Assembly (NCBI GenBank): GCA_017959225.1
Contig: JAGDBD010000088.1
Span: 1-41,273, forward strand
Length of the DNA: 41,273 bases
Source of the DNA: Fibrobacter sp.
Lineage (GTDB): Bacteria; Fibrobacterota; Fibrobacteria; Fibrobacterales; Fibrobacteraceae
Direction of reading: 5' to 3'
Part shown: positions 1-41,273 of the stretch, one piece after another
How the letters are laid out: the number at the start of each line of letters is the position of its first letter
How positions within the stretch are numbered: the first letter of the stretch is position 1
Notes under the pieces: model-generated
What the model was told of the DNA's origin: nothing
The model's input: the letters and a program-made list of their open reading frames with translations, nothing else
Database searches by the model: none
Program-made: the position numbers and the translations under genes

Positions 1-71
1 CCCGCACTGCCCGTGCGGGTCGGCCCCAGGGGGGGGCACGCTTCGCAGGCTCGCTATCCCTAACGCAAAAG
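1..71. repeat. Window-edge GC-rich inverted repeat
   Basis: Bases 1-7 (CCCGCAC) and 13-19 (GTGCGGG) form a perfect 7-bp inverted repeat with a 5-base loop. A run of eight G follows at 29-36. The stretch lies just downstream of the toxin gene read on the minus strand. There is no U-tract suited to a simple terminator, so it may be the end of an intergenic repeat cut by the window edge. No coding potential was seen. Confidence 0.4.
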
Positions 72-350
72 TTACTTCTTAAACAAGTCCGAATGAGTTC
101 CCATGCGGACCATTTCCAGGATTAGTTCGTTTTCTTGAATGCGGTAGATGATTACCAAATCAGGATGCAGATGGAAATCCCGATGGTTTTTCCAGTTGTT
201 GGATAACTGGTGATCCTTGTATTTCGGATCAAGTTCTTCTCTATTGCGAAGTTTGTTTACGATTGCTTCGAATTCGGACAAATCGTAGCCTCGCTTCTGG
301 GCAAGTTTGTAATCTTTCTTGAACTGGTTCGTAAACCGTAAATCAAGCAT
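72..350 (-). CDS. YafQ-type mRNA interferase toxin
   Basis: A 92-residue RelE-superfamily toxin of the YafQ branch. Such toxins cut mRNA on the ribosome and are neutralised by a cognate antitoxin. The protein follows E. coli YafQ closely: KLAQKR near residue 15, YKDH (His47), DFHLHPD (His60, Asp64) and a GTHSDLF ending (His86, Phe90). These correspond to the known catalytic His50, His63, Asp67, His87 and Phe91. The position matching YafQ Trp68 is Leu65 here. The start overlaps the antitoxin stop by eight bases, typical of translationally coupled type II pairs with the antitoxin first. The family assignment is secure; activity is inferred. Confidence 0.88.
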   Translation of the reverse strand: MLDLRFTNQFKKDYKLAQKRGYDLSEFEAIVNKLRNREELDPKYKDHQLSNNWKNHRDFHLHPDLVIIYRIQENELILEMVRMGTHSDLFKK

Positions 351-549
351 TCAATGCCGCCATGAAGTCGCTGGTACTCTTGTAAACGGGGCTGAGATTT
401 TTCCCGGCCTCGCTTTCTGCCATAACCTTGGCGGTAAGATCGTTTGGTTCTTCTTCGGATGTTTCCATATAGACATCCTTGCGAAGCTGCAACAAACTTT
501 CTATAACGTTCAAAAAAGGCGCATCTACATTTCTTAAGGTAACAATCAT
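343..549 (-). CDS. Type II antitoxin partner of the YafQ-like toxin
   Basis: A 68-residue, acidic, partly helical protein encoded directly upstream of the toxin and overlapping it by eight bases. A strong ribosome-binding site (GGAGG, 6-7 bases before ATG) fixes the start at 549. The N-terminal part (MIVTLRNVDAPFLNVIESLL) resembles the short N-terminal strand-helix segments of RelB/DinJ-like antitoxins. The C-terminal half, rich in Glu, Ser and Asp, is the expected flexible toxin-binding region. Function is inferred mainly from position beside a clear YafQ toxin. A palindrome over the promoter (570-582) fits autorepression. Confidence 0.75.
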   Translation of the reverse strand: MIVTLRNVDAPFLNVIESLLQLRKDVYMETSEEEPNDLTAKVMAESEAGKNLSPVYKSTSDFMAALNA

Positions 550-569
550 AATTTACCTCCGTTTTCTTT

Positions 570-602
570 ATGTAAGATACATTTTTCCGGCTAAAATCGC
601 AA
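570..602 (-). promoter_or_regulatory. Toxin-antitoxin promoter with overlapping palindromic operator
   Basis: On the minus strand, TTGCGA (597-602) lies 17 bases upstream of TATCTT (574-579), a good sigma-70-type pair. The -10 box is embedded in ATGTA-AGA-TACAT (570-582), a perfect 5-bp inverted repeat. An operator over the -10 box is what antitoxin or toxin-antitoxin autorepression would need. Binding itself is inferred. Confidence 0.6.
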
Positions 603-665
603 GCTTTTGACCGTTTGCGCTTTGAAATGGGCTTTTTGAATGATTGAATTAGAGTAGTCCTAGCC

Positions 666-1145
666 TTACAATTCGTGGTAGTACGGGCAGATGTTTTCGT
701 AATGGCCGTCTTTCATTCGAAACCCTTTAGGGATGGTGCCGAGCTGGACAAATCCGAGACGTTCGTACAGGTGGCGCGCATGAGTGTTGCTTTCGACAAC
801 GGCGTTGAACTGCAAGACTTCAAATCCGTGCTTTTTAGCCTGTTCAAGGCAGTCCTTCACGAGCATTTCGCCGATATGCTTGCCTCTGGATTCTGAAGAA
901 ACTGCATAGCTTGCATTAGAAATGTGACCGCAACGGCCCACGTTGTTCGGGTGCAGAATGTACAGGCCGAAAACTTTGTCTTTTTCTTCGGCAACGGCGC
1001 AGTAGGTCTGTGCCGCAAAGAATGGCTTGCCTGTTTCGGGCGTGAGCAGCTCCTCTTGCGGAAAGGCGATGCCTTCTTCGACGATTTCGTTCCAGATGCG
1101 GATCATTGCCGCAAGGTCGGCTTCATTGTATTGTCTAATATGCAT
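666..1145 (-). CDS. GNAT-family N-acetyltransferase
   Basis: A 159-residue single-domain GNAT protein. It transfers an acetyl group from acetyl-CoA to an amine; the substrate cannot be told from sequence. The core acetyl-CoA-binding motif A is visible as SSESRGKHIGEMLVKDCLEQ around residues 83-102. Motif B-like NTHARHLYERLGF follows and leads into the typical terminal strands. The overall look is that of phosphinothricin/ribosomal-protein acetyltransferase-like members. It starts 36 bases after the stop of the UvrA-like gene on the same strand, so it may be the last gene of that run. There is no Shine-Dalgarno before the ATG. A TATTTT box 11 bases upstream could give it its own promoter. Confidence 0.82.
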   Translation of the reverse strand: MHIRQYNEADLAAMIRIWNEIVEEGIAFPQEELLTPETGKPFFAAQTYCAVAEEKDKVFGLYILHPNNVGRCGHISNASYAVSSESRGKHIGEMLVKDCLEQAKKHGFEVLQFNAVVESNTHARHLYERLGFVQLGTIPKGFRMKDGHYENICPYYHEL

Positions 1146-1181
1146 GACAGAAATTTAAAATATGATGCTTTCGGTTTTCGA

Positions 1182-3524
1182 CTATTTCGATTTCCGCTCG
1201 AGTAGGCATGTGTAATCCGCTGCGCGGATAAAATCTTCCTGATGCTCGATGGCAATGACGGTGTGACCGTTTTTGCAAAGTTCTTGGATCAGGGCGATCA
1301 TGCGGTCAATGTCGTTTTTGTGCAGACCTCGCGCCGGTTCGTCGAATAAGAATAACGTATTCGGGAATTTGGCGCGGGAAAGCGCAAGGGAAAGTTTTAA
1401 GCGGGCCGCTTCGCCGCCGGAAAGGTGCGTTGTCGGCTGACCGAGCCTTAGGTAACCGAGGCCCGTGCGCACAAGAGGATTCAATTTATCTGCGAATTTG
1501 TGCGCAAAACCAAAAATAGTTGCGGCGCGTTCCACCGTTAAATCCAGAACGTCTGCATAAGAGAGCGTTTTAAAACGCACTTCCAAAATTTCGTCGCGGA
1601 ATCTTTTTCCCTGGCAAACGGGGCATTCGGATTCTTCGTATCCGGAAGGGTCCCGCAGAACGCCTTCGCCTTTGCACGTTTCGCAGCGGCCACCTGGCGT
1701 TGCCGTGCTGAACTTGGACGCATTAAAACCTTTGATTTTGCTTTCGGGAAGGCTTGCAAATAGATCGCGTAACAGGGGCGAAAGCCCGATTGCGCTTGCA
1801 ATGGAACTGCGGCGGTTGCGGAAGAAACCCCGAGTACTGAGCAGCGAAATGTTTTGAATGCCGAGTTTTTTGAAATCGCCTTTGGCAAAACGCGGCTGGA
1901 TGTTTTCAAAAAGCAGAGTGCTTTTTCCGCTGCCGCTTTCTCCCGAAACAACGCTAAAATGCCCAATGGGGAATTTCGCATTCACCGGCTGCATGTCGTA
2001 CTTGGCAAATTTTTGCACGGTAATGTGTTCGGCGTCTTTAATGGCAGTCTTTTTTTCTGGATTCTTTTTTTGAAGAATATCGCGGAGCCAGGCCCCGGTA
2101 GGAGAATCTTTTTTTTCAATCAGTTCTTGGGGAGTGCCTTGAAATAGGATTTCGCCGCCCAGTTCACCGGCGCCCGGTCCCATTTCAATGACTTTGTCCG
2201 CTTTTTCGATCAAGTATGGGTTATGTTCGATCAAAACCAGCGTGTTTCCTCGGTCTCGGATTTCTTCAAAAATTTCCCAGAGTTTTTGGACATCGGTTTT
2301 GTAAAGACCGCTGGCAGGTTCGTCTAGGCAGATGCACATGCCGTCCAGGTGCCCGGTGGCTAGGGGCGAAAGGCGCAAACGTCCGAGTTCACCTCCGGAA
2401 AGAGTGCTGCCGATACGGCCTGCTCCCAAGTACCCGAGCCCGACTTTATTGACAGCATGGATGCGGGCGTACAGCATGTCGGCTGTGCTTTTTAAGTGTT
2501 CCGGCAGGATTCCTTCAAAAAGTTTTGGCAAAAGACCGTCGAGCTTTGCAAAAGAAGCTTCGAGAATTTCTTGCCAAGAAGTTTCTTTGACCGTCGAAGA
2601 AAGAATTTCTTTTTGGAGCCGAAGCCCGTGGCATTCGGGGCAAACATCCGGGTCGCGGTCTTCCGTTTCGCTGTAGATTTCGCCGTCGCCGTTGCAGCAC
2701 GTGCAGCGGTGCTTGGGGGAATGGGGCGTTAGGTCGCCCGGTTCAAGGGAGGCTGCGGTTGTATTATGTTCTGGGCAGAACGGGACCGTGCTGAACGTGG
2801 TGCGCACGCCACCGTTATCCAAAATGACTTTGGTGTGCGAAAAACGGAGCGTGGCGTCAACCGCTTCGGCAATGCGCGTGCGAACGCCTTCGCGGATAAT
2901 GATGCGGTCTAAAACGACAAATAGTTCTTTGGGCTTTGACTTCCGTTCTGCTGGGGTCAAGTCTCCGAGGGAAAGGCTCTTCCCATCAGCAATGATACGT
3001 GCATAGCCTTGGGAAAGGAGCGTTGCCGACAGCGCATCTAACGTTAAATCTTGAACGTCGATATTAGCCAAAAATTGCAGACGGCTACCTTCCGGAAGCT
3101 CGCAGATCTTTACAATAATGCTTTCCCGCGAATCGCTCTGCATCGGCTTTCCGCAGACCGGGCATGCGGGGCGGGCCAGTGCCGCCCATAAAATGCGCAA
3201 CGGAAATTCGCATTCCGAAAGGGAAAGAGGGCTTGACTTGGAAGGGGCGTCTCCGCGGGAAGCGGCTATGGCAATGCTTGGGCGCAGTCCTTCTGCGTTG
3301 TCGAGAGGAATGCTTGTTCTGCCGCCTAGAATTTTAAGGGCAAAGGGGCTTAAGGTTTCGAGATAACGCCTGCGGCTTTCTCCATGCAGAACGTCCATGA
3401 CAAGTGTGGACTTGCCGCAGCCCGATGGCCCGCAGACCACGGTGATTTTCCCAAGGGGAAAGTCGGCATTCAAATGGCGGAGGTTTCGAAGGTGGGCTCC
3501 GCGGAGTGAAATGTTCTGGTCCAT
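1182..3524 (-). CDS. UvrA-like ABC ATPase, short paralogue
   Basis: A 780-residue relative of excinuclease subunit UvrA, a DNA-binding dimer with two ABC ATPase cassettes. Walker A motifs are GPSGCGKST (32-40) and GESGSGKST (528-536). ABC signatures are STLSGGE (373-379) and THLSGGE (699-705). Walker B segments run into DEPASG (401-406) and DEPARG (728-733). Zinc-type cysteine pairs occur at 121/124, 274/277 with 295/298, and 614/617 with 634/637. Standard UvrA is about 940 residues, so this is one of the shorter paralogues (UvrA2-like), some of which are linked to drug or DNA-adduct tolerance. GAGG precedes the ATG by a normal distance. It begins 8 bases after the beta-barrel-like gene, in the yihY run. 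It is unlikely to be the main UvrA. Confidence 0.85.
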   Translation of the reverse strand: MDQNISLRGAHLRNLRHLNADFPLGKITVVCGPSGCGKSTLVMDVLHGESRRRYLETLSPFALKILGGRTSIPLDNAEGLRPSIAIAASRGDAPSKSSPLSLSECEFPLRILWAALARPACPVCGKPMQSDSRESIIVKICELPEGSRLQFLANIDVQDLTLDALSATLLSQGYARIIADGKSLSLGDLTPAERKSKPKELFVVLDRIIIREGVRTRIAEAVDATLRFSHTKVILDNGGVRTTFSTVPFCPEHNTTAASLEPGDLTPHSPKHRCTCCNGDGEIYSETEDRDPDVCPECHGLRLQKEILSSTVKETSWQEILEASFAKLDGLLPKLFEGILPEHLKSTADMLYARIHAVNKVGLGYLGAGRIGSTLSGGELGRLRLSPLATGHLDGMCICLDEPASGLYKTDVQKLWEIFEEIRDRGNTLVLIEHNPYLIEKADKVIEMGPGAGELGGEILFQGTPQELIEKKDSPTGAWLRDILQKKNPEKKTAIKDAEHITVQKFAKYDMQPVNAKFPIGHFSVVSGESGSGKSTLLFENIQPRFAKGDFKKLGIQNISLLSTRGFFRNRRSSIASAIGLSPLLRDLFASLPESKIKGFNASKFSTATPGGRCETCKGEGVLRDPSGYEESECPVCQGKRFRDEILEVRFKTLSYADVLDLTVERAATIFGFAHKFADKLNPLVRTGLGYLRLGQPTTHLSGGEAARLKLSLALSRAKFPNTLFLFDEPARGLHKNDIDRMIALIQELCKNGHTVIAIEHQEDFIRAADYTCLLERKSK

Positions 3525-3532
3525 GGAAGACC

Positions 3533-4129
3533 TCAGTTTTCACCCCAGTTGATGAAGATGGCGCCGAAAGGCGTGTTGAAATCGCCGTTGTCAAAGCCGT
3601 CTTCCGAAATGCCTAAGAAGAACCGGTATCCGCCACCGATGCCGAATTCTAATGCCGGGGTAATCTGGTAGTTGAAGTGCAAAGCTGCATCCGCCACAAA
3701 GAATCCGTCTTTTGCTTTGGAATTTTCAGTGCCTTGGGTTTGAATGTTGCTAAAACCTGCGCCTGCGGAAACGGGAATCGACAGGGAGAACTTTCCAAAG
3801 GAAATCGGTTTGAGTTCCGCTAAGAGTCCAAGGGCGTTGTAATCCACCGAAATGTTTTTCCCTTTTTCACGGGTGTTTACATCGCTTGCGACTGTTGCCG
3901 CATAAATTCCCAACCGAAAGTTCGGATTTAAAGCGACACCGCCGTGGAGCGAAAAGTAAATCGATCCGTCTTCGATAAGCAGAATGTTGTTCGCTTCAAA
4001 ACCGACAAAAGCTTTGAGTGAATTTTCGGAAGATGCGACCGCATCCGTATCGGTCAGCGTGCTGATTTCTGCAAGAGCAGGGGATGCGATGAGAGCAAGA
4101 ATTGCAAAGATCTTTGCGAATTTTTTCAT
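3533..4129 (-). CDS. Small outer-membrane beta-barrel-like protein
   Basis: A 198-residue exported protein of unknown function. A clear signal peptide (MKKFAKIFAILALIASPALA) opens it, with cleavage expected after ALA. The rest alternates polar and hydrophobic residues in short stretches with glycines and aromatics (GFEANNILL, YFSLHGGVALN, LGIYAATVAS, FGIGGGYRFFLG) and ends GAIFINWGEN, the style of an 8-10-strand outer-membrane barrel. The ATG at 4129 overlaps the stop of the YihY-like gene (ATGA), so translation is probably coupled. An upstream in-frame ATG at 4387 was rejected because it runs through the YihY gene in another frame. The barrel is inferred, not proven. Confidence 0.7.
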   Translation of the reverse strand: MKKFAKIFAILALIASPALAEISTLTDTDAVASSENSLKAFVGFEANNILLIEDGSIYFSLHGGVALNPNFRLGIYAATVASDVNTREKGKNISVDYNALGLLAELKPISFGKFSLSIPVSAGAGFSNIQTQGTENSKAKDGFFVADAALHFNYQITPALEFGIGGGYRFFLGISEDGFDNGDFNTPFGAIFINWGEN

Positions 4130-5061
4130 AGGTAACCCTCCGGTTGTACCCAGTTCCATTTTTTGACACCGGACCTTGGCCAGGAATAGATGGTCCAAAC
4201 GACGCAGTTCCCGTAAAGCATAATCGCCCAGAATCCGAACGCGAAAAGCAGAACCAGTGGAATAAACGCTAACGACCCGTAAAAAAGCGACATGCGGCCC
4301 ACAATGTTCTGTTGCAGCATAATGAGAATGGCCAGGTAAATGCAGGTGCAGACCCAGATGCCGATGCTTACGAGAAGGGACGGCCAAAAAAGTTTCTTAT
4401 AGGAATAGTGCCCTTTGCGGTAGGGCAGTAAAAAAATGGCAAAAAAGATGAGCGCAATGAAGATGACGTCAACCATGATCACCCAGAAAGCGCTCATGAT
4501 CTGCGGAACGGTATCCGTTGTAAAGAACGTCACGTTCTGCGCAATGTCCATGAGACCGAGCTTCACATGGTTCACAAACATGGCAAAGAAGGCAAGCCCG
4601 AGAGCCGCCAGCAAAAGGAGCGGCGTATAGGCGACGAACTGCTTTAAAAAGGAACGGGATGTCTGATTTTCCCAGACCACGTTCATATTGATTTCCAGGT
4701 TCCCAATGGCAAAGATGTAAGTAATGAAAAGCGAAATAGATCCGATCAAACCGAGAGTTCTCAAGTGAATGTGCTCCGTATTTTCAAGGAGCGGCATAAT
4801 GTCTTCGAGGGGAAGCCCCAAAGAGAAGAACTGGTCAAGAATCGGCAGGTACGCGTTGAAGAAGGAACCGAGACCGAGGGAAAGGGAAATCGCCGTCAAA
4901 AGAATCAAAAAAGGAATTACGGCGAGGAACGATGTGTACGTCATAGCGGCGGCACGGATCGTTCCATGGTGGAAAAGAAATGCTTTGGTCGAAATGATCA
5001 GCACACGAAGTGGAATTGGCCAGTTATGTGTCAAAAGATCGATGCGCTGCTCTAAAGTCAT
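4126..5061 (-). CDS. YihY/BrkB-family inner-membrane protein
   Basis: A 311-residue polytopic protein of the YihY/virulence factor BrkB family, once misnamed RNase BN. The role of the family is not settled. The sequence has about six long hydrophobic segments, among them the region after TYTSFLAVIPFLILL (a family hallmark near residues 40-55), LGLIGSISLFITYIFAIG, YTPLLLLAALGLAFFAMF, IMVDVIFIALIFFAIFLL and LLVSIGIWVCTCIYLAIL. LFYGSLAFIPLVLLF near the C-terminus is another conserved block. AGGA lies upstream of the ATG. It is the first gene of a minus-strand run with the barrel-like protein and the UvrA paralogue, and is divergent from the lipoprotein at 5124. Confidence 0.85.
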   Translation of the reverse strand: MTLEQRIDLLTHNWPIPLRVLIISTKAFLFHHGTIRAAAMTYTSFLAVIPFLILLTAISLSLGLGSFFNAYLPILDQFFSLGLPLEDIMPLLENTEHIHLRTLGLIGSISLFITYIFAIGNLEINMNVVWENQTSRSFLKQFVAYTPLLLLAALGLAFFAMFVNHVKLGLMDIAQNVTFFTTDTVPQIMSAFWVIMVDVIFIALIFFAIFLLPYRKGHYSYKKLFWPSLLVSIGIWVCTCIYLAILIMLQQNIVGRMSLFYGSLAFIPLVLLFAFGFWAIMLYGNCVVWTIYSWPRSGVKKWNWVQPEGYL

Positions 5062-5111
5062 TTTCTAAAAATCCTGAACCCTGTGTAAAAGTTAAAAATA
5101 ATAAAGATTGT

Positions 5112-5126
5112 TATACTTGTATTGTG
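5112..5126 (+). promoter_or_regulatory. -10 box abutting a GTG start (leaderless candidate)
   Basis: TATACT (5112-5117) is followed after six bases by the GTG at 5124. Transcription normally begins about seven bases after the -10 hexamer, so the first base of the start codon could be +1. No Shine-Dalgarno is present. A -35 box is not obvious in the AT-rich sequence upstream. Confidence 0.4.
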
Positions 5127-6020
5127 AAATTTCGCCTATTGAAACCTATTTTACTTTGTTTGATCTTCATTTCCTGCGGTGGGGAATGGACAGCGGGGGA
5201 TTCTGTGGAAGTGAAGTGTGACCTTTCAGAAGTTCCGTTTTCTTCAGCAGAAAGGCTTTCCCTTTCCGCAGACGGGGAATCCCTATACATTCTTGACCGA
5301 TACAATAAGGTTTACGCTTACAATCGGAACGGTGCTCGGGTTTGCGCTTTCGAACTTTCCCGCACACCGGAAAATTCCGACGGAAGAATCCCTGTCAGCA
5401 TGGCCCAAGAAATTGAAAAAGTGGGATCTTGGCTGTATTATTACGACGGGATTTCCGTTATGCGTTACGACGATGAAGATTGGGCATGCGACGTTTCGCT
5501 GAATGCGATGGCTTTGACGACTTCGTACATTTATTATGCGCCGTCGTCCGGTCTTGGAAAATTGAAAATCCAGTCTACGGGATGCGCTAAAACGGGAACT
5601 TCCTATTCTGCGACCCGTGTCATGGCCTTGGACGCCAAGTCGGATTGGATCGTGGCGGTGGAAACTTCGGGAGCTTTGACGGATGCGCCTCAGCGGGTTT
5701 CCATTTACGATGAAGATGGAGCGGTCAAGGCCCGGGCAGCTTTGGCAGCAAGCGATACAAATAATTCTTTACATTTCTGCTCGGCCACTCGGGTACGCTT
5801 GGGATCCACTTTTTTTGCATTGCTCGATACCAAATGCAGCTATCTTGGAGTGTTTAATTTGTCGGGTGGTCTGCAATATCGCATGGATTTGGCAGAAATC
5901 GGTGCGCGGAATGCGGTGGATATCGACGTGATCCAAGATGATCTTTACATTTTGACCTCCAGCACCGTGAACCCGATACTTTATTTAGATCTTGCATCTT
6001 ACGCTTTTGGCGAAGAATAA
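5124..6020 (+). CDS. Lipoprotein of unknown function
   Basis: A 298-residue predicted lipoprotein. With GTG at 5124 as start, the N-terminus has basic residues, a hydrophobic core and a lipobox (IFISC, Cys18), an intact type II signal. The earlier in-frame ATG at 5010 lies inside the divergent yihY gene and would bury this signal, so it was rejected. The mature part carries repeated short strand-like units (ADGESLYILDRYNKVYAYNRNG, with similar phrases later) that recall beta-propeller proteins reporting textual state, but no catalytic motif was seen. Eight cysteines are scattered through the mature part. It is followed by the lipid kinase gene after 17 bases. Confidence 0.65.
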   Translation: MKFRLLKPILLCLIFISCGGEWTAGDSVEVKCDLSEVPFSSAERLSLSADGESLYILDRYNKVYAYNRNGARVCAFELSRTPENSDGRIPVSMAQEIEKVGSWLYYYDGISVMRYDDEDWACDVSLNAMALTTSYIYYAPSSGLGKLKIQSTGCAKTGTSYSATRVMALDAKSDWIVAVETSGALTDAPQRVSIYDEDGAVKARAALAASDTNNSLHFCSATRVRLGSTFFALLDTKCSYLGVFNLSGGLQYRMDLAEIGARNAVDIDVIQDDLYILTSSTVNPILYLDLASYAFGEE

Positions 6021-6037
6021 TTATAGATTGTGGGTAT

Positions 6038-7024
6038 ATGTTCAAGTTCAGCTTTCTTGTAAATCCGATCAGTGGAGGTGGCCAAGGCAAGGTCATCCTA
6101 AACTTTGTACCGGAAATCATGAAGTCCATGGGGTTTGAAGACTCCGAATGGACCGCTGAACTCACAAGCGGACAACGTTTAAGGGAACAGATTCGCGAAA
6201 CCGCCGAAAAAACGGAAACCTTGATTGCCGTTGGCGGTGACGGAACCATGTCCACCATGCTTTCGGTGATGCTCGAATCGGGACTTGCCGACAAGGTTCG
6301 CATCGGTCTGATTCCGCTTGGAACGGGTAACGATCTTGCCCGCGTCCTGAACCTTTATGAAACTTTTGTCAACAAGGGCCTTCTTTTTTTGGTACGTCGC
6401 CTGGTTCAGGCAAAGCACCGGCCCTTTGATATTTGGAAAGTGAACGGAAAATTCGTTTTGGCGAATTACTTTTCTAGCGGAATCGATGCTCGTATCGCTC
6501 ATGATTTTAACGCGGACCGTGCATCGGGAAAAATTTCGAGCTGTTCCGTGGTTGCAAATAAACTGCATTACGTGAACCGTTTTTTTGCAGACCGAAAACA
6601 CTGCTTGGGAAACGCTAAGCTTAAAGTTCTCGATCAGAATGGAACCTGGATCGAAGAAGATGTTTCCCATTATCGCACGGTGATTGTCGGTAACATTCCG
6701 AGCTTTGCTTCGGGCGCAAATCCTTTCAACGGCGGCGACATGGCGGACGGCCTTTTGGAAGTCGTCCCGGTTCCAAATATGGCATCTTTTTTTGGAGCGT
6801 TAGCGCTTGGAACAATTCCTTTGATCGGTAAAATTTACAAGAGCTTTTTCCTTAAAACGATCCATGCAAAAGAAGTGATTCTCCAAACACCGGAAGAGGA
6901 ATTTCACCAGTTGGACGGTGACGATTTGACGCACCGCGCAGGTTCGGAAATTCATATCGAATACGGCTGCCGCGTTCAAATGCTTACGCTTGAACAAGGC
7001 TTGATTTTTCCAGACAGCAATTGA
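6038..7024 (+). CDS. Diacylglycerol kinase-like lipid kinase (DagK/YegS family)
   Basis: A 328-residue protein of the DAGK catalytic family, which phosphorylates lipid hydroxyls such as diacylglycerol using ATP at the membrane face. NPISGGGQGK near residues 9-18 and the glycine-rich GGDGT at 66-70 form the nucleotide-binding signature. LIPLGTGNDLARVL (about residues 92-105) is the second conserved block, and HQLDGD near residue 292 the C-terminal metal-site motif. No Shine-Dalgarno precedes the ATG; a TATAGA box lies 10 bases upstream. Its stop overlaps a possible TTG start of lpxD, suggesting one operon for lipid phosphorylation and lipid A synthesis. The exact lipid substrate is unknown. 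Confidence 0.87.
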   Translation: MFKFSFLVNPISGGGQGKVILNFVPEIMKSMGFEDSEWTAELTSGQRLREQIRETAEKTETLIAVGGDGTMSTMLSVMLESGLADKVRIGLIPLGTGNDLARVLNLYETFVNKGLLFLVRRLVQAKHRPFDIWKVNGKFVLANYFSSGIDARIAHDFNADRASGKISSCSVVANKLHYVNRFFADRKHCLGNAKLKVLDQNGTWIEEDVSHYRTVIVGNIPSFASGANPFNGGDMADGLLEVVPVPNMASFFGALALGTIPLIGKIYKSFFLKTIHAKEVILQTPEEEFHQLDGDDLTHRAGSEIHIEYGCRVQMLTLEQGLIFPDSN

Positions 7025-7026
7025 AA

Positions 7027-7983
7027 ATGAAAAAGACAACAGTTGAATTTTTAGCCGGTCTTTTGAACGGCTCCGTGGAATATGTCCAGGCAAAAGAAAA
7101 TTTTGAAATTTCGGGATTTGCACCGGTGCATTCCGCAAAAAAAGATCAGGTCTCTTTTTTCACCGGCAAAACTTTAATGGGGGAGCTTCGCACGTCCCAT
7201 GCGGGACTTGTTCTTGTACCGCAAGACTTTTTAGGATCGCCTGAAGTCGGTGCGCTTTTGCGTGTCAAAAATCCTTACGCTTCGATGGTAAAAATCGTCC
7301 AAGAATTTTTTACGTTAGATGTAAAAGAAAATTTTGTGGCGCAGTCGGCAAAAATTCACCCGTCCGCAGTGGTAGAAGGTTCTGTCGGGGAAAATGCGGT
7401 CATCGGCCCGAACTGCGTGGTGATGCAAGGTTCTAAAATCGGAGACGGTTGCGTTTTAGAAGCGAACGTGACGGTTTATTCGAATGTGGAAGTGGGCAAG
7501 GGTTGCCTGTTTCAAGCGGGTTCCGTTGTGGGTTCTCGCGGTTTCGGTTTTTATTTCGACGATGCCGGTGTGCGGAAAATGGTACCCCATGTGAGCGGAG
7601 TCCGTATTGGAGACCGTTGCGAATTCGGTGCGAATTGCGTGGTGGCAGCTGGTTTTTTGGCTCCGACGACGATCGGAGACGATTGCCATTTTGATTCCTT
7701 TGTACAGATCGGTCACAATTGTACGGTGGGAAATCGGGTGTATATGGCTTCGCAGTCGGGCCTTGGCGGAACGACTGTTGTGGAAGACGATTGCGAATTT
7801 GCTGGGGGTGCGCAGATCGCGGGGCATTTGACGATTGGCAAAGGTGCTGTGATCGCAGCGAAGGCCGGTGTTACAAAGAGTGTCCCTGCCGGAGCGGTGT
7901 ATGCAGGATTTCCTTCGGAACCGATTGACAAGTGGCGCAAAGGTGTCGTTGCCATTCGCAGGCTTGCGGAAGGCAAGCGATAG
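7027..7983 (+). CDS. lpxD: UDP-3-O-acylglucosamine N-acyltransferase LpxD
   Basis: A 318-residue acyltransferase for the third step of lipid A synthesis: it adds a 3-hydroxyacyl chain from acyl-ACP to UDP-3-O-acylglucosamine in the cytoplasm. Residues 1 to about 100 form the LpxD N-terminal uridine-binding domain. From IHPSAVVEGS onward, hexapeptide repeats (GENAVIGPNCVVMQGSKIG and similar) build the left-handed helix. The catalytic base is His230 in QIGHNCTVG, matching E. coli His239. GFPSEPIDKWRK forms the usual C-terminal helix start. ATG at 7027 was chosen; a TTG two codons earlier overlaps the kinase stop and is possible. It is separated from other lpx genes. Confidence 0.9.
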   Translation: MKKTTVEFLAGLLNGSVEYVQAKENFEISGFAPVHSAKKDQVSFFTGKTLMGELRTSHAGLVLVPQDFLGSPEVGALLRVKNPYASMVKIVQEFFTLDVKENFVAQSAKIHPSAVVEGSVGENAVIGPNCVVMQGSKIGDGCVLEANVTVYSNVEVGKGCLFQAGSVVGSRGFGFYFDDAGVRKMVPHVSGVRIGDRCEFGANCVVAAGFLAPTTIGDDCHFDSFVQIGHNCTVGNRVYMASQSGLGGTTVVEDDCEFAGGAQIAGHLTIGKGAVIAAKAGVTKSVPAGAVYAGFPSEPIDKWRKGVVAIRRLAEGKR

Positions 7984-7994
7984 TGCAAAAGAAA

Positions 7995-8016
7995 GAGGAG
8001 TACTTGCGTACTCCTC
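7995..8016 (+). terminator. Hairpin downstream of lpxD
   Basis: GAGGAGTAC (7995-8003), a TTGC loop and GTACTCCTC (8008-8016) make a perfect 9-bp stem just after the lpxD stop. The T-rich run is delayed (8028-8034), so termination efficiency is uncertain. Confidence 0.55.
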
Positions 8017-8018
8017 CT

Positions 8019-8084
8019 CGGATTGAAATTTTTTATCGCTTTTCGGATGCTCGAGTGAAATAAAACATCCCCAAATTCAATCCG
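8019..8084. other. Nested long-range inverted repeat
   Basis: CGGATTGAA (8019-8027) pairs with TTCAATCCG (8076-8084). Inside, GGATG (8045-8049) pairs with CATCC (8066-8070). The nested arms follow the lpxD hairpin and end before the convergent sfsA gene. It may be a structured 3' UTR or small RNA. No coding potential was seen. Confidence 0.35.
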
Positions 8085-8152
8085 CGGAAAAAATTATCAT
8101 TCATTGATTCCGATTTCAATGTTTTTGCAAGAATCCCAAAAATAAGTGTATT

Positions 8153-8872
8153 CTAGTAGAATACAGCAACGGGCTTGTCGGCGATGAGACTGTTGGGTGT
8201 GACTTTACAGTCCACGGCGAAAATTTCGACACCTGCCTTTTGGGCCATTCGAAGGGCGTTTCCGAATTCCGGATGGATTTGATCGTCGGGGCCAAAACGT
8301 TTGCAGCCTTTCATTTGAATGAGGAATAGAACGCCACATTCGTAAGGTGTTCCGTCTTCGGCAGTCATCTGTTCCGATTTTATGCGGGTGAGTTCGGTCA
8401 AGTGTTTGATTCCCCTTTCCGTAGGGGCATCGGGAAAGGTTGCAAAGCCGTCGTGCTCCAGGGTGACGCCTTTCACTTCCAAAAACATTTTGCGGTTAGA
8501 AAATTCGATGTAAAAATCAAAGCGTGAATTTCCGAAGGTGAATTCTGGACGCACTAGCTGCAATTTGGGAAAACGCCGCTTGTTTGCGCGAATCCATTCC
8601 GCCGCGACTTTGTTTGGAGCTTGGCTGTCCATGTTTACAAGGATTGTACCCCGGGACGTAACTTTTTCCACGGCAATCAGGTCGTAAGGAGTTTTACGGG
8701 CAGGATTGGTGGATTGTTCAAGGTAAACGGCTGCACCGGGTAACAAAAGTTCTCGGCAGCGGCCTGTATTTTTTACGTGGACAACGGTCTTTTGCCCATC
8801 GACGTTTACGTGGGCTATAAAGCGGTTTGGTCGTGAAATGAATGTCGCTTTTACGATTTTACCGTATTCCAT
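8153..8872 (-). CDS. sfsA: SfsA, sugar fermentation stimulation protein family
   Basis: A 239-residue SfsA-family protein, of the usual length. Members have an OB-fold N-terminal part and a nuclease-like C-terminal domain; E. coli SfsA was found through effects on maltose use and binds DNA, but the cellular task is not firmly set. Conserved blocks are visible: FISRPNRFIAHV (11-22), HVKNTGRCRELLLPG (32-46), the EFSNRKMFLEVKGVTLE region with its acidic-Lys nuclease-like signature, FPDAPTERGIKHLTEL, and CGVLFLIQMKGCKRFGPDDQIHPEFG. A TATATT box lies 10 bases before the ATG and no Shine-Dalgarno is seen. The gene is convergent with lpxD. Confidence 0.9.
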   Translation of the reverse strand: MEYGKIVKATFISRPNRFIAHVNVDGQKTVVHVKNTGRCRELLLPGAAVYLEQSTNPARKTPYDLIAVEKVTSRGTILVNMDSQAPNKVAAEWIRANKRRFPKLQLVRPEFTFGNSRFDFYIEFSNRKMFLEVKGVTLEHDGFATFPDAPTERGIKHLTELTRIKSEQMTAEDGTPYECGVLFLIQMKGCKRFGPDDQIHPEFGNALRMAQKAGVEIFAVDCKVTPNSLIADKPVAVFY

Positions 8873-9342
8873 AGCTTGGGGGAATATACATCTTTTTAAG
8901 AACTAGGCTCTGAACGTGCCGCGGAACGTGCTGCAAAAATGCAAAATAGACTTCTAAGGATTAACTTTTGAAAAATGAACATTCCTTCACACGTCATTGC
9001 GATTGCTTCACTTCGTTCGCAAAGACAAGCGCGGCAACCTTGCGATTGCTTCGTCCTCTTCGTTCAGCGCTTTCAGTCTGCTGCATTAAGGACTAAACAA
9101 GAAAGGCCGTATTTCTTCAATTCCTTTAACAGACTTTTCCTCCCTATGGCGAAGGACCCGAGTTTTAAAAGAGCGTAAGTGTGTAATCGAGAGGATTGGG
9201 AAGAGACTCTTCCGGTGTTATCTTGAGTGAAGCACTTGGCTATTAATGATCTCTTTTGCGGGGAGAAGGTTCTTAAACTCGAAATAAATCACCTTCGGTC
9301 ATAAAAGTCGGGGGTGTTTTTTCTATATTTTAAGCCCAAGTT
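8873..9342. other. 470-base intergenic region with repeats
   Basis: No credible gene lies between sfsA and tRNA-Arg. The stretch holds a palindromic interspersed repeat (8993-9026), a degraded second half-copy around 9040-9065, and a perfect palindrome GGAAGAG-A-CTCTTCC (9198-9212). TATATT at 9324-9329 is a likely -10 box for the tRNA; no clear -35 box is visible. A 67-codon reading frame across the repeat has no recognisable start signal or protein character and was not called. Confidence 0.6.
8993..9026 (+). repeat. Short interspersed palindromic repeat, copy 1
   Basis: GTCATTGCGA (8993-9002) and TCGCAAAGAC (9017-9026) are inverted arms with one mismatch around a 14-base loop, TTGCTTCACTTCGT. 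Copy 2 at 22700-22735 has the same arms and the reverse complement of nearly the same loop, so it is the same element in opposite orientation. Confidence 0.7.
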
Positions 9343-9415
9343 GCCCTCATAGCTCAAATGGATAGAGCACGCCCCTCCTAAGGGTGAGATCTACGTTCGA
9401 TTCGCAGTGGGGGTA
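9343..9415 (+). tRNA. tRNA-Arg (anticodon CCT)
   Basis: A 73-base cloverleaf. Acceptor GCCCTCA pairs with TGGGGGT (one G-U at the first pair and one inside) and the discriminator is A. The D-stem is GCTC/GAGC, and the anticodon stem CGCCC/GGGTG encloses loop CTCCTAA, giving anticodon CCT for codon AGG. The T-loop is TTCGATT, with one mismatch in the T-stem. CCA is not encoded. A T-rich tract follows immediately. It lies 17 bases before the AlgJ-like gene. Confidence 0.93.
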
Positions 9416-9432
9416 CTTTTTTTAAGAGGCCT

Positions 9433-10917
9433 ATGAAACGCCTAACCGTTTTATACACCGCGATATTCCTTGTGATGCTGCTTTTGCCGGTGTCGTGGGA
9501 ATTGGCTCATTCTTATCGGAACGGGGAGTCCTTTGCACCGCTCGATATTTTTCGGGATATAAAGCGCCCGATTGATCGGGAGTCCATTTTAAAGCGGGAA
9601 TCGGATTCTTTGGTCGCCGGATTGGAACGGGTACTTGCCCTTGCCCAAAAGGGAGATTCCACCCTTGCAGAAAAACTTTTGGATTTGGACGGCGTTACCG
9701 AAAATTTAAAGCGCAGCCTGGTGGAAGTGAATTCGTACATGCCTATGGATTCCACCGATACCGCCGTGGTTCAAGTTGCGAAATTCCAAAAGACCCTTGC
9801 GAATCTGGAATCCGATACGACCTTGGGCGATAGCCTTTTGAAAATGGCGAAGGGAATTCAGAACTCGTACGCAAATTTTTCGATGGATCGTGTGGCGAAA
9901 GTCTGGTGGAAACAGGGATTTTTAAGCGGAAAATATTTGAGAGCCTATGAAGCTCGTATGGAAAAAGAGAATTCCTTTGTCAAAAAGACGCGACCGGTTT
10001 ACCAGAGCTTTGCCTGGAGAGTTTTGAAAGATCCCGGAGAAAAGGCTGTACGTGGGGATTCGAGTTTCCTTTTTTACCGTCAGGATGTGGACTTTTTGGT
10101 AAAGCCTGCCCCTTGGATAATCGACAGTTTGGATAATCCCATCGAAGCCGTTTTGGATTTTAAAAAGGAACTGGAAAAACGGGGCGTGGAACTGCTGGTG
10201 GTCGTCGTACCGGGAAAGCCTTCTATTTATCCGGAATTTTTGAATTCGTCCATGTATGGAATGTTCAAACGAAAAGATTTTTCCCTTGGACTTCGCTTTG
10301 TGGATACTTTGCAAACCTTGGGAGTCGAAACGGTAAACCTTTACCCGGTTTTGCATAACGCCAAATTAGACGATCGGGCTGGGGACTTGCTTTACCTGAA
10401 TACCGATACCCATTGGACTCCCCGAGGCGCTCGTATTGCTGCACAAGCGATAGCGGAACAGGTGAAGAAAATGAAAGTTTCGAAGGAATTTCCGAAGCTG
10501 GATTTGACGGATTCCTTGGTGACCGCCGTTCGCACGGGCGATGTGGCGACAATGGCGGATCTTGAATACGCTTTCCCCGATCAGACGGTGGAAGCGCACC
10601 AGGTGAAGAATGCGCAGACGGGAGCGCTTTTGCGCAGTGATTTCCGCAAGTCAAAGGTTTTGATTTTAGGCGACAGCTATTCCCGCATTTATGAAACGGA
10701 CGCTCCCATGTCCGCAGGTTGGATTTCGCAATTTGCAGAAGAAATGCAGACCCCCGTTGCGAGCATTGTTTCGGATGGAGGCTCCAGTACGCTTGTCCGT
10801 GAAAAGCTTGCCCGCCGTTCCGGTGTTCTCAAAAACATGAAACTTGTGATTTGGGAATTCGTTGAACGGGATTTGCGCTTTGGTGCGGAAGGCTGGAAAA
10901 AAGTGAGGCTTGACTGA
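9433..10917 (+). CDS. AlgJ/AlgX-like SGNH-type O-acetyltransferase domain protein
   Basis: A 494-residue protein anchored by an N-terminal hydrophobic segment (about residues 5-22), with the rest periplasmic. The C-terminal half has the SGNH-like fold seen in AlgJ/AlgX and DHHW proteins, which O-acetylate exported polysaccharides. The Asp-x-His pair is in DTHW (Asp325, His327) and the serine nucleophile in GDSYSR (Ser415). SSFLFYRQD and VVVPGKPSIYP are typical conserved stretches. Residues 50-190 are helical, charged and unlike the family core. Usually such proteins work with an MBOAT membrane partner; none is in the window. AAGAGG precedes the ATG. The stop overlaps the hemL start (TGATG). 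Substrate unknown. Confidence 0.75.
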   Translation: MKRLTVLYTAIFLVMLLLPVSWELAHSYRNGESFAPLDIFRDIKRPIDRESILKRESDSLVAGLERVLALAQKGDSTLAEKLLDLDGVTENLKRSLVEVNSYMPMDSTDTAVVQVAKFQKTLANLESDTTLGDSLLKMAKGIQNSYANFSMDRVAKVWWKQGFLSGKYLRAYEARMEKENSFVKKTRPVYQSFAWRVLKDPGEKAVRGDSSFLFYRQDVDFLVKPAPWIIDSLDNPIEAVLDFKKELEKRGVELLVVVVPGKPSIYPEFLNSSMYGMFKRKDFSLGLRFVDTLQTLGVETVNLYPVLHNAKLDDRAGDLLYLNTDTHWTPRGARIAAQAIAEQVKKMKVSKEFPKLDLTDSLVTAVRTGDVATMADLEYAFPDQTVEAHQVKNAQTGALLRSDFRKSKVLILGDSYSRIYETDAPMSAGWISQFAEEMQTPVASIVSDGGSSTLVREKLARRSGVLKNMKLVIWEFVERDLRFGAEGWKKVRLD

Positions 10918-12194
10918 TGGTTAAAAATTCTTGGTGGGACCGTGCTTTGAAAGTTCTCCCGGGTGGAGTGGATTCCCCGGTGCGCGCATTTGGCGGCGTT
11001 GGCGGCGAACCGGTGTTTGTAAAACGCGCGGAAGGCCCTTACCTTTTTGCCGATGACGGAACGCAGTACGTGGATTATATCGGATCTTGGGGGCCCATGA
11101 TTTTAGGGCACAATCCTCCGGAAGTGACGGAAGCGTTGCGCGATCAGCTGAGCCGTGGGTTAAGCTTTGGCATGGGAACGGATATCGAAGTGGAACTTGC
11201 GGAATTGATCCTTTCCAAAATTCCGGGCATGGAAAAAATCCGCCTGGTGAATTCCGGAACAGAAGCGACGATGAGCGCAATCCGCGTGGCCCGTGGTGCA
11301 ACTGGTCGAAATAAGATTATCAAGTTCCGCGGTTGTTATCATGGTCACGGAGATTCTTTTTTGATTCAGGCAGGTTCTGGAGCACTGACTCATGGTGCGC
11401 CTAGTTCCCTCGGTGTAACTCCCGGAGTTGCACAGGATACTTTGATTGCCGATTACAACCACTTGGAACAGGTGGAAGCTCTGTTTGACGCTCACCCGAA
11501 TGAAATCGCAGCTGTAATCGTGGAACCGATCGCTGGTAACATGGGTTGCGTTCCGCCGAAAGCAGGCTTCCTTGAAGGCCTTCGGAAAGTTTGTACGCAA
11601 AATGGTTCCGTGCTGATTTTTGATGAAGTGATGACAGGCTTTCGCGTTTCGGACGGCGGTGCCGCTAAGCGGTTTGGCGTTCAACCGGATATGATCACCC
11701 TCGGAAAAATCGTGGGCGGTGGAATGCCTCTTGCCGCATATTCGGGAAAGGAATCGCTGATGCGGAACGTAAGCCCTCTGGGTAAGGTTTACCAGGCGGG
11801 AACACTTTCTGGAAACCCGATGGCGGTAACAGCTGGCCTTGCTCAACTTCAGCTTTTGTACAAATTAAATCCGTGGGAAGCTTTGGAACAAAAAGGTCAA
11901 ATTCTCGAAACGGGACTCCGTTCTGCTGCCGCGGAAGCCGGTGCTTCTGTACAAATTAACCGTGTAGGGTCCATGTTTACAGTGTTCTTTTCGAATGCGC
12001 CAGTCGTGGACACGGAAACGGCTCTTTCCGCAGACACCAAACGCTTTGCGACCTTTTTCCACGAAATGCTCCGACAGGGAATCTTCTTTCCGCCTTCCCA
12101 GTTCGAAACCACATTCATCGGCGCTTGCCATTCGAAAGAAATTTTGGAAAAGACTATCGCTGCAGCGAAAAACGCATTTGAAAAGGTGAAGTAA
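10917..12194 (+). CDS. hemL: Glutamate-1-semialdehyde 2,1-aminomutase
   Basis: A 425-residue class III aminotransferase-fold enzyme that turns glutamate-1-semialdehyde into 5-aminolevulinate, the entry to haem and corrin synthesis by the C5 route. The N-terminal LPGGVDSPVRAF block is diagnostic. NSGTEATMSAIRVARG (about 117-132) is the cofactor phosphate region, and IFDEVMTGFR the Asp that touches the pyridine nitrogen. The PLP lysine is Lys264 in LGKIVGGGMP. Length and motifs are normal. Its start overlaps the AlgJ-like stop by one base and its own TAA overlaps the next ATG by one base, so the three genes are probably co-transcribed and coupled. Confidence 0.96.
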   Translation: MVKNSWWDRALKVLPGGVDSPVRAFGGVGGEPVFVKRAEGPYLFADDGTQYVDYIGSWGPMILGHNPPEVTEALRDQLSRGLSFGMGTDIEVELAELILSKIPGMEKIRLVNSGTEATMSAIRVARGATGRNKIIKFRGCYHGHGDSFLIQAGSGALTHGAPSSLGVTPGVAQDTLIADYNHLEQVEALFDAHPNEIAAVIVEPIAGNMGCVPPKAGFLEGLRKVCTQNGSVLIFDEVMTGFRVSDGGAAKRFGVQPDMITLGKIVGGGMPLAAYSGKESLMRNVSPLGKVYQAGTLSGNPMAVTAGLAQLQLLYKLNPWEALEQKGQILETGLRSAAAEAGASVQINRVGSMFTVFFSNAPVVDTETALSADTKRFATFFHEMLRQGIFFPPSQFETTFIGACHSKEILEKTIAAAKNAFEKVK

Positions 12195-13522
12195 TGAATA
12201 TTTCCGAAGCGGTCCAGTTCCTTGCAGAAGAAGCCAAAAAAACGGCCACTGCATTTGACATCATCGGCGGGCATTCCAAATCCGAAGGCGTTTCCGTTTT
12301 TCAAGGGAAGGTCCAGAATACGGAAATTTCGGAATCCGTGGGGGTCGGCATTCGCGCCTTTAATGGCGTTAAACCCGGCTACGCTTATACGGAACGTCTA
12401 ACTGAAGAAGCTCTTCGCCAAACTGTAAAAGACGCTTTGCTTCATACTCAGTTTACTAAGGATCTTCCCATTGAACTTCCGCATCCGGAATCTCATCCCC
12501 TTCGAAAAATCGAATACAATCCGGATTTAAAAAATGTGACGCTTGCGCAAATGGCGGAGCTTTCTATTGATATTGAAAAGCGCTGCTTTGCTCTTTCGAA
12601 AGATGTCAAGAATGTGCCGTATCTCGGTTGCCAAAAAGAAGAATCCTTGACCGTGTTTGCAAATTCCAACGGGATTTACTTTGAACGTCGTGACAACGGC
12701 ATCGGTGCAGGTGCGGGTGTTGTCGCGGAACGCGGTGGTTCTAAAAAGCTCGGCGGCTTTGATCAAGATAAAATGAGCCTTGAAGAACTTTCTGCCGAGA
12801 CCATTGCCAAAAAATCCGTGGAGCGGGCCCTTGAACTTTTGGAACCGAAAAAAATTGAAACGGGGAAAATGCCGGTTGTCCTTTCGGAACGAGTGGCTGG
12901 CCAAATCCTTGGCATGTACGCTTCATCCTGTGTTGCTGAAATGGTACAAAAAGGACAGTCGCGTTTGCAGGGAAGGCTCGGTCAAAAAATCGCCGGGGCA
13001 AAGCTTTCGCTTCTTTCGGACCCGACCCGCGAAGATCTTCCGGGAGTCAAAACTTACGACTCCGAAGGGACTTACGCAGACAAGGTGACCGTGGTGAACG
13101 AAGGCGTTCTTTCGGAATTCCTTTACAACTTAGAAACGGCCCACGTGGAAGGCAGAAAAAGCAACGGTTGCGCTTTGCGCTCTTACGAAGGTAAAGTGGG
13201 AACCGGATTTTCGAACCTGGTGGTTTTGCCGGGAGAATATACCACTGCGGAACTTTTGAAGCTTTTCCCGAAGTGCTTGCTGGTAGTGCGTTTAGAAGGC
13301 AATTCCGGTTGCAGTGCGATCAGCGGCGAAATGAGTATCGGTGTGCAGGGAATGTATGCGGAAAACGGTCATATTCTGCATCCGGTGGAAGGAGCAACGT
13401 TAAGTGCAAACTTTATCGATTTGCTCGAAACTCTCGTGGCGATCGGTAAAGAATATCCGGAATCTTACACAAGTCGCCAAGTTCCAGCGCTTGCTTTCCC
13501 GGAAATTGCCGTTTCCAACTAA
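12194..13522 (+). CDS. pmbA: PmbA/TldE-like metalloprotease-related protein
   Basis: A 442-residue member of the TldD/PmbA (TldE) family. In E. coli, TldD and TldE form a heterodimeric protease that matures microcin B17 and degrades some unfolded peptides. TldD carries the HExxxH zinc motif; that motif is absent here, so this is the TldE/PmbA side. Family features include the N-terminal ESVGVGIRAFNGVKPGYAYT stretch, GAGAGVVAERGG in the middle and the Gly-rich EGNSGCSAISGEMSIG region near the C-terminus. Being downstream of hemL with a one-base overlap suggests co-expression rather than a shared pathway. No TldD gene is in this window. Confidence 0.87.
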   Translation: MNISEAVQFLAEEAKKTATAFDIIGGHSKSEGVSVFQGKVQNTEISESVGVGIRAFNGVKPGYAYTERLTEEALRQTVKDALLHTQFTKDLPIELPHPESHPLRKIEYNPDLKNVTLAQMAELSIDIEKRCFALSKDVKNVPYLGCQKEESLTVFANSNGIYFERRDNGIGAGAGVVAERGGSKKLGGFDQDKMSLEELSAETIAKKSVERALELLEPKKIETGKMPVVLSERVAGQILGMYASSCVAEMVQKGQSRLQGRLGQKIAGAKLSLLSDPTREDLPGVKTYDSEGTYADKVTVVNEGVLSEFLYNLETAHVEGRKSNGCALRSYEGKVGTGFSNLVVLPGEYTTAELLKLFPKCLLVVRLEGNSGCSAISGEMSIGVQGMYAENGHILHPVEGATLSANFIDLLETLVAIGKEYPESYTSRQVPALAFPEIAVSN

Positions 13523-13654
13523 TTTTCGTGGCAAAAAACGGGGGGGGGAGCGTTTCTTTGTCATGATTTTGTAAAATCGTAACTATTTTTCCCTAAGTTG
13601 CAACTTCTGATGTTGTTATATCATCTAAATGGGGAGATTCAAAGTAGGTATAAC

Positions 13655-14767
13655 ATGAAAACACGTTTCGTTTTATTGATCGCTATTCTCTTTGGCTGCT
13701 TTTGGATGGTAGCTTGCTCTTCGGACTCCGCGGCAAATGGAATGCCCGGTAAAATGCCTGGCAAAAACGGTGCGCCTCCGGGAGCCGCAATGAATCGGAC
13801 GTTGCGTGTTACCGGCTATATCGCAGTTCCGGATTCGACCACGGGAACTTATACGGCAGACGGCGAACTCCTTGCCGATGCACAGGTCGATTTGAAAACG
13901 GAAACCTCCGGAAAGTTGGTGAAGCTCTACGCAAAAGATGGCCAGAAGGTTTCCAAGGGAACTCTCCTTGCAAAGCTCGATGACGGGGAACTCCAAGCGA
14001 ATTTGAAAAGCGCTGTGACGACTCTTGAACTTGCCGAGAAAAAAGCGGCAAGAACCAAAACCCTCTTTGAAAAGGACGGTGCGACAGCCGAAGAACTGGA
14101 ATCTGCCGAAAGCAGCGTGGAATCGGCAAAGGCTTCCAAAGAACTGATTGAAGCCCAGTTGAAAAAGGTGGAAGTTCGCGCACCGTTTTCTGGAACTTTG
14201 GGTGTTGTCGAAGTTTCGGAAGGCGCTTGGATGAATTCCGGATCGCAGATTGCAACCCTTACCAATACAAGTGAATTGAAAGTGGAATTTGAACTTCCGC
14301 AGCGCTTCTCCCGCAGTGTGAAAGTGGGCGACAAGGTCCTTCTGATCGATACAGAACAGGAAGTTCGTGCTGAAGCTAAAATTTCCTTTATGGATGCAAC
14401 GCTTTCGAATTCGAGCCGTACCCGCAAAGCCCGTGCCGTTGTGAATAATAAAAATGGTAAGTATTTGCCGGGTACTTATGTGCGAGTCCAGCTGGACTTT
14501 GGACAGGGAAATAATGTGGGCATGCCGATTCCTTCGGAAGCGGTGACTCTCGATGAAAAAGGCGCCTATATCTTTGTGGCTAAAGAAGGAAAGGCGAACA
14601 AAGTTTATATCAAGACCGGTTTAAGAACGCCGATCACGGTAGATGTCTTGGACGGACTTTCCACAGGCGATACAGTCATTGTTTCTGGCCTTATGAACAT
14701 ACGTGATGGAATGGGCGTCGAAATCAAGGAATTGGCAAATAACATGAGCTACGGGGTGAATGAATGA
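13655..14767 (+). CDS. RND efflux periplasmic adaptor lipoprotein
   Basis: A 370-residue membrane-fusion protein that bridges an RND pump and its outer-membrane channel. A lipobox (MVACSS, Cys21) shows inner-membrane lipid anchoring as in AcrA/MexA. A Gly/Pro/Met-rich linker follows, then the lipoyl half-motif LLADAQVDLKTETSGKLVKL, and a coiled-coil hairpin roughly residues 115-175 with heptads rich in Ala, Glu and Lys. The second lipoyl half is VRAPFSGTLGVVEVSEG, followed by beta-barrel and membrane-proximal domains. ATG at 13655 was chosen because it opens the signal peptide; an earlier in-frame ATG at 13598 would hide it. Its stop overlaps the pump start (ATGA). Confidence 0.92.
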   Translation: MKTRFVLLIAILFGCFWMVACSSDSAANGMPGKMPGKNGAPPGAAMNRTLRVTGYIAVPDSTTGTYTADGELLADAQVDLKTETSGKLVKLYAKDGQKVSKGTLLAKLDDGELQANLKSAVTTLELAEKKAARTKTLFEKDGATAEELESAESSVESAKASKELIEAQLKKVEVRAPFSGTLGVVEVSEGAWMNSGSQIATLTNTSELKVEFELPQRFSRSVKVGDKVLLIDTEQEVRAEAKISFMDATLSNSSRTRKARAVVNNKNGKYLPGTYVRVQLDFGQGNNVGMPIPSEAVTLDEKGAYIFVAKEGKANKVYIKTGLRTPITVDVLDGLSTGDTVIVSGLMNIRDGMGVEIKELANNMSYGVNE

Positions 14768-17700
14768 GTTTTTCGACACTTTCTATTCGACGCCCTGTGC
14801 TTGTCACAGTGCTTTCTTTGGGCATTGTGTTGATAGGCGCATTTGGCGCATCAAACCTAGGCATTCGTGAATACCCGAACGTTGACTCGCCGATTATTAC
14901 GGTGCGTACGACTTATACGGGTGCAAACGCAGCGGTGGTTGAAACCGAAGTGACCGAAATCATTGAAGCTTCGGTGAACAGTGCTTCGGGTATTAAATCC
15001 CTGACTTCCACAAGCTCTGACGGTAGTTCCACGATCCGTGCGGAGTTTGAAGTGGGAACGGATTTGGAAGCGGCTGCAAACGATATTCGTGACCGCGTTT
15101 CCCGTGTGGAAGGAAAACTTCCCGATGGCGCCGATGCTCCTGTGGTTTACAAGTCCGATTCGGATTCCGATCCGATTTTGATTGCGAGCCTTCTTTCGGA
15201 TACCCGTGATGCTATGGAACTTTCGGAACTTGCGACGAACGTGGTGAAGGAACGTTTGCAGACGATTTCGGGCGTTTCGGAAGTGAATCTTTGGGGTTCT
15301 AAAACGCCAGTGCTTCGCGTTTGGCTCGATCCGTTGCGTATGAAGGCTTTGGGCGTCACCGCTTCGGATGTTTCGGCAGCTCTTGCTGTAGAAAACGAAG
15401 AACTGCCTTCGGGTAAAATCGAAGGCCAGGCGATGGACCTTTCCATTCGTACCCTTGGACGTTTGGAAAACCCTGCGGATTTCAATGCGATCCCGGTTAA
15501 AACGGCTGCAGACGGCTCCATTGTAAAGCTTTCGGACGTGGCAACAATCCATTACGAACCGAAAGATACGCGTACCGGTTTTAAGCGTAACGGTAAAAAC
15601 GTGATTGCTCTCGCTGTGATTGCTCAGCCGGGTTCTAACCACGTGTCCATTGCGGATGAATTTTATAAGCGAGTGGAAGACCTCCGTCGTGACTTGCCTT
15701 CCGATATCCAGATTCTGAGCGGTCTCGATAAATCGGTGAATATTCGTTCGTCTATTCGCGAAGTGATTGAAACGATCTTCTTTTCGTTCCTGCTCGTGAT
15801 TGTTGTGATTTTCCTCTTCTTGCGAGAAGTGCGCACGACTTTGATACCGATGGTTGTTATTCCGGTTTCGATTGTGGGAAGCTTTTTTGTGCTTTACATT
15901 TTCGGGTTCTCTATCAACGTGCTGACGCTACTTGCCATGGTGCTTGCGATCGGCCTTGTGGTGGACGATGCCATTGTGATTGTGGAAAATATTTACCAGA
16001 AAATTGAACGCAATATGACGCCGAAAGCGGCTGCGGTTGCGGGCATTCAGGAAATCTTTTTTGCGGTCATTGCGACGTCCGTGGTGCTTATGGCCGTGTT
16101 TGTGCCGATGCTTGCCCTTGGCGGAACGACGGGCCTTTTGTTCCGTGAATTCGTGGCGGTGATGATCGGTACAGTCGTGATTTCGACATTCTGCGCATTG
16201 ACTCTTACTCCGATGCTTTGTTCGAAGATTTTACGCGCTCAGAAGAAAGGCGCTTTGTACAATGCGACCGAACCTTTCTTTGATTGGCTGAACGAAATCT
16301 ATAACAAGCTGTTGAACGCCTTCCTTCGTGTTCGCGGATTGATCTTTGTGATCATTGGCGCTTTGCTGGTGGCCGCGTACTACTGCTTTACGAGCCTTTC
16401 CAGTGAAATGGCTCCGCAGGAAGATAGTAACGTGTTCATGGTGAACATTTCTGCTCCGGAAGGAACGGGTCTTGGCCAGACGAAAAAGATGACCGAAGCC
16501 TTTGTGGAAGAAATGACCGCTTTGATGGATTCGACGGAATATGAAGAAGTTCAGGCCGGTGCGCGTTCTGGCGGAAGCTCCATGATCCGTGTAATGTTGA
16601 ATAGCGACAAATCCAAGCGTCGCTCCCAGAGCGAAATCGCTCGACAGGTGCAGGTTTTGGGCGCAAGCTACCCCGATTTGCGCGTGATGGTCTTTGAACC
16701 GCAAAGTATTAGTACGACTATGGGCGGTTTGCCTGTGCAGTTTGTGTTGCAGGCGAGCGACATCGAAGTTTTGAGAACGCTTTTGCCGAAGTTCACCGCC
16801 GAAGCGGAAAAGAGTGGCGTCTTTAGCGTGGTCAATGCGGACTTGAAATTCACAAAACCGGAGCTTCACGTGGAAATCAACCGTGAAAAGGCTCATGACC
16901 AGGGCGTTTCCGTGGATGACATTGCAACGACGATCGCACTCACCATGGGTGACCAGACTTACGGTGAATATTACAAGGACGGTCGCCAGTACGATATTAT
17001 TGGAGCAGTGCCGTATCAGTACCGCTTCTCGCCGACGAATTTGGACGAGTTGAGCGTTCGCAACGGCTCGGGTGAAATGGTTTCCGTTTCGAACTTTATC
17101 ACCTATACGGAAAAGTCCGCTTCGCCTTCGCTTCCGCGTTATAACCGCTTTAGTTCTGCGACGGTTTCTGCAGGCCTTATGCCCGGAAAAACTGTGGGTG
17201 ACGGTGTTGCGGAAATGCGCCGAATCGCTAAAGAAATCATTCCGGATTCTTTGAACATCCAAACGGAACTTACCGGAACGTCAAAGGAATTCGAAGAAAG
17301 CTCTTCGGGTCTTTATATCGTGTTCTTGCTGGCTCTGGCTTGCATCTTCCTTGTGCTGGCTGGACAGTTCGAAAGTTACCGTTCTCCGTTTGTGACCTTC
17401 TTTACGGTGCCGCTTGCACTTGCGGGTGCGGTGATTGCGCTCTACTTCTTTGGTCAGACGCTGAACATCTTTAGTGAAATCGCTTTGATCCTTTTGCTTG
17501 GCCTTGTGACAAAGAACGGTATTTTGATCGTGGAATTTGCAAACCAGATTGCGGAACGTACAGGTTGCTCTAGACTCGCCGCTGCAAAGAAGGCTGCCCG
17601 TTTGCGCTTCCGTCCGATTCTAATGACGAGCCTTTCGACGGTTCTTGGCGCTGTGCCGCTGATTTTGACGGGAACGCCTAGCCGTATCGCTATGGGTATT

Positions 17701-19170
17701 ACGATTGTGTGCGGCCTGTCGTTTGCAACGCTTTTGACGCTCTTCGTTGTGCCTGCTGCGTATTCCTTCTTTGCCGGAAAACCGAACAAGAATGTTCGTA
17801 TCGACCCGGAAGCAAATGCCGATCCGAATACCGGAACGAAAATTGCGTCCCTTGTTTTGACTGCTGTTTTGGCCGGAGCGCTGTTTGTTCCGCAAACGGT
17901 GGAAGCCGCCGTGCTTACGCCAGAAGAAGCGGTGCGGACCGCTATGGAAAAGAATACTTCAGCTTTGATGTACGAAGAAAATGTGAAGAGTGCCGAAGCG
18001 AACGTGAAAAGCGCTCGTAAAGGGCTCTTGCCGACGGTGGACCTTTCGCTTTCACGTTATTACACCTATGGCGATGATTATTCTAAAACCCAGGCGGGTG
18101 TCAAAACGGATATCGATGACGATTTGGGACATAGCGATGCGTTCCAGATTGCTGTGAACTACTCCGTTTTTGACGGCTTCAGCGACATTTCTTCGTATAA
18201 GGCGAGCAAGGCGCAAGTGGAAAGCTCCAAGGCCACGCTCCGTGCCGAACGGGAATCTTTGGCTGCTAACGTGCTGACCGCTTATTTCAACGCGGTGAAT
18301 GCAAAGTCTTCGCTGGTACTTTCGGATTCGAACCTTTCGGTTTCGAGAGAACGCCGTGAACTGGCGAGGAACAAGTATGAAGCAGGAGCGATGACGCGGC
18401 TGGATTACCTTTCTGCGCATATGGATTTTTCTAGCGACAGCGCATCGAACCTTTCGCTGGCATCGAACCTTTCGACAGCCATTCGAAACTTGGACGAACT
18501 CTTGGGCGGTGGCGTTATCCAGAGCGGAGACGATCTTCCGGATTCCATCGATGTGGACAGAGATCCTTTTTGGATGTCTGCCGAAGGGCTTGCGCAGGCG
18601 AAGTCCAGAGCATTGGACAATAACGCTGAACTTGCCGCTGCAAAGGCGCAGATGAATTATGCCCAGGTGAACCGCAAAGGATCCAATTCCGGACTTTATC
18701 CGAAGCTCAATTTGCACGGATCCTGGAACGCTTCCGCTAGCGAATCGGACAAGTCGAACCCTGCCGAATCGAACAGCCAATATTTTAAGGTTGGCGCGGC
18801 TTTAACGTGGAACCTCTTTAACGGTTTTGCGGACAATGCTACAGCGGAATCGGCAAAGATTGCGGAACGTTCTGCGGAATTGAAGGTGGAAAATGTGCGC
18901 TTGAACGTGGAAACGAACGTGGCAAATGCCGTGGACACCCATTTGCGTGCACTGGAATCCTTGGAAGTCGCAGAAGGGAATGCAAATCTCGCTTCCGAAA
19001 TGTTGAAACTTGGTGAAGAACGCTTAAAAGCGGGAAATATCACGAACTTTGAATTCCGTGAAACTCAAAGCCAGTGGCGAACGACCCGTGAAGCTCTGCT
19101 TTCTGCCCGGGTTTCTGCTCGGAATGCGGAAATCCAGGTGAAGCTTTTGACGGGCGACATTTTGAAATAG
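14764..19170 (+). CDS. RND permease fused to TolC-type outer-membrane factor
   Basis: One uninterrupted 1468-codon gene. Residues 1 to about 1010 are a complete HAE1-type RND proton antiporter: RRPVLVTVL start, two large periplasmic loops, Asp401-Asp402 in TM4 (GLVVDDAIVIVEN) and Lys917 in TM10 (TKNGILIVEFA), the proton-relay residues. After TM12 comes a polar linker (about 1010-1025). Residues about 1026-1049 then read like a signal peptide with an EAA end (IASLVLTAVLAGALF, then VEAA). Residues 1050-1468 are an outer-membrane efflux protein with two repeats (LTPEEAVRTAMEKN; later LDYLSAHMDF and GNITNFEFRETQ). No internal ATG suits a separate TolC gene at the joint. Similar fusions are known among CzcA/CusA-type pumps of Bacteroidota; here the pump is of the drug type. 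Start coupled to the adaptor gene. Confidence 0.9.
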   Translation: MSFSTLSIRRPVLVTVLSLGIVLIGAFGASNLGIREYPNVDSPIITVRTTYTGANAAVVETEVTEIIEASVNSASGIKSLTSTSSDGSSTIRAEFEVGTDLEAAANDIRDRVSRVEGKLPDGADAPVVYKSDSDSDPILIASLLSDTRDAMELSELATNVVKERLQTISGVSEVNLWGSKTPVLRVWLDPLRMKALGVTASDVSAALAVENEELPSGKIEGQAMDLSIRTLGRLENPADFNAIPVKTAADGSIVKLSDVATIHYEPKDTRTGFKRNGKNVIALAVIAQPGSNHVSIADEFYKRVEDLRRDLPSDIQILSGLDKSVNIRSSIREVIETIFFSFLLVIVVIFLFLREVRTTLIPMVVIPVSIVGSFFVLYIFGFSINVLTLLAMVLAIGLVVDDAIVIVENIYQKIERNMTPKAAAVAGIQEIFFAVIATSVVLMAVFVPMLALGGTTGLLFREFVAVMIGTVVISTFCALTLTPMLCSKILRAQKKGALYNATEPFFDWLNEIYNKLLNAFLRVRGLIFVIIGALLVAAYYCFTSLSSEMAPQEDSNVFMVNISAPEGTGLGQTKKMTEAFVEEMTALMDSTEYEEVQAGARSGGSSMIRVMLNSDKSKRRSQSEIARQVQVLGASYPDLRVMVFEPQSISTTMGGLPVQFVLQASDIEVLRTLLPKFTAEAEKSGVFSVVNADLKFTKPELHVEINREKAHDQGVSVDDIATTIALTMGDQTYGEYYKDGRQYDIIGAVPYQYRFSPTNLDELSVRNGSGEMVSVSNFITYTEKSASPSLPRYNRFSSATVSAGLMPGKTVGDGVAEMRRIAKEIIPDSLNIQTELTGTSKEFEESSSGLYIVFLLALACIFLVLAGQFESYRSPFVTFFTVPLALAGAVIALYFFGQTLNIFSEIALILLLGLVTKNGILIVEFANQIAERTGCSRLAAAKKAARLRFRPILMTSLSTVLGAVPLILTGTPSRIAMGITIVCGLSFATLLTLFVVPAAYSFFAGKPNKNVRIDPEANADPNTGTKIASLVLTAVLAGALFVPQTVEAAVLTPEEAVRTAMEKNTSALMYEENVKSAEANVKSARKGLLPTVDLSLSRYYTYGDDYSKTQAGVKTDIDDDLGHSDAFQIAVNYSVFDGFSDISSYKASKAQVESSKATLRAERESLAANVLTAYFNAVNAKSSLVLSDSNLSVSRERRELARNKYEAGAMTRLDYLSAHMDFSSDSASNLSLASNLSTAIRNLDELLGGGVIQSGDDLPDSIDVDRDPFWMSAEGLAQAKSRALDNNAELAAAKAQMNYAQVNRKGSNSGLYPKLNLHGSWNASASESDKSNPAESNSQYFKVGAALTWNLFNGFADNATAESAKIAERSAELKVENVRLNVETNVANAVDTHLRALESLEVAEGNANLASEMLKLGEERLKAGNITNFEFRETQSQWRTTREALLSARVSARNAEIQVKLLTGDILK

Positions 19171-19182
19171 ATGGATCTTTGA

Positions 19183-19210
19183 AAAAAAACGTAGAATTCT
19201 ACGTTTTTTT
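19183..19210. terminator. Palindromic terminator after the efflux operon
   Basis: CGTAGAATTCTACG (19190-19203) is a perfect palindrome flanked by seven A on the left and seven T on the right, so the whole element can act in both directions. It ends the adaptor-pump transcript 12 bases after the stop. Confidence 0.85.
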
Positions 19211-19246
19211 ACATTCCATGGAACAAGAATTATTTAATTCATAGGT

Positions 19247-20263
19247 ATGAATAGAATTCTTTGTTTGGTGGTATGTTTAGCCGCATTCCTTTTTGCTGAG
19301 GAAAAGCTTCCCGTTTATAAGACTGACAATCCTACTTCCCAGATTCTTGGCTATTTGACGGTTTCGGACAAAGTAGAAGAACTTCCGATTCCGCCGAAAA
19401 AGAAGAAAGTGGTGAAGTACGTGAAGCAGCGCGATTCCAAAAAGAAGAAGCGGGTTGTGCAGTATGTGGAGCTTCCGCCGGGACCTCCGCCGGAATACAT
19501 TCCTGTCAAAACGCGCGTTGCTAAAACGGGCTATGTTCGCCGTGCGGACCTTGCCCGTTTGAAGGAACGCGCTACGGATTTGAGCGGGATTTATTCGTCT
19601 CCGACTGGAAGCGTGGTACTTACCAAGTCTCCTAATTCACCGGATCGTTTTAATATTGTTATCCAGAATGGCCATGGCAAATTCCGGGCGGCCATTTCGA
19701 TGGGAAATGTGCAGGCTCGGGAGCAGTTTGGTCATACCCGTTTTAGCTATTCGGAACCGGATTGCAACGTGGACGTGGACCTGTTTGAACGCAAAGTTCG
19801 CGTGGCGCAAAAGGGTTGTGATGAATACAATAGTTCCAGGAACACTTTAGCCGGAAATTATGACACTTATACGGAATACCGCCATCGTGCAGAAGTCTTT
19901 AACGACCCAGAAGTGAAGGCGAATTTTAGCAAGTTCGTTTGGTGTCCGGAAGGCCCGAGCTCCTGCGAAAAGATCCGTGACGAAGACGGTTGCAGCGTGG
20001 AAATCGTCTGGAGCAAAGATTCCCATGGAATGATTGAACGGCATTGCGGTGAACGAGTTCACAAGTACCGCCCCATGGAAAGCATGATCCCGCATAAGCA
20101 GGATTTTTACAAGGGCGAAAAGCCGATTATGATCAAAGCGAAACGCACCGATATGGCTAATGAATGGATGGTCTGGTCTTATTATCCGGAAGCCAAACGT
20201 TTTAAAATGGTTCGCCAGGGAATGCGTGCGGACGCCGCCTATATGGAAATTTACGAGCCGTAA
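19247..20263 (+). CDS. Secreted protein of unknown function, Lys-rich N-terminal region
   Basis: A 338-residue exported protein that I do not recognise. The signal peptide MNRILCLVVCLAAFLFAEE is probably cleaved near residue 17. Residues 25-100 recall an SH3-like scaffold (YKTDNPTSQILGYLTVSDKVEEL) interrupted by a dense lysine tract (PKKKKVVKYVKQ and SKKKKRVVQYVE) and a Pro-rich turn. YVRRADLARLKE closes this part. The C-terminal two thirds contain LSGIYSSPTGSVVLTKS and six cysteines, several paired by spacing (CPEGPSSC, then C and C), suggesting disulphides. No catalytic motif was seen. Start support is weak: no Shine-Dalgarno, with a TATTTA box 10 bases before ATG. Confidence 0.65.
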   Translation: MNRILCLVVCLAAFLFAEEKLPVYKTDNPTSQILGYLTVSDKVEELPIPPKKKKVVKYVKQRDSKKKKRVVQYVELPPGPPPEYIPVKTRVAKTGYVRRADLARLKERATDLSGIYSSPTGSVVLTKSPNSPDRFNIVIQNGHGKFRAAISMGNVQAREQFGHTRFSYSEPDCNVDVDLFERKVRVAQKGCDEYNSSRNTLAGNYDTYTEYRHRAEVFNDPEVKANFSKFVWCPEGPSSCEKIRDEDGCSVEIVWSKDSHGMIERHCGERVHKYRPMESMIPHKQDFYKGEKPIMIKAKRTDMANEWMVWSYYPEAKRFKMVRQGMRADAAYMEIYEP

Positions 20264-20280
20264 AATTTTTCATCAAAAAA

Positions 20281-20302
20281 ATCCCGCGGAGTTCCGCGGG
20301 AT
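20281..20302. terminator. Bidirectional terminator between convergent genes
   Basis: ATCCCGCGG (20281-20289), loop AGTT and CCGCGGGAT (20294-20302) form a 9-bp GC-rich stem with A-run before and T-run after. It can serve both the secreted protein gene and typA. Confidence 0.88.
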
Positions 20303-20325
20303 TTTCTGTTTGAAATCCGAAAAGA

Positions 20326-22182
20326 TTAATCTTCGTCTTCTTCCACCGGAGACTTGGATTCCTGCTTGCGCTTGTGCGGATCGAGAGTGATCTTGCGGAG
20401 GCGGAGGGCCTGCGGGGTCACTTCGACGCATTCGTCGTCGTTGATGAACGTGACGCATTCTTCGAGAGTCATGCGGCGGTACGGCGTAAGCTGAATGTTG
20501 TCGTCGGAAGCTTTGGAACGCATGTTCGTCAGGTGCTTACCCTTGGTGGCGTTCACAATGATGTCGGTGGTACGGTTGTGTTCACCGATGATCATGCCCG
20601 GGTAAACTTCCGTTGCTGGCGGAATAAAGAGAGCACCGCGATCTTCGAGCTTTGCAAGAGCGTAGCTTGCTGCGGCACCCGGTTCCTTTGCGATGAGAAC
20701 ACCGTTTGTACGGGCCGGAATGTCGCCCTTGTACGGTTCGAAACCGAGGAAGAGAGACTGGGAAATGGCGTAACCCTTGGAAAGAGAAAGAAGCTTTGCA
20801 CGGACACCGAGAAGGCCGCGGCTCGGAATCTTGTATTCGAGATTCACGCGGTTGTTTTCATCGGTCTGCATATCGACCATTTCGCCCTTGCGACGGCCAA
20901 GTTCTTCGATGATCGGGCCGCTGTATTCTGACGGGACTTCCACCTTGAAGGTTTCCATCGGTTCAAGAAGCTTGCCGTTTTCGTCTTTCTGGAAAATCAC
21001 CTGCGGAGATCCGATGGTGAATTCATAAAGCTCGCGACGCATGTTTTCCACGAGAATCGTCAAATGGAGAATGCCGCGGCCAGAAACTTTGAACGTAGAT
21101 GCACCGTCGGCCTTTTCGACGAGAAGTGCCGGGTCGGCCATGTGAGCGCGTTCCAGACGTTCCGCGAGGTTGTTACCCGTGAGGAACTTTCCACCGTCCT
21201 TGCCGGCGAGCGGGGAAGTGTTCACCGTGAAGAGCATGGAAATGGTCGGCGGGTCGATGTGAATACGCGGAAGGCTTACCGGTTTGTCTGCTGCAGAAAG
21301 GGTGTCGCCGATGTCGAAAGTTTCAAGACCTGCGATCTGGATGATTTCTCCCGGACCCGCTTCGTCGATAGGAGAAGACTGGATGCCGTCGTAGTGGAGA
21401 ATTTTTTGGATGCGGATGTTCTTGACCTTCGGGGTGTCGGAATCGTTGTCCGTCATGAAGCTCTGGGCAACGGTCATGCCGGTTTTGAATGTACCCTGTT
21501 GGACGCGGCCCACAGCCATACGTCCGAGGAAGCTCGAATATTCAAAGGTGCTGATCTGGAGAAGCGGTGCTGCTGCCGGATCGCCCTTCGGAGCCGGAAT
21601 CTTGTCGATGACGAGGTCCATCAAAATGCGAAGATCGCCATCCGGGTCGTCGATTTCCTTGCGGCAGATGCCCTTACGGCCGCTGGCGTATACGCAAGAG
21701 AAGTCGAGCTGGGATTCGTTAGCGTCGAGTTCGCAGAACAGGTCGAAGACCTTGTCTAATGCATTGTGCGGATTGCAGCCGTCGCGGTCGATTTTGTTGA
21801 TGACGACGATGGGGGTAAGGCCGAGCTGAAGAGCTTTTTGCGTAACAAAACGCGTCTGGGCCATAGGACCTTCGAATGCGTCTACCACGAGAAGCACGCC
21901 GTCCACAGTTCCGAGAACGCGTTCCACCTCGCCGCCAAAGTCCGCGTGCCCCGGTGTATCGACGATGTTGATGTGGTACCCTTTATAGTTCACACTGGCG
22001 TTCTTCGAAAGAATGGTAATACCACGTTCGCGTTCGATCGCTCCAGAGTCCATCACGCGTTCGTTCACTTCTTCGCCTTCGTGGAACGTGCCGCATTGTT
22101 TAAGAATCTGGTCCACGAGCGTCGTTTTGCCGTGGTCAACGTGTGCGATAATCGCAATGTTTCTGATTTTATTCTGATCCAT
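20326..22182 (-). CDS. typA: Ribosome-associated translational GTPase TypA/BipA
   Basis: A 618-residue translation-factor GTPase. It binds the ribosome like EF-G and helps assembly of the 50S subunit, especially under cold and other stress. G1 is AHVDHGKTT (13-21), followed by the switch I region [15 protein letters not shown] (G3) and NKIDRDG (G4). The central [17 protein letters not shown] block and the C-terminal TPQALRLRK segment are TypA signatures. The tail is acidic (VEEDED). ATG at 22182 is preceded by AGGA; an in-frame ATG 16 codons upstream is less likely, since homologues begin at the GTPase domain. It is divergent from ruvX and convergent with the secreted protein gene. Confidence 0.96.
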
Positions 22183-22243
22183 TTTGGATATCCTATTTTG
22201 GGTACTGCCGGTACTCTTAATTTGGCGCAAAATTTAGAAAAAT

Positions 22244-22281
22244 TTCAAGTGCTTGGCGATTGTTTTTATATTTGGGGCGTG
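22244..22281 (+). promoter_or_regulatory. ruvX promoter with -10 box abutting GTG
   Basis: TATATT (22267-22272) is followed after six bases by GTG at 22279. TTCAAG (22244-22249) lies 17 bases upstream as a plausible -35 box. No Shine-Dalgarno is present, so a leaderless transcript starting at or near GTG is likely. Confidence 0.5.
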
Positions 22282-22689
22282 AATTATTTAGGGATTGATT
22301 ACGGAGAACATCGCGTCGGGATTGCTTTTGCGGATTCCGAAATGAAGTGGGCTTTTGCCCGTGAAACCATCGATCAAAAAAAGACCGATTTGATGACGCG
22401 CCTGGCTGAACTTGTCAAATTGAACAAAATTGACATTTTTGTAGTGGGTATGCCCTATCGTCCTGACGGAAGAAAGGACGGTAAAAATGTTGTGGTTGAA
22501 GAATTCGTGAAAAGCTTGGCGGAACGTTTTCCGTAGATTCCCATTAAAACGGAAGATGAAGCTTATACTTCCGTTGCCGCGTTGCAAGAGACGAGTTATT
22601 TAAAAAAGAAAAAGAAGCAGCAGGATAAAGGGCTTGTGGATCGCCTCGCTGCACAGCACATTTTACAGTCATATTTGGATAATCATTGA
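22279..22689 (+). pseudogene. ruvX: RuvX/YqgF with a single in-frame amber codon
   Basis: Read through one TAG (22534-22536, codon 86), this frame encodes a 136-codon RuvX, the expected full length for this RNase H-fold protein of rRNA processing and Holliday junction resolution. GIDYG near residue 5 gives the first catalytic Asp, VGMPYRPDGR is a hallmark, and after the TAG come TEDEAYTS (matching the DERLTS block with its acidic residue) and GLVDRLAAQHILQSYL (last catalytic Asp). Thus all three acids exist but two lie beyond the stop. Translation ending at TAG would give 85 residues without an active site. The change looks like one base from AAG, CAG or GAG. It may be a real lesion, readthrough or a sequence error. 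Confidence 0.85.
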
Positions 22690-22699
22690 TTGGTTCGCC

Positions 22700-22735
22700 T
22701 GTCATTGCGAACAGAGTGAAGCAATCGCAATGACA
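22700..22735 (-). repeat. Short interspersed palindromic repeat, copy 2
   Basis: TGTCATTGCGA (22700-22710) and TCGCAATGACA (22725-22735) are perfect 11-bp inverted arms around a 14-base loop, ACAGAGTGAAGCAA. The loop is the reverse complement of the copy 1 loop with two differences, so this copy is inverted relative to 8993-9026. It sits between ruvX and the amtB terminator. Confidence 0.75.
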
Positions 22736-22739
22736 TGTG

Positions 22740-22769
22740 AAAAAAAAGACGCCCGCTTTCGCGAGCGCC
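22740..22769 (-). terminator. Terminator of the glnK-amtB operon
   Basis: On the minus strand GGCGCTCGC, a GAAA tetraloop and GCGGGCGTC (22748-22769) form a 9-pair stem with two G-U pairs. Eight T follow (A run at 22740-22747). This is a canonical intrinsic terminator downstream of amtB. Confidence 0.9.
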
Positions 22770-22801
22770 TTTTCGCTAGAACAACCTGACTCTTGGAGGT
22801 A

Positions 22802-24079
22802 TCAGGTGTTACTGAAAATTTGGAATCCACCGTAAGATTCTTGTGCGTGTTCGCTCAAGTCGAGACCGCGGAGTTCTTCCTTTTCGCTCACGCGGAGACC
22901 CATTGTCTTCTTGATGGCGAGGAAGATGACGCTAGCGGCGATGAAGCACGGGATCGCGTAGGCGACAATGCCGATTGCTTGAGTGAGAACTCCAAAGCGT
23001 CCGGTGTAATCAAAGAGACCCACAGCGAGAGTTCCCCAGATACCGTTCACCAGGTGAACCGAGAGAGCGCCCACCGGATCGTCCAAACGGAGCTTTTCGA
23101 AGAAGAACACCGCAAGAACTACCAGCACGCCGGCGATTGCGCCGATGATCCAGGAGCTGAGCGGCGAAACCGTATCAGCACCAGCGGTAATCGCAACAAG
23201 GCCTGCAAGGCATCCGTTCAAAGCCATGGTGGCATCCGGCTTCTTCGAAATGATCCAGGAGGTAGCCGTTGCAGTTACGATACCAGCGACAGCTGCGAGG
23301 TTTGTCGTCACAAGGATCAGCGAAACATCGAAGGGGTTACCGCTGAGAGCAGATCCGCCGTTGAATCCCCACCAACCGAACCAGAGCATGAATACGCCCA
23401 CCGTTGCAAGGGGAATGTTGTGGGCCGGAATCGCATGGGACTTGCCGTTCACATACTTGCCAAGACGCGGTCCAAGGATGATGACGCCAGCGAGAGCTGC
23501 CCAACCGCCAACGGAGTGCACCAGTGCAGAACCGGCGAGGTCGTGGAACACATGGCCGAAATGCGATGCGAGGAAGCCGTCATCGGCACCGAGCCAGCCG
23601 CCGCCCCATGTCCAGGAACCGACGATCGGATAGACGAAGGCCACGTAGACGAGCGTGAACACAAGGAAAGAGCTCAGCTTAATGCGTTCAGCGACTGCAC
23701 CCGAGACGATAGTTGCAGCAGTAGCAGCGAACATAGCCTGGAAAAGGAAGTCGGCGAACAGCGTAAAGTGGCCGTTGTATTCCGGCGAGAACGCTGCGGG
23801 GTTGTTGAACCATTCACCGATGCCGAATCCTCCAAAACCGAGGATTCCGTTAAAGGTTCCCGGATACATGAGACCGAACCCGAGAAGTCCGTAGACGGTG
23901 ACGCCGATGGCTGGGACCGCGATATTCTTGAAGCAGATGTTTGCACTGCTTTTAGCACGGCAGAGACCGGATTCCACGCAGGCAAAGCCAAGGCCCATAA
24001 TGAACACGAGCATTGCGCTGATTAAAATCCAAAGGTTTTCGCTTACAAAAAGAGCGTAATCGGGAGTGACTGTTTCCAT
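22802..24079 (-). CDS. amtB: Ammonium transporter AmtB
   Basis: A 425-residue inner-membrane ammonium channel of the Amt/Rh family with about eleven membrane segments. Conserved features are GLGFACVESGLCRAKSSANICFKN in the first third, DLAGSALVHSVGGWAAL with the first pore histidine, GWWGFNGGSAL, and LSVHLVNGIWGTLAVGLF with the second pore histidine. The C-terminal tail is short but has the usual acidic and Gly-containing segment, needed for PII contact. A strong AAGGAG precedes the ATG. It lies 12 bases after glnK and shares its sigma-54 promoter, the standard nitrogen-scavenging unit. Confidence 0.96.
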   Translation of the reverse strand: METVTPDYALFVSENLWILISAMLVFIMGLGFACVESGLCRAKSSANICFKNIAVPAIGVTVYGLLGFGLMYPGTFNGILGFGGFGIGEWFNNPAAFSPEYNGHFTLFADFLFQAMFAATAATIVSGAVAERIKLSSFLVFTLVYVAFVYPIVGSWTWGGGWLGADDGFLASHFGHVFHDLAGSALVHSVGGWAALAGVIILGPRLGKYVNGKSHAIPAHNIPLATVGVFMLWFGWWGFNGGSALSGNPFDVSLILVTTNLAAVAGIVTATATSWIISKKPDATMALNGCLAGLVAITAGADTVSPLSSWIIGAIAGVLVVLAVFFFEKLRLDDPVGALSVHLVNGIWGTLAVGLFDYTGRFGVLTQAIGIVAYAIPCFIAASVIFLAIKKTMGLRVSEKEELRGLDLSEHAQESYGGFQIFSNT

Positions 24080-24091
24080 TTTTTCTTCTCC

Positions 24092-24433
24092 TTAACCGAT
24101 AGCTTCCGGGCCAGTTTCGCCAGTGCGGATGCGGACACATTGTTCAAGATTCTGGACGAAAATTTTTCCGTCACCGATATTGCCTGTACGGGCGCCTTTG
24201 ATGATCGCGTCGATGCAGGGCTGTACATATTCGTCATTCAGAGCGATCTGCAGGCGAACCTTTTTCAAGAGATGGACTTCGGTTTCGGTTCCACGGTAGC
24301 TCGAGGTGTAACCCTTCTGCTGGCCGCATCCGAGGACGTTGGTGACGCTCATCTTGAAAATGCCGGCTTCGTAAAGGCTTTCCTTGACGCTGCCGAGCTT
24401 TTCGGGTTGGATATAGGCTGTTACGACTTTCAT
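24092..24433 (-). CDS. glnK: PII nitrogen regulatory protein (GlnK type), Tyr-51 absent
   Basis: A 113-residue PII signal protein, trimeric in the family, which senses ATP/ADP and 2-oxoglutarate and blocks AmtB by inserting its T-loop Arg in the pore. The T-loop spans residues 37-55; Tyr46 and Arg47 are present (SSYRG), but position 51, the uridylylated Tyr of enteric GlnB/GlnK, is Thr. The B-loop [11 protein letters not shown] (83-93) is intact. ATG at 24433 has GGAG 11 bases upstream and matches the universal MK-V start; an earlier in-frame ATG at 24484 lies over the expected transcription start. First gene of the unit with amtB. Confidence 0.94.
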
Positions 24434-24491
24434 TTGTTTGTACTCCAGTGTTTGTCGTTTCAAGACCGGTTTGATCTTTCGCACTGGTATA

Positions 24492-24509
24492 TTGCAAAAG
24501 CCGTGCCAA
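24492..24509 (-). promoter_or_regulatory. Sigma-54 promoter of glnK-amtB
   Basis: The minus strand reads TTGGCACG-GCTT-TTGCAA, an exact match to the -24/-12 consensus (TGGCACG N4 TTGC). Transcription would begin about 12 bases further, near 24480, leaving a leader of roughly 47 bases before glnK. This implies RpoN and an NtrC-like activator in the organism. No clear NtrC site was identified. Confidence 0.85.
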
Positions 24510-24626
24510 TTCTATTTTTGGCGAAATTTGTGAAAAAACAAAAAATGGGGTATGAAATCTCTACAAAAATGTGATTGTTGCTCTACAGTTTTGTAAACAT
24601 GAGGAAAAAGAATTTCGATTTGATCT

Positions 24627-24694
24627 GTAACAAATAGTTACGTAAACTTTGTTTTTTATTATCTTTTGCGCACCACAAAGCGATGTTGCTTTGT
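24627..24694. promoter_or_regulatory. Two palindromes in the glnK-lipoprotein divergent region
   Basis: GTAAC-AAATA-GTTAC (24627-24641) is a 5-bp inverted repeat. ACAAAGC-GATGTT-GCTTTGT (24675-24694) is a perfect 7-bp inverted repeat that ends 21 bases before the lipoprotein ATG. Either could be an operator for the divergent genes or an activator site for the sigma-54 promoter. No regulator is assigned. The remaining bases of the 282-base gap are AT-rich and hold no gene. Confidence 0.4.
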
Positions 24695-24715
24695 AAAATA
24701 TGGGGTTAATTCCTT

Positions 24716-25342
24716 ATGAAGAAATGGCTTAGTATGGCGGTATGTCTTGTGTCTTTGAGCTTGATGGGCTGTGCAGCGGGTCACAAAAATGTAGACGCCA
24801 GCTGGACGGAAGCTCCGAAGACGATTTCTGTTCTCTTTACGGAACCTACCGTGCAGAACAAGGATGACGTGGAAGACGATCTTCCGGAATATGCGGATAA
24901 CTTCTCGGGTTGGTTCAGTGAACAGCTCAAGGCGGAATTTGCGGAACAGACCGGCATTACACCGTCCATTGTGGCACAGAAGAGCGATGACGCTTTCAAC
25001 ATGACCGTGACGAAGATCGGCAAAAAAGAATACAAGGTTCCGAATCCGAAGTTTGACGCTATCGGTGTGCAGAACGGATATGTTATTTCTATTGCATTCC
25101 TCGACGTTTCGCGTCTGTCGGAAACCCGTATGATTGTTCCGGGCAGCTTTGAAACGAAAAGCTACTTGCAGTATCTCGGCCAGTACACGATTGCCGATGT
25201 CGATGCCAAGAAGGTCGTGACGACCGGTATGTTCAAGGCTCGTGTGTCGCTGGGATTTGCTCTGCAGAAGGGCGACTGGGAAGAAAACGTGGAAAACATG
25301 GTGAAGGAAATCGTTAAAGATACGCCGCTCGAACAGAAATAG
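24716..25342 (+). CDS. Lipoprotein of unknown function
   Basis: A 208-residue predicted lipoprotein. MKKWLSMAVCLVSLSLMGC gives a standard signal with lipobox LMGC (Cys19). The mature part is mostly mixed alpha/beta: SVLFTEPTVQNKDDVEDDLPEY, then an amphipathic helix NFSGWFSEQLKAEFAEQTG, and strands YVISIAFLDVSRL and TTGMFKARVSLGFALQKGDW. The look is of small periplasmic-facing lipoproteins that bind a partner, but no family was recognised. The adjacent divergent unit is glnK-amtB; no functional link can be shown. A strong terminator follows at 25380. Confidence 0.75.
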   Translation: MKKWLSMAVCLVSLSLMGCAAGHKNVDASWTEAPKTISVLFTEPTVQNKDDVEDDLPEYADNFSGWFSEQLKAEFAEQTGITPSIVAQKSDDAFNMTVTKIGKKEYKVPNPKFDAIGVQNGYVISIAFLDVSRLSETRMIVPGSFETKSYLQYLGQYTIADVDAKKVVTTGMFKARVSLGFALQKGDWEENVENMVKEIVKDTPLEQK

Positions 25343-25379
25343 TTTTGGTGGGGTTTGGAAAAAAACAGAAAAAAAATGG

Positions 25380-25409
25380 GGAACTCGGTTTACGCCGGGT
25401 TCCTTTTTT
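25380..25409 (+). terminator. Terminator after the lipoprotein gene
   Basis: GGAACTCGG (25380-25388), a TTTACG loop and CCGGGTTCC (25395-25403) make a nine-pair stem, followed by six T. A canonical intrinsic terminator. Confidence 0.9.
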
Positions 25410-25412
25410 CAT

Positions 25413-25964
25413 AAAAGCGACAAGGCGGAAGGCCGTGTGGTATTTGTCAAGGAATCGGCGGCTACATATGTTTGCTCGGATGAAGAATGGGTTCTTTTGG
25501 CGGGTCAAGAAAATATCACATTCTCTTGCGAATCCAAGGTGTTGAAGGATAGTTCCGGCTACGCAATTATTTGCAACGGCGACACGATCGGTACCGTGTA
25601 TAATGGCAAGGATGGCGTTGCCGGTGTATATCCAGTCCCCGTTGGGTAAGGGTGTCATCTATGCTTGCAAATACAACAGTTCTAGTTCTTCTTCATACTG
25701 GGAAGAAGCTGGTCCCGAAGATGTCTTTGGCGTTTGCGATGCAACTATGATGAATGCTCAAACAGAATTATTCGAGCTGAATTCCGAAAAAGGTAGAAAT
25801 TACTACAAGTGCGATTGCCAACATGATTACTATAACGGTGAGGATGTTTATAAGTATTGTGAATGGACTGAAGCATCTGATATTGAAATCATGATTGCGG
25901 CATTTCGGTCGAAGCGAATAATCTGCAATATGAAGCTCACGATTGGCTTTCAATGGCTGAATAG
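25413..25964 (+). pseudogene. Frameshifted fragment of a surface paralogue gene
   Basis: The sequence encodes protein-like text in three successive stretches. Frame A (to about 25645) reads AEGRVVFVKESAATYVCSDEEWVLL and GYAIICNGDTIGTVYNGKDG. Frame B (about 25640-25900) reads GVIYACKYNSSSS, then YWEEAGPEDVFGVCD, NYYKCDCQHDY and YKYCEW. Frame C, the same frame as A, reads SVEANNLQYEAHDWLSMAE and ends at TAG 25962-25964. Paired Cys, Trp and short Ser runs recall the repeat modules of Fibrobacter surface paralogues. There is no start codon with ribosome-binding site, and the 5' end sits directly against the preceding terminator. This suggests a 5'-truncated gene remnant with two compensating frameshifts. 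Confidence 0.6.
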
Positions 25965-26002
25965 GTGAAGACGATAATTTAGCCCTATAAAAAAGCAAAA
26001 GA

Positions 26003-26024
26003 CCTGGCAAACGCCAGGCCTTTT
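26003..26024. terminator. Hairpin between pseudogene and GH9 gene
   Basis: CCTGGC (26003-26008), loop AAAC and GCCAGG (26013-26018) form a stem with T-rich sequence at the right and A-rich at the left, usable in both directions. It probably ends the GH9 transcript on the minus strand. Confidence 0.8.
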
Positions 26025-26043
26025 TGTTTCTGTGACAGAAAAA

Positions 26044-27741
26044 TTATTTCAAGTAAATTGCCTGAAGCGCTGCTGCTAAATAGGCAAAAGGAGCATTCCA
26101 GTTGATGGCGACTTCGTTTGTCGCATAGCTGCAATGGGCGTCCAAATAAGCGAGTGCCGGTTTGTCTGCTTTGGCATAATCTTCGCACTTCCACGCTTCT
26201 TTGCCGATGTCCTGCTTGCCTAAGTGAGGGCCGCCTACAAGCATTCCCGGGACCGGTTCATCGATGTTGTCCGCTTCACTGGGACGGTGATGGGGATGCT
26301 GCGGGAATCTGTGCCCAAAGCCTGTGACGTAAGAAATCTGAAGTGGATTTTTACCTAAAAGGTAGTCGAGGGACTGCTGAGCGGCATTCAAATATTTGAC
26401 GTTACCCGTCACCTTGTACGCATGAAGCAGAATGATTCCGTTGTTCGCCACGGCGCTGTTGGATCCCCAGGTCCAGTTCCAAGGGTGCATGGCAAGGTAA
26501 TATCCGGCGGAATCGACAGCTTTTAACAGGCTTTCGGCTTCATCCAAAAGAATCTTTTTGGCTTTTTCGTGAAGATCCTTGCCAAAGAGCTTTGCATCGC
26601 TTGCCATCCGGTATACAGCAAGGAAGTTCATGTCGCCCCACCACGGTCCGTTGCCGTTCACCGGGTTCGCTTTTAATTCGTCGAGATATTTTTTTGCCTG
26701 TGTGGCGCGGTAAAGTTCGGCAGCGGCAAAACGGAATTCATCTTTACCGTTTTCATCTGACGGTTGATAACTTCCTGTGTTCACATCGGCGGGTTGGGAA
26801 AAAAGATTTTTAGGATTCTTTTTTGCCCAGGCGTAGGCTCGTTCTGCGGCTTTTAAAAGTTTGTCCGCATAAGCTGCATCGAACTTTTTGTAAATGACGG
26901 AAGCTTGGGCGAGTGTGCCTGCAAAGTCGAGAGCTGCTGCGATGCCTTTTCCGATGGCGTAACGGTCCGCCTTGTCTCCTTCCGGCATTACGGTGGAGCT
27001 AAAGCGAAGGGTGGTGAGCTTATGGAAAACGCTTCCATCCTGGTCTTGCATGTCGAGCATCCAGTCTAGATTCCAGCGGACTTCTTCCAGGATCAGCGGA
27101 AGGTTAGGCATTTCGCGGGGAATGTCCCAGACGAGATTATTTGCGTAATCGGTATAGTTTTCGTAAAAATCCAGGAGAGTCGAAACGGTGATGCCCGAAT
27201 TCACAATGTACTTTCCGTAGTCTCCGGCGTCATACCAGCCTTTGGGAGCGCTGATGGTGCGGTTTTCGCCGTATACGAGTACATGGGTGTCGGGATGCCC
27301 TGCGGCGCGTGCCCATTTGCCTGCATACTTGGCGTCGAGGGCTGTGCTTGAACGCTGGAAGTAGAACCATTTGAGGGCGGCCTTTGCTACGTCTTCGTAA
27401 GGACGTTCCGAAATTTGGACGGGTGCGCCTAGGATATCTCCGTTGCGTACAAGCTGATACGTTCCGGGCTTATCGAGTTTCGAAAAATCAAAGGCTTGAA
27501 CTTCTTCACCGCTGGCCTGCCATTCGTAAACAAGGGGCGCTTGGACAGTCAAAACGTTTTTGCCGGAATTCATTTCGCGGATTTCAAGAGGGCTTGCGTC
27601 GTTTCCGGGAATGACGGCAAGCTTTTGCGCCTTGGGGCAAAAGCCCAGCTGGTTTACTGCAGGAAGCGCGGCAGAGCATACCGATGCGCCGATGACTGGG
27701 GAAAGGAAAAGGAATCGCAATTTGAACATCCGGGACCTCAT
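26044..27741 (-). CDS. Secreted family 9 glycoside hydrolase (endoglucanase type)
   Basis: A 565-residue cellulase-type enzyme that cleaves beta-1,4-glucan with inversion. A signal peptide covers about residues 1-25 (MRSRMFKLRF start, cut near CSAA). Residues 27-110 are the N-terminal Ig-like CelD-N domain that packs on GH9 catalytic domains. The (alpha/alpha)6 domain holds the DAGDYGKY motif (Asp171, Asp174), HHRPS (484-488, substrate-binding His signature) and the general acid Glu543 in TNEVAINWNAP. No separate carbohydrate-binding module or sorting tail is seen. GGAGG seven bases before ATG at 27741 decides the start; an earlier in-frame ATG at 27870 was rejected. It neighbours a PL1 lyase on the other strand, fitting plant cell-wall use. 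Confidence 0.93.
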   Translation of the reverse strand: MRSRMFKLRFLFLSPVIGASVCSAALPAVNQLGFCPKAQKLAVIPGNDASPLEIREMNSGKNVLTVQAPLVYEWQASGEEVQAFDFSKLDKPGTYQLVRNGDILGAPVQISERPYEDVAKAALKWFYFQRSSTALDAKYAGKWARAAGHPDTHVLVYGENRTISAPKGWYDAGDYGKYIVNSGITVSTLLDFYENYTDYANNLVWDIPREMPNLPLILEEVRWNLDWMLDMQDQDGSVFHKLTTLRFSSTVMPEGDKADRYAIGKGIAAALDFAGTLAQASVIYKKFDAAYADKLLKAAERAYAWAKKNPKNLFSQPADVNTGSYQPSDENGKDEFRFAAAELYRATQAKKYLDELKANPVNGNGPWWGDMNFLAVYRMASDAKLFGKDLHEKAKKILLDEAESLLKAVDSAGYYLAMHPWNWTWGSNSAVANNGIILLHAYKVTGNVKYLNAAQQSLDYLLGKNPLQISYVTGFGHRFPQHPHHRPSEADNIDEPVPGMLVGGPHLGKQDIGKEAWKCEDYAKADKPALAYLDAHCSYATNEVAINWNAPFAYLAAALQAIYLK

Positions 27742-27836
27742 TCTATTTCCTCCGAAAATACACATTCCCTGAAGCGGTGACTGTGGATGTTTATGATTTC
27801 TGTTTTCAGACGAAAACAGAGAAGAAGTATTATGGA

Positions 27837-28235
27837 TTATTGAATTTGAATGGAAATGCTCCCCGTCCAATCGTCATAATTGTCGTCGGCATAGGGGCGG
27901 ACCGCTGTAATAGTGTACGTACAAGACTTGGCGTCGCTTCCTACGTAATATTCGTTTGAATCTTGTTCGTGGGATGTGAGATAAATGTAAGTGGTACCGT
28001 ATTTTTTGTATCCGTTGTCGCAGCTCAGATTGTAATCGATATAAAGCGACGGAAGATCTTTGCTCCAGTTGTTTCGATAGACAATGGTGACGTAAGATGA
28101 GTAGTAGTAGGAATTGCTGAAGTAAGCGTCTACAATTTCAAAATCTTCGCCAGGCACGATTTCGCTGGTTTCGACTTCGAGACATCCGGAGAAAAGGATT
28201 GCACAAAGTGCAGCAAGTAAAAAATGGCGGATCAT
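27837..28235 (-). CDS. Small lipoprotein of unknown function
   Basis: A 132-residue predicted lipoprotein. MIRHFLLAALCAILFSGC has a lipobox at FSGC (Cys18). The mature part is rich in Tyr, Ser and Asp (SNSYYYSSYVTIVYRNNW) and reads as a single beta-sandwich-like domain with two cysteines (LSCDNGY and KSCTYTI) that may form a disulphide. GGGAGG eight bases before ATG at 28235 fixes the start; TATATT at 28259-28264 on the minus strand is a probable -10 box. The gene lies between the GH9 and PL1 genes and might aid surface binding, but that is only positional inference. Confidence 0.7.
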   Translation of the reverse strand: MIRHFLLAALCAILFSGCLEVETSEIVPGEDFEIVDAYFSNSYYYSSYVTIVYRNNWSKDLPSLYIDYNLSCDNGYKKYGTTYIYLTSHEQDSNEYYVGSDAKSCTYTITAVRPYADDNYDDWTGSISIQIQ

Positions 28236-28378
28236 GGTCCAAACCTCCCATATAGCAAATATAATTTCTGTTCTTTGGGAACGCAAAGGGCTGTAGTCTA
28301 TGGACAACCATTTATTCGACAAAGTCTAGGGATTCGCCTTGTTCGCGTTTATGTTATAGGCATAACAAGGGAGTGTTT

Positions 28379-30709
28379 ATGGGATTAAAGTGTGTGATTT
28401 TTTCTGCAGTTCTTGAGGCGAGTGTCGCTTCGGTTTTCGCTTTAGAAGCTTATCCGGAACAACAGTTTCGTTTCGGCATTGGAAATACCGATCGAAATAT
28501 TTCCATTTCGGGAAAAAATGCGGGAGATTATCTTTCGTCATCGACAATCCAAGGAACTGCCTATGAAAAATGGACTCTCAACTTTATCAGTTCCGGCGTG
28601 TTTGAAATTGTAAACGTTGCGACTGGTATGGTCGTTACCCATGAAAATGGCCTTGCTACTATTGGCAAGGATGTGGATGGGGCAAATCAGCGTTGGAAGA
28701 TTATTGCTGTCGAAAAGGATTTTGAAGGCTACCCGCTTTATTATAAAGTGGTTAGTCAAGCGGACACAACCCAGGCTTTCACTTTTGATGTGAATTCAAA
28801 TTCCATTGCGGTTAGCGCCTATGCGAAGGGGGAGTACCAAAAATTCAAATTGAATTTGGACGGTCTTGAAGGTTATGCGGCGAATGCAATGACGCCCAAT
28901 GGCGAAAAGGCTGGGACTATCGGTGGTCTTTTAGGCGAAGTGGTTTATGTTTCTACCGATGCCGATTTGATTAAAGAACTTGATTCTGAAGAGCCTAAAA
29001 CGATCGTGGTGACTGCGGATATTGATATGCAAACTCATGCGCACACGCGTATTCGTGATTTTAAAACGTTGGTGGGAAGCTATGCAAAGCATACTCTTTA
29101 CGACACGTATTTCCGGACAAATAATGAATATGGCAATGATGAACCTTCGGACAATATCGTCATTCGCAATTTCAAGTTGATTGCCAAGAATCAGCCAAAT
29201 CGAATATTGATAAATGTTTGGTCTTCTCGCCAGATTTGGATCGATCACATCTATTTTGAATCGCAATTGAGTTACGATCGCACGGGTAACGGTTTGGACG
29301 AAGTCGGCAAATTCATTTGGATCAATACACCTTATGAAAGTTACATGGATGCCAAGGATCGCTTGCGCAGTCCCGATTACGTTACGATTTCTTATTGCCA
29401 TTTGGAAAATCGATATTGGACTGTGGCGTATGGTACGCAGAACGATGAACTGACCCGAGACCGCACTACGTTACTTTACAACTGGTGGGATAAAAATGTT
29501 CGACGTTGCCCGCAACTGGGGAACGGCTCTGCCCATGTTTACAACAATTATTATTCCGCATATGGAAATGCGAGTAACGGTTCGGGAACATCGGGCATTA
29601 TAGGTGGCGACGGTTCCGAAATGCTTTCGATGAATAACCGTTTTAACGGCTACACGTTGGCTCAGGCTTTGATGATGGGAGGCGGAAGTGATCCTTCGCG
29701 CGATGACAATTCTTACCTTTCCGAAGCCTTGGACGCAACGCCGAACAAGATCAGTTTTTCGCCTGTATCCAAGTCTAGCTGGAAGCCCGAACAAACGAAT
29801 TACGGCTATTCGCTTTTGGATTCATACAATTCCAAGGGGACGGATACTAAAGATTTTTGTTCCAAGTATGCGGGCGATCAATCCGCAGCAAGCGATATGA
29901 AGTACATTACGGACAGCGAATTCGACAGTTGGGTTTCAGTGCGTTATCCTTCGCCGTTTTTAAAGAGCATTGACGTTGGTAGTGAACCTGTTGGCGGTTA
30001 CAAAGAAGGCGCTGAAATTGACGCAACAAAAAAGTTCTTGGTGAAAAATGTGAATAGCGATTTTTACTTGAGCCTTGCTGTCGGAATTCTTGAAAATGGC
30101 CTTGATGTTGTTCAAGGTTCTGTGCAAACGCCTTGGTTTGTAACGGCTGCTGATAGCGGTTACTACTATGTGAAACTTGCTCAGAATGCGGCTTATTTTT
30201 TGGATCTTGCAAACGGAAATGTTGGAAATGGTACGAATATTGCCATTTGGGAAGATACCAAGAATCCGGCTCAGCTTTTCAAGTTTGTTGCAAACGAAGA
30301 TGGCTCTTTCAGCATTACCACTAAGAATACCAAAGACAAAAGCTGCTTAGGCATTGGTGCTGCTTCCAAAGAAGAAAACGCGTCGGTCATTCAGTGGACG
30401 TGTGACGGCACAACGAATCAAAGCTGGATTCTTGAAGAATATGTGGAAGAGCCTTCTTTGGCGTTGGAACGTGGAAATCCTTTCGTCCAAGTTCAATTGC
30501 TGGGGAAAAACCTTCAAGTGTTTAATGGTTCCGGGCAAAATTTGCAGGTGTCCCTTTATGATCTTGCAGGAACACGTTTAATGCAAAAGGATTTGCGGGG
30601 CAGTGGTGTGCATTCCTTGGAACTTGGCGATGGAGTTTCGAAAGGGGTTTTTATTGTTAAAGTCAAAGGTATTTCAATGAATAGGACTTTACGATTGTAC
30701 GCCTTTTGA
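28379..30709 (+). CDS. Secreted PL1 pectate lyase with two ricin-type lectin domains and sorting-like tail
   Basis: A 776-residue multidomain enzyme. The signal peptide is about residues 1-22. Residues 25-165 look like a ricin-type trefoil (QRW motif near 104). Residues about 185-530 are the right-handed beta-helix of family PL1, cleaving pectate by beta-elimination: IWIDHIYFE, YVTISYCHLENRYWTVAYG and NVRRCPQLGNGSAHVYNNYY, where an Arg (375 or 376) is the expected catalytic base. Residues 550-690 form a second ricin-like domain with QSW near 681. The last 80 residues (LQVFNGSGQNLQVSLYDLAG, then GVFIVKVKG) resemble a type IX secretion type A sorting domain. GGGAG five bases before ATG 28379 sets the start; the GTG two codons earlier is too close. 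Confidence 0.9.
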   Translation: MGLKCVIFSAVLEASVASVFALEAYPEQQFRFGIGNTDRNISISGKNAGDYLSSSTIQGTAYEKWTLNFISSGVFEIVNVATGMVVTHENGLATIGKDVDGANQRWKIIAVEKDFEGYPLYYKVVSQADTTQAFTFDVNSNSIAVSAYAKGEYQKFKLNLDGLEGYAANAMTPNGEKAGTIGGLLGEVVYVSTDADLIKELDSEEPKTIVVTADIDMQTHAHTRIRDFKTLVGSYAKHTLYDTYFRTNNEYGNDEPSDNIVIRNFKLIAKNQPNRILINVWSSRQIWIDHIYFESQLSYDRTGNGLDEVGKFIWINTPYESYMDAKDRLRSPDYVTISYCHLENRYWTVAYGTQNDELTRDRTTLLYNWWDKNVRRCPQLGNGSAHVYNNYYSAYGNASNGSGTSGIIGGDGSEMLSMNNRFNGYTLAQALMMGGGSDPSRDDNSYLSEALDATPNKISFSPVSKSSWKPEQTNYGYSLLDSYNSKGTDTKDFCSKYAGDQSAASDMKYITDSEFDSWVSVRYPSPFLKSIDVGSEPVGGYKEGAEIDATKKFLVKNVNSDFYLSLAVGILENGLDVVQGSVQTPWFVTAADSGYYYVKLAQNAAYFLDLANGNVGNGTNIAIWEDTKNPAQLFKFVANEDGSFSITTKNTKDKSCLGIGAASKEENASVIQWTCDGTTNQSWILEEYVEEPSLALERGNPFVQVQLLGKNLQVFNGSGQNLQVSLYDLAGTRLMQKDLRGSGVHSLELGDGVSKGVFIVKVKGISMNRTLRLYAF

Positions 30710-30748
30710 ATGAAACTTCCGTGGGTCTCATCCCGCATTTTCCCAAAA

Positions 30749-30781
30749 CAAAAAAAGACCACCGCTTGGTGATCTTTTTTT
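30749..30781. terminator. Terminator after the PL1 gene
   Basis: GACCACC (30757-30763), loop GCTT and GGTGATC (30768-30774) form a seven-position stem with one mismatch, flanked by A and T runs. It can terminate the lyase transcript on the plus strand and any read-through of the tRNA region on the minus strand. Confidence 0.8.
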
Positions 30782-30905
30782 AGTCGGAATAGCGGGATAA
30801 GACGGTCGTTCACTTCGTTCTCTCCCGCCCTTCGGGTTCGCACAGGGTGCGAATCTCTCTTCGCCTTTGCGTTCACTTCGTTCACCGGCTCCGAGTCGGA
30901 CCCAC
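30781..30905 (-). other. Second, interrupted copy of the tRNA-Pro 3' end
   Basis: The 18 bases at 30781-30798 are identical to 30981-30998, which cover the end of tRNA-Pro. GTGGGTCCGA, the preceding part of the T-arm, recurs at 30896-30905 (minus strand). Between these two pieces lie 97 extra bases (30799-30895). This insert carries an exact 14-base direct repeat CGTTCACTTCGTTC (30807-30820 and 30870-30883) and a hairpin TTCGCAC-AGG-GTGCGAA (30837-30853). No coding potential was seen. Confidence 0.7.
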
Positions 30906-30942
30906 TTCCTCGTGGCTCCTCATCCCGCACAGTTCTGAACAT

Positions 30943-30972
30943 AAAAAGAAAAAGGTCGCCTAAACGGCGACC
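30943..30972 (-). terminator. Terminator of tRNA-Pro
   Basis: On the minus strand GGTCGCC, loop GTTTA and GGCGACC (30954-30972) form a perfect 7-bp stem followed by TTTTTCTTTTT (30943-30953). It lies directly downstream of the tRNA. Confidence 0.88.
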
Positions 30973-30983
30973 TATTGTGTTAG

Positions 30984-31057
30984 TCGGAATAGCGGGATTC
31001 GGACCCACGACCTCTTGCTCCCGAAGCAAGCGCTCTACCAGACTGAGCTATATTCCG
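30984..31057 (-). tRNA. tRNA-Pro (anticodon CGG)
   Basis: A 74-base cloverleaf on the minus strand. Acceptor CGGAATA pairs fully with TATTCCG and the discriminator is A; C at position 1 is usual for bacterial tRNA-Pro. D-stem GCTC/GAGC, anticodon stem CTTGC/GCAAG with loop TTCGGGA (anticodon CGG, codon CCG), T-stem GTGGG/CCCGC. The T-loop is TCCGAAT, with C where the conserved U55 would be. CCA is not encoded. It is followed by its own terminator and preceded by a strong promoter. Confidence 0.95.
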
Positions 31058-31068
31058 AAGACGCCCCT

Positions 31069-31097
31069 ATTTTAGAATTTTTTTGAATGTTCTGCAA
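31069..31097 (-). promoter_or_regulatory. tRNA-Pro promoter
   Basis: On the minus strand TTGCAG (31092-31097) and TAAAAT (31069-31074) are separated by exactly 17 bases, a good sigma-70 promoter. The tRNA 5' end lies 11 bases beyond the -10 box. The spacer contains seven consecutive A. Confidence 0.8.
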
Positions 31098-31120
31098 GGG
31101 GTGAATGCGAAAAAAGTGAA

Positions 31121-31591
31121 TTATTTTCGTCTTCTGTCGCGGGGGATTACGTTGAATGTATTGTTCTGACCGATCTTCATGATGCTCGATCCGGAATTGT
31201 TCGGTTCCGTTTTGTAAAAGACAACTTTATGACGCCAAACGGTAGCCACCTTTTTATCAATGATGTGTTTGACGTTGCCGTATTCCGGATTTCCGCCACC
31301 GTGGATGATCCGCAAAACGGAAAGGCCAGCGCGCTTCATGCCTTCCATCAGGTTTTCAACGGCAGCTGCGGCTTCTTCGGCCACGTAGCCGTGCAAGTCG
31401 ATTTCTTCTTCCGGTTCTGGGAAATTCCATGCTGCCGGATTTTTACGCGGCTTCTTGAATTTTTTCACTTGGGCGCGCTGTCTTTCTTCTTCGGCTTTTG
31501 CTGCTTCGATTGCGCCGTCCTTATCTTGCATCGGATTGTGATTCATCCATTCGAGTTGGAGCTTTTCGATTTCTGTTAATTCTTCGCTCAT
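31121..31591 (-). CDS. Smr-domain protein
   Basis: A 156-residue protein with an Smr domain, the small endonuclease-like fold found at the end of MutS2 and in stand-alone proteins that act on branched DNA or on mRNA of stalled ribosomes. The signature DLHGY lies at about residue 80 and the second motif IIHGGGNPEYG at about 110, leading into the typical helix VKHIIDKKVATVW. The N-terminal 70 residues are charged and helical (EAAKAEEERQRAQVKKFKKP). ATG at 31591 overlaps the stop of the LpxL-like gene (ATGA) and has AGGA upstream. It is the last gene of the run that begins with the NifU-like gene. Confidence 0.87.
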   Translation of the reverse strand: MSEELTEIEKLQLEWMNHNPMQDKDGAIEAAKAEEERQRAQVKKFKKPRKNPAAWNFPEPEEEIDLHGYVAEEAAAAVENLMEGMKRAGLSVLRIIHGGGNPEYGNVKHIIDKKVATVWRHKVVFYKTEPNNSGSSIMKIGQNNTFNVIPRDRRRK

Positions 31592-32418
31592 GATGCGTTT
31601 CCTATGGTGAAGTTGCGGTGATAATTCCAAGTCCACTGGTCCGGATGTTCCGAAATCCAGAGAGAAACTTCTTGGGCAATTTGCCGGGTGACTTCTTCTG
31701 GATTTGACTTGGGTGCGTAAAAATTTTCAAATCGGATGGTGTGCCCATCTTCCGTTTTGAATGTGCGGAAGGTGACGATTCCTGCTCCCATGGCCATGGC
31801 TTTGAGCGGGAGCCTTAAAAAAAGTTCTGCGGGTTTTCCCAAAATTTGGACTTCGTTTCCGCGGCCTTCGGTCGCTTGGTCTACAAGCATAGCGAGCACG
31901 CCATGGTTCTTTAAAAATTCGCGAAGCGTTGTGGCGACCGTTTGCATTTCGCGTTCTTCAAGGCCCGGGTTTTTTCGAATGTCGTGCAAAAGTTCCGTCA
32001 AAGCTTTGTTGGCGAAGCTATGCGTAAAAAGGTAGACGTGGTCCGAGTAGCGGGTGAGTACACGGTGCATCATTTCGAATGCGCCCTGGTGAATGCCCAT
32101 GGCGACGATAGGAATTCCTTTGGCAAGGGGCGTTTGGATGATTTCTTCATTTTCGAAATGGACGCTTTGAATGGCTTTTGGAAGGCGGCAAAGGTAACGC
32201 AGCGACTGGAGATAATTTTTGTACAGGCTGAAAAAGACTTGGCGCGGTGAAGTCTTCGTTTGCATTCCTGTGCTTTGCAGATGCGTTTGCACGCGTCCCC
32301 AGGCGCGTTTTACGTGCAAAATTTTATAGATCGGATAAATGACGACAAACAAAAAATCCTCCAAAGGCTTTGGCATGTGCAAGAGTATTTGGAGAATTAT
32401 TTTGTATGCAATCTGCAT
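31588..32418 (-). CDS. LpxL/HtrB-like lipid A acyltransferase
   Basis: A 276-residue membrane-bound acyltransferase of the lysophospholipid acyltransferase family, which adds the secondary acyl chains of lipid A from acyl-ACP at the inner membrane. A hydrophobic N-terminal segment (residues 5-35) anchors it. The catalytic HX4E motif is His110-Glu115 (HQGAFE). VDQATEGRG and the near-C-terminal HPDQWTWNYHR block match the family. No Shine-Dalgarno precedes the ATG at 32418; a later Met15 is an alternative start. It starts 6 bases after the pyrophosphorylase stop and overlaps the Smr gene by four. Which of LpxL, LpxM or another acyl position it serves cannot be told. Confidence 0.87.
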   Translation of the reverse strand: MQIAYKIILQILLHMPKPLEDFLFVVIYPIYKILHVKRAWGRVQTHLQSTGMQTKTSPRQVFFSLYKNYLQSLRYLCRLPKAIQSVHFENEEIIQTPLAKGIPIVAMGIHQGAFEMMHRVLTRYSDHVYLFTHSFANKALTELLHDIRKNPGLEEREMQTVATTLREFLKNHGVLAMLVDQATEGRGNEVQILGKPAELFLRLPLKAMAMGAGIVTFRTFKTEDGHTIRFENFYAPKSNPEEVTRQIAQEVSLWISEHPDQWTWNYHRNFTIGNAS

Positions 32419-32424
32419 AGGCTT

Positions 32425-33666
32425 TTAAGCGTCGAATTCAAAGATGCCGCGACCGAGTTCTCGGTCGAAGACTTCCTGGGAAAGGTTTTCTCCGCCATAA
32501 GTCAAACGGGGAGAAATTTCGTAAAGCTTTCCCGGTTTGACGTTTACCTTAGCCTGTTCGAGCCAGTAGCGGTGGAGCGATCCCAGCATTTTGCATGCGG
32601 ATTCTGGAGAGTCGTTGCCGGTTGCGTTTTTGACCGGTGCGAATTCGTCTTCGCGTTCAACGCCATACGGCAAAATTTTTCCGAGGAAAGGGAATGCGTC
32701 CAGCAGAAACTGTTCGAACTTCCAGCAGTTTTCCACACCGTTCACGGTTTTGCGTGCGACGTGCCAAGGGAGTTCTTTGGTTGAAATCTTGCGGAGAGCG
32801 TCCATGCGGAACGCATACATGCCGGTGTTTCCTCCGTCGAATTCCAAAGAGCCGTCTTCCAAAGTTTTGTTGCGGAGTTCGTCCGAAATGTCAGAGTATT
32901 CGAGAACGGTCGGTTTGTTGTTTTTGTAAGCAAAAATGCCGACCTTTTCTTGTGCGTTCTTTTTATGAACGACTTTTGCGGCGCAAGGGACAATCCCGCT
33001 GGAAGCTAGCGCTCCGATAAATGTGGGATCGCACATTTTAACAAGAGCGTTGTCCACGTTGCAAAGGAATACAAAACGTACACCCTTTTCCACGAACCAG
33101 GCGAGGGTTCCGCTCATGGCGAGAGCGCGGAAACAGCCTCCGTTTCCATCCGGAGCTTCCACATAGTTTCCGTTTTCATCTTGTAACGGAGTGCCGTCTG
33201 GTTTTAAGGCGCAGAGCATTCCCTGGTCAAAGAATCGGATGTAGTCACGGTTGTATCCGAAAAAGGAATGATCTTCAAAATGCTGAACGGTTTCGGCGTG
33301 GTTCAGCGGGGAAGTCATGATTGCCCAAGGAATCGGCTTTCCGGCTTTTGCCCCGAGGTTCATTAAACGGCGAGCCTGCAAACGAAAAAGTGTCGCTTTG
33401 CTCGGCAGTCCAAATTCGTAAGCGCCTTTGGGACCGTCAAAACCCAGACGGGAACCTTGACCGCCGGCGAGCGTAAAAGCCGCGACTGCGCCCTGTTGCA
33501 GCAAAAGATTTCCGGTTTCCGTCCACATTTCTTTGCGCATGTCTTCGTCAGACATGGTAAAGGGCATCGGCTTTATAACACTTTCCGCTTCGGAAGTTTC
33601 GGCAGGCTTCGCATTTGAAAATTGAGCGTAAAGCTTATTGACCAAATCAAAATCGATATTCGACAT
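32425..33666 (-). CDS. UDP-sugar pyrophosphorylase, eukaryote-like UAP1/USP type
   Basis: A 413-residue nucleotidyltransferase of the UDPGP family (UDP-N-acetylhexosamine or UDP-sugar pyrophosphorylase), making UDP-sugars from UTP and sugar-1-phosphate. The nucleotide loop LAGGQGSRLGFDGPKG spans about residues 66-81, with IPWAIMTSPLNHAET and FLCNVDNALVKMCDP as further blocks. This type is distinct from bacterial GlmU, and some members accept several sugars. The gene starts at the ATG overlapping the mraY stop (TAATG); an in-frame ATG further up is in mraY. With MraY and LpxL as neighbours, UDP-GlcNAc supply for peptidoglycan and lipid A is the likely use, but the sugar is not proven. Confidence 0.85.
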   Translation of the reverse strand: MSNIDFDLVNKLYAQFSNAKPAETSEAESVIKPMPFTMSDEDMRKEMWTETGNLLLQQGAVAAFTLAGGQGSRLGFDGPKGAYEFGLPSKATLFRLQARRLMNLGAKAGKPIPWAIMTSPLNHAETVQHFEDHSFFGYNRDYIRFFDQGMLCALKPDGTPLQDENGNYVEAPDGNGGCFRALAMSGTLAWFVEKGVRFVFLCNVDNALVKMCDPTFIGALASSGIVPCAAKVVHKKNAQEKVGIFAYKNNKPTVLEYSDISDELRNKTLEDGSLEFDGGNTGMYAFRMDALRKISTKELPWHVARKTVNGVENCWKFEQFLLDAFPFLGKILPYGVEREDEFAPVKNATGNDSPESACKMLGSLHRYWLEQAKVNVKPGKLYEISPRLTYGGENLSQEVFDRELGRGIFEFDA

Positions 33667-34814
33667 TAGCGGATCCCGAAGAAAATGACAAAGCTGACGA
33701 TCAAGGCGAAGATGCTTACCAGATGCATTCTCCACACGATTTTTGAATTCATGAGCGGTTTAGATGCAAACTGGCCTTCCCATTTTTTCTGGTAATGGTG
33801 GTGTAGCGGAGCGCAGAGGAAAATTCTCTTTCCTGTACCGGTGATCTTCCTTGTGGCTTTGAAGAAAGCTATTTGGAAGAGAACGGAGCAAGCTTCTGCA
33901 ATGATGATGATGCAGACAAGCGGAAGGAAAAGCCCCGCCTGAACCAAAATGAACATGATACCGATCGCTGCGCCGAATCCGACGGAGCCCGCATCGCCCA
34001 TGTAAATTTCTGCCGGAGGACTGTTGAACCAAAGGTAGGCGAGAAGCGAACCGGCAATGGCCGTTGCAAGGGGGAACAGTTCATCGCATCCCGGAAGGAA
34101 GGGCATGTTCAAGTAATTGCTGAAAATGAAGTTTCCGCAGACGTAAGCGACAACGCCTACAAAGACCATGCTCGAAAGGATAGGCACGGAAACAAGGCTA
34201 TCGAGACCGTCGGTAAAGTTTGTACCGTTAGCCGTCGCTGCAATCACAAAGGTCATGAATCCGATGAACGCCCAGTTCGGCAAATGAATTTGGAACACGT
34301 CCGCCGGTACAAAGGGAACCGTCAAGTTTCCGCGCAAATCCGGAATGAACTTGTAGCAGAAAATCGCAATGACAAGGCTAAAAACGAAGTAAAGGCCCAA
34401 ACGCACGGAGCTGGAAATGCCGTCCGCTTTTTCCATGTAAGAGGCCGCGGTTACTTTCCCCTGGGCGATCAAACGTTTGGTCTTGACTTTGGCAAGGTCG
34501 TCAACTGCACCGACCGCACTGAAAGAAGCGAGAACGAGAAGTGTAGAAACGGTATAACCATTCAGCTTACAGGTGAGAAGGGAAACGACAATCACGACGA
34601 TGACGAGCAAAAGACCGCCCATAATGGGAGGCGCTTTGATTTTGCTGTTCTGATCAAAGTCCGAAGTGGCATCCGACTTTTGCAAAAAACGGATGTACGA
34701 CGGCATTGTCGTAAGCACAAGAATGATGGAAAGAAGGGCAGCGAAACCTGCACGGAACAGGCGGCTGTCTAAAAGAGCAATATCGGTGAGATGATAGATC
34801 CATTCGCAAAACAT
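33666..34814 (-). CDS. mraY: Phospho-N-acetylmuramoyl-pentapeptide transferase MraY
   Basis: A 382-residue polytopic enzyme that moves phospho-MurNAc-pentapeptide from UMP to undecaprenyl phosphate, forming lipid I. The catalytic Asp pair is Asp105-Asp106 (VGAVDDLAKV). NFTDGLDSL (199-207) and MGDAGS (272-277) are the other Asp-containing loops. APLHHHYQKK gives the MraY-specific HHH motif (338-340). About ten membrane segments are evident. It is outside any mur/fts cluster here. No Shine-Dalgarno is present, and TAGATT lies six bases before the ATG, so an internal leaderless start is possible besides read-through from sufB, 18 bases upstream. Confidence 0.95.
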   Translation of the reverse strand: MFCEWIYHLTDIALLDSRLFRAGFAALLSIILVLTTMPSYIRFLQKSDATSDFDQNSKIKAPPIMGGLLLVIVVIVVSLLTCKLNGYTVSTLLVLASFSAVGAVDDLAKVKTKRLIAQGKVTAASYMEKADGISSSVRLGLYFVFSLVIAIFCYKFIPDLRGNLTVPFVPADVFQIHLPNWAFIGFMTFVIAATANGTNFTDGLDSLVSVPILSSMVFVGVVAYVCGNFIFSNYLNMPFLPGCDELFPLATAIAGSLLAYLWFNSPPAEIYMGDAGSVGFGAAIGIMFILVQAGLFLPLVCIIIIAEACSVLFQIAFFKATRKITGTGKRIFLCAPLHHHYQKKWEGQFASKPLMNSKIVWRMHLVSIFALIVSFVIFFGIR

Positions 34815-34832
34815 GCGAAAAATCTAGCAAAA

Positions 34833-36266
34833 TCAACCGACACTGTGTTCCAGCTTGAGCGTCAAAAGCTGCCTAGCTTCCGTTGCAAATTCGCCTGGGA
34901 GTTCTTTGAAAACGTCCTTGCAGAATCCGCCGACGAGAGCCTGGATGGCGTCTTCCCTGCGGATGCCGCGGCTTTCGAAGTAATACAGCTGATCTTCGCT
35001 GATGCGGCTTGTAGAAGCTTCGTGTTCTGTTGAAGAACTCGCGTTGGCCACGCTGATGTAGGGGAACGTGTGGGCTGCGCTTTTTTGACCGACGAGCATG
35101 TTATCGCATTCGGTGTAATTTCGCGATCCGGTGGCGCTTTTGTGGATGTCCACAAGGCCGCGGTAGCAGTTTACGCTGTTGTCCGCACTGATGCCCTTGC
35201 TGATGATCGTGCTCTTCGTATTTTTGCCGAGGTGGATCATCTTTGTTCCGGTATCGGATTGCATATGACCGTTTGTCAGTGCGACGGAATAGAATTCGCA
35301 GGCGGAGTTGTCGCCTTGCAGAATGCAGCTCGGATACTTCCACGTGATGGCGGAACCCGTTTCGACTTGGGTCCAGCTGATGTGGGAATTTTTGCCGGCG
35401 CACTTGCCTCGCTTTGTTACGAAGTTGTACACGCCGCCTTTGCCCGTTTCCTTGTCGCCTGCGTACCAGTTTTGCACGGTGCTGTATTTGATATTTGCAT
35501 TTTCCAAGGCGATCAGTTCCACGACAGCGGAATGAAGCTGGTTACTGGAAAATTCCGGAGCGGTGCAGCCTTCCAAGTAGCTGACAGAAGCGTTTTCGTA
35601 GGCAATGATCAAGGTCCGTTCGAACTGGCCCGCTTCCGTGTTGTTGATGCGGAAGTAGGTCGAAAGGTCCATGGGGCACTTGACTCCAGGCGGAATGTAG
35701 ACAAAGCTTCCGTCTCCGAAGACTGCGCTGTTCAGGGCCGCAAAATAGTTGTCTCCGCTGGGGACGACACTGCCCATATACTGTTCGATCAGTTCCGGGT
35801 ATTCTTGGATCGCGTCCGAAATGGAGCAGAAAATGATGCCCATTTCCATGAGCTTCTTTTTGTGGCTCGTGTAAATGCTCACGCTGTCAAAAACCGCGTC
35901 TACGGCCACGTTGGCAAGGCGTTTCTGTTCATCGAGAGGAATGCCTAGCTTATCGAAAGTTTCCAAAAGTTCCGGATCCACATCTTCAATGGAATCGTGG
36001 GCTTTTTTGGTCTTTGGTGCGGAATAGTAAACAATATCCTGCAAATTGATGGGCGGATACTTGGCTTCGCACCAGTGAGGCTCTTTCATTTTCTGGAGCT
36101 TTTCATAAGCGTCCAAGCGGTACTTGAGCATGAATTCCGGCTCTTTGCGGATACGAGAAGCTCTGCGGATCACGTCTTCATTTAATCCCTTTTCGAAGGA
36201 ATCGTTTTCGATGGGGGTGACGAATCCGTACTTGTATGGTTCTCTGTAAGCTTCTTCGGTGCTCAT
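34833..36266 (-). CDS. sufB: Fe-S cluster assembly protein SufB
   Basis: A 477-residue SufB, the core scaffold of the SUF iron-sulphur assembly complex with SufC and SufD. The N-terminal [10 protein letters not shown], the central [14 protein letters not shown] and the C-terminal right-handed beta-helix with [20 protein letters not shown] are diagnostic. [31 protein letters not shown] near the C-terminus carries conserved cysteines, and [21 protein letters not shown] closes the core. GGAG nine bases before ATG is the ribosome-binding site. The start follows the NifU-like stop by one base. SufC and SufD are not in this window. Confidence 0.95.
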
Positions 36267-36267
36267 G

Positions 36268-37089
36268 CTAGTTCTCCGGAGAGGTCTTTGCTGCTGCGTT
36301 GTTCACGTTGTCGTAGCCGTTGCCGTAAATGGCGGAGTAAGCGTCTTCCGGGACTACGCTTAAGTTGTAATAAACGTTGTCGCGAAGCTGATCTTCGATG
36401 TAGTACAGCGTTCCACCGCTAGCGGCAGCGCAACCGTTGCATGCGCCTTGGAAACGGATCTTCACATGGGTGTCGTCGAGCATTCCCAAAATTTCGAGGT
36501 CGCCGCCGTCGTTCTGCAACGCTTGACGCACGTTCAAATGCAGGCATTCTGCAATGCGATTTAAACGTTCTTCCGTAGAAAGGGCTGCCCATTCCTTATC
36601 GGCTTCGTTTCGACCTTCCACAGTCTGGGTGCGGTATTTGACCTTTTCCATGGTTTCGCGTGCAGCAAGGGCAATGGCTTTCTTTTCCGGGTAGGAATCC
36701 ACAAGTTTTTGGATGAGCTTTGCAAGGCTTGCAAGTTCGGTGGCCGTGGCAGGGATCGACGGGGTTTCCGGAGTGTCTCGCAGTTCCGCTTCCAGCTGGT
36801 TTACATCGGTCTTTCCGAGGTATTCCACGGCTTTTCCCTGAAGTCGATCGCAGAGCGTGTCTGCGAGAGCTGTAAAAATCGGTCCGCCATAGGTGAAGAA
36901 ACGGGTTTCTACGATCTGATCCTTTTCTGGATCCACGGTGATATAGATCTTGAGGCTTTCTTCCTTGCCATCGATTAATGCGAGACCGCGTTCGTCGGCT
37001 TCGACTTGGAAAATCGCTCCGCGGTATTTGGGAGCTCTGGCAATCGCCTTGACTTTTTCAGAAACATTGGATTCAGGAATTTCGCTCAT
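36268..37089 (-). CDS. NifU-like two-domain protein without scaffold cysteines
   Basis: A 273-residue protein with an IscU/NifU-N-like domain (about 15-105 and on to 150) and a C-terminal Nfu domain (175-240). The Nfu part keeps its Fe-S cysteines, Cys217 and Cys220 (ACNGCAA), and can serve as a cluster carrier. In the N-terminal part the positions equivalent to the three IscU ligands are not Cys: the GCG-type loop reads TYGGP (67-70) and the region where HCS would lie reads YPEKKA. The only Cys there (80) is off-motif. It precedes sufB by one base and starts a six-gene run. No Shine-Dalgarno; an AT-rich box (TACTAA) lies 12 bases before ATG. Confidence 0.83.
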
Positions 37090-37143
37090 AGTGCTAAAAA
37101 ATTAGTAATTTCAGCCTTAGAAAACCGAAAAAGGAGCTTAAAG

Positions 37144-38010
37144 ATGCAAATTCCTAGTAAAAAGCTTGGTCTTGTCCTCGAAGGGGGCGGAATGCGTGGT
37201 GTTTACACGGCCGGCGTCATCGATTTTTTACTGGAGCAGAATTTTTTGGTCGATGGGGTAGTCGGAGTCAGCGCTGGAGCAGTCCAAGCGGTCAATTATG
37301 TGGCGAATCAGCCAAAACGCGGATTTCGCGTCATTGCGACCTATGCCAACGACAAACGTTACATGAGTTTACGCTCCCTGTTGCTTACGGGGGATATTTT
37401 CAATAAGGAATTCTGCTACGATAGGATCCCGAACGAACTGGATCCCTTCGACTATGCATCTTTTGAAGCGTCTCCGGTCAAATGCTATGCAACGGTGACG
37501 AACGTGATGACGGGCGAAGCGGAAAACCTGTTGCTTAAAGATTTGAACGGCGCGGATATGGACAAGCTCCGTGCTTCGGGATCGTTGCCGTTAGTTTCGA
37601 AACTGGTGAATATCGACGGAATTCCGCATTTGGACGGTGGAATCGCGGACAGTATTCCGTACAAGGCTTTTCAGCAGATGGGATATGGAAAGTGCATTGT
37701 CGTGTTGACGCGGGCAAAGGGTTACCGCAAGGATCCGAATTCGCTAATGCCGCTTATTCGTTTCAAGTACCGCAAATATCCGAAGTTTGTAGAAGCCTGT
37801 GCAAATCGTTACCGGGTTTATAATCAAACCCTTGAAGACTTGGAAGAAGCGGAAGCCCGTGGTGAAGTCTTTGTCATTCGACCGCAAAAAACGGTGGAAG
37901 TCGGGCGTTTGGAAAAGGATGTGAAGAAGTTGAACGTCCTTTATGAAGAAGGTTACGCGGAAACCCAAGCTCTTTTCGAAGACTTGAAAAAGTTCATCGG
38001 AAAGCTTTAA
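37144..38010 (+). CDS. Patatin-like phospholipase (YjjU type)
   Basis: A 288-residue serine hydrolase of the bacterial patatin family, acting on acyl lipids with a Ser-Asp dyad. The oxyanion loop GGGMRG is at 14-19, the nucleophile elbow GVSAG at 41-45 (Ser43), and the Asp in DGG at 164-166. GSLPLVSKLVNIDGIPHLDGG is the usual run-up to the dyad Asp. There is no signal peptide, so it is probably cytoplasmic or membrane-peripheral. AAGGAG seven bases before ATG at 37144 sets the start, and an in-frame upstream ATG at 37006 lies in the opposite gene. It is divergent from the NifU-like gene across 54 bases. Confidence 0.92.
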   Translation: MQIPSKKLGLVLEGGGMRGVYTAGVIDFLLEQNFLVDGVVGVSAGAVQAVNYVANQPKRGFRVIATYANDKRYMSLRSLLLTGDIFNKEFCYDRIPNELDPFDYASFEASPVKCYATVTNVMTGEAENLLLKDLNGADMDKLRASGSLPLVSKLVNIDGIPHLDGGIADSIPYKAFQQMGYGKCIVVLTRAKGYRKDPNSLMPLIRFKYRKYPKFVEACANRYRVYNQTLEDLEEAEARGEVFVIRPQKTVEVGRLEKDVKKLNVLYEEGYAETQALFEDLKKFIGKL

Positions 38011-38059
38011 TCGAAATTTCTAGACGTTTACCCGTTTTATTTACAAAGATTCAAAAAAA

Positions 38060-38081
38060 GCTCGCCGGTATACCGGCGAGC
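38060..38081. terminator. Bidirectional terminator between patatin and aconitase genes
   Basis: GCTCGCCGGTA (38060-38070) is followed directly by TACCGGCGAGC (38071-38081), a perfect 11-bp palindrome with seven A to the left and four T to the right. It separates the two convergent genes. Confidence 0.9.
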
Positions 38082-38115
38082 TTTTGTATAAGCTTTTTAT
38101 GGAAGCTCGGTGGGA

Positions 38116-40377
38116 TTACTTGTTTCCCGAACGGATCTTGTTCAGAGCGCTACCTGCTTTGAACCATTCCCACTGCTGTTGGTTGTAGGTCTGACTCAGT
38201 TCGGCGGAGTCTTCGGTTCCGTCTGCGTGGTGAATGACCAGGGTGAAGTGGCAGCCCGGGGTGAAGTTTGTAAGCCCGTTGATATCGAAGTAGTCGCCTT
38301 CGCGGACCTTTTCGTAATCGGCCGGGTTTGTGAACGTCAGAGCGAGCATTCCCTGCTTTTTCAAGTTGGTTTCGTGGATACGGGCGAAGCTGCGGACGAT
38401 CACGGCTTTGACTCCGAGATAGCGCGGTTCCATGGCTGCGTGTTCGCGGCTAGAACCTTCGCCGTAGTTTTCGTCGCCGACGACGATAGAACCGATTCCA
38501 GCATCACGGTACTTGCGAGCAAGTGCCGGAACTTCGTAGAACTGTCCATCGTTTCCTTTCACTTGGTTCGTCTGGCCGTTGAAAGCGTTGACTGCTCCAA
38601 TCAGCATGTTGTTCGAAATATTTTCCAAGTGGCCGCGGAACTTGAGCCACGGACCGGCCATCGAAATATGGTCGGTGGTGCACTTGCCCTTGGCTTTGAT
38701 CAGGAGCGGAGCACCGGAAATGTTCTTGCCGTCCCAGGCTTTGAACGGAGAAAGCAACTGCAAGCGTTTGGAATCCGGACTGACAGAAATCTGGATGTTC
38801 GAACCGTCTTCAGCCGGAGCCACATAGCCCGGATCTTCGACAGCAAAACCGTTTGCCGGAAGTTCGTCCTTTTTGGGCGGAACAAGCTTCACCTGTTCGC
38901 CCTTGTCGTTGACGAGAAAATCCTTTTCCGGATTGAAGAGAAGGGAGCCGGAAAGGGCTGCTACAACGGCCATCAAAGGGCTAGCGACAAATGCGTGCGT
39001 GTTCGGGTTGCCGTCTGCACGCTTGGCAAAGTTGCGGTTGAAACTGTGAACAATGGAATTCTTTTCTTTCTTTTCTGCACCGAGACGTGCCCACATGCCG
39101 ATGCACGGACCGCAGGCGTTCGTCATGATGGTTGCACCGAACTGCTTGAAAAGGTCGATGAAACCGTCGCGTTCGGCGGTGTAACGGACCTGTTCGGAAC
39201 CCGGGTTGATAATCAACGGAGCCTTCGGCGAAAGGCCCTTTTCCAAAGCCTGCTTAATGAGGGAAGCCACTTGGGAAAGGTCTTCATAACTCGAGTTCGT
39301 GCAGCTGCCGATAAGGGCTGCGCTTACAACGTGCGTCGAATCGAATTCCTTAAGGGATTCCTGCATTTCGTCGATGGGGAATCCGCGATCCGGGCTGAAC
39401 GGACCGTTGTAATACGGCTTCAGCGTGGAAAGGTCGATTTCAATGACCTTGTCAAAGTACTTTTCCGGTTCGGCTTCGACTTCCGGGTCTGCACGGAGAT
39501 AGTCAGCGATCTTGTTCGCTTCGTCTGCGACGGCTTCACGGCCCGTTGCGCGGAGGTAACGTTCCATGGTGGCGTCGTAGCTGAACGTGCTGCAAGTGGC
39601 ACCGACTTCGGCACCCATGTTAGCAATGCTTGCTTTGCCTGTAGCAGAAAGTTCGCGAGCGCCTTCGCCAAAGTATTCGCAAATGGCGTTGGTTCCGCCC
39701 TTCACCGTGAGCAGTCGAGCGACTTTCAAAATGACATCCTTCGGACTTGCAAAACCGGTGAGCTTACCCTTCAAATGAATGCCGATGAGCTTCGGGTATT
39801 TAAGTTCCCACGGAAGTCCGACCATAGCGTCCACAGCGTCTGCACCGCCCACACCGATGGCGAGCATACCGAGACCGCCTGCGTTCACCGTATGGGAGTC
39901 CGTTCCGATCATCATGCCGCCCGGGAAGGCGTAGTTTTCAAGGACGACCTGGTGAATGATGCCTGCACCCGGTTTCCAGAAATCGATGCCGTATTTGGCT
40001 GCGACAGAACTGAGGAATCCGTAAACTTCTTTGTTTTCGTCGAGGGCTTTCGGAAGGTCTTCTTCCTTACCGTTTCGAGCTGTAATCAAATGGTCGCAGT
40101 GAACGGAAGACGGAAGGGCCACCTTGGACTTGCCTGCGGTGGTGAACTGGAGCAAGGCCATCTGAGCCGTTGCATCCTGCATGGCAACACGGTCCGGGTG
40201 GAATTCCGCAAAGGACTTGCCACGTTCATAGACCTGGTTTTCTGCACCATCGATCAGGTGAGAATAAAGGATTTTTTCTGCCAGGGTCAACGGGCGACCG
40301 AGCAGCTTACGCGCTTTGTCCACACGTTCTGGGATGCGTGCGTAACGTTCCTTGATCATGTCCAAGTTAAAAAGCAT
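38116..40377 (-). CDS. Aconitate hydratase, mitochondrial-like type
   Basis: A 753-residue [4Fe-4S] aconitase, turning citrate into isocitrate in the TCA cycle. Cluster ligands are Cys359 (GSCTNSS) and Cys422/Cys425 (ACGPCIGM). TDSH at 159-162 and the C-terminal swivel-domain block [19 protein letters not shown] are conserved. Length, order of motifs and the MERYL start of the central section fit the mitochondrial ACO2-like group rather than the longer AcnA (about 890) or AcnB. GAGG precedes the ATG. It stands alone between the patatin gene and ruvB. A long opposite-strand frame is only a coding shadow. Confidence 0.93.
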
Positions 40378-40462
40378 AAAAGTACCTCATAGACGTTGGG
40401 GAACAATTTAGTAAATCAACGCTGAATTTTAGCGCTTGTAAGCGATTTAGAAAGGGATTTGA

Positions 40463-41273
40463 TTATAAATCCAGCTCGGCTTGGCTTCCCTTGGGAATGG
40501 GCAAGTGCAACGCCTGGTAAGCGGCGGGCGTTAAAACGTGCCCTCGGGGCGTTCGGGAGAGCATTCCTTGCTGAATCAAATATGGCTCGTAAACTTCTTC
40601 AAGGGTATCCGGTTCTTCGCCCAAAGACGCTCCGATGGTCCCAAGGCCCACAGGGCCTCCGGCAAAGTGCGTTGCAAGCGTCGAAAGGATTTTTCGGTCC
40701 ATCGGATCGAGGCCCTTTTCGTCGATGCCGAGCATTTTCAGGGTTCGTTCTGCAACTTCCTTGTCGATGACGCCTTCTCCACGAACTTCTGCCACGTCGC
40801 GGGCCCGTCGCAACACACGGTTTGCAATACGCGGCGTGCCTCGGCACTTGGAACTTAAAATTTGAGCGGCTTCATCGGTGATGCCGACGTTTAAAATTTT
40901 TGCACTGCGCACAAGAATTTTTTGCAAATCTTTTGCCGGGTAAAGATCCAAACGGTATTGCAAACCGAAACGGTCGCGAAGAGGACCTGTGAGAAGTCCT
41001 GTTCGGGTCGTGGCGCCGACGAGAGTAAAACGCTTCAGAGGCAGGTTCACCGTTCTTGCTGCTGGCCCGGAATCGAGCATAATGTCTAACCGGAAATCTT
41101 CCATGGCAGGGTAAAGATATTCTTCGATGACACGCCCTAAACGGTGAATTTCGTCAATAAAAAGGATGTCGTTTTCGCCAAGGCTTGTGAGAAGCCCGGC
41201 AAGGTCGCTGGCTTTTTCGAGAACGGGCCCGCTGGTAATGTGGATTCCGACTCCCATTTCCTTTGCAATGATC
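40463..41273 (-). CDS. ruvB: Holliday junction branch-migration ATPase RuvB (5' part missing)
   Basis: The 3' three quarters of ruvB; the reading frame continues past the window edge, so about 70 N-terminal residues, including Walker A, are outside. Visible are ITSGPVLEKASDLAGLLT, Walker B ILFIDEIHRL, sensor GATTRTG, the arginine-finger region GPLRDRFG, sensor II GTPRIANRVLRRARD, and the winged-helix end with GGPVGLGTIGASLGEEPDTLEEVYEPYLIQQG. With RuvA, it drives branch migration for the RuvC resolvase. No ruvA or ruvC is in the window. The gene is on the same strand as aconitase and 85 bases upstream of it. Confidence 0.95.
   Translation of the reverse strand, partial: IIAKEMGVGIHITSGPVLEKASDLAGLLTSLGENDILFIDEIHRLGRVIEEYLYPAMEDFRLDIMLDSGPAARTVNLPLKRFTLVGATTRTGLLTGPLRDRFGLQYRLDLYPAKDLQKILVRSAKILNVGITDEAAQILSSKCRGTPRIANRVLRRARDVAEVRGEGVIDKEVAERTLKMLGIDEKGLDPMDRKILSTLATHFAGGPVGLGTIGASLGEEPDTLEEVYEPYLIQQGMLSRTPRGHVLTPAAYQALHLPIPKGSQAELDL

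Follow-up and report, generated by a model that had tools for sequence, protein, structure and literature searches.

A fused RND permease and TolC-type channel with a signal-peptide-like joint in Fibrobacter and its relatives

The locus and the two halves of the fusion gene

The analysed window, a 41,273-nucleotide contig of Fibrobacter sp., encodes on its forward strand an RND permease–TolC channel fusion (14764..19170; 1468 codons and a stop). The gene is a single uninterrupted frame, and its 1468-residue product consists of an HAE1-like RND permease followed by a complete TolC-type channel. The assignment is based on the open reading frame, on Pfam matches (ACR_tran, then OEP twice), and on conservation in relatives; it agrees with the preliminary description of this DNA, which had reported one frame of 1468 codons containing pump and channel with no stop between them. 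The upstream gene of the same operon (13655..14767, forward strand) encodes a periplasmic adaptor of the RND_mfp/HlyD family (TIGR01730, 231 bits, above the cut-off) and overlaps the start codon of the fusion gene by ATGA (14764–14767). The adaptor is probably a lipoprotein, as predicted from its N-terminus (MKTRFVLLIAILFGCFWMVAC/SS; here and below, the slash marks a predicted cut), the lipobox cysteine having been judged by eye. Directly 3' of the fusion gene lies an open reading frame of 338 codons (19247–20263), the position of which is kept within the genus; its product had no match in Pfam or NCBIfam. Elsewhere in the window, two frames of 760 and 753 amino acids (38110–40392 on the forward and 38116–40377 on the reverse strand, respectively) overlap almost completely, and one of them is probably spurious.

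The permease domain (14773..17772, forward strand) covered nearly the whole ACR_tran model (PF00873): residues 4–1003 matched model positions 2–1020 of 1021 with about 901–902.8 bits, the cut-off being 28. The residues of the proton relay, two aspartates in TM4 (D401 and D402) and a lysine in TM10 (K917), were found at the positions reported earlier and were invariant across the 11 full-length fusions. All the best-scoring subfamily models for this part were of the multidrug type, but the curated cut-offs were missed (TIGR00915, 698.9 bits against 940.35; NF033617, 984.7 bits against 1250); therefore, we label the RND part “HAE1-like”, which keeps the sense of the previous “drug-type” designation without a curated HAE1 assignment. 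With the HME model TIGR00914 the score was 343.7 bits against a cut-off of 701.45, placing the RND part far from the metal type.

The predicted mature TolC-type outer-membrane channel corresponds to residues 1049–1468 (17908..19167, forward strand). Two OEP repeats (PF02321), starting at residue 1053, were recognized with 195 bits, above the gathering score, and two matches were also obtained in the genome scan. The AlphaFold model of the joint and the channel (mean pLDDT 74.5) had the complete TolC topology: four beta strands, two helices of approximately 67–69 residues, and split partner helices. A Foldseek search with the channel model matched TolC, OprM, CmeC, and CusC with E values of 1e-14 to 1e-18; TM-scores by target were about 0.6–0.7 for 1ek9, 1wp1, and 3pik. 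The genome scan also revealed several other, separate OEP channels; thus, the fused channel is not the sole exit duct of the organism.

Distribution and history of the fusion

The same fusion was found in 12 genomes of five genera, one copy being ended by a contig edge. Within the genus of the window, it was present in all six genomes (83–90% identity for the others). The copies in genera g3, g5, g8, and g10 were 58–65% identical. Among the carriers, G002 is a complete single-contig genome, and G005 is the isolate Fibrobacter intestinalis ATCC 43854 (NZ_FUWU01000009.1). A scan of genome contigs for the fusion returned Fibrobacter-type records only. The assembly containing the window is a draft of 130 contigs, so that a sequencing or assembly error merging two genes into one frame had to be considered, and a frameshift had been named beforehand as an outcome that would overturn the description. 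This explanation is of negligible probability and can be regarded as ruled out: the fusion recurs in 12 independently assembled genomes with identities down to 58%, including the complete genome and the isolate, and the trees of the pump and channel halves are congruent.

A search for split versions had also been proposed. Unfused forms were of two kinds: a solo RND gene in some relatives, and separate pump and channel genes outside the family. The same RND gene with no channel behind it occurred in genus g2 (Fibrobacter proper), in genus g4, and in one genome of genus g5. The C-termini of the solo proteins are conserved, with DASKMA in all the g2 genes read (L014–L020, L071–L088), the preceding stretch being variable. 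In the fusions, the hydrophobic stretch of the joint begins right at the position of this end (DASKMAGFLLP...). In one genome, G023, the 170 bases following the stop codon of the solo RND gene carry traces of both ends of the channel half (L037, reverse strand, about 6345–6520). The remnant of its start reads SKLLFSEELAQMAF, a stop, and KN, versus SKLLMPTEAVQMALSKN; behind the scar lies the usual neighbour gene (80% identity). The presence of both ends indicates that the channel was deleted there from a fused gene.

In the family, these data fit a single early fusion followed by three or more losses of the channel, since the joints are homologous, each channel half has its closest relatives among the other channel halves, the channel tree is congruent with the RND tree, and one deletion scar is preserved. 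Repeated gain needs as many steps (four) as a fusion followed by losses, and the polarity is not proven beyond G023. Monophyly of the fused forms in the family was rejected (p-AU 6e-5). As several lineages lost the channel half, it is dispensable in some of them.

Pump and channel are encoded separately in the nearest relatives outside the family, and the two genes often share an ATGA stop/start overlap; thus, a one-base indel near this overlap could fuse them. The split HAE1-type operons of Bacteroides finegoldii and of Fibrobacterota family f3 encode an adaptor, an RND permease, and a TolC-family channel in the order seen at the fusion locus, with the RND proteins about 47–48% and the channels about 24–28% identical to those of the fusion. 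In these operons, where the RND stop and the channel start often overlap by ATGA, two proteins are made from two starts, and the channel carries its own N-terminal signal peptide.

A second RND–TolC fusion lineage was found in family f10, with proteins of 1511–1533 amino acids in G146, G151, G156 (two), and G138 (L126–L130) and an additional contig-cut copy in G138. Its RND half belongs to another subtype (GMLVDNAIVVLDNI), being about 30% identical to that of the window, and its channel is weakly similar to the window's channel. In the tree of this lineage, the fused forms are nested among the split ones, and one change of state suffices. The second fusion is independent of that in the lineage of the window. 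The lineage-2 joints are signal-peptide-like (VAA/QSS, SNA/GSL, LNA/ESN, SHA/QSD, and GNA/EDS), and four of the five pass the strict small-x-Ala rule. In their split relatives (RND about 55–62% identical), the place of the joint is mostly occupied by a channel gene of the ordinary kind, with a normal signal peptide; therefore, the lineage-2 joint corresponds in position to the channel's own signal peptide, kept on fusion. In G145 (L135, stop ending at 4602), the pump and channel genes lie in the same frame and are separated by one TAA and two codons (junction ...KISDAN, stop, RG MMKKVTITLFTILTLNYLYA/SEVFSL).

The joint

In the window, the joint (residues 1005–1048; 17776..17907, forward strand) consists of a cytoplasmic tail followed by a predicted retained signal peptide, as judged from alignments, a shuffle test, and the split relatives of lineage 2. 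The latter part is composed of K1026, a hydrophobic core (about residues 1030–1042; 17851..17889, forward strand) with a hydropathy maximum of 2.6 over 12 residues from residue 1031, P1043, and V1046-E-A1048. By the small-x-Ala rule, signal peptidase I would cut between A1048 and A1049 (17905..17910, forward strand). The preliminary description of a signal-peptide-like joint is retained in its essence, but the VEAA ending given there is one residue too long, the predicted cut being after VEA. In the AlphaFold model, the joint appeared as a low-confidence helix (pLDDT about 40).

We did not accept the single-sequence signal-peptide rule as proof because most RND membrane helices pass it as well (148 of 215 RND membrane segments). 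An invariant alanine column in the default alignment was likewise not used: it depends on gap placement, and a second alignment method shifts it. A hydrophobic segment in the expected orientation was present in 12/12 sequences of lineage 1, and all 12 joints have a small residue at –3 and alanine at –1, with the first conserved channel residue a short distance downstream. In the shuffle test, small-x-Ala was found in nine of nine distinct joints, whereas 4.4 were expected (product of chances 9e-4); when proline or glycine at –8 to –4 was also required, the product of chances was 2e-5. The joint changes fastest, with 4.3 changes per column against 1.1 in the pump and 2.3 in the channel. Within the genus, dN/dS was about 0.05 for the pump, about 0.05–0.08 for the channel, and about 0.2–0.4 for the joint; both halves of the fusion are thus under strong purifying selection, the joint less so. 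The joint is best interpreted as a retained signal peptide of the channel gene.

The channel half could also be made separately by internal initiation, in which case the continuous frame would be incidental. In genera g3, g8, and g10 and in one g5 genome, an in-frame ATG (in KMAG) does occur just 5' of the hydrophobic core, possibly at the site of the ancestral channel start. However, codons 997–1031 of the window, from the last RND helix to the core of the joint, contain neither ATG nor GTG nor TTG, bearing out the earlier statement that a suitable internal start is lacking. The joints of F. intestinalis G005 and of G018 also have no ATG, and so the channel has no separate start in the window or in these two genomes. 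Furthermore, no Shine–Dalgarno-like motif was found near the joint of the window, no promoter-like site was found on the forward strand from 13300 to 20105, and no promoter or terminator pattern in the region exceeded chance. We therefore regard internal initiation as very improbable.

Proposed processing of the precursor and its significance

The preliminary description had left two fates for the joint: a thirteenth membrane segment tethering the channel to the pump, or a site cut by signal peptidase. If the joint stayed uncut, the assembly would be covalent, and this is the main rival to cutting. It would be in line with the single frame without a stop and with the correctly oriented hydrophobic segment in all 12 sequences, and the simple signal-peptide rule cannot separate the joint from RND membrane helices. 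The main objection is geometry. The periplasmic part of AcrB is 70 Å (40 + 30 Å) tall, and the periplasmic barrel of TolC measures about 100 Å, its N-terminal helix lying in the mid-barrel equatorial domain (PMC8277102). In a canonical assembly, the distance from the inner membrane to the N-terminus of the channel should accordingly be at least about 120 Å, whereas the first channel helix follows the hydrophobic core after only about 10 residues; an uncut tether would thus be far too short. In addition, anchoring in the inner membrane would make insertion of the channel in the outer membrane hardly feasible, the small-x-Ala site is kept while the remaining joint drifts, and the split genes of lineage 2 have an ordinary signal peptide as the equivalent segment. 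Taken together, the lineage-2 homology, the kept site, and the short linker favour cutting, and we consider a permanent tether unlikely.

Cutting of the precursor by signal peptidase I into a pump and a mature channel is quite probable. Cleavage elsewhere or by a different protease, for example with an additional cut in the cytoplasmic tail, and with a part of the precursor staying uncut, would be permitted by a joint so variable in length and sequence; it is very doubtful, since nothing specific points to another protease and small-x-Ala is the most consistently kept site. Cleavage by signal peptidase I would come in trans from the host enzyme, two S26-family signal peptidase genes being present in the genome, so the term “self-processing polyprotein” used previously does not hold.

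According to the mechanism we propose, the single precursor would supply two subunits of one tripartite efflux pump, and the adaptor would come from the overlapping upstream gene. The RND part would be inserted co-translationally in the inner membrane, leaving its C-terminus on the cytoplasmic side; the joint, acting as an internal signal peptide, would then enter the Sec translocon and start export of the channel part. After the cut behind Ala1048, the pump would remain in the inner membrane, perhaps with a remnant thirteenth segment, while the freed channel would form a trimer, reach the outer membrane, and rejoin the pump and the adaptor. Such a gene would have originated from an adjacent RND–channel pair that became one frame, the signal peptide of the channel being retained as it is still required for export and release. 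It is reasonably likely that this happened twice independently in Fibrobacterota, each time making one precursor out of neighbouring genes, from which signal peptidase I releases a pump for the inner membrane and a channel for the outer membrane that reassemble in one machine. The proposed benefit would be equal and coordinated synthesis of both parts. The earlier suggestion that the fusion fixes their ratio is plausible, but as an advantage specific to the fusion it is weak, given the ATGA-coupled split relatives and the loss of the channel half in several lineages.

The part classes are those of AcrAB-TolC and MexAB-OprM, namely an RND permease with the Asp-Asp-Lys relay, a HlyD-type adaptor, and a TolC-fold channel. 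In those systems, the parts are encoded by separate genes, whereas in the Fibrobacter type the pump and the channel form one precursor. Fusions of CzcA/CusA-type (HME) permeases to TolC-type channels, cited as known in the preliminary description, would share the gene architecture, but the RND part described here is far from HME. No metal-type RND–TolC fusion was found in 151 genomes of the phylum or among the plasmid matches looked at, and no RND–channel fusion of any type was seen in plasmid records. On a Haliscomenobacter plasmid (L152, 4001–7218), a CusA-type permease is annotated as two adjacent genes of 1290 and 1926 bases, representing a broken or split RND gene.

A precedent for the proposed processing is FbcH, the cytochrome b-c1 precursor of Bradyrhizobium japonicum, in which a polytopic inner-membrane protein is followed by an internal signal peptide and then by an exported domain, the precursor being matured by proteolysis. 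An FbcH-like layout, in which charged, hydrophobic, and small-x-Ala elements precede the exported domain, was present in all lineage-1 joints and in four of the five lineage-2 joints. FbcH belongs to a respiratory complex and its product stays anchored in the inner membrane, whereas the second product of the fusion is predicted for the outer membrane. In a literature search, which is weak evidence of absence, we did not find such fusions or Fibrobacter pumps of a similar kind described. Thus, the parts and the pump class are known, while an HAE1-like single precursor with a retained signal peptide, in two lineages, was not found described.

For annotation, the data mean that a complete outer-membrane channel may go unnoticed in proteins of about 1450–1530 amino acids named only “RND permease”. 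Should the precursor be cut as proposed, the fusion would offer a natural way of expressing parts of a trans-envelope machine at 1:1, and it would be a rare instance of a single polypeptide supplying both membranes. It would also provide a tractable substrate for studying how internal signal peptides are recognized and cut in polytopic proteins, and it would let one ask whether a pump and a channel that are made together prefer each other as assembly partners. The fusion can be tested in a cultured isolate, F. intestinalis.

Follow-up and report, generated by a model that had tools for sequence, protein, structure and literature searches.

Does the in-frame amber codon in ruvX (yqgF) of this Fibrobacter sp. 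draft genome reflect readthrough, a recent loss of the gene, or a wrong base in the assembly? The window, that is, the whole stretch of 41,273 nucleotides that was analysed, is contig 79 of a draft of 130 contigs and 2.43 Mb with a completeness of 91.5%. The locus contains the following features.

20329..22182, - strand: typA (bipA), the divergent upstream neighbour of ruvX, intact
22279..22689, + strand: ruvX (yqgF), GTG start, TGA stop, 136 codons, interrupted once; TIGR00250 match of 72.9 bits against a cut-off of 43.25
22534..22536, + strand: in-frame TAG, codon 86 of ruvX; GAG, GAG, GAA, CAG and AAC in the congeners
22537..22686, + strand: distal 50 codons of ruvX, still constrained, containing D93/E94 and D121
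22802..24079, - strand: amt ammonium transporter, the downstream neighbour of ruvX, intact

The ruvX frame runs from GTG at 22279 through 85 sense codons to the TAG at 22534-22536, and continues through 50 sense codons to TGA at 22687-22689. Read through with the stop as X, it gives a full-length PF03652 match of 113.5 bits (cut-off 29.2). Moreover, the two halves lie in the same frame and each exceeds this cut-off alone, with Pfam RuvX scores of 64.8 bits for codons 1-85 (profile 1-85) and 40.2 bits for codons 87-136 (profile 87-134). Judged from these matches, chance is not a credible reason for a dead frame to have remained open and retained its RuvX homology. Compared with the RuvX/YqgF family (PF03652, TIGR00250; solved relatives 1vhx, 7ess and 1nu0), the gene is a whole-profile match with the conserved acidic residues and the expected length, and it differs by one in-frame TAG at codon 86, which leaves the frame interrupted in this assembly. 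The profile search returned this single RuvX match in the genome; the second ruvX copy that the original prediction had proposed to look for was not found. Its lengths (85 codons, TAG, 50 codons), its acidic block (TEDEAYTS) and its DRLAAQHIL motif were all confirmed on re-reading.

To place the TAG among relatives, ruvX was compared with five congeners, six genomes of the genus with this one. Codon 86 is a sense codon in all five congeners (GAG in two, GAA, CAG and AAC), and the TAG is one base from the GAG of the nearest congeners. The comparison with close strains suggested earlier thus shows the stop to be private to this genome. In the family, ruvX was found in 58 of 61 genomes, with an internal stop here and in 0 of the 57 others. 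Conservation of the stop among orthologues, as programmed readthrough would predict, is therefore absent from both the congeners (0/5) and the rest of the family (0/57). At the level of the phylum, 156 of 167 genomes gave a match, and no other in-frame stop was seen among the roughly 150 matches listed.

The distal 50 codons are still constrained. The conserved acidic residues of the RNase H-like fold are present (the N-terminal D, the DE block and the C-terminal D), and D7, D93/E94 and D121 align with acidic residues of the solved 1vhx and 7ess. Both D93/E94 and D121 are encoded 3' of the TAG. Against the three nearest congeners, the 50 codons 3' of the TAG carry 17 private synonymous and 0 private non-synonymous changes, and the 85 codons 5' of it carry 20 and 0. 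By a rough site-count estimate, about 62 non-synonymous changes would be expected had constraint been lost over the whole branch, and the unconstrained share of the branch is below about 5%. The 17:0 ratio 3' of the TAG means that the stop is very young, is not real or is read through, in support of the earlier argument against an old pseudogene.

The draft was also scanned with dicodon statistics for stops with coding sequence on both sides, over 1.27 Mb (about half of the genome, sampled in stretches). Besides the ruvX TAG, it picked up one lone TGA and one lone TAA, both confirmed with relatives.

L110:5250, contig 74 (L140), - strand: lone TGA in purU (formyltetrahydrofolate deformylase), at a conserved Gly, with no stop in five congeners
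L095:1239, contig 1 (L143), - strand: lone TAA in an acyl-CoA dehydrogenase gene, at a Tyr position, TAC in G004 and G005

The three genes are otherwise pristine and hold exactly one stop each. The scan, which is not exhaustive, brought up no recognisable case of this sort in a smaller sample from two congeners (0.47 Mb). The mixture of stops argues for sporadic base-level events and against anything specific to TAG. All three stop codons are represented. Two of the changes are G.C to T.A and the third is compatible with this type, which is what oxidative damage to DNA or to libraries produces. An oxidative origin can be envisaged for the three stops, which are too few cases to prove it. Across the genus (six genomes), no match to Fpg/MutM was found. 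Other candidates from the scan were set aside: the TAG at L191:8026 is on the strand opposite a tilS-like gene, in a frame that contains other stops in its relatives; at L203:6011 and at several TAA candidates, one gene appears to end and a new one to begin. Separately, the acyl-CoA dehydrogenase of G005 has an in-frame insertion of about 30 residues two codons past the TAA position.

Within the window, all clearly conserved coding-strand genes except ruvX align to a congener without an internal stop, and the apparent stops in other rows fall in antisense or upstream-extended frames. A long open antisense frame at 20374-22536 (+), opposite typA, runs into the ruvX frame, and this makes the open frame at that place appear to exceed ruvX in length. 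Another, at 38110-40392 (+), lies opposite an aconitase-like gene (760 codons). Directly past ruvX is a short, REP-like inverted repeat (TGTCATTGCGA...TCGCAATGACA, 22692-22735), and a similar CATTGCG element lies 3' of ruvX in one congener. Farther upstream, a 1468-codon ORF at 14764-19170 (+) looks like a fusion of an RND efflux permease with a TolC-like outer-membrane part; it is full length (1461-1468 codons) in five of five congeners.

Based on these observations, the TAG is most likely either an error or a very young nonsense mutation, an ordinary event that was accurately seen. Of the four options first proposed, sequencing error and recent nonsense mutation are favoured, and suppression and programmed readthrough are disfavoured. 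This pattern resembles isolated nonsense errors or mutations in draft assemblies, which likewise place one stop in each of a few pristine genes, use all three stop codons and are absent from relatives; no difference from such cases was found. Between error and mutation, we infer error: the lone point nonsense in the draft consensus is probably a base-level assembly error, with ruvX intact in the living organism. No readthrough would then take place, and RuvX would be made full length, as in every relative. Several points favour consensus error: RuvX/YqgF is essential in a number of bacteria, near-universal in the phylum and present here as a single copy, and each of three otherwise perfect genes holds exactly one stop. 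Counting against it, the ratio of private non-synonymous to synonymous changes across the window is 99:546, comparable with the congeners' values (50:334, 26:136 and 32:195), which indicates no gross excess of errors; this absence of excess private amino-acid changes relative to three congeners comes from a test to which an error rate of about 1 in 10,000 is invisible.

A possible but less probable explanation is that the nonsense mutation is genuine and very recent, and that the sampled strain carries it fixed or at high frequency. In that case, the product would end at residue 85, and the strain would live without RuvX or compensate for it. A single substitution from the GAG of two congeners suffices, and the bound of less than 5% of the branch is compatible with a young mutation. 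Similarly, the stops in purU and the acyl-CoA dehydrogenase gene could be young pseudogenes. Truncation at residue 85 would probably be null for RuvX function because it removes D93/E94 and D121, the aligned counterparts of acidic residues in solved YqgF structures; an 85-residue product without E94 and D121 is thus predicted to be probably inactive. RuvX/YqgF is reported to be essential in E. coli, M. tuberculosis, Salmonella and D. radiodurans (PMC9601230) and in B. fragilis (PMC4072883), which makes a true null less likely, whereas yqgF can be deleted in some bacteria and is dispensable in H. pylori and A. baylyi (PMC9601230). The retention of ruvX across the phylum, without a stop among the other matches listed, also weighs against a null. 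Furthermore, three pristine genes with one stop each and no other decay would require a coincidence of youth, and the MutY-like gene is intact, hence a broken MutY is rejected and no mutator was found.

Strain-level amber suppression, in which a suppressor tRNA encoded outside the assembled sequence or ordinary leakiness of UAG would yield enough full-length RuvX, is unlikely. Its basis in known systems (suppressor tRNA, pyrrolysine type, TAG-reassigned codes) is the shared arrangement of an in-frame TAG followed by conserved coding sequence, and codon 86 tolerates E, Q and N. In contrast to those systems, no CUA tRNA was found here, RF1 is intact, TAG is a normal terminator and the other stop codons behave alike. 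The search for a suppressor tRNA that the original prediction had called for found no CUA anticodon among 40 tRNAs; this set is incomplete, with Trp (CCA), Phe (GAA) and Ile tRNAs all absent from it, and could therefore have missed a suppressor as well. The RF1 gene prfA is intact (498 bits, no stop), and RF1 is present and intact in six of six genomes of the genus. As stated earlier, TAG is an ordinary stop in this genome: among 768 long ORFs in the 1.27 Mb, TAA terminates 464, TGA 199 and TAG 105. TAG is thus not avoided as a terminator, nor is it enriched in frame, the lone in-frame stops being one TAG, one TGA and one TAA; no second convincing in-frame TAG was detected in the 1.27 Mb. A pattern scan of viral contigs found nothing. 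Since amber suppression leaves the lone TGA in purU and the lone TAA in the acyl-CoA dehydrogenase gene unexplained, amber readthrough, whether suppressor-dependent or programmed, is disfavoured, and with RF1 intact, systematic TAG readthrough is rejected. Very improbable, too, is the narrower case in which the TAG is real and fixed in this important single-copy gene and full-length RuvX is made through a suppressor tRNA in the unassembled part of the genome.

Programmed UAG readthrough regulating RuvX is the least probable of all. A private hairpin about 12 nt 3' of the TAG, in which ACGGAAG pairs with CUUCCGU, has no counterpart in the nearest congeners and is the window's best fold. However, its stability is unremarkable (z -1.6; 14 of 200 shuffles fold equally well), no Rfam family matches and no relative has the stop. 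The ordinary energy and the lack of an Rfam match led to the rejection of the hairpin as a recoding element. Collectively, readthrough of the ruvX TAG is unlikely, and the stop is not evidence of recoding.

At present, the ruvX TAG is mainly a quality flag: an annotation of this draft would record no fewer than three conserved genes as truncated. Intact copies of these three genes exist in all or several of the relatives. Three such genes in one draft make claims of gene loss based on it unsafe.
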